Positions 1 to 64,000 of a stretch of 64,000 nt of DNA are shown here, piece by piece. Position 1 is the first letter of the stretch. Each line of letters starts with the position of its first letter. The notes beneath the pieces are model-generated. The model was not told the DNA's origin and made no database searches. It worked only from the letters and a program-made list of their open reading frames with translations. Location of the stretch: the NCBI RefSeq assembly GCF_003391055.1, contig NZ_QUAJ01000003.1:62001-126000 (forward strand), written 5' to 3'. The DNA comes from Psychrilyobacter piezotolerans. Lineage in GTDB: Bacteria; Fusobacteriota; Fusobacteriia; Fusobacteriales; Fusobacteriaceae. The position numbers and the translations under genes were made by a program.

Positions 1-69
1 GAAAAAAGAAGGATAAAAATTGCCGATTCCATAGAAAAGCTTACAGGTTTAAAATTAAAATTTTCAAAG

Positions 70-819
70 TTGGACGGGAGGGAGATCACATCATATATCG
101 AATCCAAGGGGTTCAATAAGAGTATCTGGAGTCTGGCCGGGAAGGCTATGTGTGATTATAAGATGATTGAAGAGGGGGACAGGATAGCTGTAGGAGTATC
201 CGGAGGTAAGGACAGTCTTACCCTCCTAAACGTATTAGTTCGTGTAAAGATGATAACCAGGGTGAATTTTGAGATAATCCCTATCCATATCCATCCCAAG
301 CAAAAAAGTATTGCAACAAATGAAATTGAGGACTATTGCAAATTTTTAGGCTTGGAACTGATCATAGAAGAAACCAATCTGGAGGATATCTTATTTGGAG
401 AAGATAAGATGAAAAATCCATGTTTTATGTGCGGGCGAATGAGGAGGGGAATCCTCTACAGACTGATGAAGGAAAAAAATATAAATAAATTAGCCCTGGG
501 ACACCATAAGGATGATATTATCGAGACATTTTTACTCAATACCTTTTATCAGGGAAATTTAGGAGTGATGAAACCCAGGTATATGTCGAAGGAACATGGG
601 GTAGAAGTTGTCAGACCCATGGCATATATCGAGGAAAGTACCATAATCAGGTATGCCCGTAGGATAAAACTGCCCATATTAAAATCTGAATGTCAGTACG
701 AGACAAGTAAAGATTCCAAGAGATTAGAAATGAAAGAAATGATAGAAGAGTTGAGTAAAAAAAGTGAAAATATCAGAAGTGTAATTTTTAACAGTATAAA
801 GCCGTTATTGAAAGACTAA
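70..819 (+). CDS. ttcA: TtcA-family tRNA 2-thiocytidine synthase
   Basis: PP-loop ATPase expected to thiolate C32 of tRNAs using an Fe-S cluster. Visible are the PP-loop SGGKDS (near residue 45), CFMCGRMRRGILY (the CxxC pair followed by the RRG block typical of TtcA), GHHKDDIIETFLLN, and a third cysteine in KSEC near residue 200. Three cysteines are the known cluster ligands of TtcA. The start is uncertain: the TTG at 70 has no Shine-Dalgarno sequence, and the same frame stays open to base 1, so the true start may lie upstream and the gene may be partial here. It stands alone and is followed by a hairpin terminator. Confidence 0.8.
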   Translation: MDGREITSYIESKGFNKSIWSLAGKAMCDYKMIEEGDRIAVGVSGGKDSLTLLNVLVRVKMITRVNFEIIPIHIHPKQKSIATNEIEDYCKFLGLELIIEETNLEDILFGEDKMKNPCFMCGRMRRGILYRLMKEKNINKLALGHHKDDIIETFLLNTFYQGNLGVMKPRYMSKEHGVEVVRPMAYIEESTIIRYARRIKLPILKSECQYETSKDSKRLEMKEMIEELSKKSENIRSVIFNSIKPLLKD

Positions 820-842
820 ATTCTGAAGTTTATAGTAAATCA

Positions 843-879
843 AAAAGAGGTATTTTCTACAACAGAAAATACCTCTTTT
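843..879. terminator. Bidirectional terminator between convergent genes
   Basis: Perfect 16-bp arms at 843-858 and 864-879 around a 5-base loop, with A-run and T-run flanks. It lies between the rightward ttcA-like gene and the end of the leftward kinase gene, so it can serve both strands. Confidence 0.9.
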
Positions 880-886
880 AAAATTA

Positions 887-1522
887 TTATTTATTTATTG
901 TTTGTCCGGTTTTTATCTCATCTAATCTGGCCTTAACTGTATCTACAAACCATTTTCTATCTTGAGGATTTTCTTTTATATCTACATTGTCCACATTGAT
1001 TCTCAAAATATTTGAAAGATTATAAGAGTTAAAATAGCTTTCATAATTCTGGTTCAAGCTTTCCCAATAAGATCTGGGAACGATCTTTTCATAGTCTCTG
1101 CCTCTTCTGCCGATCTTATCGACAGCACCTTCTACAGATGATTCTAAATAGATCATTAGTTTAGGAGGAGACAGGTGTTCCAGCATATTATGAAGGAGTT
1201 CCTCATAAAGTTCAAACTCTTCAGGTGCCATATCCCCGTCTTCCATGAGCATCCTGGCAAAGATAACATCACCATAGATACTCCTGTCCATAACACAGCC
1301 ATCCAATAAATTAGCTTCCTTTATCATCTTAAATCTCTTATTTAAGAAAAATATTTGAAGGGGAAAACTATATCTTTTTTTATCATAGTAGAATTTATCT
1401 AAAATAGGATTATTTAGAACAGGTTCTTCAAACAATGAAATTCCTAATTCTTTAGCTAAAATATCCCCTAAAGTACTCTTTCCAGCACCTACAACACCAT
1501 CAATACAAATAATTCCGTTCAT
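887..1522 (-). CDS. Deoxynucleoside kinase (dAdo/dGuo kinase type)
   Basis: Phosphorylates salvaged deoxynucleosides with ATP in the cytoplasm. The P-loop DGVVGAGKST is at residues 8-17. FEEPVLNNP, the MDRSIYGD motif (DRS catalytic/lid signature) and a GRRGRDYE lid segment follow, as in the dNK/dGK/dAK family. The frame extends 20 codons upstream, but GGAGATGAT sits just before the ATG at 1522, which I choose, giving 211 residues, the usual size. It lies 19 bp past ruvA or less on the same strand and close to cdd and deoBD, which also handle deoxynucleosides. Exact nucleoside preference cannot be read from the sequence. Confidence 0.85.
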   Translation of the reverse strand: MNGIICIDGVVGAGKSTLGDILAKELGISLFEEPVLNNPILDKFYYDKKRYSFPLQIFFLNKRFKMIKEANLLDGCVMDRSIYGDVIFARMLMEDGDMAPEEFELYEELLHNMLEHLSPPKLMIYLESSVEGAVDKIGRRGRDYEKIVPRSYWESLNQNYESYFNSYNLSNILRINVDNVDIKENPQDRKWFVDTVKARLDEIKTGQTINK

Positions 1523-1601
1523 ATCATCTCCATTCAATCTCGTTTTTTTAAAATATTCTTTATAATACATCATTTGCCTCACAAAATTTATTAATATAAA
1601 A

Positions 1602-2195
1602 TTATTTACTTATCTTTCTTAAAATATCTTTTATAGCCATTTCGATACTGTCATATGAATCCAAGTCTTTAGGAGTGACGAATTTATCTATGTCTTTTTT
1701 AGAGTATCCAAGAGCACCTAAAGCCAGGTAGATATCTTCTTCTAACTGGGCCTTGATACTGCCAGTACCACTATCTATATTGTCTACAAGTTGAAGGTTT
1801 TTCATCTTGTCTTTCACATCAACTATGAGTTTTTGTGATTTTTTAGCTCCTAATTTAGGGACCTTAGTCAGTAGTTTTGTATCCTCATTGGCTATTATCT
1901 GTTTCAGATCATTGATAGAAAAAGTAGACAGGATAGCCAAGCCAAGTGACATCCCTATTCCATTTACATTGATGAGGATCTCAAAAAAATCTCTTTCCCT
2001 TTCCTCAGCAAAGCCAATTAATTTAAACATATCTTCCTTCACATGATTATAGATATATAACCTTGTAGTTTCACCTAGTTTGATCTTGTCTAAAGTTTGG
2101 AGGGATACAAATACCTTGTAACCTAAACCATTTACATCTATGGCAACATAGCCCATTTTTTTTATGGTAATCTTACCATCTAAATATTCAAACAT
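1602..2195 (-). CDS. ruvA: Holliday junction branch migration protein RuvA
   Basis: DNA-binding subunit of the RuvAB branch-migration motor. The protein has 197 residues, the normal length. It starts MFEYLDGKI, opening the OB-fold domain with the NGLGYKV segment. Two helix-hairpin-helix motifs follow (NVNGIGMSLGLAIL near 77-90 and KVPKLGAKKSQKLI near 113-126). A short C-terminal RuvB-contact domain ends the protein (about 150-197). ruvB is not adjacent in this window. It is probably cotranscribed with the downstream kinase and lies 24 bp after the pseudouridine synthase start region in reverse order. Confidence 0.95.
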   Translation of the reverse strand: MFEYLDGKITIKKMGYVAIDVNGLGYKVFVSLQTLDKIKLGETTRLYIYNHVKEDMFKLIGFAEERERDFFEILINVNGIGMSLGLAILSTFSINDLKQIIANEDTKLLTKVPKLGAKKSQKLIVDVKDKMKNLQLVDNIDSGTGSIKAQLEEDIYLALGALGYSKKDIDKFVTPKDLDSYDSIEMAIKDILRKISK

Positions 2196-2219
2196 TTTCC
2201 CACCTCTCCCTTTACAGTT

Positions 2220-3125
2220 CTATCTCTTTCTCATTCTCTTGAATACCTTTTCAAAACTAGCTGGGATCTGAGTCTCGAACTTATACTCTTTTCCTGTTAT
2301 TGGGTGGATAAATTCTAATACTCTGGCATGTAATCCCAGTCTTTTAATTGGGTTTCCAGTAGCACCGTATTTTTTATCTCCTACAATTGGATGCTTTAGA
2401 TCCTGCATATGTACTCTGATTTGATTCTTTCTTCCAGTTTCAAGGGATGCTTCTAATAACGTAAAGTTATTAGTTTTCTTGATTACCTCATAGTTTGTGA
2501 TGGCTTTTTTTCCGCCATTATCCGTCTTACTGGAATAAACTACAAATGCGGTATTTTCCTTTAACCAAGATGTGATAGTTCCCTTATCATTTTCAACTTT
2601 TCCTTCTGTTAATACAGAGTACTTTCTGCTGAGAATATATTTCTTCCAGTCACTTTGCAGGAGCTGCTGAGCTTCAGCAGTTTTAGCAAACATCATTATT
2701 CCAGAGGTATTTCTATCCAGTCTGTGAACAATGAAGATCTTGTTTGTGGGGTTATTTGCTTTAACATGGTCCTTTAATTTATTATAAGCAGTATTTTCAT
2801 CTCTGCCGCCGGTAGATACTGAAAGAATACCTGCATCTTTATTTGCAACGATGATACTGTCATCTTCAAATAAAATTTGAACACCCTGCATCTTCTTTAT
2901 CTCTCTATCCTTATTCCAGTTGATTTTTACCTCTTGACCGACAGTTAGGATGTGATTGAACTGACTTACCATTTGGCTGTCTACAGTTATCTGACCATGA
3001 GTAAGCAGTGATTTTAAATTATTTTTACTTTTTCCCTGCAGGTGGAAAGATAAAAAATCCATTAATTCCATTTTTTCTTTTACTTTTAAGACTGTGTCTC
3101 TTTTTATTTTCATATTTTTTTTCAA
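2220..3125 (-). CDS. RluA-family 23S rRNA pseudouridine synthase with S4 domain
   Basis: Converts uridine to pseudouridine in large-subunit rRNA. An N-terminal S4 RNA-binding domain (about residues 17-70, with LKSLLTHGQITVD) precedes the catalytic domain. That domain carries HRLDRNTSGIMMF near residue 137, whose aspartate is the family's nucleophile, and later GRKNQIRVH. The start is a TTG at 3125: GGAG lies 8 bases before it, while the first ATG is too far from this site. Whether it modifies RluC-type or RluD-type positions cannot be told from sequence alone. Confidence 0.9.
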   Translation of the reverse strand: MKKNMKIKRDTVLKVKEKMELMDFLSFHLQGKSKNNLKSLLTHGQITVDSQMVSQFNHILTVGQEVKINWNKDREIKKMQGVQILFEDDSIIVANKDAGILSVSTGGRDENTAYNKLKDHVKANNPTNKIFIVHRLDRNTSGIMMFAKTAEAQQLLQSDWKKYILSRKYSVLTEGKVENDKGTITSWLKENTAFVVYSSKTDNGGKKAITNYEVIKKTNNFTLLEASLETGRKNQIRVHMQDLKHPIVGDKKYGATGNPIKRLGLHARVLEFIHPITGKEYKFETQIPASFEKVFKRMRKR

Positions 3126-3200
3126 AATAAATCTCCTTGTATTACATTTTTTTATTTACCTATAATTATATCATTTTATCAATAGTTTAGCCATGAAATT

Positions 3201-3251
3201 TTAAGAATATAAAAATGCTGGTGATTCCCACCAGCATTTTTATATTCTTAA
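3201..3251 (-). terminator. Long hairpin terminator downstream of cdd
   Basis: Perfect 23-bp inverted repeat (3201-3223 and 3229-3251) with a 5-base loop, placed between the end of cdd and the start of the pseudouridine synthase, both leftward. The length and perfection of the stem are unusual for a simple terminator. Confidence 0.8.
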
Positions 3252-3323
3252 TTATTTAGCTCTAATACTATAAGTCATAATGTCGACCATAATAACTTAA
3301 GGCTTTTTCACAGCTAAATCACC

Positions 3324-3719
3324 CTATAATCTGAATCCATAGGGGAATATCTCGGTAAATTTTACCATCTTGTATTCTTTTTTCATATTTGCCATGATAA
3401 CAAGAGTATCCTCTGTGGCAAATTCATTTATAACTTGTCTGCAGGCACCACATGGTGAGATAGGACCCTCTGTATCTCCTACAACAGCTATAACTTTGAT
3501 CTTATTCATTCCCTTGGAGACAGCATGAAAGACAGCATTTCTCTCCCCGCACATGGATAATCCATAAGATGAGTTTTCTACATTACATCCTGTATAATGA
3601 TCTCCTTTATCGTCGATTAGGGCAGCTCCTACCTTAAAATTTGAAAATTTTGCATATGCACCTTCACGAGCTGTGATGGCCTCATCGATTAATTCCAATA
3701 TTTCTTTCTCATTTAACAT
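3324..3719 (-). CDS. cdd: Cytidine deaminase
   Basis: Deaminates cytidine and deoxycytidine to uridine and deoxyuridine for pyrimidine salvage. At 131 residues it is the small homotetrameric type. The zinc site is visible: CNVENSSYGLSMCGERNA gives the first Cys and the catalytic Glu, and PCGACRQ the other two Cys. AGGTGAAAGT precedes the ATG. It is separated from deoD by a terminator and so may have its own promoter, but it belongs to the same nucleoside-salvage neighbourhood. Confidence 0.95.
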   Translation of the reverse strand: MLNEKEILELIDEAITAREGAYAKFSNFKVGAALIDDKGDHYTGCNVENSSYGLSMCGERNAVFHAVSKGMNKIKVIAVVGDTEGPISPCGACRQVINEFATEDTLVIMANMKKEYKMVKFTEIFPYGFRL

Positions 3720-3804
3720 ACTTTCACCTCTTTTATTATTATCTAGGAAATTATAAATTTTTATTGAACGGACTAAAATTTACAAAAATTTAAATTATGC
3801 CTAA

Positions 3805-3825
3805 CTGGATGCAACGTCACGTTGC
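3805..3825 (-). repeat. Copy 1 of a 21-bp dispersed near-palindrome
   Basis: Read on the minus strand, this is GCAACGTGACG followed by TTGCATCCAG. It matches 58915-58935 at 20 of 21 positions. The inner GCAACGT/ACGTTGC is a palindrome around one base. Both copies lie next to gene ends and terminators. Confidence 0.7.
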
Positions 3826-3836
3826 CTAAGGGTATT

Positions 3837-3865
3837 AAAAGGCATACCATATTGGTATGCCCTTT
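3837..3865 (-). terminator. Terminator of the deoB-deoD operon
   Basis: GGCATACC (3841-3848) pairs with GGTATGCC (3854-3861), flanked by A and T runs, directly downstream of the leftward deoD stop. Confidence 0.85.
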
Positions 3866-3885
3866 ATTATTATAACATATTTTTT

Positions 3886-4584
3886 TTATAAAGTACCTAA
3901 TGCTACTTCAATCATCTCACTAAAAGTAGTCTGTCTTTCAGCAGAGGTAGTCTCTTCTCCTGTTACTAAGTGGTCAGAAATAGTAAGCAGAGTCAGAGCT
4001 TTTACTCCGTGTTTAGCTGCTACAGTATATAGACCTGCTGTTTCCATCTCTACACACAGTACACCGTATGATGCCCATTTTTTATAGTCATCGAAGTTGT
4101 CACCATAAAATTCATCTGAAGTAAACACATTTCCGGCCTTTACTTTAATATCTTTTTCTTCAGCAGACTTAATAGCCTTCATCATCAGATCGAAATCAGC
4201 CGTAGGAGCATAGTCTGCACCATTAAATCTGATCCTGTTTAATCCTGAGTTTGTAGAAGCTGACATAGCTAAAACGATATCTCTGACTTTGATGTCTTCC
4301 CTGTAAGATCCGGCAGATCCTACTCTGATTAAGTTTTTTACTCCATAATCCTGGATCAATTCATTTACATAGATAGAGATAGATGGAACACCCATACCAG
4401 TTCCCTGAACAGATACTTTTTTACCCTTATAAGTACCAGTATATCCATACATTCCCCTTACTTCATTATAGCACACTACATCCTCTAAAAATGTTTCAGC
4501 AATCCATTTTGCTCTAAGCGGATCTCCCGGTAGTAATACCGTTTCTGCAATATCCCCTTTTTTTGCACCTATATGTATACTCAT
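3886..4584 (-). CDS. deoD: Purine nucleoside phosphorylase, DeoD type
   Basis: Phosphorolysis of purine (deoxy)nucleosides to free base and (deoxy)ribose-1-phosphate. At 232 residues it is the hexameric DeoD type. It opens [22 protein letters not shown], with the phosphate-site GDP and the later RVGSAGSY and VEMETAGLY segments of the family. GGGGGAAATAGAA precedes the ATG. It follows deoB by 15 bp, so ribose-1-phosphate made here is converted by the partner enzyme to ribose-5-phosphate. Confidence 0.95.
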
Positions 4585-4599
4585 TTCTATTTCCCCCTT

Positions 4600-5859
4600 T
4601 TATTTACATTTACACTTATGGTCTTTTCCATGATGGCCGTGGTGTTTTCCACTGCCACAACATTTAAATAAATCTTTAGCAAAACTAGTTCCCGGCAGTT
4701 CATTAGTATCTAAGATCAGCTCTTCAATGGTAGAAGCTATATCAGCAAATGACTCCCTGTCACCTAAGTTAACTCCTTTTTTTAATCCGTGTCCGTATGT
4801 AAGGACAGGAATATACTCCCTGGTATGATCTGTTCCTTCATAGGTCGGGTCACACCCATGATCAGCAGTTAAGATTAAAAGGTCTCCCTCTTTCATAGCT
4901 CCAATAATCTCAGGCAGTTTATTGTCAAATTCTTCCAGTGCGTATTTATATCCTTCTGCATTTCTTCTGTGTCCAAAAAGCATATCAAAGTCAACTAAGT
5001 TTGTAAAAATAAGACCCTTAGTATCTTCCTTGATGGCCTTTATAGTTTTATTGATTCCATCCATATTGTCGGTATTTGTTCCACGAGTATCAGTTACTCC
5101 TACACCTGCAAATATATCGTTGGTTTTTCCAACAGCTACTACATCCAGCCCTTTATCCTTAATCATGTCTAAAAGTGTTGCCTTTGGTGGGACCACTGAA
5201 TAGTCGTGTCTGTTAGAAGTTCTCGCATAGCTGCCTGACTCGTCTCCAAGATAGGGTCTGGCAATTACCCTGGCTACTGGGGCCATCTCATTGCATATTT
5301 CCAGTGCTATTTCGCAGGCTTTATATAGTTCTGCCAGAGGAATATCTTCTTCGTGAGCTGCTATCTGCAGTACCGGATCAGCTGAAGTATAGACTATCCA
5401 AGCGCCGGTCTTTTTTTGTTCGGCTCCATAATCATCCAAGACTTTAGTCCCTGAATATGGCAGGTTACAAAGAACTTTTCTTCCGGTTCTTTTTTCTAAT
5501 TCATCCAAGACTTCCTTTGAAAATCCATTTGGATATGTTGGGAAGGGTGTTTCGTTGATTATTCCGGCAATCTCCCAATGACCTGTTGTAGTATCCTTTC
5601 CTTTGGAAGCTTCATTGGCTTTACCGTAAGCTCCCAATGACTTTCCTCCACAACAATCTGTAGTCTTAGCTACCCCTTCTATATCTGTCAAGTTTCCTAG
5701 ACCTAACTGTTCCATGTTTGGCAGATTGATCCCCCCTGTAGAACTTGCAATATGACCAAAGGTATTTGATCCTGAGTCTCCATAATCTTTTGCATCAGGT
5801 AATTCTCCTACACCAGCACTATCAAGTACTATGATTATAGCTCTATCTATATTGTTCAT
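4600..5859 (-). CDS. deoB: Phosphopentomutase with Cys/His-rich tail
   Basis: Interconverts (deoxy)ribose-1-phosphate and -5-phosphate using two Mn2+ ions, feeding nucleoside sugars into central metabolism. Family motifs are VLDSAGVGELPDA at the N-terminus, GKDTTTGHWEI with the catalytic Thr, TADHGCDPTYEGTDHT near residue 325, and REYIPVL. At 419 residues it is somewhat longer than the usual 390-400. The extra end is a compact tail after AKDLFK with six His and four Cys within about 20 residues, which looks metal-binding. It is the first gene of deoB-deoD, with a good AGGAGGTAGTT before the ATG. Confidence 0.95.
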   Translation of the reverse strand: MNNIDRAIIIVLDSAGVGELPDAKDYGDSGSNTFGHIASSTGGINLPNMEQLGLGNLTDIEGVAKTTDCCGGKSLGAYGKANEASKGKDTTTGHWEIAGIINETPFPTYPNGFSKEVLDELEKRTGRKVLCNLPYSGTKVLDDYGAEQKKTGAWIVYTSADPVLQIAAHEEDIPLAELYKACEIALEICNEMAPVARVIARPYLGDESGSYARTSNRHDYSVVPPKATLLDMIKDKGLDVVAVGKTNDIFAGVGVTDTRGTNTDNMDGINKTIKAIKEDTKGLIFTNLVDFDMLFGHRRNAEGYKYALEEFDNKLPEIIGAMKEGDLLILTADHGCDPTYEGTDHTREYIPVLTYGHGLKKGVNLGDRESFADIASTIEELILDTNELPGTSFAKDLFKCCGSGKHHGHHGKDHKCKCK

Positions 5860-5953
5860 AACTACCTCCTTGTATTTTAATTCTTTTAATCATTCTATAA
5901 TGATTGATCTATGATATATAGGACAAATGTCTTTATTTTTTCCAGATTGGTAT

Positions 5954-6361
5954 CTACTCACCTAAAAATTTTAAATATTCATTTTTTTCTATTTCAACGA
6001 GGGAAAGATTGGGGTCGGCACCTTTAATAAATTTCATAGGCCAATCATCGGGGCTCATATTATCTAAAGTAATCTTTTTAGAGACTTTTTCAAGGATGAT
6101 ACATCTACTTTTTACTCCCATACCCTGCATTTTTTTATAACTGCTTTCTATCACAGTAGCAGTACACACAAGGTCTATATTTTCAGAGTCAAAACAGATC
6201 ACATCATCTCCTTCTTTGATATTTTTAAAGTCTTTTCTACACTCTCTAGACGATATTTCTATCCTATCACCTACTTCATCAAAAACATCTGACCATACAG
6301 TCAAGTTTTTCTCCGTGACCCTACATTCCTTGTCCCTTCTCAATAGATAATATTTTTTCAC
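5954..6361 (-). CDS. Hypothetical protein, possibly EVE/PUA-like
   Basis: A 135-residue soluble protein with no clear family call. It begins MKKYYLLRRDKECRV and has alternating beta-strand-like segments (DDVICFDSENIDLVCTAT, SRCIILEKVSK) and a DDWPMKFIKGAD loop. The strand pattern and the Asp/Trp-containing loop recall EVE/PUA-like RNA- or modified-base-binding folds, but this is only an impression. GGAGGATTTTAGGTGAAA lies before the ATG. It is transcribed leftward, divergent from the TetR-type gene, with a 140-bp A+T-rich spacer that must hold both promoters. Confidence 0.55.
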   Translation of the reverse strand: MKKYYLLRRDKECRVTEKNLTVWSDVFDEVGDRIEISSRECRKDFKNIKEGDDVICFDSENIDLVCTATVIESSYKKMQGMGVKSRCIILEKVSKKITLDNMSPDDWPMKFIKGADPNLSLVEIEKNEYLKFLGE

Positions 6362-6512
6362 CTAAAATCCTCCCTTATAAAGAATATTTTAACCTGCACT
6401 ACATTCTACTCTTTTTTTTTATAAAAATTAAGAATTTATTTTAAAAAATTATTTGAAGAAGGAATAAGGTTAAATTTTGGTATATTTCCTATATTAGGAG
6501 GTGGATAGTAGG

Positions 6513-7544
6513 ATGGAAAATCAAATTATGATTAGTGGGAAAAAATTATTTTATAAAAATGGTTATTTTAAAACTAAGATCTCCGATATAACAGATGATA
6601 TAGGGATATCTACGGGAAATTTCTATACTTACTACAGCTCTAAAGAGGTACTTTTAGATAAAATTTTGAGGGAGCAGCTAAATACTTTAAACAGGGAATT
6701 CAAAATAGTTATAAATATAGATGGAAATTTGCCAGAAATATTAAATAATTTTTTTATCACAAATATTAATTTTGTAAAAAATATGATGCCGCTGTATATT
6801 TTAAAGGAAGAAGTTGAAGGAAGTACCAACAGATTTAAAGATACAACGATTAAAATTATAAGGGAATATGATGAAATTTTATCCCATTATATCAAGATAA
6901 TTCTTTTGAAAGAATCTATAAATTTAAAACAATTAGATATAATAGTATCTCTGATAAATATCCAGACTAAAACATACATGGCTTATCTTATAAAGGGGAA
7001 AAAAATAGAATATTTAAATGCTAAAAGTACGAAAAAAAAAGCTGAAATATTGACGTCCCTGGCACTTTCGACCTGTACTATATTTAACTTGCATTTTGAA
7101 AATACCACCAAGTATGACAGTTTGACAGGTGTATATTCAGAGGAATATTTTATTAATTTTTTGAAAGAGATAACCTTGACCAATGAGATGAATGACATAG
7201 CTTTCTTTGTGGTCTACCCGCCCAGGCTGAAAATGAATAAAAAAGATTTTTTTTCAGACTCAATATTAAAGGGAATAGCGGATATTTTGAAAAAAGATAC
7301 AAAATCAGATGATGTCATAGGTCTTCTAAATGAAATATATTTTATTATATATATGAAAAAGATAGGCGGGAAGGGAGTGGAAAAGTCCATTGAAAAAAGA
7401 ATGAAAAAAATGTTTAAAGGGATGGAAGAAAAATATTCCAATGGAGAACCTTGCACCATACAGATTGAATTTATTTCTATAAAAGAATCCATGCCTTACG
7501 CCGCAATTAAATCAAAGATAGATGAAATCGTATACCAAAAATAA
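6513..7544 (+). CDS. TetR-family regulator fused to degenerate GGDEF domain
   Basis: The first 60 residues are a TetR DNA-binding domain (GKKLFYKNGYFKTKISDIT, then GISTGNFYTYYSSKEVLL as the helix-turn-helix). The middle (about 70-190) is a helical ligand-domain-like region. From about residue 200, YDSLTGVYSEEYF followed by ADILKKDTKSDDVIGLLNEIYFIIYMK matches the layout of a GGDEF domain, but the GGDEF signature is replaced by LLNEIY, so cyclase activity is unlikely. The GTG at 6501 overlaps the AGGAGG, so I prefer the ATG at 6513. A terminator follows, then uvrA. Target genes are unknown. Confidence 0.75.
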   Translation: MENQIMISGKKLFYKNGYFKTKISDITDDIGISTGNFYTYYSSKEVLLDKILREQLNTLNREFKIVINIDGNLPEILNNFFITNINFVKNMMPLYILKEEVEGSTNRFKDTTIKIIREYDEILSHYIKIILLKESINLKQLDIIVSLINIQTKTYMAYLIKGKKIEYLNAKSTKKKAEILTSLALSTCTIFNLHFENTTKYDSLTGVYSEEYFINFLKEITLTNEMNDIAFFVVYPPRLKMNKKDFFSDSILKGIADILKKDTKSDDVIGLLNEIYFIIYMKKIGGKGVEKSIEKRMKKMFKGMEEKYSNGEPCTIQIEFISIKESMPYAAIKSKIDEIVYQK

Positions 7545-7561
7545 AAGAATTAAAATTAGGA

Positions 7562-7596
7562 GGATCTAAAGGGTATCCTTTTTTAGGTCCTTTTTA
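7562..7596 (+). terminator. Terminator after the TetR-type gene
   Basis: GGATCTAAAGGG pairs imperfectly with CCTTTTTTAGGTCC across a short loop, followed by TTTTTATTT. Confidence 0.65.
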
Positions 7597-7659
7597 TTTG
7601 TAAGATTAAATATGAATGGTGTAATATGGTTATAGAAATAAAGAAAGCAGGAGGGAATT

Positions 7660-10485
7660 GTGAGTAATAAGATTATTATTAAGGGAGCACGTGAGCATAA
7701 CCTTAAAAATTTAAATTTAGAAATACCAAAATATAAATTCGTAGTTATTACCGGGGTAAGCGGCAGTGGGAAGTCATCCCTTGCCTTTGACACCATATAT
7801 TCGGAGGGACAAAGGAGGTATGTGGAAAGTCTGTCAGCCTATGCCAGACAATTTATAGGACAGATGACAAAACCAGATTTAGACAGTATAGAAGGGTTGT
7901 CCCCGGCGATCTCTATCGAACAGAAAACAACCAACAAAAACCCAAGATCAATAGTGGGGACCATGACCGAGGTATACGACTATATGAGATTACTCTATGC
8001 TCATATAGGGACAGCATACTGTCCAATATGTAATTCTCCGGTAAAAAAACAAAGTGTAGATGAGATTGTGGACACCATTATGGAAAAAGGGAGGTTAGGA
8101 GACAAACTTCTCCTCCTGTCACCGGTTATAAAAGATAAGAAGGGTACCCATAAAAATCTATTTATCAACCTGATAAAAAAAGGGTTTGTAAGAGCCAGGG
8201 TAGACGGAGAGATTCTATACCTGGAAGATGAGATAGACCTGGATAAGAATAAAAAACATGATATAGAGGTTGTTATAGACAGATTGATAATAAAAAAAGA
8301 AACTGAGTTTTTAACCCGGCTGACAGATGGGATAGAGAGTTCCATAGGATTATCTGAAGGCAGAGTCATAGCAAATATAAATGGGGCAGATCATTCTTAC
8401 AGTGAAAACTTTACCTGTCCCAATCATGAAGATGTAGAGATCCCTGATATTAATCCCAGGTTATTTTCATTCAATGCTCCCTATGGTGCCTGTCCAGAGT
8501 GCAACGGATTGGGGAAAAAACTGGAGGTAGATGAAAATAAGCTGATCATGGATGAAAATAAATCTATTAACGATGGGGGGATCTATATCCCGGGAGCTGC
8601 AAGTTCCAAAGGTTATGTGTGGACAATATTTTCTGCCATGGCCAAAGCCTTTAAGATAGATCTGGATAAACCCTTTAAACAGTTAACAAAAAAGGAAAAG
8701 AATACCATATTTTATGGAAGTTCTGGGAAAAAATTTAAAGTTGACTATGTTGGACGGGAATTCAGCTATAACGGGATGAAGAGTTTTGAAGGGATAGTCA
8801 AAAATCTAGAGAGAAGATACTATGAGACCGGCTCCGAATCTATGAAAGATGAGATAGAAAATAAATATATGATGCGTAGAACCTGCAACAGCTGTCATGG
8901 AAAGAGACTCAGAGATGAAGTTCTGTCTATTACAGTGAATAAGATGAATATCATGGATGTGAGTTTTTTAAGTATAAAGGAGTGTTTAGTATTTTTTAAT
9001 GAACTCAGTCTGAATCCTAAGGAGGAGATTATTGCCAAGGATATACTGAAGGAGATAAGGGAACGTCTGAATTTTATGATAAATGTAGGTTTAGATTACC
9101 TAAGTCTTGCCCGGGAGACAAGAACACTGTCCGGGGGAGAATCCCAAAGGATCAGGCTGGCTACTCAGATTGGAAGCGGACTGACAGGGGTGCTCTATGT
9201 ATTGGATGAACCCAGTATAGGTCTCCACCAGAGGGATAATGATAAATTACTGAAGACTCTCAACAGGCTGAAAGAGCTGGGAAATACCCTAATAGTTGTG
9301 GAGCATGATGAAGACACCATGATGCAGTCGGATTATATTTTTGATCTGGGGCCTGGGGCTGGAAGATTTGGCGGGGAGATAGTAGCCAAGGGGACTCCTA
9401 AACAGATTATGAAATCCAAAAAATCTCTCACCGGGAAATATCTAAAAGGGGAGATTAGTATAGAGATTCCGAAAAAAAGACGCAGATCCAAAGAATGTTT
9501 GGAGCTGCTGGGAGCCTGCGGGAATAACCTGAAAGATGTAGATGTGAAGATACCCCTGGGGATAATGACAGCCATCACAGGAGTCAGCGGGAGTGGTAAG
9601 TCCACCCTGATCAATCAAACCCTGTATCCTATACTGTTCAACAGTTTGAACAAAGGGAAGCTGTATCCCCTTGATTACAGAAAAATAAAGGGTGTGGACC
9701 ACCTAAATAAGGTAATAGATATAAATCAAAGTCCCATCGGCCGGACTCCCAGATCAAATGCTGCTACCTATACCAAGATGTTTGATGATATTCGTGGAAT
9801 ATTTGCTGAAACTCGTGAAGCTAAACTCCGGGGATATCAAAAAGGGAGGTTTTCCTTCAATGTGAAAGGGGGCCGGTGTGAAGCCTGCCAGGGAGCCGGG
9901 ATCATTAAGATTGAGATGAACTTCCTGCCCGATGTATATGTGGAATGTGAAGTATGTAAGGGAAAAAGGTATAACCGTGAAACCTTGGAAATAGAGTATA
10001 AGGGGAAAAATATATCCGAAATTTTGGATCTCAGTGTAGGAGATGCCTACGGACTCTTCAACAAGATCCCATCTCTGGAACGAAGATTGAAGGTGTTGAT
10101 AGATGTAGGTTTAGACTATATAAAGTTAGGCCAGCCTGCAACTACCCTGTCCGGAGGGGAAGCCCAGAGGATAAAGCTGGCAACAGAACTGTCTAAGATG
10201 AGCAGGGGCCATACCATCTATATATTGGATGAACCTACTACAGGGCTTCATTTTGAGGATATAAGAAAGTTACTCGAAGTGCTCAACAGACTGGTGGATA
10301 AGGGAAATACCGTGATTATAATCGAACATAACCTGGATGTGGTAAAAACAACGGATTATGTGATAGACATTGGTCCTGAAGGAGGAGACGGCGGCGGAGA
10401 GATCATAGCTACTGGAACACCTGAGGAGATAATTAAATCCAAAACTTCCTATACAGGGAAATATTTGAAAAAAATATTGGATTAA
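7660..10485 (+). CDS. uvrA: Excinuclease ABC subunit A
   Basis: Damage-recognition ATPase of nucleotide excision repair, a tandem ABC protein. Both ABC modules are complete: Walker [11 protein letters not shown] near 31-40 and [10 protein letters not shown] near 642-651, signatures [13 protein letters not shown] and [13 protein letters not shown], and Walker B segments [11 protein letters not shown] and [11 protein letters not shown]. Zinc modules are [11 protein letters not shown]..., [18 protein letters not shown], and CEACQGAG...CEVCKGKR. The length of 941 residues is standard. The start is GTG at 7660 with CAGGAGGG upstream. It is monocistronic; uvrB and uvrC are not in the window. Confidence 0.98.
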
Positions 10486-10505
10486 GAAGTTTAAAAAACT
10501 CCAGC

Positions 10506-10534
10506 TTTACAAAATGTTATTATTTTGTTATAAT
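10506..10534 (+). promoter_or_regulatory. Sigma-70 promoter of rpsO
   Basis: TTTACA (10506-10511), 17-bp spacer, TATAAT (10529-10534). This predicts a transcript beginning near 10541 and a leader of about 70 bases before rpsO. Confidence 0.75.
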
Positions 10535-10544
10535 ACTTTGAATT

Positions 10545-10600
10545 CATATCTAGGTTTTGGGGTGTCGCCCTTGGCTTGGTTTGGATAATTTAATTTTTAG
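10545..10600 (+). promoter_or_regulatory. Possible S15 autoregulatory leader
   Basis: Between promoter and ribosome-binding site is a G/C-richer patch (GGTTTTGGGGTGTCGCCC, then TTGGCTTGG) in otherwise A+T-rich DNA, able to form short GGG/CCC stems. S15 is known to repress its own mRNA through diverse leader structures in several phyla. A match to a described class was not established. Confidence 0.35.
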
Positions 10601-10612
10601 GAGGAACAAACA

Positions 10613-10876
10613 ATGGCAATGAGAACTAAAGCAGAAATCATTAAAGATTTCGGAAAATCAGCAACAGATACAGGGTGTACTGAGGTACAAGTAGCTATAT
10701 TAACTGAGAGAATCAATCACTTAACTGATCACTTAAGAACTAACAAGAAGGATCACCATTCTAGATTAGGATTAATGAAAATGGTTGGTAAGAGAAGAAG
10801 ATTATTAGACTACATGATCAAGAAAGATTTAGATGGTTACAGAACGTTAATCTCTAAATTAGGAATAAGAAAGTAA
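10613..10876 (+). CDS. rpsO: 30S ribosomal protein S15
   Basis: Small-subunit protein that binds 16S rRNA helices near the central-domain three-way junction. At 87 residues it is the standard length. Conserved blocks are [22 protein letters not shown], with [16 protein letters not shown] binding rRNA, and [24 protein letters not shown] precedes the ATG. It is a single-gene unit with its own promoter and terminator. Confidence 0.98.
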
Positions 10877-10882
10877 TTAATT

Positions 10883-10911
10883 AGACAGGTCTTTGACCTG
10901 TCTTTTTTTTA
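10883..10911 (+). terminator. rpsO terminator
   Basis: AGACAGGTC pairs with GACCTGTCT around a TTT loop and is followed by eight T. Confidence 0.95.
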
Positions 10912-10940
10912 TTGTACAAACAGTTTTTATGTTGTATAAT
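10912..10940 (+). promoter_or_regulatory. Promoter of the LolCE/LolD-like pair
   Basis: TTGTAC (10912-10917), 17-bp spacer, TATAAT (10935-10940). The expected start site near 10947 gives a very short leader. Confidence 0.7.
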
Positions 10941-10973
10941 TTTGGTAACAGACGGAGGGTGATTGACATTAAT

Positions 10974-12140
10974 ATGATCGAATTTTTTATAGCCAAAAAA
11001 CATATTTTAGAGAGAAAAAGACAGAGTATAATAGCTATATTAGGGGTGGCTATTGGTGTAACGGTACTTACAGTTTCCATAGGAATAGCCAATGGACTGG
11101 ATAAAAATATGGTAAACAGCATCCTCTCTATAAGTTCTCATATAGTGGCCACAAAAGATGGTGAAGCTATAGATGATTATAGGGAATTACAGACACAGAT
11201 AGAGTCGGTAAAAGGTGTAAAGGGTGTAGTGCCCCAGATATCCACCCAGGGGATCTTAAAGTATAAGGGGATTTTTGGTTCTTATATATCAGGAGTGAAG
11301 ATAAATGGGCTGGACTTTGATGATGCCAAGACAGCCATGAACCTGGATAAAAAAATAGTTGCCGGGACAATGGATATAAAAAAACCTACAGAATTTCTCA
11401 TAGGAAAGGAATTGTTTAATCAGCTGGGAGCAAAATTAGGGGATAAAATTACTGTGGTATCTGCTGACAACAGGGAGATGCATCTGACAATAACAGGAGT
11501 GTTCCAGTCGGGATACTATGAATATGACACCACTATGATAATAGTACCACTCCGTGCAGTACAGATTTTATCCTATACCGGTGATACGGTAACTAGTTTA
11601 GAGGTGTTCTTAGATGATGTATATAGTGCAAATAAACTTTCAGGACAGATTCAGATAAAAACCAATATGAGTACCAGGACCTGGGGAGACTTGAACAGGA
11701 ATTTACTGGCGGCCCTGTCCCTTGAAAAAACAGTGATGATCCTGGTGTTTTCATTGATAGTCATCATTGCAGGATTTGTAGTATGGGTAATATTAAATAT
11801 GCTGGTTAAGGAAAAAACGAGAGATATCGGGATAATGAGGTCTATGGGGTTCAGCAGTAAAAATATAATGAGAATATTTATGCTGGAAGGACTTTTCCTG
11901 GGGTCTTTAGGAATCATAGTTGGGCTCGTTATATCAGGGGGGGTCCTTTGGTATGTAAAGGACAACACGATAAATCAAATAACTAATATTTATTATTTAA
12001 ATAAGATACCTGTGGAAATAACTTCTAAGGAAGTGTTGGTAATAGTAGGAGCAAATATAGTTATTATATTTTTATCCAGTATTTTCCCCGCTTACAAAGC
12101 TGCAAAATTACAGGTAGTGGAAGCGTTGAAGTACGATTAA
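10974..12140 (+). CDS. LolCE/MacB-family ABC transporter permease
   Basis: Inner-membrane permease of the FtsX/MacB superfamily. It has one N-terminal membrane helix (about 19-40), a large periplasmic domain (about 45-245) and three C-terminal helices (about 258-285, 310-340, 360-385). The cytoplasmic loop EKTRDIGIMRSMGFSSKNI is typical of LolC/LolE/MacB. With the ATPase 110 bp downstream it probably extracts lipoproteins or exports a substrate across the diderm envelope. The frame extends upstream into the rpsO terminator, so a start there is impossible. I use the ATG at 10974; an ATT at 10968 sits at better distance from GGAGGG and could be the real start. Confidence 0.8.
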   Translation: MIEFFIAKKHILERKRQSIIAILGVAIGVTVLTVSIGIANGLDKNMVNSILSISSHIVATKDGEAIDDYRELQTQIESVKGVKGVVPQISTQGILKYKGIFGSYISGVKINGLDFDDAKTAMNLDKKIVAGTMDIKKPTEFLIGKELFNQLGAKLGDKITVVSADNREMHLTITGVFQSGYYEYDTTMIIVPLRAVQILSYTGDTVTSLEVFLDDVYSANKLSGQIQIKTNMSTRTWGDLNRNLLAALSLEKTVMILVFSLIVIIAGFVVWVILNMLVKEKTRDIGIMRSMGFSSKNIMRIFMLEGLFLGSLGIIVGLVISGGVLWYVKDNTINQITNIYYLNKIPVEITSKEVLVIVGANIVIIFLSSIFPAYKAAKLQVVEALKYD

Positions 12141-12153
12141 GTTGAAGACTTAA

Positions 12154-12218
12154 CCACGAATTATGCGAAAGCGAAAAATCAGAAAGAATATTCGTGAGGA
12201 TTCGTGACATTAGTGGTA
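12154..12218. repeat. TTCGTG-type dispersed repeat copy
   Basis: ACCACGAATT near 12154 faces ATTCGTGAGGATTCGTGACA and GTGGT at 12191-12218, forming a loose inverted repeat. Similar modules occur at 28361, 47081 and 48356. Confidence 0.6.
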
Positions 12219-12249
12219 AAAAAAGGTTTTGAAAAATAGGAGATGAAAA

Positions 12250-12939
12250 ATGTCTGATATAATATTAAAGATAGAGAAGTTAAATAAACACTATAAAGAT
12301 AAAAAAAGAGATATCCATATATTAAATGATTTGGATTTTGAAATAAACAAGGGAGAATTTGTTTCGGTCCTGGGAAAATCCGGTTCGGGAAAAACTACAT
12401 TTTTAAATATGATTGGGATGTTGGACAGGCCGGATTCAGGAGATGTCTACTATGCAGGCCAGAATGTGAGTAAGGCACATAGTTCAAAGATAGATCTCCT
12501 GAGAAATGAGATGTTGGGATTTATATTTCAATTTCATTACCTCCTGCCAGAATTTTCAGCTCTTGAAAATGTCATGCTTCCGGGCCTTATCGGGAAGAAA
12601 AAAAATCGTGAAGAGGTAAAGAAAAGAGCAGCAGAACTCCTTGTAGAGATGCAGTTAGGAGATCGGTTGGACCATAAACCAACCGAACTGTCTGGAGGAG
12701 AAAAACAAAGGGTAGCCATAGCTCGGGCAATGATAAATGAACCTAAGATAATATTAGCCGATGAGCCTACAGGAAATTTGGATGAAGAAACCAGTGAGGT
12801 GATCCACAATCTCTTGAGAAAAATATGCAGAGAGAAGAACCAGACGATAATAGTGGTGACCCATAGTACGGAACTGGCAAATATCACAGATAAAAGGTAT
12901 CATCTGACTAAGGGGAAATTAGAATTGGTAACCGATTAG
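12250..12939 (+). CDS. LolD-like ABC transporter ATP-binding protein
   Basis: ATPase partner of the upstream permease. At 229 residues it has the size of LolD/MacB ATPases. Walker A is [10 protein letters not shown] near residue 39, Q-loop [15 protein letters not shown], signature [14 protein letters not shown], Walker [12 protein letters not shown] and H-loop VVTHS. The QFHYLLPEF segment after the Q-loop is characteristic of the LolD-type subfamily. AATAGGAGATGAAAA precedes the ATG. Substrate is inferred from family only. Confidence 0.88.
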
Positions 12940-12955
12940 CTTGAAAAATAAAATT

Positions 12956-13009
12956 ACAGATTGAAATCTTATAATTACTGGATAAAGTAGTTATAAGTTT
13001 TTAATCTGT
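12956..13009 (+). terminator. Long hairpin between the ABC genes and ptb
   Basis: Arms 12956-12979 and 12986-13009 can pair at about 22 of 24 positions with a 6-base loop. The inner 12 bp is followed by TTTTT, so it can act as a terminator for the ABC genes. The outer part extends the stem to just ahead of the ptb ribosome-binding site. Confidence 0.75.
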
Positions 13010-13031
13010 ATGAAATATAACCGGGGGGCGT

Positions 13032-13940
13032 ATGATGAAAAATTTTCAAGAAATACTGGCTAAAGCACAACAGCAGGGGGAAAAAAAAGTTATCTCTGTA
13101 GCTGTAGCTCAGGACAGGGAAGTACTGTTATCTGTGGAAGAAGCTAGAAAAAAAGGTGTAGTAGACGGAATATTAGTAGGAGATTCTGCCAAGATAGAAA
13201 AGGTAGCAGATGAGCTGAATATAGATCTGTCTAACTACAAAGTCATCGATAAAAAAGATGATGTAGAAGCTGCCAGACAGGCTGTAATAGAGGTGTCTAG
13301 CGGAAGAGCAGATATGCTGATGAAAGGATTGGTCGATACAAGTGTAGTTTTAAAAGCTGCATTAGACAGGGAAATCGGTCTTAGAGGAGACGGAATACTG
13401 TCTCATGTTGCTGTGTTTGAGATTGAAAACTATGACAGGTTGTTTTTTATTACAGATGCGGCTATGAATATAGCACCAGACCTGGAAGCTAAGAAAAAAA
13501 TAATAGATAATTCTGTAAAGGTGGCTCGTGCTCTGGACATAGAGATTCCAAAGGTGGCTTGTATTTGTGCCAAGGAAAAAATGAATCCCAAGATGCCGGA
13601 TACAGTGGATGCACATGAACTGGAAGAGATGAGTAAAAGGGGAGAAATAGAAAATTGTATAGTAGGAGGACCTTTTGCTTTGGATAATGCTGTATCAATA
13701 GAGGCAGCTAAACATAAGGGAATTGAACATGAAGTGGCCGGAATGGCAGATATCTTGTTGGCTCCGGATATCGAAGGTGGAAATATTCTATATAAATCTA
13801 TATCTTATTTTGCAAGATCTAAGGGAGCAGGGTTAATAGTAGGAGCTGCAGCTCCGATTATCTTAACTTCCAGGGCAGACAGTGAAGAAACTAAGTTAAA
13901 TTCAATAATATTAGGAGCAATGACAGCAGGAAAGTTATAA
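13032..13940 (+). CDS. ptb: Phosphate butyryltransferase
   Basis: Converts butyryl-CoA and phosphate to butyryl phosphate and CoA, the step before ATP formation by butyrate kinase. The 302-residue protein is a PTA/PTB-family enzyme: VSVAVAQDREVLLSVEEARK at the N-terminus, ADMLMKGLVDTS near 99-110, ITDAAMNIAPDL near 142, and the C-terminal SRADSEETKLNSI signature. GGGGGGCGT precedes two adjacent ATG codons (13032, 13035). Next to buk the assignment to butyryl rather than acetyl transfer is well supported. Confidence 0.92.
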   Translation: MMKNFQEILAKAQQQGEKKVISVAVAQDREVLLSVEEARKKGVVDGILVGDSAKIEKVADELNIDLSNYKVIDKKDDVEAARQAVIEVSSGRADMLMKGLVDTSVVLKAALDREIGLRGDGILSHVAVFEIENYDRLFFITDAAMNIAPDLEAKKKIIDNSVKVARALDIEIPKVACICAKEKMNPKMPDTVDAHELEEMSKRGEIENCIVGGPFALDNAVSIEAAKHKGIEHEVAGMADILLAPDIEGGNILYKSISYFARSKGAGLIVGAAAPIILTSRADSEETKLNSIILGAMTAGKL

Positions 13941-13968
13941 AAGCAATTGAAAATTAGAAGGGTGAAAG

Positions 13969-13996
13969 TCATCTTAAAGTAAAAGTTTTAAGACGA
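13969..13996 (+). terminator. Imperfect hairpin between ptb and buk
   Basis: TCATCTTAAA and TTTAAGACGA pair at 9 of 10 positions, followed by TTATTTTAT. The T run is weak, so this may be a partial attenuator or processing site rather than a full terminator. Confidence 0.45.
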
Positions 13997-14059
13997 TTAT
14001 TTTATAAGAGTGGTTATGCTGCTGAACAATCATTCATTATCAATTACTAATTATTAATT

Positions 14060-14072
14060 CGGCTAAAAGCCG
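14060..14072 (+). promoter_or_regulatory. Mini-hairpin just upstream of buk ribosome-binding site
   Basis: CGGCT-AAA-AGCCG lies a few bases before GGGGGAG. Similar mini-hairpins precede the cobQ, sirtuin and thiamine-binding protein genes. Confidence 0.5.
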
Positions 14073-14090
14073 TTAGGGGGAGTAAAAAAA

Positions 14091-15158
14091 ATGAGTTATA
14101 AAATATTAGCAATCAATCCAGGGTCTACATCTACAAAGATAGCTATCTATGAAAATGAAAAGGAGATCTTTGAAAAAACTCTGAGACATACAAACGAGGA
14201 GTTAGCACCATTTAAAAATATCTCAGATCAATTGGAATTTAGAAGGGAAGTTATCTTAGATGCAGTAGCTGAATCAGGAATAAAGATCGAGGAATTAGCG
14301 GCTATCGTAGGTAGGGGCGGGTTGTTAAAACCAATTGCCGGCGGAACTTATGAAGTAAATGAAGAAATGCTGGCAGATTTAAAGGTAGGAGTATTGGGAG
14401 AACATGCATCGAACTTAGGTGGAAGGATAGCTCATGAGATAGCTTCTACTATCTCAAAACCTTCATACATAGTAGATCCTGTAGTGGTAGACGAGTTAGA
14501 TGAGGTAGCTAGAGTATCTGGTATTCCTGAATTAGAGAGAAAGAGTATCTTCCATGCATTGAACCAAAAAGCCGTGGCTAGAAGAGCCGCTAAAGAGATG
14601 GGAAAATCTTATGATGAGCTAAACTTAATTGTTGTACATCTTGGAGGGGGAATCAGTGTAGGAGCTCATTCAAATGGCAGAGTTATAGATGTAAACAATG
14701 CACTGGATGGAGATGGACCATTTTCACCTGAAAGATCCGGGCAGCTTCCTATTGGAGATCTGTTAAAGATGGCTACAAGCGGAAAATATGATCTGGACTT
14801 CATCAAAAAAAGAATCAAAGGAAATGGCGGAGTAGTAGCATATTTAGATACCAATGATATGAAAGAAGTTACTGATAATGCTGAAAATGGAGATAAAAAA
14901 TCAGCTCTTATTGTAGAAGCTATGGGATACCAGGTAGCCAAAGAGGTAGGAGCCATGGCAGCTGTACTTTCTGGAAAGGTAGATGCAATAATCTTAACTG
15001 GAGGAATCGCTTATTCTAAGAAAATAGTAGGAGATATCACAGATAGAATTTCATTTATAGGAGAAGTAAAGGTATATCCTGGAGAAGATGAGATGCTGGC
15101 TTTAGCTGAAGGTGGATTAAGAGTATTGACAGGGGAAGAAGCTCCTAAAAAATACTAA
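14091..15158 (+). CDS. buk: Butyrate kinase
   Basis: Makes butyrate and ATP from butyryl phosphate, giving substrate-level phosphorylation at the end of butyrate fermentation. It is an acetokinase-superfamily protein of 355 residues: [16 protein letters not shown] (residues 5-20, phosphate-1 motif), [35 protein letters not shown] and [25 protein letters not shown] precedes the ATG. It lies 150 bp after ptb, separated by an imperfect hairpin, so the two genes may not be made in equal amounts. Confidence 0.95.
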
Positions 15159-15180
15159 TGTATAAAATTTAACAGGAGAA

Positions 15181-15207
15181 GGGTTCCCTTATAGGAACCC
15201 TTTTTTT
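15181..15207 (+). terminator. buk terminator
   Basis: GGGTTCC-CTTATA-GGAACCC followed by seven T. Confidence 0.95.
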
Positions 15208-15327
15208 ATATAGAAATTTATTTTTTAAAATTAAACTAGGAAAATCAAAAAAATGAGGTATACTTAAATTAAGAGGAGATACTAAATACCTCTTAGTACA
15301 TAATTTCTAATAAAGGAAGTGAAGTCT

Positions 15328-15873
15328 ATGAGAATGATTATAAGCGGGAGACATTTAGAAGTTACACCGGGAATAAGAGCACATGCTGAGAAAAAAATAG
15401 GGAAGATAAAAAAATATTTTGATCAAATAGCGGAGGTGTATATCACTCTTTCGGCACAACACGTAAAAACAGGTAAGGTTCATACAGCAGATGTATTAGT
15501 GTATGTAAATGGTTCTAAAATAAAAGCTAAAGTGGAAGATATAGATCTATATGCTGCCATCGACGAGGTAGTAGATGTGCTTGAAAAGCAATTAACTAAA
15601 CATAAAGAAAAATTAAGAGATAATAACCATGCTACAGGTCTCAAGAAGTTTGACTATAATGTTGAAACTGGAAGTATAACAAGGGAAAAAACAAGCAGGA
15701 TCATTCCTACTAGGATAATGGCCAAGCCGATGGAAGTAGGAGAGGCTATTTTACAGATGGAGACCATGGGAAAAAAATTCTATATATTTATGAATGCTGA
15801 AACAGAGGAATTAAATGTAGTATATAAGAGAAGAGACGGAGATTACAGCCACGTAGAAGCTGGATGGGAATAG
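15328..15873 (+). CDS. hpf: Ribosome hibernation-promoting factor, long form
   Basis: Binds the 30S decoding region and dimerises 70S ribosomes in stationary phase. The N-terminal S30AE domain (about 1-100: SGRHLEVTPGIRAHAEKKIGKI) is followed by a linker and a C-terminal dimerisation domain (about 120-181: RIIPTRIMAKPMEVGEAILQMETMGKKFYIF). This two-domain layout marks the long form. I choose the ATG at 15328 (MRMIISGRHLEV) over the GTG at 15319, which lies too close to AAAGGAAG. It is monocistronic with a terminator behind it. Confidence 0.92.
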   Translation: MRMIISGRHLEVTPGIRAHAEKKIGKIKKYFDQIAEVYITLSAQHVKTGKVHTADVLVYVNGSKIKAKVEDIDLYAAIDEVVDVLEKQLTKHKEKLRDNNHATGLKKFDYNVETGSITREKTSRIIPTRIMAKPMEVGEAILQMETMGKKFYIFMNAETEELNVVYKRRDGDYSHVEAGWE

Positions 15874-15880
15874 AAATAAA

Positions 15881-15914
15881 AAAAGGAGTTAATCTACCGA
15901 TTAACTCCTTTTTT
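15881..15914 (+). terminator. hpf terminator
   Basis: Perfect 14-bp arms (15881-15894, 15899-15912) with a 4-base loop and a T run. Confidence 0.95.
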
Positions 15915-16003
15915 CTTGCTTTTATCACTATAAATAAACCTTAAATCGTGGTATATTTTGATGTGTTATAAATATTAAGATAAAAAAAAATTAAATTTTT
16001 AAT

Positions 16004-16016
16004 TTGCCGTAGGCGA
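16004..16016 (+). promoter_or_regulatory. Mini-hairpin before cobQ ribosome-binding site
   Basis: TTGCC-GTA-GGCGA (one G-T pair), immediately before GGGGGGAG. It is one of four similar sites in the window. Confidence 0.45.
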
Positions 16017-16030
16017 TGGGGGGAGAAAAG

Positions 16031-17524
16031 ATGAAAGAACACAAAAATCTAATGGTTCAGGGAACAGCATCATCAGTGGGGAAGAGTTTGATAACTACTG
16101 CATTATGTAGGTTGATATATAAGAAGGGGTACAGTGTTTGTCCGTTTAAATCACAAAATATGGCACTTAATTCATATATAACTGAAAATGGGCTGGAAAT
16201 GGGAAGAGCCCAAGTAGTACAGGCAGAGGCCTGTGGGATAAAACCAGAGGTATACATGAATCCAATATTATTAAAACCTACCAGCAACAGAAAATCCCAG
16301 GTGATTTTAAATGGAAGAGTTGTAGAAAATATGGGAGCCGTGAAATATTCAGAGTACAAAGAGGGATTGAAAAAAGAAATCTTAAAAAACTATGATTATA
16401 TAAAATCAAACTATGATATATCCATAATTGAGGGGGCAGGGAGCCCGGTAGAGATCAACCTTACAAAGGGAGATATCGTAAATATGGGAATGGCTCATAT
16501 GGCAGATTCACCTGTAATCCTGGTAGCAGACATAGACAGGGGAGGAGTATTTGCCAGTGTAGTAGGGACTATGACACTTTTTACCCCTGAAGAAAGAGCC
16601 AGAGTAAAGGGGATAGTTATAAATAAATTCAGGGGTGATGTGAAGATATTGGAACCTGGACTCAGACAGTTAGAAGAAATTATCGGGGTTCCCGTTTTAG
16701 GAGTAGTGCCACATACAAAATTAGATATAGAGGATGAAGACGGGGTAACGGATAAATTTAAAAGGAAAACAACAGATAAAGATATAAAAGTATCGGTAAT
16801 AAAATTAAAACATATGTCTAATTTTACAGATTTAGACGCATTTAACCTGTATGAAGATGTATCTATAAAGTATGTTGACAGGGTAGAAGACTTAGGAAAT
16901 GAAGATATGATAATTATTCCCGGGTCTAAGAGTACAATAGCTGATTTAAAAGAACTGAAAGAAATAGGGATAGCGGAGAAGATAGTAAAACTATCCAAGA
17001 GCGGAACTATAATATTCGGGATCTGTGGCGGGTATCAAATGCTGGGTGGCAAGATAGAGGACCCGGAGAAATTAGAAGGGGATGTAAGTGAAATATCTGG
17101 ACTGGGATTACTAGACCTTACTACTACCATGGAAAGATCAAAGAACACCCTCCAATATCATGGCGAAATATTAACAGATGACGGATTATTTGAGGGGCTT
17201 TATGGGAAACCTATAAAGGGATATGAAATCCATCAAGGGGTAACCAATGGTAAGGAAAAGGGCATATTTTTAGATGGAGAAAAATATATAAATGGAGTTA
17301 TTAAAAATAATATAATTGGGTGCTATATCCATGGAATTTTTGATAATACAGAATTTACCCGTGGTTTCTTAAATAATATAAGGATGCAAAAAGGCTTGGA
17401 CGGAATAGATGCTACAATTAGTTTTGAGGAATTTAAAGAAAAGGAATATGATAAATTAGCTAAAGTCGTAGAAGAATCGGTGGATATGGAGAAATTATAT
17501 GAGATAATAGGGATCTCCCATTAA
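16031..17524 (+). CDS. cobQ: Cobyric acid synthase
   Basis: Amidates adenosyl-cobyrinate a,c-diamide at four carboxyls using glutamine and ATP. The N-terminal CobB/CobQ P-loop domain carries GTASSVGKSLITTAL (near residue 11). The C-terminal triad-type glutamine amidotransferase has IFGICGGYQMLGG with the catalytic Cys near 330 and CYIHGIFDN with the His. Its 497 residues are normal. I use the ATG at 16031 because GGGGGGAG lies 6 bases before it; the ATG at 16016 precedes that site. It leads a five-gene late-cobalamin operon. No cobalamin riboswitch is visible upstream. Confidence 0.95.
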   Translation: MKEHKNLMVQGTASSVGKSLITTALCRLIYKKGYSVCPFKSQNMALNSYITENGLEMGRAQVVQAEACGIKPEVYMNPILLKPTSNRKSQVILNGRVVENMGAVKYSEYKEGLKKEILKNYDYIKSNYDISIIEGAGSPVEINLTKGDIVNMGMAHMADSPVILVADIDRGGVFASVVGTMTLFTPEERARVKGIVINKFRGDVKILEPGLRQLEEIIGVPVLGVVPHTKLDIEDEDGVTDKFKRKTTDKDIKVSVIKLKHMSNFTDLDAFNLYEDVSIKYVDRVEDLGNEDMIIIPGSKSTIADLKELKEIGIAEKIVKLSKSGTIIFGICGGYQMLGGKIEDPEKLEGDVSEISGLGLLDLTTTMERSKNTLQYHGEILTDDGLFEGLYGKPIKGYEIHQGVTNGKEKGIFLDGEKYINGVIKNNIIGCYIHGIFDNTEFTRGFLNNIRMQKGLDGIDATISFEEFKEKEYDKLAKVVEESVDMEKLYEIIGISH

Positions 17525-17589
17525 TTGAAATGTCGGTCTATAAGTGATATACTAAAACTAGAGCTTCAATCTTGTACATAGGGGGAACA

Positions 17590-18144
17590 ATGGGAAAAAT
17601 CATATATATAACAGGGGGAGCTAGAAGCGGGAAGAGTACACTGGCTGAAAATATAGCTCTGAATAATTATAAAACAAGAACATATCTTGCCACAGCAATT
17701 CCATATGATGATGAGATGGTAGACAGGATAGATAAACACCTGATTCAAAGGGGACAAAATTGGGAAACTGTAGAGGGATATAAAGATATATCTAAACTTT
17801 TAGAAGGTAAGATGGGAAGTGATGTGGTTCTCCTGGATTGTCTGACTAATATGGTAAGTAACCTTCTTTTGGATAATCATGTAGACTGGGATATGGTGAC
17901 TCCTTCAGAGGTAAATGAGATGGAGGCTAAAATAATTTTAGAGATAGATAATCTCTTGGCTTGTATAAACTCACACAGAGGGGACTTTATAATTGTCAGC
18001 AATGAATTGGGGATGGGACTGGTGCCGCCATATCCACTGGGACGATATTTTAGAGATATTTCAGGCAGGATAAATCAGAGGATAGCTGAAAAAAGTCATG
18101 AAGCCTATATGGTGGTTTCAGGGCTCAAGGTTAAATTAAAATAG
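17590..18144 (+). CDS. cobU: Adenosylcobinamide kinase / GTP:cobinamide-phosphate guanylyltransferase
   Basis: Phosphorylates adenosylcobinamide and activates it as the GDP derivative. P-loop GGARSGKSTL lies near residues 8-17. The RIDKHLIQRG segment carries the guanylylated His, followed by LLDCLTNMVSNLL and VSNELGMGLVPPYPLGRYFRD. GGGGGA lies just ahead of the ATG at 17590, so the TTG start further up is not needed. It lies between cobQ and cobS on the same strand. Confidence 0.95.
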   Translation: MGKIIYITGGARSGKSTLAENIALNNYKTRTYLATAIPYDDEMVDRIDKHLIQRGQNWETVEGYKDISKLLEGKMGSDVVLLDCLTNMVSNLLLDNHVDWDMVTPSEVNEMEAKIILEIDNLLACINSHRGDFIIVSNELGMGLVPPYPLGRYFRDISGRINQRIAEKSHEAYMVVSGLKVKLK

Positions 18145-18165
18145 AGAATTAATAGGAGGAATGGG

Positions 18166-18903
18166 ATGAAGGGATTTTTACTTCTTTTACAGTTTATGAC
18201 AAGGATACCTACTCCAAAAATGGAGTATGAACCAAAACAACTAGGAAAGGCTATGAAATTTTTTCCAATAGTTGGAATGATAATAGGGGTGATTTTATAC
18301 TATTCGTTTATAGTTTTAAATCAATATTTTGACAGCCCAGAGGTAATAGCAATATTGATAATATTAATAGATATAGTACTTACAGGCGGGCTGCATTTAG
18401 ATGGTTTAGCGGATACATTTGACGGGATATTTAGTTATAGAAGTAAAAAACGTATGCTGGAGATAATGAAAGACTCCAGGATTGGAAGTAATGGAGCACT
18501 ATCACTGATAATTTATTTTGCTTTGAAGGGAACGCTTTTAAAAGAGGTTATATCTATAGATGAATCACCCTATTTTTTACTTGTAATGCCTGTGATAGCA
18601 AGGTTTAATAGTACTTTAAACTGCGGGGTAGGAAAATATGCCAGACCCAGCGGGATGGGGAAATCTATAGTAGAGGAAACGAATATGATAGGTGTACTGA
18701 TCTCATTTGTTATAACGGCAGCTTTTTCATATTACTTTGTAGGGATGAGAGGGATATACGCCCTTATAGTAGTAAGTATCCTAGGAATATATTTTGCTAA
18801 ATTGATGGAAAGAAAGATCGGCGGGATAACAGGGGATACCCTTGGTGCTGTAGTTGAGATGTCTACAATAATTGTACTCATAGTGGGAGCCATAAATGGG
18901 TAA
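18166..18903 (+). CDS. cobS: Adenosylcobinamide-GDP ribazoletransferase
   Basis: Membrane enzyme that joins adenosylcobinamide-GDP to alpha-ribazole (phosphate), the last assembly step. The 245-residue protein is very hydrophobic with about six membrane segments. Motifs are MTRIPTP at the N-terminus, TGGLHLDGLADTFDGIF near 72-88 with acidic metal ligands, and KDSRIGSNGALSL. AGGAGGAATGGG precedes the ATG. Its stop overlaps the start of the phosphatase gene (ATGGGTAA), which implies translational coupling. Confidence 0.95.
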   Translation: MKGFLLLLQFMTRIPTPKMEYEPKQLGKAMKFFPIVGMIIGVILYYSFIVLNQYFDSPEVIAILIILIDIVLTGGLHLDGLADTFDGIFSYRSKKRMLEIMKDSRIGSNGALSLIIYFALKGTLLKEVISIDESPYFLLVMPVIARFNSTLNCGVGKYARPSGMGKSIVEETNMIGVLISFVITAAFSYYFVGMRGIYALIVVSILGIYFAKLMERKIGGITGDTLGAVVEMSTIIVLIVGAING

Positions 18904-19498
18904 ATTAATCTTAGTAAGACATGGAGAGAGCCAGTTAAATATGGAAAATATTTTTTTTGGGCATCTGGATCCTAAACTTACAGAAAAAGGACAGAGCCAG
19001 GCTCAGAAAACGAAGGAGATATTATCTAATATAGACTATAAAGAAATCTACAGCAGCCCATTAAAAAGAGCAGCAGAAACAGCTGAGATAATAAATATAA
19101 AAAAATCTGATTTGAATTTTGTTGAGGAGCTGAAGGAGTTAAACTTTGGGATCTTAGAGGGGCTTACCTATGAAGAGATCCTAAAAAAACATCCTGAAGA
19201 TGCTGTGGAATGGAAAGAAAATTGGCAGACATATGACTATCGGACAGGGGAAAGTGTCCGGCAATTGCAGGAAAGATGTGTAAATTTTGTAGAATCACTG
19301 GATCTATCTGATGGAAATATAGTGGCAGTATGTCATTGGGGGGTAATAAACTGTATCCTAAGTCATTATTTTTCTGGTGGATTGAATGGATACTGGAAAT
19401 TTGCTCCTAATTACGCAGGAATAATAGTTATAGAATTTACAGATGGATATCCAATCTTAAAGGGGATTAATATAGGAGATGTCGATGGAATTATATAA
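18896..19498 (+). CDS. Histidine phosphatase, alpha-ribazole phosphatase type
   Basis: Predicted to dephosphorylate alpha-ribazole-5-phosphate (or adenosylcobalamin-5-phosphate) in nucleotide-loop assembly. This is inferred from its place between cobS and cobT. The fold is the phosphoglycerate-mutase type: VRHGESQLN (residues 6-14) with the catalytic His, SSPLKRAAETAEII, ELNFGILEGLTYEEI with the acid Glu, and VCHWGVINCIL with the second His. It overlaps cobS by 8 bp and cobT by 14 bp. Confidence 0.88.
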   Translation: MGKLILVRHGESQLNMENIFFGHLDPKLTEKGQSQAQKTKEILSNIDYKEIYSSPLKRAAETAEIINIKKSDLNFVEELKELNFGILEGLTYEEILKKHPEDAVEWKENWQTYDYRTGESVRQLQERCVNFVESLDLSDGNIVAVCHWGVINCILSHYFSGGLNGYWKFAPNYAGIIVIEFTDGYPILKGINIGDVDGII

Positions 19499-20534
19499 GG
19501 CAACATTAAAGAGGATAAAACCCGCAAATACCGAGGTAGCCGTAGAAGCCAAAAAAATATTGGATGAAAAGATGAAACCTTTAGGCAGTCTGGGAAAATT
19601 AGAAGAACTGGCTATTCAAATCTCTGGAATAACCGGAAGGCTGGATAATACTATTTTAAAAAAATTACACCTGGTGGCTTCGGCAGATAATGGAATAGTG
19701 GAGGAGGGAGTCTCATCCTGCCCTATTGAATACACCAAAATTGTTTCTGAAGCGATGCTGTCTAAGGTAGCCGCTATCGGAATTTTATGTGATACATTGG
19801 ATGTTGATTTCAAATTAATAGATATAGGGATAGCAGGGGAAATAGACAGAAAATACCCGAATCTATACAGGAAAAATGTAAAGAAAGGAACCAATAATTT
19901 TGTATATGAGCCGGCTATGACCTATGATGAGTGCATAAAAGCTATAGAAGTAGGAATATCAATTGTGGAAGAAAACTTAGATTATGATATATTTTCCAAT
20001 GGAGAAATGGGGATAGGAAACACTACCACAAGCAGTGCTATCCTCTATGCATTGACAGGGGAAAACTTGGATCTGATTGTAGGCCGTGGTGGTGGCCTCA
20101 GTGATAGTGGTCTTGTGAAGAAAAAAAAGGTGATAAAGGATGCTGTGGAGAAATATAATCTCTTTGAAAATGATCCCATAGAGATCCTCCGATGTGTAGG
20201 AGGTTTGGATATTGCCTGCATGGCAGGGATCTACCTTGGGTGTGCAGCTAACTCCAAACCAATATTGATAGACGGCTTCATATCCAGTGTGGCAGCATTG
20301 GTTGCCCAGAAGATAGACCCTAATACAGTGGATTATATGATAGCTACCCATAGAAGTGAAGAACCAGGAATGGTAATAATAAGCAAAACTTTGGGAAGAA
20401 AAACATTTTTGGATATGAATATGAGGCTGGGAGAGGGAACAGGAGCAGTCCTAGCCTACCCAATAGTAACATCGGCTTTAGAGGTGATGAAAAGGATGAA
20501 AACTCCAAAAGAAGTCTATAAAATCTTAGGATAG
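19485..20534 (+). CDS. cobT: Nicotinate-nucleotide:dimethylbenzimidazole phosphoribosyltransferase
   Basis: Makes alpha-ribazole-5-phosphate from nicotinate mononucleotide and the lower-ligand base. Family blocks: DNGIVEEGVSSCP, GEMGIGNTTTSSA, VGRGGGLSD, and LGEGTGAVLAYP near the C-terminus with the catalytic Glu. Two ATG codons exist (19479, 19485). GGAG abuts the first, so I choose the second, 349 residues. Its start lies inside the phosphatase gene. This gene ends the operon; radC begins 13 bp later and may be cotranscribed. Confidence 0.95.
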   Translation: MELYKATLKRIKPANTEVAVEAKKILDEKMKPLGSLGKLEELAIQISGITGRLDNTILKKLHLVASADNGIVEEGVSSCPIEYTKIVSEAMLSKVAAIGILCDTLDVDFKLIDIGIAGEIDRKYPNLYRKNVKKGTNNFVYEPAMTYDECIKAIEVGISIVEENLDYDIFSNGEMGIGNTTTSSAILYALTGENLDLIVGRGGGLSDSGLVKKKKVIKDAVEKYNLFENDPIEILRCVGGLDIACMAGIYLGCAANSKPILIDGFISSVAALVAQKIDPNTVDYMIATHRSEEPGMVIISKTLGRKTFLDMNMRLGEGTGAVLAYPIVTSALEVMKRMKTPKEVYKILG

Positions 20535-20547
20535 CAGGAGGAATACT

Positions 20548-21231
20548 GTGAAATCTAAAGAATATTCAGGGCATAGAGACAGGATTAAATCTAAAATTTT
20601 GAAGAATGGTTTAGATGGATTTTTAGATTATGAAATTTTAGAGGCATTATTATTTTATACTATTCCAATGAAAGACACCAAGGAGCCGGCAAAACAGCTT
20701 TTAAAAGAATTTAAAACGCTGGAGAAGACCTTGAATGCGTCCAAAGATGAGATAATGTCGTTAAAAATAAAAGGAATAACCGAAAATACCTGTGTTTATT
20801 TTAAACTCCTAAATGATTTAAATAAAAAATTATATAAGGAGAGATTCAGAGAAGGCACTATTCTAAACTCTGTAGAAGCTGCATATGATTATTTAAAAAG
20901 CAGTATAGGCCTCTTAGAAAAAGAAGTCTTTAAAATTATATTTTTAAGTGCTGACAATAAGTATTTAGGAGATGAAATTATATTTTTAGGAACAATAGAC
21001 AGGAGCCAGATATATCCCCGGGAGATAGTGAAATGTGTGCTGAAATATAATGCAAAATCAGTTATATTTTCCCACAACCATCCGTCGGGAAATCCAAAAC
21101 CATCTCAGGCAGACCTTGAGATGACCAAAAAGCTAAAAAAAATACTAGAACCATTGGAAGTTAGGGTTTTAGACCATATAATTATAACCCCGGAAAAATA
21201 TTATAGTTTTCTAGAAGAGGGGATTATATAG
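20548..21231 (+). CDS. radC: RadC-family JAMM protein
   Basis: JAMM/MPN-domain protein of uncertain function, historically tied to DNA repair. An N-terminal helix-hairpin-helix-like region (about 1-95) precedes the JAMM domain (about 105-227) with SHNHPSGNPKPSQADLE, which supplies the HxH...SxxD zinc ligands. The start is GTG with AGGAGGAATACT upstream. A second JAMM domain fused to a helicase lies 2 kb downstream (23318). Confidence 0.93.
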   Translation: MKSKEYSGHRDRIKSKILKNGLDGFLDYEILEALLFYTIPMKDTKEPAKQLLKEFKTLEKTLNASKDEIMSLKIKGITENTCVYFKLLNDLNKKLYKERFREGTILNSVEAAYDYLKSSIGLLEKEVFKIIFLSADNKYLGDEIIFLGTIDRSQIYPREIVKCVLKYNAKSVIFSHNHPSGNPKPSQADLEMTKKLKKILEPLEVRVLDHIIITPEKYYSFLEEGII

Positions 21232-21242
21232 AGGAGGCTACA

Positions 21243-22499
21243 ATGAATAAATCTAACAAGATGACTATAGAAGAAAAGATGGCCATGAGATTAAAGGAAA
21301 AAAACAGCAAAAAAAATCTAAGTAGAGAAATAATAGATGAAACTCCTAAAGATAAAGTAGAGAATAAAAAAAATGAGGCAAAGAGTAAGTCGGAACCTGT
21401 AAAAAAAGAAATAGTTAAACCAGAAATAATAAAGAAAGAAAAAAAAGTTGAAGAGGAAGACTTAGCTATGCCAGCTCCTGCTCCCTGTGGGACAGAACCC
21501 TGTGATGAAAACTGTGCAAAAAAGAAAGAAGCTAAAGAGGAATTAAATAGAGAAATCTTAGATGAAGAATGGGAAGCTGAAAAGAAAGCAGCAGAAGATA
21601 AGAAAAAAAAGGAAAAAAAACAATATAAGATCTTGGGGATCATGTTTGAGATAACCAGAAAAAGATATTACTTTGAAGTAGTAGATGAAGTTGATTATAA
21701 AATAGGAGACAGGGCTATAGTGGATACTGCCAGAGGTAAGGAGATCGGTTTAGTATATATGGCTCCTAAAATGATGGGTGAAGAATCTTTGGTATTGCCG
21801 TTAAAACCAGTGATCAGAAAAGCTACGGCAGAGGACAACCAACAATTTGAAACTCTTAAAGCAGAGGCAGAAAAAGCCAATAATATAGGAAAAGAAAAGA
21901 TAAAAAAACATGAGCTGCCTATGAAATTAGTAGCCACAGAGTTTACTTTTGATAAATCGAAATTAATCTTCTACTTTACAGCAGAGGGTAGGATAGACTT
22001 TAGAAACCTGGTAAAGGAATTAGCTACTATATTTAAGCTTAGAATCGAACTGCGTCAAATAGGAGTGAGAGACGAAGCCAGAATATTAGGGAGCTTAGGA
22101 ATCTGCGGGAAGGAACTTTGCTGCAGAATTTATATCAATAAATTTGACTCGGTCCTCATTAAGATGGCAAGGGATCAGGGGCTGGTAATAAATCCTTCAA
22201 AAATTTCCGGGGCCTGCGGCAGACTGCTTTGTTGTATTAAATATGAATATCAGCAATATGCCGATGCCCTGTTAAAATGCCCGAGTATGGGTCAGACAGT
22301 AAATGTGGAAAACAGCAAAGGCAGGGTCGTTGGGATAAATCCATTGAATGAATATCTGTATGTAGATGTAGAGGGGAAAGGCAGAATGAGACTGAACTTG
22401 GATGAGGTAAGTTTTGATAAAAAAGAAGCCAGAAAACAACATAAATCCAAGAAAAAAACCCCTGAAGAAGCAGCTATGAAAGGATTGGAAGCAAAATAA
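21243..22499 (+). CDS. PSP1/RicT-like protein with charged, Cys-containing N-terminal extension
   Basis: The C-terminal PSP1 domain (about 127-390) matches the RicT (YaaT) family, which in Bacillus forms an Fe-S-containing complex acting on RNase Y and RNA maturation. Cysteines in LGICGKELCCRIY and GACGRLLCCIKYEY fit that family's cluster site. The first 125 residues are a Lys/Glu-rich extension holding a separate CGTEPCDENC cluster (Cys 82, 87, 91), which I do not recognise from the family. GAGGAGGCTACA precedes the ATG. Its stop overlaps the next start by one base (TAATG). Confidence 0.85.
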   Translation: MNKSNKMTIEEKMAMRLKEKNSKKNLSREIIDETPKDKVENKKNEAKSKSEPVKKEIVKPEIIKKEKKVEEEDLAMPAPAPCGTEPCDENCAKKKEAKEELNREILDEEWEAEKKAAEDKKKKEKKQYKILGIMFEITRKRYYFEVVDEVDYKIGDRAIVDTARGKEIGLVYMAPKMMGEESLVLPLKPVIRKATAEDNQQFETLKAEAEKANNIGKEKIKKHELPMKLVATEFTFDKSKLIFYFTAEGRIDFRNLVKELATIFKLRIELRQIGVRDEARILGSLGICGKELCCRIYINKFDSVLIKMARDQGLVINPSKISGACGRLLCCIKYEYQQYADALLKCPSMGQTVNVENSKGRVVGINPLNEYLYVDVEGKGRMRLNLDEVSFDKKEARKQHKSKKKTPEEAAMKGLEAK

Positions 22500-23164
22500 T
22501 GAGAGCAGATGAAAATTTAGAACCCCTGGATCATGGGATGGTTATTTTACAGAAAAAAGATGGATTCAGATTTGGAGAAGATGCTGTCATGGTAGCGGAG
22601 TTTTTTACCCCTGCTAAAAGCGGGAAGCTTCTGGATATAGGTACAGGGACGGGAATAATTTCCCTGATCCTGTCTCGTAATCCCAAGATAGATAAGATAA
22701 CATCGGTAGAGATCCAGGAAGAGATGGCTGGAATGGCCAAAAGAAGTGTGGAAAAAAATGACCTTACAGAGAAGATAGAAGTTCTCAATATAGATATAAA
22801 AAATTTAAACAGGGGGAACACCTATGATTATATAGTGAGCAACCCTCCCTATATGAAAAGTTCCAATGGAAAGGTGAATCCCCGCTCTATGAAAGCCATC
22901 TCAAGGCACGAGATAACTTTAAATTTAAAGGAACTGATAACCGAGAGTAGGAGACTCCTAAAACCAGGAGGAAGTCTGACACTGATATATAGGAGCGAGA
23001 GGATGGTAGAGCTGTTAAATAATCTATCGGAATTGGGATTCTATCCAAAGAGGATACAAAATATATTCAGTGAAAATACCAAAGTTTCAAAACTTTTTAT
23101 GATAGAAGCTGTCAAGGGGAAAAATAAAGGTTTTGAATTTTTGGAACCCCTGTATATAAAATAA
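22499..23164 (+). CDS. tRNA1(Val) adenine-37 N6-methyltransferase-like protein
   Basis: SAM-dependent class I methyltransferase: LDIGTGTGIISLIL (about 43-56) is motif I and VSNPPYMKSSNGK (about 112-124) is the NPPY motif of N6-adenine or exocyclic-amine methyltransferases. The opening LEPLDHGMVILQKKDGFRFGEDAV is characteristic of the TrmN6/YfiC family. Coupled by one-base overlap to the RicT-like gene. The exact tRNA target is inferred from family. Confidence 0.85.
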   Translation: MRADENLEPLDHGMVILQKKDGFRFGEDAVMVAEFFTPAKSGKLLDIGTGTGIISLILSRNPKIDKITSVEIQEEMAGMAKRSVEKNDLTEKIEVLNIDIKNLNRGNTYDYIVSNPPYMKSSNGKVNPRSMKAISRHEITLNLKELITESRRLLKPGGSLTLIYRSERMVELLNNLSELGFYPKRIQNIFSENTKVSKLFMIEAVKGKNKGFEFLEPLYIK

Positions 23165-23233
23165 AAGAGATGTAGAATATTATATAGTTTATATAAGTAA
23201 AACTTTAAACTATATATATTCAATTTTCAACTT

Positions 23234-23259
23234 AAAAAGAGGCATTGCCTCTTTTTTTT
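23234..23259 (+). terminator. Terminator after the methyltransferase gene
   Basis: AGAGGCATTGCCTCT hairpin with A-run and eight T. Confidence 0.9.
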
Positions 23260-23317
23260 GATTAATCACGTTTCTTTTATTTTGTGGTATAATAGGAGAA
23301 TAGAAGGTGAATAAATA

Positions 23318-25753
23318 ATGATATTAGAAAAAATTTCAGAAAATATAATAGAAAAGATGAAAGAAGAGATTGAGAACGCCCATGGGAATGAGGTGTTTTT
23401 TCGTGGTATCCCAAACAGTGACGGGATAGTAGATGAGATAGAGGTCATAGCCAGAGGGAATAAAGGATCGGTTCCTGCCCTCCTCAAGAGGATGAAGAAA
23501 AGGGAAGTAATAATCCACAACCATCCTTCGGGCTATCTATATCCCTCCGATGCAGATGTAGCTGTGGCCTCTATGTATTCCGATCAAAAAGACGGAGCTT
23601 CATATATTGTAAATAATGCTGTAGATGATATCTATGTCATGGTAGAGATAAATAAAACGGAGATTCAAAAGATAGATATAGGGCCGTACTTTGAGAAAAA
23701 AGGTCTTTTGGCAGGAATATTTAAGGGTTTTGAGTATAGAGAAGAACAGTTTCATATGGCTAAACACATTGAGGAGGGACTCAACAATAAAACTAAGGTT
23801 GTAGTAGAAGCAGGGACAGGAACTGGTAAAACCCTTGCCTATTTAATACCCAGTATAGAGTGGGCTGTAAAAAATGAAAAGAAAGTTATAATTACAACGA
23901 ATACTATAAACTTACAGGAGCAGCTCCTCCACAAAGATATCCCCATAGTTAAAAAGTTACTGCCTGAAAAATTCACCTATGTTTTGGTCAAAGGCAGGGG
24001 GAACTACCTGTGCAATAGAAAGGCAGCTAATATAGGAATCGGAGGAAGTTCAGAGATCGATGATATGAGCAGCTCTCAAAAAGAGCAGGTGAGTTATGTT
24101 TTGAAGTGGTTTAAATCCACTGAAAACGGAGATAAAGGAGAACTCCCATTTGAGGTGGATTATATAGTTTGGGAACAATTTATGAGTGAGACAGATATCT
24201 GTGCAGGGAGCAAGTGTGCCTTCAAGGAAAGCTGCTTCTTTTTAAAATCCAGGGAGGAGAAGAAAAAAGCTGATGTTTTGATCACCAATCACCATATGTT
24301 TTTTGCCGACCTATCTATTCGAAAGGAAGTGGGATTTAATACAGATTATTCCATATTTCCAGACTATGATCTGGTAGTATTTGATGAAGCCCACAATATA
24401 GAAAATGTGGCTCGGGATTATTTTTCCTATGAGGCATCTAAATATTCATTCAATAAAACTATGAACAATATCCATCATATAGGAAAGAAAAAAGATTCCA
24501 GTAAGTATACGGGTTTATTAAATTATTTGAGAAATATAAAATATAAGGGGTATGATTCTATAAAAAAAGAGATCATAGAGGAACTGATATCCCGGCACAT
24601 AGATCTGGCTAACCGTGGGAACGAGTACTATCTAAAGGTTATAGAAGCCTTTGCAGGACAGTCTCAGGGGAATATAAGTCTTCGTCTGCGAAAGGAAGAA
24701 TTAAAACATTGGGAACATTGGGAAACATTAAAGGGACTGGAGGAGGAGATGCTCCTAACCTACAATGCATATATGAGAAGGCTGAAGAGTTTAATTCGTG
24801 TGATAAAAGATATCGATGATGAAACAGGAATAATAAGTGATTTTACAAAATATAGTGAAAGGCTGGAAACATATTTTTCCAACTATAATTTCATAAAGGA
24901 GATGGACGATAAAAACTTTATCTACTGGATATCTTTAAATCAAAAAAAGAGTAATGTAAAATTTGTAGCAACACCGTTAAAAATAAGTGATGAACTGGAT
25001 GAAAACTTATATTCTAACCTGGAACACATGGTGTTTACATCTGCAACCATAGCAATTAACGGCAGTTTTGAATATTTTAAAAAATCCATAGGACTCCATG
25101 AGGAGGTCCTGGAAAAGATAATTGATTCACCCTTTGATTATGACAGGCAGATGAAGGTGTATATTCCAAAAGATCTGCCATCTCCTACAGATCGCGGTTT
25201 TTTAGATGGGGTGAAAGATTTTGTAGAAAAACTTATAAAGAGAACAAAGGGAAATACATTTTTATTGTTTACCTCATATTCTACATTGAATTACCTGTAC
25301 TTCATGCTAAAGGACAGACTGGAAGAGGAAGGATATGAATTGTTTATCCAGGGGCAGGCACCGAGAAATCAACTGGTAGATATGTATAAAAAAAGCAGTA
25401 AACCTGTACTTTTTGGGACAGCATCATTTTGGGAAGGGGTAGATGTGAAAGGAGATAAACTCAGCTCTGTAATCATAGTAAAGCTGCCATTTAAAGTACC
25501 CAGTGATCCAGTGGTAGAAGCCATCATAGAAAATCTAAATGATGAAGGGAAAAATGCCTTTATGGAGTACCAGATACCTGAATCAATAATTAAATTTAAA
25601 CAGGGAATAGGGAGGCTTATTAGGAGCTGTGATGATAGAGGTGTAATAACAATTTTAGATAATAGAATTATAAAAAAACGATATGGAAGTCTATTTATAG
25701 ACTCAATTCCAACAAGGAATATTCATATAAAAAACAAAGATGATATCATATAG
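23318..25753 (+). CDS. JAMM domain fused to DinG/XPD-family helicase
   Basis: Residues 1-130 form a JAMM/MPN metalloprotease-like domain: NEVFFRG supplies a candidate Glu and IIHNHPSGYLYPSDAD the HxH, Ser and Asp ligands. From about 145 the protein is a superfamily-2 Fe-S helicase: VEAGTGTGKTLAYL (Walker A), four cysteines (YLCNRK, then CAGSKCAFKESC), VFDEAHNIE (DEAH box) and the C-terminal motif GIGRLIRSCDDRG. Firmicute DinG proteins usually carry an exonuclease at this position instead. It probably unwinds forked or R-loop DNA; the role of the JAMM part is unknown. The ATG lies 7 bases after AGAAGGTG. Confidence 0.88.
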   Translation: MILEKISENIIEKMKEEIENAHGNEVFFRGIPNSDGIVDEIEVIARGNKGSVPALLKRMKKREVIIHNHPSGYLYPSDADVAVASMYSDQKDGASYIVNNAVDDIYVMVEINKTEIQKIDIGPYFEKKGLLAGIFKGFEYREEQFHMAKHIEEGLNNKTKVVVEAGTGTGKTLAYLIPSIEWAVKNEKKVIITTNTINLQEQLLHKDIPIVKKLLPEKFTYVLVKGRGNYLCNRKAANIGIGGSSEIDDMSSSQKEQVSYVLKWFKSTENGDKGELPFEVDYIVWEQFMSETDICAGSKCAFKESCFFLKSREEKKKADVLITNHHMFFADLSIRKEVGFNTDYSIFPDYDLVVFDEAHNIENVARDYFSYEASKYSFNKTMNNIHHIGKKKDSSKYTGLLNYLRNIKYKGYDSIKKEIIEELISRHIDLANRGNEYYLKVIEAFAGQSQGNISLRLRKEELKHWEHWETLKGLEEEMLLTYNAYMRRLKSLIRVIKDIDDETGIISDFTKYSERLETYFSNYNFIKEMDDKNFIYWISLNQKKSNVKFVATPLKISDELDENLYSNLEHMVFTSATIAINGSFEYFKKSIGLHEEVLEKIIDSPFDYDRQMKVYIPKDLPSPTDRGFLDGVKDFVEKLIKRTKGNTFLLFTSYSTLNYLYFMLKDRLEEEGYELFIQGQAPRNQLVDMYKKSSKPVLFGTASFWEGVDVKGDKLSSVIIVKLPFKVPSDPVVEAIIENLNDEGKNAFMEYQIPESIIKFKQGIGRLIRSCDDRGVITILDNRIIKKRYGSLFIDSIPTRNIHIKNKDDII

Positions 25754-25770
25754 GCTGATATTGGAGGCAG

Positions 25771-27846
25771 ATGATGAAAAAAATTGAGCTTTTTGGTAGA
25801 AGATTGACAATTGGATTTGAAAAGAAGGAAAAAATAAAAAAAGAAATTAAAGATACGGGATTATCTACAAAAGAAGTAGTCAATGAAAAAGTAATATATC
25901 TTATCTTAATTTTGGTGATTACTGTAGCCAGTGCAAATACATATTTATTCAATGGTTATCTGAATTTAGGAGATGTGGCCAGAAAGGACATAATAGCTCC
26001 TACAGATATAGTTTATAACGATAGAGCTGCTAAGGAAAGAATAATTTCTGAGATACTGACAAGTTCTCAAAAGGAATATATAAGTGTAGAAAATGTAGAG
26101 GAAGAAACCCTACAGAGGATAGAGATATTTTTTGAACAAATAAAAAAGAATAAAAATCTAGACTTAGATCTGGCTTATGAAAAAATAAGAGATGAGTTTG
26201 ATGTGAAGATTTCATTTAAAGTTTTTACATATTTATTTGAAAAACCAGACTATGAACTGGATAATCTAAAAGATAAATATTTAAAAGATGTAAAAACCTT
26301 GTATAAACACGGAGTAAAAAAAGATGGGAATTTATTGAGACTGAATAATGTATTTGAAAAGATTGAGGATTCGGATTTTTACGAGGAAAGTGTTATAGAA
26401 ACTTTTATCAAACCGAACTATATCTTAGACAGTGAAAAAACTGAAAGACTGCTCAAAGAAAAGATAGAACAGGTTAAAGATGTACCGATTCGTATAAAAG
26501 CCGGATCGGTAATTTTAAAAAAAGGTGAAGCTGTTTCAGAGAGTAAGGTAGTCATATTAAAAAATGCAGGACTTTATGGAAAAACCAGTAAGATAATAAA
26601 ATTTATGGGGACCCTTATTTATCTATTTATATTATCCATAATATTTAAAAATATCTGCACGAAGTTTATGTTTGATGAAATAAGAAAAAAAAGTTACTAC
26701 AGCGCTATAATGCTGTCCCTTGTTGTGGGGATCATATCTTTTAGGGTTATAGATCCAAACTGGAAATATATCTTACCTATAGAAACTGTATTTATCCTTT
26801 TAGGAATCCTGATAAATATAAAAGTCAGTTTAATTATAGGTGGGTTTTTGATCCTCTATGCTATTCCGTTAAATGGATTTAGTATAGAATATTTAGTTAT
26901 AGAAATATTTAGTTTGATGGTTTCATTATATCTGGTTACAAAAATAAAAAATAGAACTAATATTATCAATACAGGTATATATATAGGGATGACTAAGGTG
27001 TTTATAGTGTTAACCATGGCAGTTGGTATGAATATGGAATTTATAGACAGTTTGATTAAAAGTGGGGTATTATTTTTGTCGGGAGCTTTTACAGGGATGT
27101 TAACCATAGCTCTCCTCCCATATTTTGAAAGGACCTTTAATATTTTGACAGATATAAAACTGCTGGAATTAGGGGATCTGTCCCAGCCTCTCCTCAGACG
27201 ATTATCGGTAAGTGCTCCCGGGACATTTCATCACTCTATGATGGTAGCGACTCTGTCGGAGCAGGCTACAGAAGCTATAGGTGGTAACCATGTATTGGCC
27301 AGAGTAGCATCTTATTATCATGATATAGGAAAGATGAAAAGGCCTCAGTTTTACGTAGAGAACCAGGCTGATGGAGTAAATCCGCATAATAATCTGAGTC
27401 CTAGTCTGAGTACTCTCATAATAACATCACACACTAAAGACGGCGATGAGATGGGAAGGGAATACAACCTGCCTAAGGAAATAAGGGATATTATGTATGA
27501 ACATCAGGGGACGACTTTGCTGGCTTATTTTTATAATAAAGCAAAGCAGAGCAACCCGCATTTAGAGGAAAGTGATTTCAGATACAGCGGACCAAAGCCC
27601 AGAAGCAAGGAGTCGGCAGTAATAATGCTGGCAGATTCCATTGAAGCAGCAGTGAGATCACTGGATGAAAAAACACCGGTAACAATAGAAAAGATGCTCC
27701 GAAAAATTATAGGCTCAAAGATAGAGGAGCAGCAGCTTTCAGATGCGGATCTTACATTTAAAGAGATTGAAATTATAATCCAGAGTTTTACAAAGATACT
27801 CATGAGTATCCACCATGTGAGGATAAAATATCCGGGGCAGAAGTAA
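25771..27846 (+). CDS. 7TM-HD phosphohydrolase, PgpH-like
   Basis: Membrane-bound HD-domain protein of 691 residues. The architecture is a cytoplasmic tail, one helix (about 45-65), an extracytoplasmic domain (about 66-270), seven membrane helices (about 275-465), then a cytoplasmic HD domain with HHSMMVATLSEQA and YYHDIGKMKRPQFY, then a distal HTKDGDEMG and EHQGTT. This is the layout of PgpH, which hydrolyses cyclic di-AMP to pApA. AGGCAG precedes tandem ATG codons. Function in this organism is inferred; a diadenylate cyclase elsewhere in the genome would support it. Confidence 0.87.
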   Translation: MMKKIELFGRRLTIGFEKKEKIKKEIKDTGLSTKEVVNEKVIYLILILVITVASANTYLFNGYLNLGDVARKDIIAPTDIVYNDRAAKERIISEILTSSQKEYISVENVEEETLQRIEIFFEQIKKNKNLDLDLAYEKIRDEFDVKISFKVFTYLFEKPDYELDNLKDKYLKDVKTLYKHGVKKDGNLLRLNNVFEKIEDSDFYEESVIETFIKPNYILDSEKTERLLKEKIEQVKDVPIRIKAGSVILKKGEAVSESKVVILKNAGLYGKTSKIIKFMGTLIYLFILSIIFKNICTKFMFDEIRKKSYYSAIMLSLVVGIISFRVIDPNWKYILPIETVFILLGILINIKVSLIIGGFLILYAIPLNGFSIEYLVIEIFSLMVSLYLVTKIKNRTNIINTGIYIGMTKVFIVLTMAVGMNMEFIDSLIKSGVLFLSGAFTGMLTIALLPYFERTFNILTDIKLLELGDLSQPLLRRLSVSAPGTFHHSMMVATLSEQATEAIGGNHVLARVASYYHDIGKMKRPQFYVENQADGVNPHNNLSPSLSTLIITSHTKDGDEMGREYNLPKEIRDIMYEHQGTTLLAYFYNKAKQSNPHLEESDFRYSGPKPRSKESAVIMLADSIEAAVRSLDEKTPVTIEKMLRKIIGSKIEEQQLSDADLTFKEIEIIIQSFTKILMSIHHVRIKYPGQK

Positions 27847-28012
27847 TAACTGGAAGCTAGACTCCTTTTGTCCTATCGGACATCTTCCTCTTGATCAAAA
27901 GGAAGAACTTTATATAGAAAACCGAAATTGGGTTATTCGGATTTAAAATCTGTGTAATCTGCGACACATATTTAAAGTTATTAATTGAGTATAAATAATT
28001 TTAATAATCATG
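27847..28012. other. Non-coding spacer, 5' part
   Basis: No credible gene. Contains an AATCTGTGTAATCTGCG module (27947-27966) that recurs in variant form at 48470 and 52603, and an A+T-rich stretch. The rest of the 604-bp spacer before ybeY is the dispersed repeat described next. Confidence 0.6.
27947..27966. repeat. ATCTGTG-type module
   Basis: AATCTGTGTAATCTGCGACA; related sequences are at 48470-48486 and, inverted, 52603-52623. Confidence 0.5.
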
Positions 28013-28280
28013 AATCGAAGGTTCTAAAGAGTCCCTCTTTAATACGGGTCTGTTTCTTGTCTTGACACAAGAAATAGGCGAAAGAAAGTCAAGAAGGTTT
28101 ATACTCTTCTTTTTTATGGTTTCTCTTCGTAAGAGAAACCGAAGCTAAAACCATCTTGTCTTAGCGGGCAAGTACCAGTGATTCCCGTTTCTTAGTGGGA
28201 TCCCTGACGGGCATAGTGGGGGCGACGAAACTCGTAAGGTATTTACTGTGGAAGCTGGACGACTATAAACTTCGCTTAAA
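28013..28280. repeat. Dispersed modular repeat, copy B (fullest)
   Basis: The 5' module (28017-28093) shares a 33-base block with 55791-55823. It can form hairpin 28053-28060/28067-28074, whose loop CTTGAC pairs with GTCAAG at 28088-28093. A second hairpin lies at 28118-28140. The 3' module (28221-28273), with ACGAAACTCGT and GACGACTATAAACTTC, recurs at 52726, 60076 and partly at 48168. Confidence 0.8.
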
Positions 28281-28360
28281 AGTCTAAATAAAAGAAGAAT
28301 CTAGTCTATGTTAAAGGGCTTTTTGATCCATAGAGGTTTGTGCCAAAAAAATGCTTATAA

Positions 28361-28390
28361 AATTCGTGTTTATTTGTGTAATTCGTGACA
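28361..28390. repeat. TTCGTG-type dispersed repeat copy
   Basis: AATTCGTG, then TTTGTGTAATTCGTGACA. Related to 12154, 47081 and 48356. Confidence 0.6.
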
Positions 28391-28450
28391 AAAAAAGATT
28401 AAAAAATAAAAAACGGTTCCCGGGGGAGCTTTCAGGGAGGAAATATTCTT

Positions 28451-28921
28451 ATGAATATAACGGTAGAATTAACTAAGGGTATAGAAGGTTATGATGAATT
28501 TATAGATGTAGAGACTGTAGAGGATTACATAAAAACAGTCATAGAGGACGAGTACAGCAATGAAAGGGATGTATATATGTCGCTTTTATTGACAAATAAC
28601 GAAAATATACAGATAGTAAACAGGGATTACAGGGGGAAAGATCAGCCTACAGATGTAATCTCATTTGCTTATTTAGATAATGAAGATGACTTTCAACTGG
28701 GGCCTTATCTGACTCTAGGTGATATAGTGATATCTCTGGAAAGGGTGGAAGATCAGGCCAGCGATTACAACCATAGTTTTAAAAGGGAGTTTTACTATGT
28801 ATTAACTCACGGGATCTTACACCTGTTGGGGTATGATCATATTGAGGATGAAGATAAGAAGGTAATGAGAAAAAAAGAGGAAGAGATCCTAAAAAAACAC
28901 GGGTATAGCAGAGATATATAA
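28451..28921 (+). CDS. ybeY: Endoribonuclease YbeY
   Basis: Zinc-dependent single-strand endoribonuclease for 16S rRNA 3'-end maturation and ribosome quality control. At 156 residues it is the standard size, with NRDYRGKDQPTDVISFAY and the zinc motif HGILHLLGYDHIEDED (His-x3-His-x5-His) near residue 119. GGAGGAAATATTCTT precedes the ATG. It probably forms an operon with the next two genes (18 bp and 12 bp gaps). Confidence 0.95.
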   Translation: MNITVELTKGIEGYDEFIDVETVEDYIKTVIEDEYSNERDVYMSLLLTNNENIQIVNRDYRGKDQPTDVISFAYLDNEDDFQLGPYLTLGDIVISLERVEDQASDYNHSFKREFYYVLTHGILHLLGYDHIEDEDKKVMRKKEEEILKKHGYSRDI

Positions 28922-28939
28922 AGTTAATGAGGGTGAGTT

Positions 28940-29653
28940 ATGACAAAAAAAATAACTAAAAATGGCAAATTCAGTGAAAGTATAAACTATGCTCTGGAGG
29001 GAATAGTTACAGCTATAAAAACAGAAAGAAATATGAGGGTTCATATATTTATGGCTATCCTGGTAGCTATATTGAGCCTTATGTTTGGTGTGACAGGATC
29101 GGATTTAAAAAGCCTGTCTTTTGCAGTATCCCTGGTGTTCTTTGCTGAACTTATGAATACTGCTATAGAGGCTGCAGTAGATATTACTACAACCAGGTAC
29201 CATCCGCTGGCTAAAAAAGCCAAAGATGTAGCAGCAGGAGCGGTACTTGTAGTATCTCTCAATGCTCTGGTTATAGGTTATATAATTTTTAGTAAAAAAA
29301 TAAAGAAAGATACATTTGAGATCTTTAGACTGTTGAAATCCTCCTATGTGGACACTGTTTTATTTGTATTGTGTATAGTAATAATAGGAGTCTTTATAAT
29401 CAAATCTTATTATAAAAGAGGGAAATTGCTGCATGGAGGTATGCCCAGCGGGCATTCTGCCCTGGCTTTTGGATTGTGGATAGGAGTCTCCTACGCCACA
29501 GAAAATATAGTGGTAACAATATTAACTTTTGGGATAGCTCTTTTAGTGGCTCAGTCCAGGATAGAGGGGCGGATTCATTCTCCCAAAGAGGTCCTTGCAG
29601 GAAGTATTTTAGGAACCTTTGTTACGTATATTTTATTAAAATTGATATTTTAA
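28940..29653 (+). CDS. DgkA-type lipid kinase fused to PAP2 phosphatase
   Basis: The N-terminal half (about 1-118) is a small DgkA family kinase with three membrane helices and the active-site FFAELMNTAIEAAVD (near 70-84). The C-terminal half (about 130-237) is a PAP2 phosphatase with KSYYKRGKL, MPSGHSALAFG and SRIEGRIHSPKEV, where Glu replaces the usual Asp after the catalytic His. Members of both families act on diacylglycerol, undecaprenol or their phosphates, so one polypeptide could phosphorylate and dephosphorylate a lipid carrier. GGGTGAGTT precedes the ATG. Confidence 0.88.
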   Translation: MTKKITKNGKFSESINYALEGIVTAIKTERNMRVHIFMAILVAILSLMFGVTGSDLKSLSFAVSLVFFAELMNTAIEAAVDITTTRYHPLAKKAKDVAAGAVLVVSLNALVIGYIIFSKKIKKDTFEIFRLLKSSYVDTVLFVLCIVIIGVFIIKSYYKRGKLLHGGMPSGHSALAFGLWIGVSYATENIVVTILTFGIALLVAQSRIEGRIHSPKEVLAGSILGTFVTYILLKLIF

Positions 29654-29665
29654 GGTGGTAGAATT

Positions 29666-31207
29666 ATGATAACAGAATTAGACTATTTAGTTCTCAGTGG
29701 TCTTTCATATGGTGATTTTAAAGATGAGGATATAGGCTTTTCTTTGGAGGAAATATTGTTTTTAAACAATAAATCTAAAGAAAGACTGCTTTCTTTTCCC
29801 AATGAGGTCTGGTCCTATGGGGGAAGGGAAATATTTGAAAAAACATTTCATACTTTTTTATGTGAATGGAAAGTTATAGGCATAATGAATGATACCTATA
29901 GACAGGGGACAGAAAAAACAGGCTTCTATGCTATAGCTTTTGAAAAACACGGACAGATAGTCATCTCCTACAGGGGTACAGAAGTCAGCTCATTTGGCGA
30001 AGCATATAAAGATTTTATAGAAACAGATCTCCTGATAGGTGTGGATAAGAAACCAAAACAGCTGGAACAGGGAGTAGAATTTTATAAAGAAATTTTAAAA
30101 ATAGAACACAAAAGTATAGCTTTGACCGGGCACTCCCTGGGTGGAGGAATAGCTCAATATGTTGCATTAATCTCCGATTTAAAAGACTATGGGATCCCAA
30201 AGGTTTATACCTGGAATGCTTTTGGGATCAATAAGGTGGGGATCTTAAGTTTAGAGGATTTTTTAGAGTTTGACTCTATAGCAGAGAGGAAATGTCCATC
30301 TTTAAAAAATAATAAAATTCTGTATAAAAGGATAAAAAGTTATTACTATAGTTACCTTTTTAAACTTTTGAAAAAAAACAATTATATCAAAGATAAAGAG
30401 AGTATAAAAAAAATATCTAAATTAGAGTTTAAAGTGGAATTGGATGAGGATATGAAGAAAAGATTAGAGAGTCTATTTACAGTAGCTAATAAACCCCTCC
30501 TGCCTTTCTTTAATAAAAAAGGTGAACAAAAAAATGAATTGATAATAAGTCCTAAAGTTTTTATAGATGACTTTTTTAATGAAGATATGATCTATGAGGA
30601 ATTGATCAGAGCAAGAAAATTTATTAAAAAATTTAAAAAAAATAATAGGTATGATGAACATGTAATTAATTTTGTTCATTCTGAAGATTTTACAATTACA
30701 CTCTATCCGCATTTAGGAAGTACCTATGAAATAGATAAAGGATTGGTTAGAACAGAGGAAAAATTACACCCCCTTCTAAAAAAAATGTATGCATTTACCA
30801 AATCCATAAGAAGTTATCATATGTACTCGGTATTTTTACCCTTCTTTAATTTTGAAGGTGAAGACAGAGGGCAGATAAGAAGAGAATTGAGTATTGATTA
30901 TATAGCTACTGAGGTCAGGAGAGTTATCTATCAGGAAAACAATTTATCCGATGAATTTTTAGGATTTTACTATAATGGTCTTGAATTAGATAATGAAAAT
31001 TACTATAAGATCAAAAAAAACCTCCTCCACGGGATGGGAATGAGCAAGGCAGATATAAAATATTTAAAGGAATCGATTATAATTATAAAAAGGATGAATT
31101 TTGAAAAATTTAAAGATTTATGGAAAAAAGTTCGAAAGAAGGTTGGAAGTCCCTATATAAAAAAAGATATATATGACCTGATAACCTTCCATGAAAGGCA
31201 TAAATAA
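29666..31207 (+). CDS. Lipase class 3-like alpha/beta hydrolase
   Basis: A 513-residue cytoplasmic-looking protein (no signal peptide). The region around residues 95-160 is lipase-like: VISYRGTEVSSFGEAYKDF (oxyanion-side strand) and ALTGHSLGGGIAQYVAL with the nucleophilic Ser in GHSLGG. The remaining two-thirds is Lys/Glu-rich and not recognisable. The catalytic Asp and His cannot be assigned with certainty. GGTGGTAGAATT precedes the ATG, 12 bp after the dgkA-PAP2 fusion, which hints at a lipid-related role. Confidence 0.7.
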   Translation: MITELDYLVLSGLSYGDFKDEDIGFSLEEILFLNNKSKERLLSFPNEVWSYGGREIFEKTFHTFLCEWKVIGIMNDTYRQGTEKTGFYAIAFEKHGQIVISYRGTEVSSFGEAYKDFIETDLLIGVDKKPKQLEQGVEFYKEILKIEHKSIALTGHSLGGGIAQYVALISDLKDYGIPKVYTWNAFGINKVGILSLEDFLEFDSIAERKCPSLKNNKILYKRIKSYYYSYLFKLLKKNNYIKDKESIKKISKLEFKVELDEDMKKRLESLFTVANKPLLPFFNKKGEQKNELIISPKVFIDDFFNEDMIYEELIRARKFIKKFKKNNRYDEHVINFVHSEDFTITLYPHLGSTYEIDKGLVRTEEKLHPLLKKMYAFTKSIRSYHMYSVFLPFFNFEGEDRGQIRRELSIDYIATEVRRVIYQENNLSDEFLGFYYNGLELDNENYYKIKKNLLHGMGMSKADIKYLKESIIIIKRMNFEKFKDLWKKVRKKVGSPYIKKDIYDLITFHERHK

Positions 31208-31219
31208 GCCTTATTTTAC

Positions 31220-31248
31220 TTGTAGATTCTTCTGAATTATTGTATAAT
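31220..31248 (+). promoter_or_regulatory. Promoter of efp
   Basis: TTGTAG (31220-31225), 17-bp spacer, TATAAT (31243-31248). Confidence 0.65.
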
Positions 31249-31318
31249 TAATTAAAAATGATAATCTGAAAAGATTAGCAGGCAGGAAAAAAGATAAAAT
31301 AATATGGAGGAATAAAAG

Positions 31319-31891
31319 ATGAAATCAGCAGATAAATTAAGAGCAGGAAGTACATTTGAAGATAATGGAGTACCATTTTTAATATTAAAGGCAGAGAGAT
31401 TCCAATCAACATCTGGAAAGAGACAAAGAGCACCAGAAATTACATTTAAAGTAAAGGATCTTATCAGTGGAAGGATAAGTGAAACTACAGTAAAGGCATC
31501 TGATATGATGAACGACATCATGTTAGATAAGCAGTCTATGCAGTTTTTATATGAAGACGGTGGAGAATATAACTTCATGAACCAGGAAACATTTGAGCAA
31601 ATCGGATTACAAAAAGAAGACCTGGATGGTGCTGTAAACTATTTAAAGGAAGAAGTTATCATCGATATCTTATTCTATGAAGGAAGACCGGTAGGAGTAG
31701 AATTAGAAAACCACATGGTATTCAGAGTAACTTATACAGAGCCTGGATTAAAAGGTGATACTACAGGAAAAGCACTTAAAGCTGCTACAATTGAAACTGG
31801 ATATGAATTAATGGTTCCATTATTTATTGAAATGGATGAATTAATCAGAATAGATACAAGAACAGGTAAATACGTAGAAAGAGCCAAGTAA
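31319..31891 (+). CDS. efp: Elongation factor P with atypical loop
   Basis: Relieves ribosome stalling at polyproline. All three beta-barrel domains are present in 190 residues, ending with the signature GLKGDTTGKALKAATIETG and VPLFIEMDELIRIDTRTG. Domain I is unusual: where most EF-Ps have the KPGKG tip, this protein reads QSTSGKRQRAPEI, so a Lys is kept in an SGKR context. Which residue, if any, is modified cannot be told. TATGGAGGAATAAAAG precedes the ATG. Single gene with its own promoter and terminator. Confidence 0.93.
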   Translation: MKSADKLRAGSTFEDNGVPFLILKAERFQSTSGKRQRAPEITFKVKDLISGRISETTVKASDMMNDIMLDKQSMQFLYEDGGEYNFMNQETFEQIGLQKEDLDGAVNYLKEEVIIDILFYEGRPVGVELENHMVFRVTYTEPGLKGDTTGKALKAATIETGYELMVPLFIEMDELIRIDTRTGKYVERAK

Positions 31892-31900
31892 GAGATTTTT

Positions 31901-31935
31901 AAACCTAGAAAATTTTAATTTTCTAGGTTTTTTTT
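31901..31935 (+). terminator. efp terminator
   Basis: Perfect 14-bp arms (31901-31914, 31917-31930) and a T run. Confidence 0.95.
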
Positions 31936-32025
31936 AACAGAAGTTAAATTAAAATAGATATGTTTCTACGATTGTCGAGGGGGAGAACGCCAGAAAGATA
32001 AGCCAGGCCGCTGGGAGGGATAATT

Positions 32026-32886
32026 TTGAAAAAAATATTAAAATTAATAGTAATATTTATGATTGTTGGTATATTTGCCTTTGGATCAACGGCGAATATT
32101 GCCAGTTTTAACACTCTCCATCTGGGGTGGAAAAACGATCACAGTCAGGAAAAAATAGAGGGAATCGCCGGTATCATATCCCTTTTTGATCTGGCAGGAA
32201 TCCAAGAGGTTATGAAAAAAGATGCAGTTAAAAAACTGACCAATGAACTGAAAGCCCAGACAGGGGTAGAGTGGAGATACCATATTTCACCCTATGCAGT
32301 GGGGAGCAGGAAATACCGGGAATATTTTGCATATATTTACAGGACAGACAGGGTAAAACTCCTGAAAAAAGGTGAATTTTATCCGGAAGAAGACAGGGGA
32401 AAAAGCTTTATAAGGGAGCCATATGGGGCTAAATTTCAAATAGGAGAGTTTGAGTTCACCTATATTTTGGTACATTCCATATTTGGAGATAAGAAAACAG
32501 AGAGGCAGCTGGAAGCTATGCAGATGACCGATGTATATGACTGGTTTAAAGAAGAGTATGATAGAGAAAATAAAAAAAATATAGTTATAATTGGAGGAGA
32601 TTTCAATATCCCTTCCTATGATCATGCTTTCTCCGGTTTTTTAAAGCATTCTGATCTGATAGTTGATGCAATACCTCCCAATCAAAAGACAACTATAGGA
32701 AAAAATGGATTGGTATCCAGTTATGATCACATCTTTTACCCCTATGAACTGATGAAAGGCTGGTATACAGGTAGGAGCGGGGTAGTAGATTTTACAGACA
32801 ACAACCATAGGGAGATAAGAAAGATAATATCAGATCATCTGCCTGTATTTATAGAGGTAAATATGGCAAAAGATCAAGAGGAGTAA
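32026..32886 (+). CDS. Secreted DNase I-like endonuclease/phosphatase
   Basis: Endonuclease/exonuclease/phosphatase-fold protein with an N-terminal signal peptide (about 1-23, hydrophobic, ending FAFGSTA). Metal and catalytic motifs are ASFNTLHLGW, AGIQEV (Glu), GGDFNIPSYDHAF (near 190), SSYDHIFYP and SDHLPVFIEV at the C-terminus. This points to an exported nuclease, possibly for nucleic-acid scavenging that would feed the salvage enzymes at the left of the window; phospholipid substrates are also possible. The start is TTG at 32026 with GGGAGGG 5 bases before. Confidence 0.82.
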   Translation: MKKILKLIVIFMIVGIFAFGSTANIASFNTLHLGWKNDHSQEKIEGIAGIISLFDLAGIQEVMKKDAVKKLTNELKAQTGVEWRYHISPYAVGSRKYREYFAYIYRTDRVKLLKKGEFYPEEDRGKSFIREPYGAKFQIGEFEFTYILVHSIFGDKKTERQLEAMQMTDVYDWFKEEYDRENKKNIVIIGGDFNIPSYDHAFSGFLKHSDLIVDAIPPNQKTTIGKNGLVSSYDHIFYPYELMKGWYTGRSGVVDFTDNNHREIRKIISDHLPVFIEVNMAKDQEE

Positions 32887-32890
32887 AAGT

Positions 32891-33514
32891 GTGAAAAAAA
32901 AAGCGATAATATTTTTAAGCGGAAGGGTTAATTTAAAGGCAGACTATTATAAGAATATAAAATACAGTGAGTATGATATATATTGTGCAGATGGGGGGGC
33001 AAATCATGCCTATAATTTAGGAGTAATTCCCAAACTGATATTGGGAGATCTGGACTCTATCACAGAGGAGGCAAGATCTCATTATAAAAACTTAGGAGTA
33101 AAATTTGAGAAATTTCCTGGATCTAAAAATTTTACAGATGGGGAGTTAATTTTAGATAAAGTGACAGTTAAGTACAAAAATGTTATAATATTGGGAGGAT
33201 CAGGGGGACGAACAGATCATTTTTTAACTAACCTTAACCTCTTGGAAAAATACCAAAATATCACCTATGAAGATGAGAATGAGGTAATATTTTGGGTGAA
33301 AAAAGACATGGAAATTTGTGGTCAGAGGGGAAAAACTATTTCCTTCATCCCTCTTACGCCAATAGATTCGTTGACGTTGGAAGGATTTATCTATCCTCTG
33401 GACAGGGCTGATATTCCCAGATCCAGTTCCCTTTGTATGAGCAACATCATAGATAAAGAAAATGTTCGAATAAAGTACGATAACGGTTCTGTTATAGGAA
33501 TAATCCAGAAATAA
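32891..33514 (+). CDS. Thiamine pyrophosphokinase
   Basis: Transfers pyrophosphate from ATP to thiamine to give the cofactor TPP. Motifs are CADGGANHAYNLG (near 31), LILGDLDSI, KFPGSKNFTDGELI (near 76) and ILGGSGGRTDHFLTN (near 98), with the C-terminal TPK B1-binding region. The start is GTG at 32891 after AAGAGGAGTAAAA, 4 bp behind the nuclease gene. It complements the TPP-riboswitch-controlled import genes at 48.8-54.3 kb. Confidence 0.93.
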   Translation: MKKKAIIFLSGRVNLKADYYKNIKYSEYDIYCADGGANHAYNLGVIPKLILGDLDSITEEARSHYKNLGVKFEKFPGSKNFTDGELILDKVTVKYKNVIILGGSGGRTDHFLTNLNLLEKYQNITYEDENEVIFWVKKDMEICGQRGKTISFIPLTPIDSLTLEGFIYPLDRADIPRSSSLCMSNIIDKENVRIKYDNGSVIGIIQK

Positions 33515-33586
33515 TTCCTTGAATTTATAGGAAAAACGGGAAGAATATAGTATATATATATATTATAGACTTAGGAGGTGATTGTG

Positions 33587-33871
33587 ATGATGTATATTAC
33601 GCTGTTATTGGTAGTATTGGCTATTATAATATTTTATTTGTCGGCACTACTGGTATTTACACCCTATGAGGAAGATGACAAATATGTTCTTAAAATTTTA
33701 AGATTAGGATATAAACTTCATCTGGTCGCTACTAAAAAACATGGGGTATTTAAAAAAATAACAGATAATGGTGCCAAGTTGGTATTGACCTTGGTATACT
33801 ATATCTTAAAGGATCGAAAATATACCGACAGTATTGAAACTAAAAATGAAGATGAAGAGGATACAAATTAA
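33587..33871 (+). CDS. Small membrane protein, unknown
   Basis: About 94 residues. One N-terminal membrane helix (MMYITLLLVVLAIIIFYLS), then a basic cytoplasmic segment and an acidic tail (ETKNEDEEDTN). AGGAGGTGATTGTG sits 8 bases before the ATG at 33587, which I prefer over the overlapping GTG at 33578. No family recognised. It ends in the bidirectional terminator shared with yfcE. Confidence 0.7.
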   Translation: MMYITLLLVVLAIIIFYLSALLVFTPYEEDDKYVLKILRLGYKLHLVATKKHGVFKKITDNGAKLVLTLVYYILKDRKYTDSIETKNEDEEDTN

Positions 33872-33913
33872 AAAAATCCCTGAAAATAGTAGATTACTAT
33901 TTTGGGATTTTTT
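33871..33913. terminator. Bidirectional terminator
   Basis: AAAAAATCCC/GGGATTTTTT outer and AAAATAGTA/TACTATTTT inner stem, between convergent genes. Confidence 0.9.
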
Positions 33914-33915
33914 TT

Positions 33916-34452
33916 TTAATATAAAATGGATTTTAAGGTTTGACCGTCCAGATCTTTAATATCCCAGGAGGAAGAAGTTAAAATTCCGTAGGAATTAGGA
34001 TTACCACCCTTTGGAAGGGCAATGGATCCCGGGTTAAATATATAGATATCTTCTTTTTCTGCTAATGGCAGGTGGGTGTGGCCGGAGATGAGGATGTCTC
34101 CCTTACCTATGGGAAATTTTTCCTCTGTAAATAAGTGACCGTGGGTAGCAAAGATACGCTTACCCCCTAAAAATAGATTGGTGAAATCACTCATAATAGG
34201 AAACTCTAAAAGCATCTGGTCTACTTCGCTGTCACAGTTACCTCTCGTAGCTATGATCTTATCCTTATACAGGTTCAATTTTTCAGCAACTAACTTAGGG
34301 TTATAATCTCTGGGAAGAGGATTACGCGGACCGTGATAGAGGATATCCCCTAATATGAGAATATAATCTGCCTCCTCCCTTTTAAAACATTCCAATGCCT
34401 TTTCCAGATAGTATATTGAACCATGGATATCTGACATAACAAATATTTTCAT
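33916..34452 (-). CDS. YfcE/MJ0936-type metallophosphodiesterase
   Basis: Small calcineurin-like phosphodiesterase of 178 residues with the five metal motifs DIHG (8-11), GDILYHG, RGNCD, ATHGH and SGHTHLP. The family hydrolyses phosphodiesters in vitro; the physiological substrate is unknown. It starts one base after the galE stop region on the same strand, so the two are cotranscribed. Confidence 0.88.
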   Translation of the reverse strand: MKIFVMSDIHGSIYYLEKALECFKREEADYILILGDILYHGPRNPLPRDYNPKLVAEKLNLYKDKIIATRGNCDSEVDQMLLEFPIMSDFTNLFLGGKRIFATHGHLFTEEKFPIGKGDILISGHTHLPLAEKEDIYIFNPGSIALPKGGNPNSYGILTSSSWDIKDLDGQTLKSILY

Positions 34453-34453
34453 C

Positions 34454-35461
34454 TTAATATCCCTCCGGGTTATTGGACTGCCATTTCCAAGAATCCCTGC
34501 ACATATCTTCTAAAGTTTTTTCAGTTTTCCAGTTTAATTCCTTTAAAGCTTTTTCAGAGTTGGCATAACAGGTAGCTACATCCCCGGCTCGTCTGCCTAC
34601 TAATTCATAGGGGATCTTTACATCATTTACTTTCATAAATGCATTTACCAGATCCAGAACACTGATTCCGTTTCCAGTTCCTAAGTTGTATGCTTCTACA
34701 CCAGTATTATCCTGGAATCTTTCCAGTGCTCTGATATGTCCGACAGCCAAGTCAGTTACATGGATATAGTCCCGGACCCCGGTCCCGTCATGGGTATCGT
34801 AGTCAGATCCAAAGATACTTAGTTTTTCCCTTTTCCCCACAGCTACCTGGGTGATATATGGCATTAGGTTGTTCGGGATACCATTTGGATTTTCCCCGAT
34901 CCTTCCGCTTTCATGAGCTCCGATGGGGTTGAAGTATCTCAGAAGGGCAATTCCCCACTGATCATCAGAGATATACAGGTCGTTTAGGATCTGCTCTATC
35001 ATAAGTTTTGTACTCCCATAGGGGTTTGTAGTGCTGAGGGGCATAGTCTCCAATAATGGAGAGGTATTATTTAATCCGTATACAGTTGCAGAAGAACTGA
35101 AGACTATCTTCTTAACACCGTGATTTTTCATTACTTCACATAAAACAAATGTACTGGTTAAATTATTGTGGTAATATTCAATGGGTTTGGCTACAGATTC
35201 TCCTACAGCTTTATATCCTGCAAAATGAATTACAGCATCTATCTTGTTCTCTACAAAAACTTTGTCTAAATTATCTTTATCTAACAGGTCTATTTCGTAA
35301 AACTTAAATTCCTTACCTGAAATCTCTTTTATTCGATCCAAGACCTTTGGATTACTGTTGGAAAAATTATCTGCAATAACTACCTCATAGTTTTCCTTCA
35401 ATAATTCTATCACTGTGTGGGATCCGATATACCCGGCTCCTCCAGTTACTAATATTTTCAT
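34454..35461 (-). CDS. galE: UDP-glucose 4-epimerase
   Basis: Interconverts UDP-glucose and UDP-galactose with bound NAD. Rossmann motif TGGAGYIGSHT (residues 6-16), catalytic FSSSATVYG and YGSTK (Tyr-x3-Lys), then NPIGAHESGRIGE. The 335-residue length is standard. I choose the ATG at 35461 because AGGAGGTAAAGTT precedes it; the frame extends 8 codons further without support. The product likely supplies surface polysaccharide. Confidence 0.95.
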   Translation of the reverse strand: MKILVTGGAGYIGSHTVIELLKENYEVVIADNFSNSNPKVLDRIKEISGKEFKFYEIDLLDKDNLDKVFVENKIDAVIHFAGYKAVGESVAKPIEYYHNNLTSTFVLCEVMKNHGVKKIVFSSSATVYGLNNTSPLLETMPLSTTNPYGSTKLMIEQILNDLYISDDQWGIALLRYFNPIGAHESGRIGENPNGIPNNLMPYITQVAVGKREKLSIFGSDYDTHDGTGVRDYIHVTDLAVGHIRALERFQDNTGVEAYNLGTGNGISVLDLVNAFMKVNDVKIPYELVGRRAGDVATCYANSEKALKELNWKTEKTLEDMCRDSWKWQSNNPEGY

Positions 35462-35485
35462 AACTTTACCTCCTGCCTGTGGCAA

Positions 35486-35720
35486 ATATTTTATTATGGA
35501 CTTTGAAATTATTATACCATAAAGATAAAAAACTTTTTTAAGGTATTCTTAAGTTGTATAGGAATTTTAAATGCAAATAGTCAGTAAGACTATGGATACC
35601 TAGAGGAGAAAAGATAGAAAGATATAGTAAGTAAAAATATTCAAAGGTTTAACGAGCATAGAAATGGAAAATGAGTATTTATCAGCTAGGGACAATTAAA
35701 CCTGTAATTTACCAAAAATA
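35486..35720. other. Non-coding spacer before the Mn riboswitch
   Basis: A+T-rich, between divergent galE and the antiporter. It must hold the galE promoter. I see no gene, repeat or recognisable RNA here apart from short stems. Confidence 0.5.
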
Positions 35721-35724
35721 TTTG

Positions 35725-35753
35725 TTGATTATAAAAAATTAATATGGTATTAT
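35725..35753 (+). promoter_or_regulatory. Promoter of the antiporter transcript
   Basis: TTGATT (35725-35730), 17-bp spacer, TATTAT (35748-35753), 15 bases before the riboswitch aptamer. Confidence 0.6.
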
Positions 35754-35767
35754 TTTTCATGATAATG

Positions 35768-35903
35768 ATCAAAGGGGAGTAACCGGCTCAATAGAGCAGG
35801 TAGGTTCAACATGCATGGCTTTAAAGGCCTGGACCTATCGATATACTGCAGTATATGGTGAGACTTTTGTTAGAATTTTTTTCTAGCAGAAGTCTCTTTT
35901 TTT
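35768..35903 (+). promoter_or_regulatory. yybP-ykoY (Mn2+) riboswitch with overlapping terminator
   Basis: Aptamer hallmarks: AAAGGGGAGTA at the 5' side (35771-35781), an internal hairpin with GGCCTGGACCTA, and GGTGAGACTTTTGT closing the aptamer. AGACTTTTGTTAGAA (35861-35875) is also the 5' arm of a 15-bp terminator with TTCTAGCAGAAGTCT (35881-35895) and a T run. Aptamer closure and terminator are therefore mutually exclusive, giving expression when ligand is bound. Known members sense Mn2+ and control Mn export. Confidence 0.85.
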
Positions 35904-35933
35904 ATTTTGATCTATAAAAAAGGAGGAATAAAT

Positions 35934-36875
35934 ATGGTTTATTTAATGTTATTTTTTATCGTTGCTTACGGGATGGTATTTTTTGCTAAAAGGCTCACTC
36001 ATTCAGGGGACAACCTGGGAAAATTTCTGGGGATGGAATCCTCATGGGTAGGAGTAGTTTTACTTGCATCTATCACATCCTTACCAGAGTTAGTCACTGG
36101 GATCACCTCTACTAATCTGGGAAATCAAACCATGGCTGTAGCTAATATTTTTTGAAGCAATACTTTCAACGTCTTTATAGTTTTTATTTTAGATTTTATC
36201 ATCTTAAGGAAATTTATTTTTATTAAAAATATAGATAGAAAGGAGGGATTAAAGTTATCCGTTCTCACTTTATTTTTAAGTGGTATTTTTATACTAGGTT
36301 CACTTTTTAAAGAATTTGAGATCCTAGGACAAAGTCCATTTATACTTTTTATATTCCTTGGGTATATTTTCTTTATGAAATCCCAAGGTGGAAGTGAAGA
36401 AGAAAAAAAGAAGTTAGATTATACGAAAATAAAAAAACCATTAAAAATATTTTTAATCGATTCCGCAGGGGTGGTTATTTTAGGATATATTTTATCTCAA
36501 ACTGCAGATAAGTTAGCTGTTACTCCAATAATGGGTATTCTCTTAGGACAATCAATAATAGGAGGTTTTTTATTGGCTGTTTCCACCTCCCTTCCGGAAT
36601 TGATAGTTTCTACAGAAGCAGTAAAAAAAGGAGATTTTCAGATGGCTATGGGAAATATCTTAGGGAGCAACTTATTCAATCTGGCTGCCCTTATGATAGT
36701 TGAATTTATATCCAGGGGAAGTCTCTATAATTATTTAGAAGGTTTTAACTTTTCTATTGCTGGTGCAGCTGTTTTAACCCAAGGTATCTTTAGTATAGGT
36801 CTGTATTATAAAAAAGAAAAACTTTCTTTTTTACTATTAGGTGGATATCTGCTGTCCCTAGCAATCTCAATATAG
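35934..36875 (+). pseudogene. Ca2+/cation antiporter (CaCA family) with in-frame TGA
   Basis: The sequence encodes a YrbG-type cation/sodium antiporter of about 313 residues with two alpha repeats: ASITSLPELVTGITSTNLGNQTMAVANIF, then SNTFN, and later STSLPELIVSTEAVKKGDFQMAMGNILGSNLFN. TGA at 36153-36155 stands exactly where the conserved Gly of the first G-S-N motif should be (GGA to TGA, one base). The frame is otherwise open through to 36875. AGGAGGAATAAAT precedes the ATG. Behind a Mn2+-type riboswitch the intact protein would export Mn2+ or Ca2+. It may be a recent pseudogene, a sequencing error or a readthrough case. Confidence 0.85.
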
Positions 36876-37030
36876 TAAAAATTTTACTTGATCCATTAAA
36901 TTTAAAAGCTTTTATTGAAGTTTAGAGTATAACGATTGGATTACAACTCATGATGAATGGTCTGAAATAAATCAATTAAATTACCGGTTAAAAAAAAACT
37001 GAAATAACTTATGCTATATTTAAAAATGAA
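36876..37030. other. Non-coding spacer before the guanine riboswitch
   Basis: A+T-rich with no recognisable gene. No clear terminator follows the antiporter. Confidence 0.5.
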
Positions 37031-37035
37031 ATGTT

Positions 37036-37064
37036 TTGTAATTTTAAAAAAAAAATGATATAAT
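37036..37064 (+). promoter_or_regulatory. Promoter of the purine permease transcript
   Basis: TTGTAA (37036-37041), 17-bp spacer, TATAAT (37059-37064). Confidence 0.75.
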
Positions 37065-37079
37065 CTTCTAAATCAAAAT

Positions 37080-37217
37080 CTTATATAAATTTCGGATATG
37101 GCGAAAAGTTTCTACCAGCTACCTTAAACAGCTGACTATAAGAAGATAGATACCTAATATTTTAATATATATAGAGGTTCTGTTTTCCTGAAACATATGG
37201 AAAATAGAACCTTTTTT
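37080..37217 (+). promoter_or_regulatory. Guanine-type purine riboswitch and terminator
   Basis: P1 is CTTATA/TATAAG (37080-37085, 37137-37142). P2 is TTTCG/CGAAA with loop GATATGG, followed by GTTTCTACC. P3 is CAGCT/AGCTG with a CCTTAAA-type loop, then GACTATA. The specificity base is C (37136), which pairs with guanine or hypoxanthine rather than adenine. A terminator (37176-37188 with 37199-37211, then six T) follows, so excess purine should shut off the permease gene. Confidence 0.92.
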
Positions 37218-37281
37218 AGTTTAACAGACTATAAAATTATTAGATTATATCTACTAAAAATTTAAGGACGGGGGAAGCAGA

Positions 37282-38568
37282 ATGTTAGAGAGAATGTTTA
37301 AGTTGACCGAAAGGGAAACGAGTGTAAAGCAAGAGGTTATTGGAGGGCTTACTACATTTATGACTATGTCGTATATTATATTTGTAAATCCTTCCATAAT
37401 GGCAGATACAGGGATGGATAAGGGCGCTCTTATCACTATTACATGTTTAAGTGCTGCAATTGGTAGTTTGATAGCAGCTTTTTGGGCAAATGCACCACTG
37501 GGATTAGCACCTGGGATGGGACTTAATGCATTTTTCACCTATACATTGGTTATTGGGAAAGGAATCCCCTGGGAAACGGCATTGGGTGTTGTTTTTATAT
37601 CGGGATTATTCTTTTTAGTCATGTCAATTGGCGGGATAAGAGAGAGGATAGCACAGGCAATTCCTGTGGAACTGAAGATAGCTTCCACAGCTGGAATCGG
37701 ACTTTTTATAGCTTTTATAGGTTTAAAAAGTATGGGACTCATCGTAGCGAACCCGGCAACATTTGTGTCGTTGGGGAAATTTACTCCCACAGTTGTTTTG
37801 GGAGTGATAGGAATCATGGTGTCGGCTCTCTTGGAGCTTAGAGGAATAAAGGGTGGAATGCTGATTGGTATGATTACCACTACTGTTTTAGGAATGATAG
37901 TAGGAGTAGTAGACCTTCCTACACATATAATTTCTATGCCGCCGTCAATAGCACCTATTGCATTTAAATTAGATATAGTTGGAGCCTTTAAATTTGCACT
38001 GATCGGGCCGATATTTTCATTTATGTTTGTAGATCTGTTTGATTCATTGGGAACTCTTATCGCCTGTGCCAAGGAGATGGGAATGGAAGACGAAGATGGA
38101 AATATCCTATCACTGGGAAGGATGATCCATACAGATGTAGCTTCTACAATAGTAGGATCGTTGTTAGGGTCTAGTACAGTTACCACACTGTCGGAAACCA
38201 CAGCAGGGATAGCAGCAGGAGCCAGAACAGGATTAGCATCGGTGGTAATAGGGATATTGTTTTTACTCTCATTATTATTTACACCAATTGTAGGGATTGT
38301 GCCGGCTTATGCCACAGCACCGGCTCTGATTATTGTTGGGATCTACATGTTTAAAAATCTAAAGGAGCTGGATCTCCATGATTTTAAAACAGCATTGCCG
38401 GTCTTTGCTACGGTTATAATGATGCCCCTTACATACAGTATCAGTACCGGCCTTAGTTTTGGATTTTTATCATTTATCGTAGTCCATGTGGGAACAGGGG
38501 AACACAATAAAGTTTCTCCGGTTTTATGGGCAATAGGCGGACTTTCACTTTTAAGTTTAGTAGTATAG
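37282..38568 (+). CDS. NCS2-family purine permease (AzgA/PbuG type)
   Basis: Inner-membrane nucleobase:cation symporter of 428 residues with about 12-14 helices. It has the AzgA subfamily opening (RETSVKQEVIGGLTTFMTMSYIIFVNP, NPSIMADTGM), the substrate-region LGLAPGMGLNAFFTYT near 74-89, and FSFMFVDLFDSLGTLI. Its guanine riboswitch supports guanine/hypoxanthine uptake. GGACGGGGGAAGCAGA precedes the ATG. Single gene with a terminator. Confidence 0.92.
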   Translation: MLERMFKLTERETSVKQEVIGGLTTFMTMSYIIFVNPSIMADTGMDKGALITITCLSAAIGSLIAAFWANAPLGLAPGMGLNAFFTYTLVIGKGIPWETALGVVFISGLFFLVMSIGGIRERIAQAIPVELKIASTAGIGLFIAFIGLKSMGLIVANPATFVSLGKFTPTVVLGVIGIMVSALLELRGIKGGMLIGMITTTVLGMIVGVVDLPTHIISMPPSIAPIAFKLDIVGAFKFALIGPIFSFMFVDLFDSLGTLIACAKEMGMEDEDGNILSLGRMIHTDVASTIVGSLLGSSTVTTLSETTAGIAAGARTGLASVVIGILFLLSLLFTPIVGIVPAYATAPALIIVGIYMFKNLKELDLHDFKTALPVFATVIMMPLTYSISTGLSFGFLSFIVVHVGTGEHNKVSPVLWAIGGLSLLSLVV

Positions 38569-38580
38569 GGAAAAATAAAA

Positions 38581-38606
38581 AAAGAACTCCATGGAGTTCT
38601 TTTTTT
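38581..38606 (+). terminator. Purine permease terminator
   Basis: AAAGAACTCC-ATGGAGTTCTTTTTTT hairpin. Confidence 0.9.
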
Positions 38607-38690
38607 CATTCTTCCATTTTAGCTTTAATCTCTCTTTTTATTTCTCTTCCAGATAATCTTTATTATTAATACATCTTTTTCGCGACAAGC

Positions 38691-39089
38691 TTATTTTTCA
38701 TGCTTAAATAATTTTTCTTCTTTCATCCGTTTGTGTGAATATTCTTTAAATAATTGATAAAAATATGAATAAAGAACAGCATTAATACAACCTTGAATAA
38801 ATATTATCCAATATAAATTTGAAATCCCAGAGTAGTTATCTATAAAGTAAAATATAAAAAAATTAGAAATTATTGTAGCGAAAACAGCACTTAATAAATA
38901 ACCAAATCTATAATTAGGATCTTTAGTAAATTTAATTATTACTATTATATTTCCAAAATTTGTAAATAAATCTAATACCTTTAATAAAATGGGATTTTCT
39001 ATTAAAGGCTCAATTGATACAATCATTAAATTTACTAATGTAAAAATAATCATAACAATTAATACAAACACATCAATCTTTTTTTTCAT
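38691..39089 (-). CDS. Four-helix membrane protein, unknown
   Basis: 132 residues, almost all hydrophobic, with four predicted membrane segments (about 7-28, 36-54, 64-83, 92-112) and a basic C-terminal tail (KRMKEEKLFKHEK). No family recognised. It is transcribed away from the XRE-TPR regulator with a 259-bp spacer between. It could be a target or partner of that regulator, but only proximity suggests this. Confidence 0.6.
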   Translation of the reverse strand: MKKKIDVFVLIVMIIFTLVNLMIVSIEPLIENPILLKVLDLFTNFGNIIVIIKFTKDPNYRFGYLLSAVFATIISNFFIFYFIDNYSGISNLYWIIFIQGCINAVLYSYFYQLFKEYSHKRMKEEKLFKHEK

Positions 39090-39266
39090 CTAATTCACAT
39101 CCTATAATTTTTAGTGAAGTCTTTCCGAATCATGATCGGGAGTACCTCTGTATGAGATTTCTTTATAACTCTCTCCTAAGTGTTACTGTAGTATCTTATC
39201 TTTTTAAACCTAATCTATCAATTTTTTTCAAAAAAACATGAAAACTGAATTTTTAAGTGATTTTTT

Positions 39267-39291
39267 ATTCAATTTTTGCTATAAATTGAAT
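39267..39291. promoter_or_regulatory. Palindromic candidate operator
   Basis: ATTCAATTT (39267-39275), 7-base spacer, AAATTGAAT (39283-39291), just upstream of the regulator's -35 box. A further AATTGAAT half-site lies within the promoter spacer. Confidence 0.55.
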
Positions 39292-39296
39292 TTTGT

Positions 39297-39325
39297 TTGC
39301 AATAATTGAATGTTCTATGTAAAAT
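39297..39325 (+). promoter_or_regulatory. Promoter of the XRE-TPR regulator
   Basis: TTGCAA (39297-39302), 17-bp spacer, TAAAAT (39320-39325). Confidence 0.65.
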
Positions 39326-39348
39326 ATCGATACACTTTAGGAGGTCAC

Positions 39349-40557
39349 ATGGAAAATAAAGTTTTTAAAATAGCTAAAACACATAAAATAACGTTAAAAG
39401 AACTGGGGTGTAAAGGAATTAGTGCCACTTATCTCACTAAAATAAAAAAAGGACATAATTCTTTTAAAGAAAAACATATACCTTTGTTGGTTGATTCTTT
39501 CAATAGAATTTTTCAAGAAAGAAATATAGATAAGATTATTATTATGGAAGAATTGTATATTACTCCCCAGCAGGAACTGGATCAATTAATTGTTGAAAGT
39601 CTTATAAATAAAAGTATCTATTTCCAAGAAAAGCAGGAAGAGATAGAGTTGTTTGGACGGGAAAAAGAAGTTCACAGCTGTAAATACCGGTATATTATAG
39701 CCAAACATAATCAAAGGATGGGTAAGAAAGAAAAAGCTTTAAATATCTATTACGATCTATTAAACAACTTTTCCTGCTCTGTTTTTTTCTATTCTATCTT
39801 AATTGAGGTAATTCGATTGGAAAAAACAGAACTTCCCTATAAAATATACCTGAAATATCAGAAGAAGATCGATAGAGCTCCGTATAAAACAAAAGCACTC
39901 TTAGCCTATAATACTGGTGTGAGTCTCTTAGAAACTAAAAAATGGAGTAAAGCTATCTCATGTTTTGAAGTTGTTATTGATATGCAGGAGATTACAAAGC
40001 ATTACTATAATTCTTATCAAAATCTAGGTGTTTGTTATCAAAACTTAAGAGAATATGAAAAAGCCGTTGAATATTTTAAAAAAAGTGTAAGTGATCCATT
40101 AAATTATAATGATTTAGAAATTTGTTATACCAATATTATTTCTTGTGCTAAAGAAATGAAAAATGAAATGCTGGTAAAAATTACTGTTAATAAACTCGAA
40201 AATATACTTAAAGAATTAAAAAACGAAACATTGTATCAAACTTATTGGAATCTAGGATTATCTTATCTATATTTAGGAGAGACAAATAAGGCTGTCAATG
40301 CATTTGAAAAAGAAATTTCATTTCCTATAAATTTTAATGATCTTCATTTTAACTCAATTAAATATTTAGATTCTATCAAGCAACTTGTTTTACTCTATGG
40401 TCATCAGCCATTAAAACAGCAGGAATTAATAAAAATAATCTGTGAAATACCCAAGAAAATGATGTGTTACGATTTTTTTCTGTATATATTAAAATTTTAT
40501 ATAAATAATTCTCTAGAATACGAAGCTAATCTTCTTATTCGGAAAATACAATTATAA
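39349..40557 (+). CDS. XRE-type regulator with TPR domain, RRNPP-like
   Basis: 402 residues. Residues 1-60 form a helix-turn-helix of unusual sequence (ITLKELGCKGISATYLTKIKKG). From about 100 to the end the protein is alpha-helical with tetratricopeptide repeats (YRYIIAKHNQRMGKKEKALNIYYDL; SYQNLGVCYQNLREYEKAVEYFKK; YWNLGLSYLYLGETNKAVNAFEKE). This HTH-plus-TPR architecture is that of RRNPP peptide-sensing regulators (PlcR, PrgX, Rgg-like, Clostridium QssR). AGGAGGTCAC precedes the ATG at 39349. A small secreted-peptide frame lies 17 bp downstream, as in those systems. Ligand and targets are unproven. Confidence 0.75.
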   Translation: MENKVFKIAKTHKITLKELGCKGISATYLTKIKKGHNSFKEKHIPLLVDSFNRIFQERNIDKIIIMEELYITPQQELDQLIVESLINKSIYFQEKQEEIELFGREKEVHSCKYRYIIAKHNQRMGKKEKALNIYYDLLNNFSCSVFFYSILIEVIRLEKTELPYKIYLKYQKKIDRAPYKTKALLAYNTGVSLLETKKWSKAISCFEVVIDMQEITKHYYNSYQNLGVCYQNLREYEKAVEYFKKSVSDPLNYNDLEICYTNIISCAKEMKNEMLVKITVNKLENILKELKNETLYQTYWNLGLSYLYLGETNKAVNAFEKEISFPINFNDLHFNSIKYLDSIKQLVLLYGHQPLKQQELIKIICEIPKKMMCYDFFLYILKFYINNSLEYEANLLIRKIQL

Positions 40558-40573
40558 ATTTAAAGGGGGAAAG

Positions 40574-40710
40574 ATGAAAAAAAATGGCTAATACTTATAG
40601 GTGTTTTATTACTCTTTAGTATCACTTTTGCTAATAAAACTGCTGGAATGGGAGCAAGAAGTCCTAAAGTACCAATTAACACATCTAACATTACATTTGA
40701 ACTAAACTAA
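40574..40710 (+). CDS. Small secreted peptide, candidate pheromone, one base out of frame
   Basis: GGGGGAAAG precedes an ATG (40574) and a run of eight A. As written, the frame stops after five codons. With nine A it would read MKKK followed by WLILIGVLLLFSITFA and a 25-residue tail beginning NKTAGMGARSPK and ending NITFELN, stop at 40708. The encoded product would be a 45-residue precursor with a classic signal peptide and a short secreted part, directly behind an RRNPP-like regulator. The A-run suggests slippage (phase variation or transcriptional slippage) or a sequencing error. No homologue is recognised. Confidence 0.55.
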
Positions 40711-40753
40711 AAAAGAACCCTTAAACCATTTATGGTTTTAAGGGTTCTTTTTA
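40711..40753. terminator. Bidirectional terminator
   Basis: AAAAGAACCCTTAAACCA pairs with TGGTTTTAAGGGTTCTTTT (one bulge), between the peptide frame and the convergent RseC-like gene. Confidence 0.92.
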
Positions 40754-40754
40754 T

Positions 40755-41207
40755 TTATTCCTTTGGCCCGCAGCTTGTAATCTTTATCTCATCTGAAGGA
40801 GTAACTTCCTTGATGGAGATCTCCTCTTTTATCATTTTACTTCCGGTTTTTTTATCAAAGATATAAAAACCTAAAAATGATACAACCAGAGTGGTGAAAC
40901 TGACTACTATTCCCTGTCCTTCACTGGCACCTAATTTAGCAGCTACGATATAACTGAGAACCATTAAAATTACAGGCAGGATATAGATGAGAAGAGCTAA
41001 ATTCAAGATGAATTTATTATTGATCTCAAAGGTTATGAGATCTCCTACATTTATTTTTATATCCTCATTGAGTTCATAGTGATACAGGTCGGCTATGGTT
41101 TTATCTTTTTTCCCGCAGCCGGAGCAGTGAGCACAAGAGCTGTCTCTAAATAATTCTATATATAGGTTTTTTCCTTCAATTTTTTTTACGATACCTTTAT
41201 TTTCCAC
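40755..41207 (-). CDS. SoxR-reducing/RseC-family membrane protein
   Basis: 150 residues: a cytoplasmic N-terminal part with the Cys cluster SSCAHCSGCGKK (near residues 23-33), two membrane helices (about 65-85 and 92-115), and a short tail ending SCGPKE. Members of this family (RseC/MucC; RsxE-linked) are associated with Rnf/Rsx electron transport. I start at GTG 41207, preceded by GGGGGGAATTTTT, rather than at the ATG at 41228. A promoter with TATAAT lies just upstream. Its 5' leader has a diverged duplicate at 42338-42386. Confidence 0.85.
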   Translation of the reverse strand: MENKGIVKKIEGKNLYIELFRDSSCAHCSGCGKKDKTIADLYHYELNEDIKINVGDLITFEINNKFILNLALLIYILPVILMVLSYIVAAKLGASEGQGIVVSFTTLVVSFLGFYIFDKKTGSKMIKEEISIKEVTPSDEIKITSCGPKE

Positions 41208-41369
41208 AAAAATTCCCCCCAGACACATTATGAGTTTATTATATCATATTTTTAATAATATGCAATTTACTTGTACAATATATATTAATAATATTAATGG
41301 TTATTTCACTTTTTTTTTGCTAAAATGGAAGGAGTGATAATCTAGTGGGGATTTAGCAGGAGGAGATTA

Positions 41370-42248
41370 GTGGGATATATATTTGTAATTTTAGCAGCAA
41401 CATTTTGGGGATCTTTAGGAATAGTGGTAACTTATCTGAAGGATGGAGGATTTAATTCTTATGAGATTTCATTTTTTAGACTTTTTTTTGCAGGTATTCT
41501 GATGTTTATATATATTTTTTTTAGTGACAGGAAAAAATTTAAAATAAGCGGGAAAAAACTGATGTTCTGTTTATTAGTAGGAGTAATAAGTCAGGGATTG
41601 TTTAATTTATTTTATTTTGGTTCTATAGTGAGGGTAGGGATTACCACAGGGGTTATCTTACTCTATACTGCTCCTATTTTTACCATGTTATTTGCCAGAA
41701 TATTTAATGGAATTAAACTAAGTAAACAAAATATTATTTCTATAATTTTATGTTTTACAGGATGTTTTTTTATAGTTACCAATGGTTCCATAGATCATTT
41801 TAATGGGGATGTTGTAGGAGTTATCCTGGGTATATTGGCTGCTATGTCCTATGGAATTTTACCTATCTTCAATAAAAATCTTCCTGAAGAAATAGATCCA
41901 TATACCCTTATGTTTTATAGTTTTGTAGCCGGTGTTTTGGTAATAGTGCCTCAAATAAATCCCCAAGAAAGCCTAAAAAACTTATTTCAAGATAAATTGT
42001 TGATCCTTTTAGGATTAGGATTTGCTTTTTTTCCAACTATTTTATCACATTTATTTTTTATAAAGGCAATTAAATATTTAGACCCTGTAAGGGTAAGTAT
42101 AGTAGCTAACTTTGAGGTAATAGTAGCTAGTTGTCTGGGTTTTTTCATATACGGAGAAGAACTTGGGATTATTAAGATGACAGGAATGATTTTTATCATA
42201 GCAGCTTCTACACTGCCGAGTATAAGAAAAAGATCAATGACTGTATAA
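41370..42248 (+). CDS. EamA/DMT-superfamily transporter
   Basis: 292-residue inner-membrane protein with ten predicted helices in two EamA halves (about 1-138 and 145-290). It begins MGYIFVILAATFWGSLGIVV, typical for this family. GGAGGAGATTA precedes the GTG start. Substrate not predictable. A terminator follows (42313). Confidence 0.85.
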   Translation: MGYIFVILAATFWGSLGIVVTYLKDGGFNSYEISFFRLFFAGILMFIYIFFSDRKKFKISGKKLMFCLLVGVISQGLFNLFYFGSIVRVGITTGVILLYTAPIFTMLFARIFNGIKLSKQNIISIILCFTGCFFIVTNGSIDHFNGDVVGVILGILAAMSYGILPIFNKNLPEEIDPYTLMFYSFVAGVLVIVPQINPQESLKNLFQDKLLILLGLGFAFFPTILSHLFFIKAIKYLDPVRVSIVANFEVIVASCLGFFIYGEELGIIKMTGMIFIIAASTLPSIRKRSMTV

Positions 42249-42312
42249 ATTAAAAAATAGATTATATTTTAAAACTGTAGTCTGTAAAAATATAAAAAAC
42301 CACTAAAAAAGC

Positions 42313-42340
42313 ACTTCAATAAATTGAAATGCTTTTTTTT
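42313..42340 (+). terminator. Terminator of the DMT transporter gene
   Basis: AGCACTTCAAT and ATTGAAATGCT pair around AA, with eight T following. Confidence 0.85.
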
Positions 42341-42386
42341 TCCACAAAAATTCCTCTTAGACATATTATGAGTTTGTTGTATGATG
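42338..42386 (-). repeat. Diverged duplicate of the RseC-like gene's leader
   Basis: About 40 of 47 bases match 41201-41247, the promoter, leader and start region of the RseC-like gene. Nearly all differences are transitions. The TATAAT box is degraded. No gene follows this copy. Confidence 0.65.
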
Positions 42387-42446
42387 CTTCATACTATACC
42401 TTTAAAACTCACAAAATGATGAAGATGAACGTTTAAAAAATGTTTT

Positions 42447-42461
42447 GTATCATTTTGATAC
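42447..42461. promoter_or_regulatory. Palindrome upstream of the malE promoter
   Basis: GTATCA-TTT-TGATAC, ending 7 bases before the -35 box: a candidate regulator site. Confidence 0.5.
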
Positions 42462-42468
42462 TAAATGG

Positions 42469-42497
42469 TTGACATTTTTGAAGAAATGAATTAAACT
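42469..42497 (+). promoter_or_regulatory. Promoter of the malEFG-like operon
   Basis: TTGACA (42469-42474), 17-bp spacer, TAAACT (42492-42497). Confidence 0.8.
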
Positions 42498-42514
42498 TAT
42501 ATCAGAAACAAAAT

Positions 42515-42524
42515 GAAACGTTTC
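42515..42524. promoter_or_regulatory. LacI-type operator before malE
   Basis: GAAACGTTTC, a perfect palindrome with central CG, placed about 10 bases downstream of the expected start site. The form is that of MalR/CcpA-like LacI-family operators, so it could block transcription. Confidence 0.65.
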
Positions 42525-42548
42525 CAAAAACTTTAAAAGGGGGAAAAA

Positions 42549-43826
42549 ATGAAGAGAATTATTTTAGGAATTACAATTTTTATCTTATCATTTGGAATGA
42601 TGGCATGCGGGGGAAAGGAAGAAAATAAAGAAACACCTAAAGAAGCAGAGACTGCTCAAACGACAGCAACTAATGAAATTGTACCAGAGGAAGGCGCAGT
42701 ATTAAAGATATGGGAATCACAGGGAACAGTTGGAGAATATATTAAATTTGCAGCAAAAAAATATGAAGAAAAATATGGAGTACATGTTGTTTTAGAAGAA
42801 AATAATATATCTACTATTAAAAATAAAGTAATTCAAGACGGACCGGCAGGAACAGCAGCAGACGTTTTTGTTGCACCTCATGACCAGATTGGAAACTTAG
42901 TTCAATCAGGGCTTATCATGGAAAATTTATTGAGTGCTGACAGGGTAAAAAATGACTTTTTAGCGGCTGCAAGTATAGGGGTAACAAACGGAGGAAAGGT
43001 TTACGGATTCCCCATGGCTATCGAAACTTATGCTCTATACTACAACAAGGATCTCTTAACTGAAGCTCCAAAGACATTTGAAGACTTAATTAAATTTGGA
43101 GAAAATTTTACAGATAAATCTCAAAATAAATTTGGAATTTTCTGGGACATTTCTAACTTTTATTATGCTCATATGTTCATGGCTATGGATGGGGGATATG
43201 TTTTCGGAAAAAATGGTACAGATGCTGACGATATAGGTTTAGATAATGCAGGAGCTATAAAGGGAATAAATGAGATGTTATTACTAAAACCCATCTCAGT
43301 TGAAAATGCAGGAGATGTAAGTTATGACGCTATGACAGGTTTATTTGCAGAAGGAAAAGTAGCTGCTATTATAAACGGGCCATGGGGACTAGAAGGAGCA
43401 GAGAAATCAGGAGTTAACTTTGATGTTGCACCAATTCCTACATTTGACGGGAAACACCCGGCTTCTTTTTCCGGGATCAGAACTTTATTGGTAAACTCAT
43501 ATACTAAATATCCAAAGGCAGCTCAATTATTCGCTGAATTTGCAACTTCTGATGAGATGTTAATCGAGAGATTTAAGATGACCAACCAATTGCCGCCAGT
43601 TAAGGCATTAATCGATGCACCTGAGATTATTAACCACAAATATACAAAAGCTTTCTTAGAGCAGGCTCAATATGCAGTGCCTATGCCGGCGATTCCTGAG
43701 ATGGGATTAATATGGGAACCAGCAGGAGCAGCAGTTACAGATATTTGGAATGGAAAGGTAACAACTGAAGAAGGGTTAAAAAATATGACTAAGATCATAA
43801 AGGAACAGATGGAAACTAGAAAATAA
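42549..43826 (+). CDS. Sugar ABC transporter binding lipoprotein (MalE-like)
   Basis: Extracytoplasmic solute-binding protein of 425 residues. The signal peptide ends in a lipobox (FGMMACGG, Cys at residue 20). A Glu/Thr-rich linker leads to a family-1 binding domain with LKIWESQGTVGEYIKFAAKKYEEKYG, ADVFVAPHDQIGNLVQSGLI and FPMAIETYALYYNKDLL, as in maltose/maltodextrin-binding proteins. First gene of a three-gene operon with two permeases. Control by a LacI-type repressor is suggested by the GAAACGTTTC site. Confidence 0.9.
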   Translation: MKRIILGITIFILSFGMMACGGKEENKETPKEAETAQTTATNEIVPEEGAVLKIWESQGTVGEYIKFAAKKYEEKYGVHVVLEENNISTIKNKVIQDGPAGTAADVFVAPHDQIGNLVQSGLIMENLLSADRVKNDFLAAASIGVTNGGKVYGFPMAIETYALYYNKDLLTEAPKTFEDLIKFGENFTDKSQNKFGIFWDISNFYYAHMFMAMDGGYVFGKNGTDADDIGLDNAGAIKGINEMLLLKPISVENAGDVSYDAMTGLFAEGKVAAIINGPWGLEGAEKSGVNFDVAPIPTFDGKHPASFSGIRTLLVNSYTKYPKAAQLFAEFATSDEMLIERFKMTNQLPPVKALIDAPEIINHKYTKAFLEQAQYAVPMPAIPEMGLIWEPAGAAVTDIWNGKVTTEEGLKNMTKIIKEQMETRK

Positions 43827-43885
43827 TTATAAATTTAACGAGCACCTGCCAGGTGCTCAAATAATATGTAGAAAAGAGGTAGGAG

Positions 43886-45175
43886 ATGAATAGGGAAAAA
43901 AGATCAATGTTGCTGTCTTGTCTTTTTATGGGACTGGGACAGTTATATAATAAATATTTTCTTAAGGGAATAGTTTTATTTATAATTGAATTATTATATC
44001 TTATAAAAATACCAAGGATTATAAAAGGAATTTGGGGTGTTGTAACACTGGGGGAAACTACTCAGAAAATGAATGGATTCCAAATTATACAGGGAGATCA
44101 CTCAGTTTTTTTACTGATTGAGGGTGTTGTAACTATTATAATGTTGTTTATTTTGTTGGGGTTATATATATGGAATATTAAAGATGCCAAAAGAATAGGA
44201 CATGAGATGGACAATTGTAAATCTTATATGTCAACAAAACAATATTTAATAAAGGTATATGATCGCAGCTTTGTGTCTATAATGTTAACACCGGCTACAC
44301 TGGGTGTCTTATTTTTCATTTTGTTACCGATAATGGTAACGGTCCTGGTAGCTTTTACAAATTATTCAGCACCAGATCATATCCCTCCTAGAAACTTAGT
44401 GGACTGGGTAGGGTTTAAGAACTTTATAGATATTTTTAAATTAAAAATTTGGAGTAAAACATTTATAAAAATCGGAAGTTGGACGGTCATATGGGCCGCC
44501 CTGTCAACGCTGTTAAATTATTCGTGTGGGCTTATCATGGCACTTATGATGAACAGAAAAAATATTAAATTCAAGGGGTTTTGGAGAACTATATTTATCC
44601 TGCCCTATGCTGTACCGGCATTTATTTCTCTGTTGGTATTCAGGTTATTATTTAGCGGAATTGGACCTATTAATAATTTAATTGTCAGTTTCGGATTTGA
44701 TAAAATACCTTTTTTTACCGATCCATTACTGGCAAAAGTTAGTTTGATACTCATCAATACGTGGCTCGGGGCACCGTATTTTATGGTGTTACTCTCAGGG
44801 TCTCTGACTAACATTTCAAGTTCAATCTATGAAGCCGCAGAGATTGATGGTGCATCTAAGTGGGTTCAATTTCGTAAGATAACACTGCCGTTATTATTAT
44901 TTCAGACTGCACCTGTATTAATCTTAACTTTTGCATATAATTTTAATAATTTTGGAGCAATATACCTGTTGACAAACGGAAGTCCGACAAATTCAGCTCT
45001 CAGATATGCAGGAGAAACAGATATTTTAATAACCTGGATATTTAAATTAACCAATGATCAAAGTCAATTCTATATGGCAGCAGTTATATCGATAATTTTA
45101 TTTATTTTTATAGCATCATTTTCCACATATCAATTTATGAAAAGCAAGTCATTTACAGAGGAGGATATGATGTAA
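43886..45175 (+). CDS. MalF-like sugar ABC permease
   Basis: 429 residues with about eight membrane helices. An N-terminal extension of two or three helices precedes the binding-protein-dependent permease core. EAA loop: YEAAEIDGASKWVQFRKITLPLL near residue 311. It ends with the MalF-like NFNNFGAIYLLTNGSP region. AGAGGTAGGAG precedes the ATG. Its stop overlaps the malG-like start by one base (TAATG). Confidence 0.9.
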   Translation: MNREKRSMLLSCLFMGLGQLYNKYFLKGIVLFIIELLYLIKIPRIIKGIWGVVTLGETTQKMNGFQIIQGDHSVFLLIEGVVTIIMLFILLGLYIWNIKDAKRIGHEMDNCKSYMSTKQYLIKVYDRSFVSIMLTPATLGVLFFILLPIMVTVLVAFTNYSAPDHIPPRNLVDWVGFKNFIDIFKLKIWSKTFIKIGSWTVIWAALSTLLNYSCGLIMALMMNRKNIKFKGFWRTIFILPYAVPAFISLLVFRLLFSGIGPINNLIVSFGFDKIPFFTDPLLAKVSLILINTWLGAPYFMVLLSGSLTNISSSIYEAAEIDGASKWVQFRKITLPLLLFQTAPVLILTFAYNFNNFGAIYLLTNGSPTNSALRYAGETDILITWIFKLTNDQSQFYMAAVISIILFIFIASFSTYQFMKSKSFTEEDMM

Positions 45176-46014
45176 TGAGTAAGACAAAAATAATAGATAA
45201 GATTTTAGACGGATTAACATATCTTGGTTTAATACTGATAACACTCAGTGTACTTCTGCCCCTAACATGGATTGTATTGTCATCCATGCAGGTCGGAAAC
45301 AGTCTGTACAGCTCCACCTTCTTACCGAAATCATTAACCTTGGATCATTATAAAGCTTTGTTCTCCAAAACAGATTTTCCAATCTGGTATATGAATACAT
45401 TGAAGATAGCAACACTGAATATGATTTTAGGAGTTATTATCACAACCCTTACAGCCTATACATTTTCCAGGTACAAATTTAGGGGGAGAAAACAAGCAAT
45501 GATAGGGATGCTGGTATTACAGATGTTTCCATCTTTTTTAGCCATGACAGCCATCTATATTTTAATCACCAAGATGGGTCTTATGGACACCCATGCAGGA
45601 CTTTTAATGGTATATATTGCCGGACAAATCCCATATAATTCATGGTTAGTAAAAGGGTATTTTGACGGGATACCTAAGAGTTTGGATGAAGCAGCCAGAG
45701 TAGACGGGGCAGGTCATCTGACTATATTTATAAAGATAATCATGCCTATTACTAAACCAATAGTTGTATTTGTTGCACTGACAAATTTTATTGGACCATG
45801 GTTTGATTTTATCTTTCCCAAACTACTCCTTAGAAGTGCAGAGAAAAAAACTCTTGCCGTTGGAATTTTTGAATGGATTTCAAGCAGAGCAAATGATAAT
45901 TTTACACAATTTGCAGCGGCTTCCATATTGATTGCCGTACCTATTGCTGTTTTATTTATGTATCTGCAAAAACATATCGTGGCAGGATTATCTGCCGGTG
46001 CAACTAAGGGGTAA
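45175..46014 (+). CDS. MalG-like sugar ABC permease
   Basis: 279-residue partner permease with six helices and the EAA loop LDEAARVDGAGHLTIFIKIIMPI near residue 167; SLTLDHYKALF and the C-terminal GLSAGATKG are typical of MalG. Translationally coupled to malF. No ATPase gene follows, so a MalK/MsmK-type ATPase encoded elsewhere must power the importer. Confidence 0.92.
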   Translation: MSKTKIIDKILDGLTYLGLILITLSVLLPLTWIVLSSMQVGNSLYSSTFLPKSLTLDHYKALFSKTDFPIWYMNTLKIATLNMILGVIITTLTAYTFSRYKFRGRKQAMIGMLVLQMFPSFLAMTAIYILITKMGLMDTHAGLLMVYIAGQIPYNSWLVKGYFDGIPKSLDEAARVDGAGHLTIFIKIIMPITKPIVVFVALTNFIGPWFDFIFPKLLLRSAEKKTLAVGIFEWISSRANDNFTQFAAASILIAVPIAVLFMYLQKHIVAGLSAGATKG

Positions 46015-46020
46015 GCAAAA

Positions 46021-46061
46021 ACCTTCTGAATTATTGGGATCAATAATTCAGAAGGTTTTTT
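46021..46061 (+). terminator. malEFG terminator
   Basis: Perfect 16-bp arms (46021-46036, 46041-46056) with T run. Confidence 0.95.
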
Positions 46062-46118
46062 ATTATTTATTTTATTATCCTATGTTATAATAGAGGCTAT
46101 AGAAGAGGTGAAAAATTT

Positions 46119-46991
46119 ATGAAAAAATATAAAAAAGTATATATAGAGATAACCAACAGGTGCAATTTAAAGTGTAGTTTTTGCCCCCAGGGGGTCAGGA
46201 CTCCTAAAATTATGACTGTGGATGAATTCAGGCATATTTTAGATGAGATAAAGCCCTATAGTGATTATATCTATCTCCATGTAAAGGGAGAACCCCTGTC
46301 ACATCCGGAGATAGCTGGTTTTTTAGACCTTGCAGAAGAAAAGAATATAAAGGTGAATATAACTACCAACGGAACCTTGATAGGCAGGGTAGGAGAAAAG
46401 ATAGCAGATAAAAAAGCATTCAGACAGATTAATTTTTCCCTCCATTCCTTTGACGGGGATATGGATAAGATCGATGAAGATGACTACCTGAAAAAAATAT
46501 TGGATTTCACAAAAAAATCACTTTCTCTGGAAAATACCTATATTTCCCTGAGATTATGGAACTTCCACGGGGGTAATAAAAATGAGATTCAGATGGAAGG
46601 AAACAGGAAAATTATAGGTAAGATAGAAAGGTATTTTGATTTAGAGTATAAGATCGAGGATAAGCTGATTCCAGGTCGGGGATTAAAGATAAAGGACAGG
46701 TTATATCTCAATACAGATATGGAATTTAAATGGCCGGAACTCTGTGACAAAGATGAAAATGAAGATGGATTTTGCTACGGACTCCGGACTCAGATAGGGA
46801 TCTTAGTAGATGGGACGGTGATTCCCTGCTGTTTAGACGGTGAAGGGGTGGTAAATCTCGGGAATATCTTTGAAAAGCCATTTAAGGAGATAATAGAGGG
46901 GAAAAGAGCCACTGCTATCTATGATGGATTCAGCAATAAAAAGGCTGTAGAGGAACTGTGTAAAAAGTGTACCTTTAAAGGAAAGTTTTAA
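46119..46991 (+). CDS. Radical SAM/SPASM protein
   Basis: 290 residues. The radical SAM cluster motif is TNRCNLKCSFCPQG (Cys 15, 19, 22), followed by HVKGEPLSHPE and NITTNGT. The C-terminal SPASM-like region (GFCYGLRTQIGILVDGTVIPCC, then ELCKKCTF) binds further cluster(s). Such proteins modify peptides or enzymes, but no partner is encoded next to it, so no substrate is proposed. GAAGAGGTGAAAAATTT precedes the ATG. Confidence 0.85.
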   Translation: MKKYKKVYIEITNRCNLKCSFCPQGVRTPKIMTVDEFRHILDEIKPYSDYIYLHVKGEPLSHPEIAGFLDLAEEKNIKVNITTNGTLIGRVGEKIADKKAFRQINFSLHSFDGDMDKIDEDDYLKKILDFTKKSLSLENTYISLRLWNFHGGNKNEIQMEGNRKIIGKIERYFDLEYKIEDKLIPGRGLKIKDRLYLNTDMEFKWPELCDKDENEDGFCYGLRTQIGILVDGTVIPCCLDGEGVVNLGNIFEKPFKEIIEGKRATAIYDGFSNKKAVEELCKKCTFKGKF

Positions 46992-47080
46992 ATGGAGAAA
47001 AAAGCAAATTAAAAATTAAAAAATCAGACTTAAAAAATTTAGCCATGGATAAATACTAATATTGACAAATTCAAAACTGA

Positions 47081-47110
47081 ACCACGAATTACGTGAATGA
47101 ACACGAATGA
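47081..47110. repeat. TTCGTG-type dispersed repeat copy (inverted)
   Basis: ACCACGAATTACGTGAATG followed by AACACGAATGA. Reverse-orientation relative of 28361 and 48356, ending just before the sirtuin gene's hairpin. Confidence 0.6.
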
Positions 47111-47116
47111 AGTTAT

Positions 47117-47131
47117 TTCGCCAAAGGCGAA
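47117..47131 (+). promoter_or_regulatory. Mini-hairpin before sirtuin ribosome-binding site
   Basis: TTCGCC-AAA-GGCGAA directly before GGGGAGGAAA. Confidence 0.55.
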
Positions 47132-47145
47132 GGGGAGGAAACTCT

Positions 47146-47847
47146 ATGTATGAAAAACTGAAAAAAATAATAGATGAAAGTGATAATATTGTATTCTTTG
47201 GAGGAGCCGGTGTTTCTACAGAAAGTGGAATTCCTGATTTTAGGAGTGCAACAGGTTTATATTCCCATACCCCTGAATATCTGGTCAGCAGAACATATTT
47301 TGATAAAAATAAAGAGGGTTTTTTTGAATTTTATAAGAAACATCTGGTATATCCAGGTGTTAAACCAAATGATGCCCACAAGGTCTTGGCACATTTAGAA
47401 AAAAATGGTAAATTAAAGGCGGTTATTACCCAGAATATAGACGGACTGCATCAGATGGCAGGAAGTGAAAATGTTTTAGAACTTCACGGCAGTATCCACA
47501 GAAATCACTGTATGGACTGCGGAACCTTCTATACTTTAGATGAAATTATGGCTAGAAAAGGTGTACCCCATTGTACCAAGTGTAACGGGGTAATAAAACC
47601 GGATGTTACCCTGTATGAAGAAATTCCGGACATGGATAGTTATGATAGAGCCATGCACTATATTTCTGCTGCAGATGTTTTAATAATTGGTGGAACCTCA
47701 CTGGTAGTCCAGCCTGCAGCTTCCCTGGTAGACCTTTACAGGGGAGACAAATTGATTCTGATAAATAAAGATTCCACAAGGTATGACACCAGAGCAGATC
47801 TGGTTATCTCGGATAAAATAGGAAAAGTTTTAAAGGCCATCAAATAA
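47146..47847 (+). CDS. NAD-dependent protein deacylase, sirtuin (CobB-like)
   Basis: Removes acyl groups from lysines with NAD. GGAGVSTESGIPDFRSATGLY (residues 18-38) binds NAD, TQNIDGLHQMAG and LELHGS carry the catalytic Asn and His, and four zinc cysteines are in CMDCGTF and CTKCNG. 233 residues. I use the ATG at 47146 since GGGGAGGAAACTCT precedes it. A 77-residue protein follows. This is a canonical sirtuin, unlike the SIR2 gene at 60276. Confidence 0.93.
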   Translation: MYEKLKKIIDESDNIVFFGGAGVSTESGIPDFRSATGLYSHTPEYLVSRTYFDKNKEGFFEFYKKHLVYPGVKPNDAHKVLAHLEKNGKLKAVITQNIDGLHQMAGSENVLELHGSIHRNHCMDCGTFYTLDEIMARKGVPHCTKCNGVIKPDVTLYEEIPDMDSYDRAMHYISAADVLIIGGTSLVVQPAASLVDLYRGDKLILINKDSTRYDTRADLVISDKIGKVLKAIK

Positions 47848-47896
47848 AAGGCTGGAGAAAATTTAAAAATAGTTTTAAAATAATAGGAGGAAAAAT

Positions 47897-48130
47897 ATGT
47901 ACGATTTACAGGAATGTGTTGAAAAATTAAATGAATATTTAGAGGAATTATTACCAGGGATAGATGGTGAAATAGATATTGATATGAGTGAAGAAAAAGA
48001 TAACTATTATTGGAATTTTGATTATGATAAAAGAAGTTATATGCTTACTTGTAACAAGGAAACAGGAGAGATTCTAGGTGAAAGCTGGAGAGAGGGAACC
48101 AAGGCACAGTATAAAAGGCACAACCAATAA
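47897..48130 (+). CDS. Small acidic protein, unknown
   Basis: 77 residues: an amphipathic N-terminal helix (MYDLQECVEKLNEYLEELL), then acidic strand-like segments (GEIDIDMSEEKDNYYWNFDY) and a basic end. No family recognised. AATAGGAGGAAAAAT gives a strong ribosome-binding site 49 bp behind the sirtuin gene, so it is probably expressed with it. Confidence 0.7.
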   Translation: MYDLQECVEKLNEYLEELLPGIDGEIDIDMSEEKDNYYWNFDYDKRSYMLTCNKETGEILGESWREGTKAQYKRHNQ

Positions 48131-48159
48131 TTGATAATTGACAATGAAAAGAGAAATAG

Positions 48160-48310
48160 TACAGCCGAAGTGGAACGACTATAAACTTCGTTTTTAAAAC
48201 CTAAAGAAAAAGAATTTCTTAGTGCAGCTCTTTATCTTTTTTTCTCAAAGTTCTATGTTTATGTAATAAACTAATAGTTCTTTGGTGATAACCCTAGCGG
48301 TTGCTTAGTA
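48160..48310. repeat. Dispersed modular repeat, copy C (rearranged)
   Basis: Begins with GAAGTGGAACGACTATAAACTTC, the end of the 3' module of copies B, D and F. It continues with AGTGCAGCTCTTTATCT, TTTTCTCAAAGTTCTATG and GCGGTTGCTTAGTAATGAA, shared with copy E (55905-55970). Confidence 0.7.
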
Positions 48311-48355
48311 ATGAAAGTCTTTTAAGACTTCTGTGTTGCAGCGTTAAAGTATATC

Positions 48356-48374
48356 ATTCGTGTAATTCGTGACA
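48356..48374. repeat. TTCGTG-type dispersed repeat copy
   Basis: ATTCGTGTAATTCGTGACA: two TTCGTG words nine bases apart, as at 28361-28390. Confidence 0.6.
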
Positions 48375-48513
48375 GAGTTCTAGAGGGTTTATATCAGTGA
48401 TAACCATAGCTATTATCAGATTTGATCCGCGTTCTATGGATTAAAAGTTTTGAATTTAATAATCAGAGAAAATCTGTGTATCAGTGTCAAAGATATTATT
48501 TAAAAAAAATTAG

Positions 48514-48541
48514 TTGTAATTTTTTGGTATTCTGATACAAT
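48514..48541 (+). promoter_or_regulatory. Promoter of the thiamine/HMP import operon
   Basis: TTGTAA (48514-48519), 16-bp spacer, TACAAT (48536-48541). Confidence 0.55.
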
Positions 48542-48555
48542 GAAGTACAAATAAA

Positions 48556-48699
48556 TATTGCAGGAGCTTTTGCTGAGAGGAGATGTTATAGTCTCGACTG
48601 TTAACCTGATCTAGATAATGCTAGCGTAGGATGAATTTTTATAGGGTATGAATAAGTATATTTATATTTAATAAGGCTTCCTTCGGGAGGTCTTTTTTT
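48556..48699 (+). promoter_or_regulatory. TPP riboswitch (THI element) and terminator
   Basis: The aptamer has GCAGGAGCTTTTGCTGAGA on the 5' side and AACCTGATCTAGATAATG, then CTAGCGTAGGATGAA on the 3' side: the two conserved TPP-sensing halves. An 8-bp UUCG-type hairpin (AGGCTTCC-TTCG-GGAGGTCT, 48672-48691) with a T run follows. TPP binding should cause termination ahead of the import genes. Confidence 0.95.
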
Positions 48700-48733
48700 T
48701 TGTTTAAAGGCAATTCATGAATTACCCATACGT

Positions 48734-48757
48734 ATTATTATTATTATTATTATTATT
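48734..48757 (+). repeat. (ATT)8 microsatellite
   Basis: Eight perfect ATT units between the riboswitch terminator and the first gene's ribosome-binding site. In one frame it would encode polyleucine, but no start signal supports this. Confidence 0.9.
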
Positions 48758-48761
48758 AATT

Positions 48762-48774
48762 TCGCAAAAGGCGA
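48762..48774 (+). promoter_or_regulatory. Mini-hairpin before thiamine-binding protein gene
   Basis: TCGC-AAAAG-GCGA a few bases before AAAAGGAGGAAGG. Confidence 0.45.
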
Positions 48775-48791
48775 TTAAAAGGAGGAAGGAA

Positions 48792-49091
48792 ATGGCATTG
48801 GCAAACATGGATATTCAGATACTGCCTACCATAGAGGGGGGAGAAAAGGAAAAATATACTGTGATAGACAGGGTGATAGAACACATCATAGGGACAGGGT
48901 TAAAATATGAGGTAGGAGGACTGGGAACAACTATAGAGGGAGAGTTTAAAGATCTTTTGAGTATATTGGAAAAAGCCCAGGAAATTTGTTTCGATGAAGG
49001 AGCTGAAAGGGTAACAACTATAGCAAAATTTGATCATAAAAAAGAAGGGATAACCATAGATGAAAAAGTCGGTAAATACAGAAAAAAATAA
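48792..49091 (+). CDS. MTH1187/YkoF-type thiamine-binding protein
   Basis: 99-residue ferredoxin-like-fold protein: MALANMDIQILPTIEGG, then VIDRVIEHIIGTGLKYEVGGLGTTIEGEF. Members bind thiamine or HMP and are commonly next to thiamine-precursor transporters. I use the ATG at 48792, preceded by AGGAGGAAGGAA, not the upstream ATG at 48717, which would add a polyleucine stretch encoded by the microsatellite. First gene behind the TPP riboswitch; overlaps the permease gene by 32 bp. Confidence 0.88.
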   Translation: MALANMDIQILPTIEGGEKEKYTVIDRVIEHIIGTGLKYEVGGLGTTIEGEFKDLLSILEKAQEICFDEGAERVTTIAKFDHKKEGITIDEKVGKYRKK

Positions 49092-49824
49092 TTTATTTTT
49101 AATAAGTTTATTGGTATTGGTGGTTGGCTGTGAGGTGATAATCAGAGCCTTGGAGATACCCGGGTATATTCTGCCAACTCCTACAAGGGTAATTGCGGCA
49201 TTGTACAGCCAAAAAGAAGTTTTATTCAGCCATTCTCTGGTGACTTTGTTTGAAGCCCTGACGGGATTTATCCTGTCGATCTTTTTTGCTCTAGTCATAG
49301 GAGGGATTGTATATCCCTTTGAGAAGGTAAAAAAATTGCTATATCCATATCTGTTGATCAGTCAGACGATTCCGTTGATAGCCATAGCACCTGTCATATT
49401 GATCTGGTTTGGATTTGGGGTCCTGCCTAAGATAATAATAGTGATATTAATCTGTACCTTCCCTATGCTTCTAAGTTTTTTAGGGGGATTAGAGGAAGTG
49501 GACAGGGAGATACTGGATCTGTTCCAGGTTATGGGAGCCGGTAAAAAGTATATATTTTTTAAAGTTATCCTGCCCTCAAGTCTGCCTGGTTTTTTTTCAG
49601 GAGTAAAAATTGCAGCGACTTATTCTATCATGGGAGCAGTAATAGGGGAGTGGCTGGGAGCCAAAAGCGGACTGGGAATATATATGACTAGAGCCATCAG
49701 CTCGTTTAAAACAGACTATCTTTTTGCCGCCATAATAGTGGTAGTTGTCCTTAGTCTGGCAATTTTTAAGGGAATAGAATATATAGAAAAAGCAGCTATG
49801 CCGTGGAAAAATAAAAAATCGTAA
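49060..49824 (+). CDS. ABC permease for HMP/thiamine precursor (ThiX-like)
   Basis: 254 residues with six helices. It is of the SsuC/TauC-like permease class (EVIIRALEIPGYILPTPTRVIAAL; EAA loop LFQVMGAGKKYIFFKVILPSSLPG near residue 160). With the NMT1-type binding protein and ATPase downstream it fits ThiXYZ, which imports formylaminopyrimidine or hydroxymethylpyrimidine for thiamine salvage. It starts inside the preceding gene. Confidence 0.88.
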   Translation: MKKSVNTEKNNLFLISLLVLVVGCEVIIRALEIPGYILPTPTRVIAALYSQKEVLFSHSLVTLFEALTGFILSIFFALVIGGIVYPFEKVKKLLYPYLLISQTIPLIAIAPVILIWFGFGVLPKIIIVILICTFPMLLSFLGGLEEVDREILDLFQVMGAGKKYIFFKVILPSSLPGFFSGVKIAATYSIMGAVIGEWLGAKSGLGIYMTRAISSFKTDYLFAAIIVVVVLSLAIFKGIEYIEKAAMPWKNKKS

Positions 49825-49855
49825 TTAAGAAATTTTAAAAAAAATAGGGGGAAAG

Positions 49856-50809
49856 ATGAGAAAAAGAGTGATAAGTTTATTGTTAGTTTTAAATATTGTA
49901 AGTATATTTGCACTGGAAAAGGTGGATATAGTTTTGGATTGGACACCTAATACCAATCATACAGGGATCTATGCAGCTAAAGAGATGGGATATTTTAAAG
50001 AAGAGGGGATAGAGGCGGATATATTACAGCCGGCCAATGGAACTTCTACCCAGTTAATAGCCACAGGAAGAGCTGATTTTGGTGTAACCTATCAGGAAGC
50101 TGTAACTTTCGCCAGATTAGAAGGTCTGCCTATAGTTTCATTGGGAGCAATAATCCAGCATAATACATCTGGTTTTGCATCACTGAAGGAAAAAGGAATA
50201 AAAAGCCCGGCTGACTTTAAAGGTAAAAACTATGGGGGGTGGGGATCACCGGTAGAGGAAGCCACTTTAAAGGAACTGATAGAACAAGATGGAGGAAGGA
50301 TTAAAGATATAAATATTCTTACTACCGGGTCTATGGACTTTTTCAAATCCAGTGAAAATGATGTAGATTTTGCCTGGGTATTTGAAGGGTGGACAAATAT
50401 AGAGGCTAAATTACAGGGGAAGAAATTGAACTATATCAGACTTAGAGATTATTCAGAAGATTTAGATTATTATACTCCGATATTTGCAAGTAGTGAAAAA
50501 CTTATAAAAACAAATCCGGAATTGGTAAAAAAAGTAATGAGAGCTGTGAAAAAAGGATATGAATACAGTGTAAAAAACCCGGAAAAAGCCGGAGAACTTC
50601 TTTTAAAAGAGGTCCCGGAATTGGATAGAAATTTAGTTATAGAAAGTCAAAAATATCTGGCTTCTAAATATACCGACGATGCTCCTTACTGGGGACATCA
50701 AAAGCTGGAAGTATGGGAAAGATATCAAAAATGGCTCTATAAAAACAATTTGATAGATGGGACTACAGATATGAAAAAAGCTTTCACCAATAAATTTTTG
50801 AAAAACTAA
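49856..50809 (+). CDS. NMT1/THI5-like binding protein (ThiY-like)
   Basis: Exported substrate-binding protein of 317 residues with a signal peptide (MRKRVISLLLVLNIVSIFA). VDIVLDWTPNTNHTGIYAAKE and GYFKEEGIEADILQPANGTS are hallmarks of the NMT1 family that binds pyrimidine precursors of thiamine; FARLEGLPIVSLGAIIQHNTSG follows. AGGGGGAAAG precedes the ATG. Not a lipoprotein: no lipobox Cys. Confidence 0.92.
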   Translation: MRKRVISLLLVLNIVSIFALEKVDIVLDWTPNTNHTGIYAAKEMGYFKEEGIEADILQPANGTSTQLIATGRADFGVTYQEAVTFARLEGLPIVSLGAIIQHNTSGFASLKEKGIKSPADFKGKNYGGWGSPVEEATLKELIEQDGGRIKDINILTTGSMDFFKSSENDVDFAWVFEGWTNIEAKLQGKKLNYIRLRDYSEDLDYYTPIFASSEKLIKTNPELVKKVMRAVKKGYEYSVKNPEKAGELLLKEVPELDRNLVIESQKYLASKYTDDAPYWGHQKLEVWERYQKWLYKNNLIDGTTDMKKAFTNKFLKN

Positions 50810-50822
50810 AAATAGGAGAGCT

Positions 50823-51551
50823 ATGATATTAGAAATAGAAAAACTATCGAAAAAGTATGGGGATGTAGAGATAATAAAGGATTTAAATTTACATATAAAA
50901 AAGGGTGAATTTATCTCCATAGTGGGGCCTTCCGGGTGCGGGAAAAGTACTCTTTTTAAGATAATTACAGGGCTTTTGACGGAATATACAGGCAGAGTCA
51001 GGATAGATGGAAGTATGGTGAAAAATAAGGTTATCTCCTACCTGCCTCAAAAAGATCTCCTCCTGCCATGGAAGACCCTCTATGAAAATGCCGCTATCCC
51101 CCTGGAAATAAGCGGGGTAAAAAAAGAACGTTGGAAAGAAATTATAACTCCATTGATGGAAGAATTCGGACTGTCAGGATTTGAAAACCGATATCCCCAT
51201 GAATTGTCCGGGGGGATGAGACAGAGGGGAGGGCTTCTCAGGAGTTTTTTAATCGACAGCGACTTAATGTTACTGGATGAACCCTTTGGAGCCTTGGATG
51301 CTCTGACCAGGTCATCTATGCAGGACTGGCTTTTGGAGATTTGGAAAAAACATAACCATTCTATCCTGTTTATAACCCATGATATAGAGGAAGCTGTCTA
51401 TCTTTCAGACAGAGTATATATTATGTCAGCCAGACCAGGCAGATTTTTAGATGAGCTGGAGATCAAATTTCCCAGGCCGAGAAAAAAAGAAGTTATCCTG
51501 TCACAGGATTTTTTAGAATATAAGGGAAGAATATTAGAAAAATTAAAATAG
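50823..51551 (+). CDS. ABC ATPase of the thiamine/HMP importer (ThiZ-like)
   Basis: 242 residues: Walker A GPSGCGKSTL (near 36), Q-loop YLPQKDLLLPWKT, signature ELSGGMRQRGGLLRS, Walker B LMLLDEPFGALD, H-loop FITHDIEEAV. The QKDLLLPW segment is typical of the SsuB/TauB/ThiZ group. As the only ATPase in the operon, it could also energise the ThiP-like permease at 52843. Confidence 0.9.
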   Translation: MILEIEKLSKKYGDVEIIKDLNLHIKKGEFISIVGPSGCGKSTLFKIITGLLTEYTGRVRIDGSMVKNKVISYLPQKDLLLPWKTLYENAAIPLEISGVKKERWKEIITPLMEEFGLSGFENRYPHELSGGMRQRGGLLRSFLIDSDLMLLDEPFGALDALTRSSMQDWLLEIWKKHNHSILFITHDIEEAVYLSDRVYIMSARPGRFLDELEIKFPRPRKKEVILSQDFLEYKGRILEKLK

Positions 51552-51561
51552 GGGGAAGAAG

Positions 51562-52518
51562 ATGAAAAAAAGTATTTTATGGATTTTAATGGTATTATTA
51601 GGAGTAACAAGTTTTTCAAAGGAAAAAATAGTGGTCTATGTACCTAGTTCTATGACCTTTCTGCAGGATGAAATAGGACAGGATTTCTATGAAAAAACAG
51701 GGGTAGAAGCAGAAATAGTAGGAATAAAAGGAATCCCTGCCAGATTAAAATTAGAAAAAAGAAGACCAAAAGCTGATATAGTTTTGGGGTTGTCAGAGAT
51801 AAATGTGATTCAGGCTAAAAAAGAAGGTACAATAGCAAGCTATAAACCTAAAACAGCCGGAAAGATAATGAAAAAGGAGTATCTCATAGACAGCCAGTGG
51901 TATTCCACTCCATTTGATTTCGGGTCATTGGCTATAAATGCAAATAAAGACGGGTTAAAGAAGATGCCGGCATCTTTTGAAGATTTGAAGAAGTTAAAAA
52001 AACAGTTGATAGTTTTATCTCCTAATTCATTTACTGGTCAGGAATTCATGATGTGGACAGTTGCAGTCTATGGTGAAAACTGGCTGAAATTCTGGGAAGA
52101 ATTGAAACCTGCCATCAAAACAGTAGCTCCGGGATGGAGTGAAGGATGGGCAAAGTTTACAACCAACGAAGCACCTCTTATGGTAGGTTATGCAACCAGC
52201 GACCTTTATTTTGACGAAAAAAGTTCATACAAAAGTTTTATTCCAGCTGAAGGGGGATATATCTATGTACAGGGAGCTTCTATTGTGGCTAAAAAAGATA
52301 TAAAGGATGGGGCAAAGCTGTTTATGGACTATATCCTGGAGGATAAATTCCAGAGAGCCATGGCAGAAAAAAACTATATGCTTCCTGTAACAGATATAAA
52401 ATTAGGAGACGAATACAGCAGAGTTCCGACATCGGCTAAATTAGTAAAAGTGAAACCTAGTGATTTAGAGAAGATAGAAGAATATAAAAAAGAATTAATT
52501 AAATTATTGAAGAAATAA
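51562..52518 (+). CDS. Thiamine-binding periplasmic protein (TbpA/ThiB-like)
   Basis: 318-residue exported binding protein with signal peptide (MKKSILWILMVLLGVTSFS). KIVVYVPSSMTFLQDEIGQDFYEKTGVEAEIV, DIVLGLSEINVIQAKKEG, YSTPFDFGSLAINAN and SSYKSFIPAEGGYIYVQGASIV match TbpA, which binds thiamine and its phosphates. It gives the operon a second binding protein besides the ThiY-like one. GGGGGAAGAAG precedes the ATG. Confidence 0.88.
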   Translation: MKKSILWILMVLLGVTSFSKEKIVVYVPSSMTFLQDEIGQDFYEKTGVEAEIVGIKGIPARLKLEKRRPKADIVLGLSEINVIQAKKEGTIASYKPKTAGKIMKKEYLIDSQWYSTPFDFGSLAINANKDGLKKMPASFEDLKKLKKQLIVLSPNSFTGQEFMMWTVAVYGENWLKFWEELKPAIKTVAPGWSEGWAKFTTNEAPLMVGYATSDLYFDEKSSYKSFIPAEGGYIYVQGASIVAKKDIKDGAKLFMDYILEDKFQRAMAEKNYMLPVTDIKLGDEYSRVPTSAKLVKVKPSDLEKIEEYKKELIKLLKK

Positions 52519-52842
52519 AATTAGTAACCGCGAATTATACTAATGATACGAAGAAAAAAATTAGCCACCAATGAGTACCAATTATTGACAATGGAAAAAA
52601 ATGGACACAGATAACACAGATCGAAAATAGATTAATACAGGTTTATTTAACTTTGTGGTACTCTTTGTCTCTTTTCTTTGGGATGAATAATTAATAATTG
52701 TATATCTAATTGGTGTGGATTGGTGGCAACGAAACTAGTAAGGTGTTTATTGTGGAGTTAGACGACTATAAACTTCAAAAGTCAGATTTTAGTCTGCGTC
52801 AAAAAAAGTGGCAAAAAATAGTAAAAAAATGAGGAGAAAAAG
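52519..52842. other. Repeat-containing spacer inside the thiamine gene set
   Basis: 324 bp without a gene or clear terminator. It contains ATTATTGACAATGGAAA and a GGACACAGATAACACAGA module (52603), a TTAATAATTG stretch and dispersed-repeat copy D. Confidence 0.6.
52726..52776. repeat. Dispersed modular repeat, copy D (3' module only)
   Basis: GGCAACGAAACTAGTAAGG through GACGACTATAAACTTC, about 85 percent like 28221-28273. The 5' pseudoknot module is absent. Confidence 0.75.
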
Positions 52843-54348
52843 ATGAAAAAAGGTGGAATTTTGAATATAGGATACCTGATATTGTGGATATTTCCTGTCT
52901 ACATATTTGGAAGAGATTTCTTCTTCTTAGAAGATCTGATGGGGGTAATGGATGGTGAGACCGCAGGTCTCGTCCTCATGTCTTTTAAGCAGGGGATCTT
53001 ATCTTCAATTCTAGCTTTTATCGCAGCCATCCTTCCTGCATATTATGTGACTTATAGAAGGGGATTACTTAGTACTCTCATGGAGGGGACTATATTTATC
53101 CCCTTCTTTTTTCCTGTAATATCTACAGTAATAACATTTTCATTGGTATTCAACCTGCCCCTGTTGAAAGATTTAGGGATTTTATACAGTTTGAAAGCCA
53201 TCTTAATTGCAAATGTATTTTACAATGCACCTATATTTGTAAAATATCTGTCTCTGGGAATGAAGAGGATACCCAATGAAGTAATAGAAGCCGGTTTAGA
53301 GTGCGGGGCCAGTAAGTGGGTTATTTTTACAAAGATAAAATTACCTCTTATCTTACCCCAGATATTCAGAGGTTTTTTCCTTGTATTTACCTACTCATTT
53401 ACCTCTTTCGGGATAGTGCTATCCTTGGGGGGACTGAGATTTTCTACCCTGGAAGTGGAAATAGTAAATTCCCTCATGGGAAGTGCTGATTTTTCCAGGA
53501 TGTTTGCCCTGGGGATAGTCCAGTTTTTAATCCTGACCGGGGTAAATATTATCGGGGAAAAAATTACCGGATATGAACTGGAGGAGGATGAAAAAACCGG
53601 AGAGGTATCGCTGATTACAGTGATATACAGTTACCTGTTTATTCTCTTTGAATTTGGGATAGTAGGGATAAATTTAATTTTTTCCTTCTACAACTATTAT
53701 GATAAGAAGTTTTCCATAAGAGCCTTTATAGATATCCTCTCACCAGAGTTCAACCAGAAATACCCGGTGGTTGAATCTATTATAAATTCAGGGATGATAG
53801 CCATGGTGACAGCTTTTATAGTGGTAATATTTACCTATCTGCTGCTGAAATCCACCAGTAGATTCAGCACCTATATAATATTTTCGACCTTTGGGATCTC
53901 CAGCGGGTTCCTGGGAATAACCCTGGTTTATACAAATATAATCTATGATATTCCCTATATAGTCTTACTTATAGGAGGATTTTTTCTGACCACGGTTCCC
54001 CTGGCATATTCATTTATGTACCAGTATATAAAGAAGTTTCCGATGGAGATATTGGAAGCCGGCAGTATAGATGGGGCAAATAAATTCCAGACTTTTATCT
54101 ATGTGGAACTGCCCATATTAAAGGAAGTTCTCACGGGGACTTACTTGCAGATTTTTGCTGTGATCTATGCAGAATTTACCATAACCTATACTATGCAGCT
54201 GGGAAGATACCTCCCCCTTTCATCGGTGGTAAACTATAACCTTTATACCAATAAATTATTTTTAGAGAGTGCAGCCATGAGCAGCCTGAATATACTTATA
54301 ATCGGGATATTATTTATGCTGCCCTATATGAAGAGGAAAAAACTATAA
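52843..54348 (+). CDS. Double-length ABC permease (ThiP/FbpB type)
   Basis: 501 residues with twelve membrane helices, two fused permease domains. EAA loops are EVIEAGLECGASKWVIFTKIKLP (near 145) and MEILEAGSIDGANKFQTFIYVELP (near 398). This two-domain form is characteristic of thiamine (ThiP) and iron (FbpB) transporters. Lying behind tbpA, a thiamine role is likely. GAGGAGAAAAAG precedes the ATG. No dedicated ThiQ ATPase gene is present. Confidence 0.85.
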   Translation: MKKGGILNIGYLILWIFPVYIFGRDFFFLEDLMGVMDGETAGLVLMSFKQGILSSILAFIAAILPAYYVTYRRGLLSTLMEGTIFIPFFFPVISTVITFSLVFNLPLLKDLGILYSLKAILIANVFYNAPIFVKYLSLGMKRIPNEVIEAGLECGASKWVIFTKIKLPLILPQIFRGFFLVFTYSFTSFGIVLSLGGLRFSTLEVEIVNSLMGSADFSRMFALGIVQFLILTGVNIIGEKITGYELEEDEKTGEVSLITVIYSYLFILFEFGIVGINLIFSFYNYYDKKFSIRAFIDILSPEFNQKYPVVESIINSGMIAMVTAFIVVIFTYLLLKSTSRFSTYIIFSTFGISSGFLGITLVYTNIIYDIPYIVLLIGGFFLTTVPLAYSFMYQYIKKFPMEILEAGSIDGANKFQTFIYVELPILKEVLTGTYLQIFAVIYAEFTITYTMQLGRYLPLSSVVNYNLYTNKLFLESAAMSSLNILIIGILFMLPYMKRKKL

Positions 54349-54350
54349 AA

Positions 54351-54395
54351 AAGAAGAATTGGAGGAGCTGACTAGCTCCTCCAATTCTTCTTTTT
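54351..54395. terminator. Strong terminator after the ThiP-like gene
   Basis: Perfect 19-bp arms (54351-54369, 54374-54392) and T run; it also faces the convergent exporter gene. Confidence 0.95.
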
Positions 54396-54401
54396 GACCC
54401 T

Positions 54402-55037
54402 CTACCCTAATAAATGACTCTCCATTGCAAAGAAAACTAATTTACTCGCAATTCTAAGCATGATTAAACCGATAACTATATCTAAAATTTTCCAAGTAAT
54501 CTCTTTCTTAAAAATAGGAATAAGAATACGTGCCCCATAAGCTAAGCCAAAGAACCAGACAAAGGACGCCGAACAGGCTCCTATAATAAAATCAATCTGT
54601 TGATGTTCGGCAAATTTTGATCCAATACTTCCTATTAAAATAACGGTGTCTAAATATACATGGGGATTTAAAAGAGTCAGTGCTAGTATGGTGACTATTG
54701 TTTTTTTCAATGAATCACTCGTTCTATCATTTCCAACATCAAAGGTTTCACTGCTTTTAACGGCTTTTATGATAGATGATATCCCGTAATAAGCAAGAAA
54801 TATAACCCCAAAAGCTGTGGAAAGAAGCATCAAAGTCTTATTTCCGTCTATTATAGAACTTAAACCTAAAGTCCCTGCTGTAATGAGCACCATATCTAAG
54901 AAAGAGCACAATAACGCTGTTATAAATACATGTTTTTTTAATATTCCATTTTTTAAAACGTAACTATTCTGTGCTCCTATGGCTACAATTAAACTAATTC
55001 CAACTCCAAATCCTTGAGTAACTACCGATAAATTCAT
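54402..55037 (-). CDS. LysE/ArgO-family amino-acid exporter
   Basis: 211-residue inner-membrane protein with about six helices. TQGFGVGISLIVAIGAQNSYVLKNGI and LALTLLNPHVYLDTVILIGSIG are typical of LysE/ArgO, exporters of lysine or arginine. GGAGGAATATG lies just ahead of the ATG. Monocistronic, convergent with the ThiP-like gene. Confidence 0.9.
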   Translation of the reverse strand: MNLSVVTQGFGVGISLIVAIGAQNSYVLKNGILKKHVFITALLCSFLDMVLITAGTLGLSSIIDGNKTLMLLSTAFGVIFLAYYGISSIIKAVKSSETFDVGNDRTSDSLKKTIVTILALTLLNPHVYLDTVILIGSIGSKFAEHQQIDFIIGACSASFVWFFGLAYGARILIPIFKKEITWKILDIVIGLIMLRIASKLVFFAMESHLLG

Positions 55038-55176
55038 TCATATTCCTCCTAAAAAATAGTTGTTATAACTTTGTATATAAGCTATTATAAACTATACAGA
55101 AGAACATTGATATATTATGACCAAATAAATCTATTTAAACCTGGTTATGTAGATTCAGAGAATAAAGAAAAACAAA

Positions 55177-55767
55177 ATGGAGGAGATTAAGATTAAAAAA
55201 CAATTATTAGTTTTAGTGTTTATTATATTTTTTAGTTTGAGTATGGCTAGTGATATCAGTGTTCAGCTTTCTGAAAAGGCCATAAATTCATTTGCAGCAG
55301 CTATAAGCCCCTTGGAATTTCGAAAGGAAATTAAAGTTTTAGATCAAAAAACAATGGCTCAGTATAGTATAAACGATATGGTAGTAGATTTAAAAAAAGA
55401 CCAGATCTATGTAAAGGGTAATCTTAATTTAAATCTCAATGGAAGTACATTGGATGCTGTTATTAATGGAAAATTGGAACCTGTTTTAGATGATAAAACA
55501 GGGATATTATCCTTGAAATTAGCCAAAGTAAATATAGTTGGATTGGAGTTTTTAAAATTGGATAAGGTTATAAAAAAAGATTTCTCTATTCCTTTAAAAA
55601 TAACTGATTTAAAACCGATAAAGATCAAAAAAAGTGAGGGTCAGTATCAGGAAATATATCCAAAAATTACAAATGAGAATATCATAGTAGCGGATAAACT
55701 AATAACTATAAGAGGGGATATATCATTTAAAAAGGGTGAAACAGTTATAAAAACAGAAGTTAGATAA
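55177..55767 (+). CDS. Exported protein of unknown function
   Basis: About 190 residues: hydrophobic signal segment (KKQLLVLVFIIFFSLSMA), then a beta-rich body (DLKKDQIYVKGNLNLNLNGS; GILSLKLAKVNIVGLEFL; KLITIRGDISFKKG). Alternating amphipathic strands suggest a periplasmic, perhaps YceB/TULIP-like lipid-binding fold, but this is not established. The listed start is ATG 55177, yet GGAGGAG lies inside its first codons and an ATT at 55192 is perfectly spaced from it and begins the signal peptide directly, so ATT may be the true start. Confidence 0.65.
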   Translation: MEEIKIKKQLLVLVFIIFFSLSMASDISVQLSEKAINSFAAAISPLEFRKEIKVLDQKTMAQYSINDMVVDLKKDQIYVKGNLNLNLNGSTLDAVINGKLEPVLDDKTGILSLKLAKVNIVGLEFLKLDKVIKKDFSIPLKITDLKPIKIKKSEGQYQEIYPKITNENIIVADKLITIRGDISFKKGETVIKTEVR

Positions 55768-55786
55768 CCTAAGTTGTTACTTGTAA

Positions 55787-55990
55787 AAAAGAAGGTTCTA
55801 AAGAGTCCCTCTTTAATACGGGTTCATTTCTTAGCTTGATCCAAGAAACGAACCAAAGAAGATCAAGAAGGTTTATAAGTTGTCTTAGTAGGTAAGGCAC
55901 GATCGTCAGTGTAGCTCTTTATCTGATTTTCTCAAAGTTTTATGATCCTTGCGGTTGCTTTGTGATGAAGAATTAAATGTCTTATAAGGT
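55787..55990. repeat. Dispersed modular repeat, copy E
   Basis: Shares 55791-55823 with copy B base for base. Hairpin TTTCTT/AAGAAA (55827-55832, 55843-55848) with outer GGTTC/GAACC; loop CTTGATC (55835-55841) pairs with GATCAAG (55861-55867). The 3' part (55905-55970) matches copy C instead of copy B. Confidence 0.8.
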
Positions 55991-56032
55991 GGCAACTGGG
56001 GTTAATAACTAAATTTTAATGTAAATTGTAAA

Positions 56033-56061
56033 TTGACAAAAGTCTAAAAAAATGATAGTAT
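56033..56061 (+). promoter_or_regulatory. Promoter of the valS leader transcript
   Basis: TTGACA (56033-56038), 17-bp spacer, TAGTAT (56056-56061). The start site is expected near 56068, about 190 bases before valS. Confidence 0.8.
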
Positions 56062-56094
56062 TTATGAATAAATTTAGAGGGAGGAAACATATTT

Positions 56095-56145
56095 ATGAAA
56101 AGAGTAGAAGTCAGAGTTAATCACATTTTAATCAAATTGATATAG
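56095..56145 (+). CDS. valS leader peptide, 16 residues
   Basis: MKRVEVRVNHILIKLI, with GGGAGG at 56079-56084 before the ATG. Val codons (GTA, GTC, GTT) stand at positions 4, 6 and 8, and five more codons are Ile or Leu. It sits between a promoter and a terminator ahead of the valyl-tRNA synthetase gene. This is the layout of an attenuator leader in which ribosome stalling reports the charging of tRNA-Val. Confidence 0.7.
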   Translation: MKRVEVRVNHILIKLI

Positions 56146-56148
56146 GTG

Positions 56149-56236
56149 ATAGCTATGGTTTTGAATTTTTATAAACCCTTGAATAATATAAAGAGATTAA
56201 AGTAGCTATTTTTAATAAGATAGCTACTATTTTTTT
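56149..56236 (+). terminator. valS attenuator: antiterminator segment and terminator
   Basis: AGTAGCTAT (56201-56209) pairs with ATAGCTACT (56220-56228), then ATTTTTTT: an intrinsic terminator before valS. ATAGCTAT at 56149-56156, four bases after the leader stop codon, can pair with the same 5' arm (7 bp plus wobble), forming a competing antiterminator. Confidence 0.7.
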
Positions 56237-56261
56237 GTAAAATAAACTTAGGAGGTCAGTT

Positions 56262-58910
56262 ATGACGGAATTAGACAAGATATATTCTCCGACGGAGATC
56301 GAAGGAAAGTGGTACAAAACATGGGAAGAAAATAAGTATTTTAGAGCAACAATGGATGATGAAAAGCCTAACTATACCATAGTTATGCCGCCGCCAAATG
56401 TTACAGGTGTATTACACATGGGACACGTTTTAAATAACAGTATCCAGGATACCCTTATCAGATGGAAGAGGATGAGCGGATACAATACCCTTTGGATGCC
56501 AGGAACAGACCATGCAGGGATCGCTACTCAAAATAGGGTAGAGAGAAAATTAGCAGAAGATAATTTAACTAGAGATGATCTTGGAAGAGATAAGTTCATA
56601 GAAAAAGTTTGGGACTGGAAGAATGAATATGGCGGGATAATCACTAATCAATTAAGAAGATTAGGAGCATCTTTAGACTGGGAAAAAGAAAGATTTACAA
56701 TGGATGAAGGTTGTTCTGAATCTGTAAAAGATATATTTGTAAAGTTATATAATGATGGATTAATTTACCAGGGGGAATATATGGTAAACTGGTGTCCGCA
56801 ATGTGGAACTGCTTTGGCTGATGATGAAGTAGAACACAGTGAGCACAAAGGTCATATGTGGCATATAAAGTATCCTGTAAAAGATTCCGATATAGAGTTT
56901 GTAGTAGCGACTACCAGACCGGAAACGATGATAGGAGATACTGGAGTAGCTGTAAACCCTAACGATGAGAGATATAAAGATTTAATAGGTAAGATGGTAA
57001 TTCTTCCTCTTACAGGAAGAGAAGTTCCTATTATTGCTGATGACTATGTAGATATGGAATTCGGGACTGGTGTAGTAAAAATGACTCCAGCTCATGACCC
57101 CAATGACTTTGAGATCGGGAAGAGACATAACTTAGAGATCATGAATATATTTACTCCAGATGCTAAGATGAATGCTCTTACCGGGAAATATGAAGGGATG
57201 GACAGATTCCAAGCTAGAAAAGCAGTTGTAGAAGATCTTGAAAAAGAAGGATACTTAGCTAAAATAGAAGATCACAACAATAAAGTCGGTGGATGTTATA
57301 GATGTAATACAACTGTAGAATCTAGAATATCTAATCAATGGTTCGTTAAGATGGAATCATTGGCTAAAGATGCACTGGAAGTAGTATATAATGGTGATGT
57401 TAAGATCATGCCAAAGAGATGGGAAAAAGTTTACTATAACTGGTTAGAAAATATAAGAGACTGGTGTATATCCAGACAGATCTGGTGGGGACACAGAATA
57501 CCTGCATATTACGGACCTGATAACCACCTGTTCGTAGCAACATCAGATGAAGATGCAGCAGCCCAGGCTCTTGCACATTACGGAAAAGAAGTTGAATTAG
57601 TTCAGGAAACAGATGTATTGGATACATGGTTCTCATCTGCTTTATGGCCTTTCTCAACATTAGGATTACCGGAAGAGAAAGAATTAGAAAGATTCTACCC
57701 GACAAATACACTGGTAACCGGAGCAGATATATTATTCTTCTGGGTTGCTAGAATGGTAATGATGGGAATGTATGAGATGAAGGAAATCCCATTTGAACAT
57801 GTATTCTTACATGGAATAGTTAGAGATGAATTGGGAAGAAAGATGTCTAAGTCATTAGGAAACTCTCCTGATACTTTAGAATTGATAGATAGATATGGTG
57901 CAGATGCCATCAGATTTACTATGATATATAACACATCTCAAGGACAGGACGTACATTTCTCTGAAAAATTAATCGAAATGGGAAGAAACTTCTCAAATAA
58001 AATCTGGAATGTATCTAGATTCGTATTGATGAACTTGGAAGACTTCGATATCAACAGTGTAAATAAAGATGAATTAGAGTTAGAATTAGTGGATAAGTGG
58101 ATCTTCTCTAAATTGAATAGAGCTTCTAAAAAAGTGAATGAACATTTAGACAGTTTCACATTGGATGAAGCTGCTAAGGGAGCATATGAGTTCTTAAGAG
58201 GAGACTTCTGTGACTGGTATGTTGAGTTAGCTAAGACCAGACTATATAACAGTGAAGATGAAAAATCTAAGAAGACTGCTCAATATGTATTATGGACAGT
58301 ATTAGAAGAAGGATTAAGATTATTACATCCGTTTATGCCATTTATTTCAGAGGAAATATGGCAAAAATTAGGAGCAAAAGGTGAAACAATCATGTTAGAA
58401 ACATTCCCTACTTGTGATGAAACTTTAGTGGATGAAGAAGCAGAGGCATCTTTTGAATATTTACAATCTGTGGTTTCTGCCCTTAGAAATATAAGAGCTG
58501 AGATAAATATATCTCCTGCAAAGGAAGTAAAGGCAATCTTAAGAACCAGCAATGAATCTGAGATTAAAACTTTAGAGAATAATAAAACATTCCTGACTAA
58601 GTTAGCTAAATTAGAAACTTTAGAATTTGGAGATGTAGCAAAACCTACAGGTGCAGGATTCAGAGTAGTAAAAGATTCTGAACTATATGTACCGTTAGCA
58701 GGACTATTAGATCCTGAGGTTGAGATCAAGAAGATAGAGGCGCAGATGGTTAAGATAGAGAAGGATCTGGCTAAGGTAAATGGTAAACTTTCCAATGAGA
58801 AGTTTACTTCTAAGGCTCCTGAACACATCTTAGAGAGAGAAAGAAAGATACAAAAAGAATATCAGGATAAGTTAGACAAATTAACTGAAAACTTAAAAGC
58901 ATTTAAGTAA
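56262..58910 (+). CDS. valS: Valyl-tRNA synthetase
   Basis: Charges tRNA-Val. The class I signatures are PPPNVTGVLHMGH (HIGH motif, near residue 44) and GRKMSKSLGN (KMSKS, near 525). The editing domain has TTRPETMIGDTGVAVNP, and a C-terminal coiled coil (about 820-882) is the tRNA-binding arm. 882 residues, the usual length. AGGAGGTCAGTT precedes the ATG. Regulation by a leader-peptide attenuator is visible upstream; no T-box element is present. Confidence 0.98.
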   Translation: MTELDKIYSPTEIEGKWYKTWEENKYFRATMDDEKPNYTIVMPPPNVTGVLHMGHVLNNSIQDTLIRWKRMSGYNTLWMPGTDHAGIATQNRVERKLAEDNLTRDDLGRDKFIEKVWDWKNEYGGIITNQLRRLGASLDWEKERFTMDEGCSESVKDIFVKLYNDGLIYQGEYMVNWCPQCGTALADDEVEHSEHKGHMWHIKYPVKDSDIEFVVATTRPETMIGDTGVAVNPNDERYKDLIGKMVILPLTGREVPIIADDYVDMEFGTGVVKMTPAHDPNDFEIGKRHNLEIMNIFTPDAKMNALTGKYEGMDRFQARKAVVEDLEKEGYLAKIEDHNNKVGGCYRCNTTVESRISNQWFVKMESLAKDALEVVYNGDVKIMPKRWEKVYYNWLENIRDWCISRQIWWGHRIPAYYGPDNHLFVATSDEDAAAQALAHYGKEVELVQETDVLDTWFSSALWPFSTLGLPEEKELERFYPTNTLVTGADILFFWVARMVMMGMYEMKEIPFEHVFLHGIVRDELGRKMSKSLGNSPDTLELIDRYGADAIRFTMIYNTSQGQDVHFSEKLIEMGRNFSNKIWNVSRFVLMNLEDFDINSVNKDELELELVDKWIFSKLNRASKKVNEHLDSFTLDEAAKGAYEFLRGDFCDWYVELAKTRLYNSEDEKSKKTAQYVLWTVLEEGLRLLHPFMPFISEEIWQKLGAKGETIMLETFPTCDETLVDEEAEASFEYLQSVVSALRNIRAEINISPAKEVKAILRTSNESEIKTLENNKTFLTKLAKLETLEFGDVAKPTGAGFRVVKDSELYVPLAGLLDPEVEIKKIEAQMVKIEKDLAKVNGKLSNEKFTSKAPEHILERERKIQKEYQDKLDKLTENLKAFK

Positions 58911-58914
58911 GAAA

Positions 58915-58935
58915 GCAACGTGACGCTGCATCCAG
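58915..58935 (+). repeat. Copy 2 of the 21-bp dispersed near-palindrome
   Basis: GCAACGTGACG followed by CTGCATCCAG, 20 of 21 identical to the minus strand of 3805-3825; lies between the valS stop and its terminator. Confidence 0.7.
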
Positions 58936-58948
58936 ATAAGAAAAAAAC

Positions 58949-58983
58949 ACAGGGAATCCATTTGGATTCCCTGTTTTTTTTTT
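58949..58983 (+). terminator. valS terminator
   Basis: ACAGGGAATCCA/TGGATTCCCTGT hairpin with a TT loop and nine T. Confidence 0.95.
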
Positions 58984-59087
58984 CTATATTTTTTAATCCT
59001 TGATATTTTGTTGTATACTTAATAGTGGAAATTCGGAATATGTTATAATAATAGATTTTAAAAATAAAAATGCAGTCAGGAGGGAAG

Positions 59088-59381
59088 ATGAAAAATATAA
59101 TAGTAAGGGCTATAGAAGAAAAAAGATTGATATCATTGACCTATGATAGTTTGGACAGAATTGTAGAACCCCATGCATGTGGTGTATCAACTAAGGGGGA
59201 TCAAACATTACGTTGTTTTCAAATAAAAGGAAGTCACGCTTCCAAAAAACATCATGACTGGATGCTCCTAAAGTTCTCAAAAATAAGCAATTTAGAAGTT
59301 ATGGAGGAAAAATTTGATAGCCCAAGAACAGGATATAAAAAAGGTGATAAAGCGTTTGAAATTATTTATAAAGAGTTATAG
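59088..59381 (+). CDS. Stand-alone WYL-domain-like protein
   Basis: 97 residues: IIVRAIEEKRLISLTYDSLDRIVEPHACGVSTKGDQTLRCFQIKG follows the WYL pattern (strand-turn, R-x-VEPH, LR-x-FQ), then KISNLEVMEEKFDSPR. WYL domains usually sense ligands or nucleic acids as part of regulators; here no DNA-binding domain is attached. I use the ATG at 59088 because AGGAGGGAAG precedes it. Confidence 0.75.
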   Translation: MKNIIVRAIEEKRLISLTYDSLDRIVEPHACGVSTKGDQTLRCFQIKGSHASKKHHDWMLLKFSKISNLEVMEEKFDSPRTGYKKGDKAFEIIYKEL

Positions 59382-59485
59382 ATACAGTGTAATTCAGGAG
59401 TTAAAATTTGACCTTTCTTTTCTTGTAAAATTCATAAAGTTATAGTAAAATTTTTGAATAAAAGCAATTAATTGGAGGAGAATAG

Positions 59486-59866
59486 ATGAATTATAAATTA
59501 GAACATGCCTGTATCAGAGTGATGGATTTGGAAAGATCGTTGGAATTTTATAAAAAAGCACTGTCTTTGGAGGAAGTAAACAGACTGGATTATTCTGAGT
59601 ACAAATTTACTTTAGTGTATCTAAGTGATGAAAATAGGAATTTTGAGATAGAGTTAACGCATAATTATGATACTGAAAAACCTTATGAATTAGGAAACGG
59701 ATTCAGTCACTTTGCACTGACTGTAAGTGACTTGGAAAAATCCCATGAATTTCATAAAAATATGGGATTAGAAGTAACTGATCTTAAGGGACTTCCAGGG
59801 GAAAAGCCCAGATATTATTTTATTACAGATCCAGATGGATATAAGATAGAAATTATAAGAAGGTAG
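59486..59866 (+). CDS. Lactoylglutathione lyase-like (glyoxalase I family)
   Basis: 126-residue VOC-fold metalloenzyme. The likely metal ligands are His 7 (LEHACIRV), Glu in FEIELTHNYD, His in NGFSHFALTV and Glu in GYKIEIIRR near the end, the H-E-H-E set of glyoxalase I. It would detoxify methylglyoxal as a thiol adduct. TTGGAGGAGAATAG precedes the ATG. Own terminator follows. Confidence 0.9.
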   Translation: MNYKLEHACIRVMDLERSLEFYKKALSLEEVNRLDYSEYKFTLVYLSDENRNFEIELTHNYDTEKPYELGNGFSHFALTVSDLEKSHEFHKNMGLEVTDLKGLPGEKPRYYFITDPDGYKIEIIRR

Positions 59867-59884
59867 AAGACATAAATAGAGATT

Positions 59885-59911
59885 AGAGGGATTTTATCCC
59901 TCTTTTTTTTT
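59885..59911 (+). terminator. Glyoxalase gene terminator
   Basis: AGAGGGAT-TTT-ATCCCTCT followed by nine T. Confidence 0.95.
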
Positions 59912-59929
59912 GAGGTAAATGATTTTTAG

Positions 59930-60140
59930 TGAGAATGTCTAAAGTTTTCGTCTTTAATACGAGTTCCTTTTCTCTTGAAAGAAAATGGAACCGAAAAGTT
60001 CAAGAAGTTCATAAATATCTTTGTAAGTAAGTCAAGGATCCCAGTTTCTTCTAGGGGTTCCAGAAGGACATATGGGGTGAGACGAAACTCGTAAGAGAAT
60101 TACTGTGAAGTGTGACGATTATGAACTTCACTTTTAACAT
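59930..60140. repeat. Dispersed modular repeat, copy F
   Basis: Same order as copy B but more diverged. Hairpin TTTTCT/AGAAAA (59968-59973, 59980-59985) with outer TTCC/GGAA; loop CTTGAA (59974-59979) pairs with TTCAAG (59999-60004). The 3' module with GACGAAACTCGTAAG lies at 60076-60128. It fills most of the 409-bp spacer before the SIR2 gene; the remainder is A+T-rich and holds that gene's unidentified promoter. Confidence 0.75.
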
Positions 60141-60275
60141 TTTTTCTAAATGAGATTAAAAACTTTACCTTCGTTTTTCTTATAAAATTCATAAAGGTAT
60201 AGGAGTAGGGATTATTGTTGTTACATTGAATAAGTAGTTGTAGTTAATGTAATTCAAAATTTAGGTGGTGAACAT

Positions 60276-63200
60276 ATGGATATAATCAGTGATATAGGAG
60301 AAAGAATAAAAGAATGTAGAATAAATAAAGATGTAAATGACTTAATTCTTAAGAATGAAAAAGAGATAAAAGAAAAATTAAAAAATTTAGATTTAGAAAA
60401 AGAAAAACTAGTATTTATATTGGGAGCAGGGATATCTATAGCTTATGGTTTGAAGTCATGGGATGAATTAGCTGATTGTTTGGTTGAAGAAGCTTACAAA
60501 ACAGACAAAATAAGTGAATTAGGAATGACTATTTTAAAGAGAAAAGATCCAAAGAATAAGATAACTACAATAAAAAAAATATTAGAAAAAGATGATGAAA
60601 AGAATGAAAGATATTATAAAATAATAGAAAAAGAGTGTTATTTAGGAAAAGAAGGTGAACTTTGGAAAGTGGAAGAGAAGCAAAATCTTATTTTAGAGAG
60701 TATAAAAAAAATTGATGAATACGATAATATAAAATATATTACAACCAATATAGATAAGTTATTAGAAGTGTATTTAGGTGAAGAAGAAGTTTCTATAAAA
60801 TTAGAGGATATATCAGAAAATAAAAAAATAGAAAAACTTCATGGGTGTATAGAAAAGAAAGAGATAGTTTTTACTCCTATGGAGTATATTGATTTTTATA
60901 GTAAAGAAGATAATAATAATAAATTAAATAAATTAGTAGGAGATTCTTCTCTAGTGATTTTTTTAGGAAAAGGATTGGAATCAGAAATACTTCAAGCTAT
61001 ATTAAAAAAAGAATATGAAAGAACGGATTTTTATATATTTAAATATTATGGAGATATTCCTACAAATGAATTAAATACAACCATAGATCTTGATAATCAG
61101 TGCTATAAAAATAGAAGAATTAAAATTTTACCCTATAATGATCACGCAAAGTTACCAGAGTATTTTGATGAATTAATCGGAGCAAATTTAAACTTGATTT
61201 CTCAAAGTACTTTAGATGAGCTTAAAGATCTTGATATAGGAAAGTTAAAAAAGAGGTTAAAAAATGAAGAAATGGTGAGAGGGTTGGCATTAAAATTAAG
61301 AGATGGATATTTAGAAGGTTATCTTCCAAAGATTAGTAAAGATGATTTAGTAACTTTATACTCTGAGAGGGAATCAATTTTGTCAAAATCTAAAGGAAAA
61401 GTAGAAGATATTTATTTAGAAGTCTTTGTAAAATATAAAGGCAAAGAGTTTATAGATGAAGTATGGGAAAATATGAATAAAAATAAAAATTTAGATGTTT
61501 GGAACTTAAAAACAATAGTTAGATTGAGTGAAGAAATAGATGAGGATCGATTAAAGAAAATATTTAATTTCATTGAGGGAAGAAAAGGTGGGTATAACGA
61601 TTATTTAATAGTTGAAATCTTTGAGGTTTTATTAAAAAAAATTAAAAATGAAGAATTTTTATATGAACAAATATTTGCAATAGAAAAGCAAAATAGTAAT
61701 TTAGAATTTAAATATTTTACCAGAGAGTCATTTGATAGATTTTTAGAGAGAAATATAGAATTAATAGACTACGAAATACTTCAAAAGATAATGTTAGGTA
61801 TAATAAATTCAATTGATTCAATATTTACAGGAAAATATGAAATGAAAGATGGGTTTATACCAACAATAGATCCAATTATTTTAATAGATATACTGGATGG
61901 GTTGAATTATTTTTTTGTTAAGGATCCAGATAATTTCAACAAGTTTTTTAAAGGTATTAAAGATTTTAAATTTGAAAAAATAAAAGAATTAAAAATATTG
62001 GGGTATGTATGTTCTATAAATCCATTACTATTAAATAAAATTGAGATTAAAGAAATAGTGGGGATTATTTCTATAACAGGAAGTATGTATTATCCACTTT
62101 TACAAAAAAATAAAGAGATTAAAGAAAAATTAAAAAATGTAGATTATGAAAAAGAAGTGGAGGATTTTTATAAAAAATTAGATAAAGTCCAAGATATAGA
62201 AGATATAATAGAATCTAAATTTTTTATATCTTCTATACTAGAGGATGAGAAAAATAAAATAAAATTTAAAGAGGAGCATAAAAGGGAATTAGAAATTTCA
62301 GATTATAAATTAACTAGAAAGATAAAAATTAATATAAGTGTGATGAAATTATTAAAAGAGAAAATGAATGAAGAAGAGTTTTGGGAAGAAATAAAAAGTA
62401 TATATTCGTTAGGTCAGACTAATGTAAATATATATGAAAAAGAAATATATTTTAAATATAAAGAAATAATTGATAAAACTCCTATTAAAATGCCGATTGA
62501 ATTTTATGAGAATTTATTTTATAAGGTAGAAGAAATTTTGGAATTAGAAGAATTGTATAAAAATTATATAGAGAAGGCAAGGCAGAAAAAATATTTTGAA
62601 ATTACTTATTCTTATCAAGAAGCTATAATAAATAAATTTAGAACCTTGGAAAATGATAATAAGTTAACTGACGAATATGAAGAGTTTGTAGAAAGGATAT
62701 TTCGAATAGGAGAGAGAATAGAAGGTATTTATGGAGATAAATTTTCTAAAAATTCTGGTGAAAATCCTTCAAGATATTTAAATTTAATGTTTTTACCGCT
62801 GTACTATAGTAATATGGATGATCAGGAAAAATTGAATCTAGTGTTAAAAAGAATTGATTCAAAGAAAGATGTTTTTCCAGATGGAGTAGATTATGAAATA
62901 GGTAGAAATTTATTTGAATTTTATGATATGAAAAAAAAAAAAATTTTAGAAGAGACAAAATGGAGAGAAATTTTAGAAAAAAAATCTAGTGGATTTATTA
63001 GAAGTTTTAGAGAGGCAAGAAATTCTAAAATGCCAAGGGAATTATATGAAGAATTATTTGAGAATAATTTCTTTATAGAGATGTTAAATGCAGGGGAATT
63101 AGAAAAAATAGATGTGGCTATATTTTGGGGATTGTTAATAGAAGGGATAAAAAAAGATACAAAAACTATAAAAAAATTAGATGAAATTAAAGAAATGAAT

Positions 63201-63770
63201 CAGTTTATTGTAGGAGAGATGATCTTATATATTGATAGATTGGGAAAAAGGTTTGGAGAAATTGGTTGCAATTCTCAAGATAAAGAAATGTATAAAACTA
63301 TAAAAGAAAAATTATTAAAAATGATTTTAGATCTTATAAAAAAAGATAAAGTGAAATGGATGGAAGGTTATTTTGATATGAATTTTTTAGACCTTTGTTT
63401 AGATGAAGAAATTATAAAAAATGAAAAACAAGTAATGGACATATTTATATATAATTTCGAAATCAAAAAATTAAATAAAAATGATTCTTTATTTTATCTT
63501 AAAAATAATCCTGAAAAGATATACGAAAAAATTAAAAAAATAGATAAATATCTTGCAGGTGTATTTATTATTTTCGTTGTAATGAACGGGTATAGATATA
63601 AAGAAAAATTATTAAAGAATAAAAAATTAATTAAGGAAAAGGAATTAAAAAAATTAAGTTTTAAAAATTTTGATAAAGATTTAAAAGAACTTATAAAGGA
63701 TTGTTTAATGGATGATGAATTGAAAATAGATATAGAAAAGCTAAAATTAAAGATACAATTTAATAACTAA
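60276..63770 (+). CDS. Large SIR2-domain protein, probable anti-phage NADase
   Basis: 1164 residues. The N-terminal SIR2 domain (about 40-300) has FILGAGISIAYGLKSWDELA (GAGIS at 50-54), YITTNIDKLLEVY (Asn 158, Asp 160) and KLHGC (His 189). It lacks the zinc cysteines of protein deacylases. The remaining ~850 residues are Lys/Glu-rich helices, perhaps HEAT-like. Length and layout resemble DSR2-type defence proteins that deplete NAD on phage infection. The gene is visibly more A+T-rich than its neighbours and lies beside a repeat, consistent with horizontal transfer. GGTGGTGAACAT precedes the ATG. No partner gene is seen in the window. Confidence 0.75.
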   Translation: MDIISDIGERIKECRINKDVNDLILKNEKEIKEKLKNLDLEKEKLVFILGAGISIAYGLKSWDELADCLVEEAYKTDKISELGMTILKRKDPKNKITTIKKILEKDDEKNERYYKIIEKECYLGKEGELWKVEEKQNLILESIKKIDEYDNIKYITTNIDKLLEVYLGEEEVSIKLEDISENKKIEKLHGCIEKKEIVFTPMEYIDFYSKEDNNNKLNKLVGDSSLVIFLGKGLESEILQAILKKEYERTDFYIFKYYGDIPTNELNTTIDLDNQCYKNRRIKILPYNDHAKLPEYFDELIGANLNLISQSTLDELKDLDIGKLKKRLKNEEMVRGLALKLRDGYLEGYLPKISKDDLVTLYSERESILSKSKGKVEDIYLEVFVKYKGKEFIDEVWENMNKNKNLDVWNLKTIVRLSEEIDEDRLKKIFNFIEGRKGGYNDYLIVEIFEVLLKKIKNEEFLYEQIFAIEKQNSNLEFKYFTRESFDRFLERNIELIDYEILQKIMLGIINSIDSIFTGKYEMKDGFIPTIDPIILIDILDGLNYFFVKDPDNFNKFFKGIKDFKFEKIKELKILGYVCSINPLLLNKIEIKEIVGIISITGSMYYPLLQKNKEIKEKLKNVDYEKEVEDFYKKLDKVQDIEDIIESKFFISSILEDEKNKIKFKEEHKRELEISDYKLTRKIKINISVMKLLKEKMNEEEFWEEIKSIYSLGQTNVNIYEKEIYFKYKEIIDKTPIKMPIEFYENLFYKVEEILELEELYKNYIEKARQKKYFEITYSYQEAIINKFRTLENDNKLTDEYEEFVERIFRIGERIEGIYGDKFSKNSGENPSRYLNLMFLPLYYSNMDDQEKLNLVLKRIDSKKDVFPDGVDYEIGRNLFEFYDMKKKKILEETKWREILEKKSSGFIRSFREARNSKMPRELYEELFENNFFIEMLNAGELEKIDVAIFWGLLIEGIKKDTKTIKKLDEIKEMNQFIVGEMILYIDRLGKRFGEIGCNSQDKEMYKTIKEKLLKMILDLIKKDKVKWMEGYFDMNFLDLCLDEEIIKNEKQVMDIFIYNFEIKKLNKNDSLFYLKNNPEKIYEKIKKIDKYLAGVFIIFVVMNGYRYKEKLLKNKKLIKEKELKKLSFKNFDKDLKELIKDCLMDDELKIDIEKLKLKIQFNN

Positions 63771-63805
63771 ATTAGAAAAGCTAAGAATATTGTATATAAA
63801 ACATA

Positions 63806-63852
63806 AAAAAGCTAGGGAAAATGGATTAATAGTTCAATTTCCATAGCTTTTT
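63806..63852. terminator. Bidirectional terminator after the SIR2 gene
   Basis: AAAAAGCTAGGGAAA (63806-63820) pairs with TTTCCATAGCTTTTT (63838-63852) with one mismatch and a long loop, between convergent genes. Confidence 0.75.
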
Positions 63853-63887
63853 ATTTTATGAGACCGCTATCTTCTTTGCAACCTTAG

Positions 63888-64000
63888 CTACATATTTACC
63901 TTGAAACGTGCGATTTCCAATTCATTTTCTGATGGTTTTTGGTTTCCATCTGCCCCTGGAAGGGGTATTACATCTCCTCCATATTGAGAGGGATAAATAC
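63888..64000 (-). pseudogene. WrbA-like flavodoxin oxidoreductase, 3' end, frameshifted
   Basis: The minus strand encodes YPSQYGGDVIPLPGADGNQ, then KPSENELEIARF, a clear C-terminus of a WrbA/type IV NAD(P)H:quinone oxidoreductase. It then runs into KVNM and a TAG at 63888. Shifting by one base just after ARF gives the expected ending QGKYVAKVAKKIAVS and a TAA at 63856-63858. One base appears to be missing in the AAA run near 63904-63906. The gene continues beyond the window, so only its end is seen. Confidence 0.75.

Follow-up and report, generated by a model that had tools for sequence, protein, structure and literature searches.

A probable RRNPP-like receptor-propeptide cassette in Psychrilyobacter piezotolerans, with relatives in Fusobacteriaceae and a propeptide frame out of phase at an A run

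Peptide pheromones read by cytoplasmic TPR receptors are, in the literature found, described only for Gram-positive Bacillota and for their plasmids and phages. In streptococci, bacteriocin and RaS-RiPP loci are controlled by Rgg/SHP or by ComR, and homopolymer phase variation is familiar, as are frameshifted quorum-sensing mutants (agr, blp). Accounts of the RRNPP family describe Bacillota (PMC9765709, PMC12700828, PMC11343458), and a literature search found no description of RRNPP systems in Fusobacteria. The gene-pair criteria applied here are those of PMC10075063, namely a receptor of 250-500 aa, the presence of TPRs, an adjacent propeptide gene of 10-100 aa and Sec secretion of its product.

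The window, i.e. the whole stretch of 64,000 nucleotides that was analysed, contains a gene pair that an earlier note, made from the sequence alone, had described as a 402-residue HTH plus TPR regulator followed by an ATG, a run of eight A and a peptide frame one base out. All these elements are found as described, but the regulator stop lies 16 bp from the ATG and not 17 bp, as had been claimed. The parts of the locus, in window positions, are as follows.

38691-39089, minus strand: 132-aa membrane-protein ORF, divergent and beyond the operator, without a Pfam match
39241-39276, no strand assigned: putative operator palindrome AAAACTGAAT-N16-ATTCAATTTT, one base different from the ATTCAGTTTT of the sister copies
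39297-39325, plus strand: promoter-like TTGCAA-N17-TAAAAT, a consensus match only, in a region whose match count is not above that of shuffles
39349-40557, plus strand: 402-aa HTH-TPR regulator, HTH at about residues 1-70 and TPR solenoid at about 111-402
40565-40569, plus strand: GGGGG, Shine-Dalgarno-like, of the peptide gene, kept by the sister copies
40565-40576, plus strand: GGGGGAAAG-ATG
40574-40591, plus strand: ATG frame as sequenced, MKKNG and stop
40577-40584, plus strand: run of eight A (sister copies: A7, A9, A10 or none)
40585-40710, plus strand: propeptide frame without a start codon (codons 40585-40707, then stop)
40585-40632, plus strand: signal segment WLILIGVLLLFSITFA, within the propeptide frame
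40633-40707, plus strand: 25-aa tail NKTAGMGARSPKVPINTSNITFELN, within the propeptide frame
40710-40752, plus strand: intrinsic-terminator-like hairpin, then U-rich tail, by RNA folding; kept by most sister cassettes

A ninth A would, as the earlier note had pointed out, join the ATG to the peptide frame and give a 45-aa precursor. As sequenced, that frame is, by direct reading, unreachable because it lacks a start codon, ATG, GTG and TTG all being absent from the stretch that leads from the preceding in-frame stop to the A run. The terminator-like hairpin is strong and AT-rich (-22.7 kcal/mol, z -6.1); owing to this AT-rich stem, a consensus terminator scan at the cassette gave no match, and the element appears only on RNA folding. 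Since the hairpin with its U-rich tail directly follows the peptide frame, regulator and peptide are probably the last genes of one transcript. Elsewhere in the window, a run of 13 A is found at 62931-62943, inside an open frame of about 1165 codons (60276-63770).

The regulator gives a TPR_2 match (Pfam, E 6.5e-14), and its structural model, obtained from an alignment of only four sequences (mean pLDDT 80, pTM 0.61), contains TPR-like helix pairs and an HTH; Pfam gave no HTH match on the window protein itself, and the domain is also recognized when the protein is aligned with relatives scoring above the HTH_3 cut-off. Thus, with its 402 aa, its TPRs (by Pfam match and by the helix pairs of the model) and the DNA-binding HTH common to most RRNPP members (by model and alignment), the protein resembles RRNPP receptors in these features. 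As to the propeptide, seven sister cassettes carry an adjacent small gene of 44-45 aa or 41 aa at a distance of 16-26 bp, while the window copy makes only MKKNG; a Sec signal is predicted from a Lys-rich start, a hydrophobic stretch and a TFA-N site, all spotted by eye, in a segment that is constrained. The module would therefore share most of the published features of RRNPP gene pairs, yet it occurs in Fusobacteriaceae, outside Bacillota. No RRNPP-specific Pfam or NCBIfam match to the regulator was found, and attempts to place it in a known RRNPP subfamily, both by sequence and by fold, gave matches to generic TPR only. Because the intact sisters look like RRNPP gene pairs by the published criteria, with secretion judged by eye, and a match to a known receptor subfamily was not found, the cassette may be regarded as a novel variant, RRNPP-like in its probable mode of action and not necessarily by descent; that it is an RRNPP-like receptor-propeptide module is, in our judgement, probable.

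Comparison with other cassettes gives substance to the peptide frame. Ten homologous cassettes with an intact regulator were considered, drawn from the source genome and three relatives; the frame is retained in all of them, in phase with its start in seven and, in three, displaced by the A run alone. The ten share the frame and the signal segment, the tail pattern being common to most, and this recurrence indicates that the window peptide frame is more than chance; on these comparisons the peptide frame is real. The earlier note had held that its proposal would fall if the frame were conserved nowhere among genomes with the regulator. Instead, paralogs and relatives keep it; A9 alleles occur in two copies, and the tail pattern recurs in most cassettes. 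The source genome itself holds three further regulator copies with 85-89% DNA identity, its cassettes including an intact A9 copy, and relatives in the genus hold more. The positional ortholog of the window copy (G007:C2:1846362), identified by a common downstream gene (40755-41228) and a common permease past the divergent genes (37282-38568), has an in-frame peptide with no A run and a related tail, NEYIGQGRRIPKVLTNISKFIFEQN. Purifying selection acts on the signal segment, as judged over four sister pairs (w 0.19, p 7e-5); for the tail, w is 1.5, not significantly greater than 1, and purifying selection is not significant. Two cassettes with a broken regulator (C24, G006:C2b) and one from which it is deleted (G007:C2:54883) have no in-frame peptide directly downstream; in G005b the regulator is intact and the peptide absent, and the neighbouring G005a has the peptide. 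A cassette remnant (L085, G007:C2:53383-56454) retains its promoter, has lost the regulator and carries a peptide whose tail is degenerate and whose reading frame is disrupted by a shift. At L059:5001-7934, two tandem receptors with different HTH types flank a single peptide gene.

On a wider scale, the regulator profile matches 39 of 98 Fusobacteriota genomes, every one of them belonging to Fusobacteriaceae; in the other genera, most regulators examined have no such peptide downstream. In the two sister genera g14 and g5 (L129, L130, L131, L132), however, a signal peptide and four to seven tandem units ending in RRxxSGGW come after the regulator. The units are alike within a gene and differ from species to species (SGSGGW, AGSGGW, ATSGGW, SSGGGW), and the regulator stands divergent from an HD-domain gene. 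A named-genome scan matched two Fusobacteriaceae MAGs and, weakly and in the TPR part, a Bacteroidota MAG. A viral or phage origin was rejected, IMG/VR containing no relative.

The two domains of the receptor appear to be tied to different partners. Across ten receptor-peptide pairs, divergence of the tail tracks that of the TPR domain (r 0.62, p 0.0002) as opposed to that of the HTH (r 0.10, p 0.22), as expected if the TPR domain reads the tail; linkage could contribute to the correlation, since the TPR end of the gene adjoins the peptide gene. Conversely, the putative operator appears to follow the HTH type, the types having been assigned by eye. With the commonest HTH type goes the palindrome AAAACTGAAT-N15/16-ATTCAGTTTT, about 75-110 bp before the regulator ATG; with the second, the imperfect arms AAAATTGGAA/TTCCAAAA; with the third, the arms AAAAATGAAT/ATTCATTTTT. 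Of 14 promoters, 11 contain inverted repeats of operator size, against two in shuffles, although a few of these are other repeats. In the source genome, the first operator type with 15-base spacing and at most three mismatches is matched only at the cassettes and at C35:188-222, and with 16-base spacing a few weaker matches occur elsewhere; C40 has no operator upstream. Between L028 and L029, the TPR parts are 81% alike and the HTH parts 42% (alignment A2, HTH taken as residues 1-70), and HTH domains indeed look exchanged between cassettes.

What lies divergent from the operator varies. In the source genome, outside the window, C35 (L118:323-5927) carries in this position a CAAX protease, a GG-leader peptide, a second CAAX protease, a C39 exporter (PF03412 plus ABC), an HlyD protein (HlyD_3 by Pfam) and a second GG-leader peptide; the leaders were spotted by eye, in peptides that begin MKELTREEMLEVNGG- and MKELTQEEMLEVNGG-. 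By its predicted content of GG-leader peptide, C39 exporter and accessory protein, this cargo is a class II bacteriocin operon. The start of C35 (L118:4-115) and the end of C40 (last 134 bases, L112) are opposite ends of an IS110-family element, which break at matching points between the regulator promoter and its ribosome-binding site; a full IS110 copy is not assembled in the source genome. We infer, short of proof, that C35 and C40 are the two halves of one cassette split by such an element. The same IS type lies upstream of the regulator in L111. Other cassettes are divergent from MFS exporters (L121, L124), from a 300-aa ORF with MFS and CAAX genes (L128), from DUF2087 and MFS genes (L122, L123) or from an HD-GYP-type gene (L120, L059); at L126:7607-12510 (G006:C2), a RiPP-like cluster with radical-SAM, MFS and ABC genes stands divergent from a regulator that is broken mid-gene. 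In the window, the sole divergent gene encodes the 132-aa membrane ORF, whereas the corresponding stretch of the positional ortholog holds a 300-aa ORF together with genes for an MFS exporter and a CAAX protease, so that the window copy seems to have lost its divergent cargo. A scan of the whole window for GG leaders found none. Bacteriocin genes near some cassettes, together with the absence of significant purifying selection from the tail, might also mean that the effector is the small secreted peptide itself, bacteriocin-like or displayed at the surface, and that the TPR regulator senses something else. This we regard as unlikely, in that tail and TPR domain covary, the propeptide of g14 and g5 consists of near-identical short units as in tandem pheromone propeptides (PMC11343458), and the bacteriocin-like peptides, which have GG leaders, are encoded by genes of their own.

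If the cassette is taken as a receptor-propeptide module, the window propeptide would be silenced by an A run that is out of phase. Among the ten cassettes, A9 occurs twice (in frame), A8, A10 and A7 are out of frame, and five lack the run and are in frame. Other gene starts of the source genome with ATG followed by A8 to A10 are in frame in 18 of 18 cases, whereas its cassettes are so in one of three, i.e. off at the A run in two of three against 0 of 18 (p 0.014). Since the cassettes are off more often than the control starts, the run appears to mutate and its loss to be tolerated here, and such tolerance can mean switching or decay. The control starts also disfavour a general homopolymer error in the assembly, and 40 runs of at least eight A or T in the window fall within open frames and leave them unbroken; although the genome is a draft in 86 contigs and holds four similar copies, it is thus very improbable that the run is misread or misassembled and the gene intact in the cell. 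The earlier note had favoured a reversible phase-variation switch, by which individual cells would turn their pheromone on and off. Several observations are in keeping with this, besides the excess of off cassettes: A7, A8, A9 and A10 alleles exist across copies and tract length sets the frame; damage to the peptide in off copies is confined to the run; G006:C1a is off though its operator and MFS operon are in place; and regulators of off lineages remain constrained (w ~0.16). The tract, however, is not maintained in the family, being absent from five of ten copies, two of the three off copies look otherwise damaged, and all comparisons are between paralogs or species (one genome per species) and none within a population, so that a switch is possible, though somewhat doubtful. 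Accordingly, of the earlier proposal of a peptide quorum-sensing cassette switched by its A run, the cassette has held up as an RRNPP-like receptor-propeptide pair and the switch is no more than possible.

Low-level production of the peptide by slippage on the run, be it of RNA polymerase, as also put forward earlier, or of the ribosome, is a still weaker prospect. Runs of eight to ten A can slip, and single-base insertions in transcripts increase exponentially with run length (PMC5574713), yet with E. coli RNA polymerase, which needs at least seven T and even more A and then slips at a relatively low level (PMC6260861), slippage on A runs of such length is poor. Moreover, A8, A10 and A7 need shifts of different direction, for which reason a conserved programmed ribosomal frameshift was rejected. 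Recent signal loss, on the other hand, explains the off copies at least as well as phase variation, given that the window copy is without the cargo of its ortholog and has one operator base off consensus, and that C40, in which an IS110 end takes the expected place of the promoter, appears cut from that promoter. In our reading, therefore, the window copy is a receptor whose signal has recently fallen silent.

The gene pair, the conserved peptide frame, the covariation of operator with HTH and of tail with TPR domain, and the association with cargo are all computational observations, and together they suggest a self-regulated module. The HTH would bind the palindrome between the regulator gene and the divergent gene or operon; the short downstream gene would give a Sec-type propeptide, presumably exported, whose processed tail would be taken back up (the source genome encodes seven OppA-type binding proteins) and read by the TPR domain, which would in turn set divergent transcription; DNA binding, export, import, peptide binding and the direction of regulation are what we infer. 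The targets, judging from related copies, would be bacteriocin or RiPP clusters, exporters, CAAX proteases and an HD-GYP-type protein. In the window, an intact regulator would remain next to a silent propeptide, with the cargo shrunk to the 132-aa membrane ORF, and this copy would represent a natural case of a receptor retained after signal loss. More broadly, and only tentatively, Fusobacteriaceae may have an RRNPP-like receptor family of their own that signals across a double membrane through diverging cassettes, each with its operator, tail and cargo, some of which have been switched at the A run into non-signalling listeners. Such a family, if true, would extend this type of signalling to outer-membrane bacteria, open up quorum sensing in a phylum for which no description of such a system was found, and link peptide signalling in Fusobacteriota to bacteriocin and RiPP warfare; receptor relatives are present in most Fusobacteriaceae genera, which makes the question testable.

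With the RRNPP and RRNPPA systems of Bacillota (PlcR-PapR, NprR, Rgg-SHP, ComR-ComS, QssR, AimR; PMC10075063, PMC9765709), the cassette shares a receptor of 250-500 aa that combines HTH and TPR domains, a small gene directly after it that encodes a putative signal segment, an operator that looks autoregulatory and a diverging signal tail. It differs from them in its host, a member of the Fusobacteriaceae with an outer membrane, in the several cassettes per genome, in the absence of a sequence match to a known receptor subfamily and, as regards the window copy, in having no translatable propeptide. The g14 and g5 genes, with a signal peptide and four to seven repeated units, recall the tandemly duplicated RRNPPA propeptides (PMC11343458), but their unit is RRxxSGGW-like and their receptor family is different. 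As at the Rgg/SHP and ComR loci of streptococci, a receptor-peptide pair is found beside bacteriocin, RiPP and exporter genes, the link to the cargo being here one of position and operator only. Finally, the window copy recalls homopolymer phase variation and the frameshifted agr and blp mutants in that a signalling gene is silenced by a homopolymer frameshift next to an intact receptor; it differs in that the tract is not conserved in the cassette family and gives no sign of reversibility.
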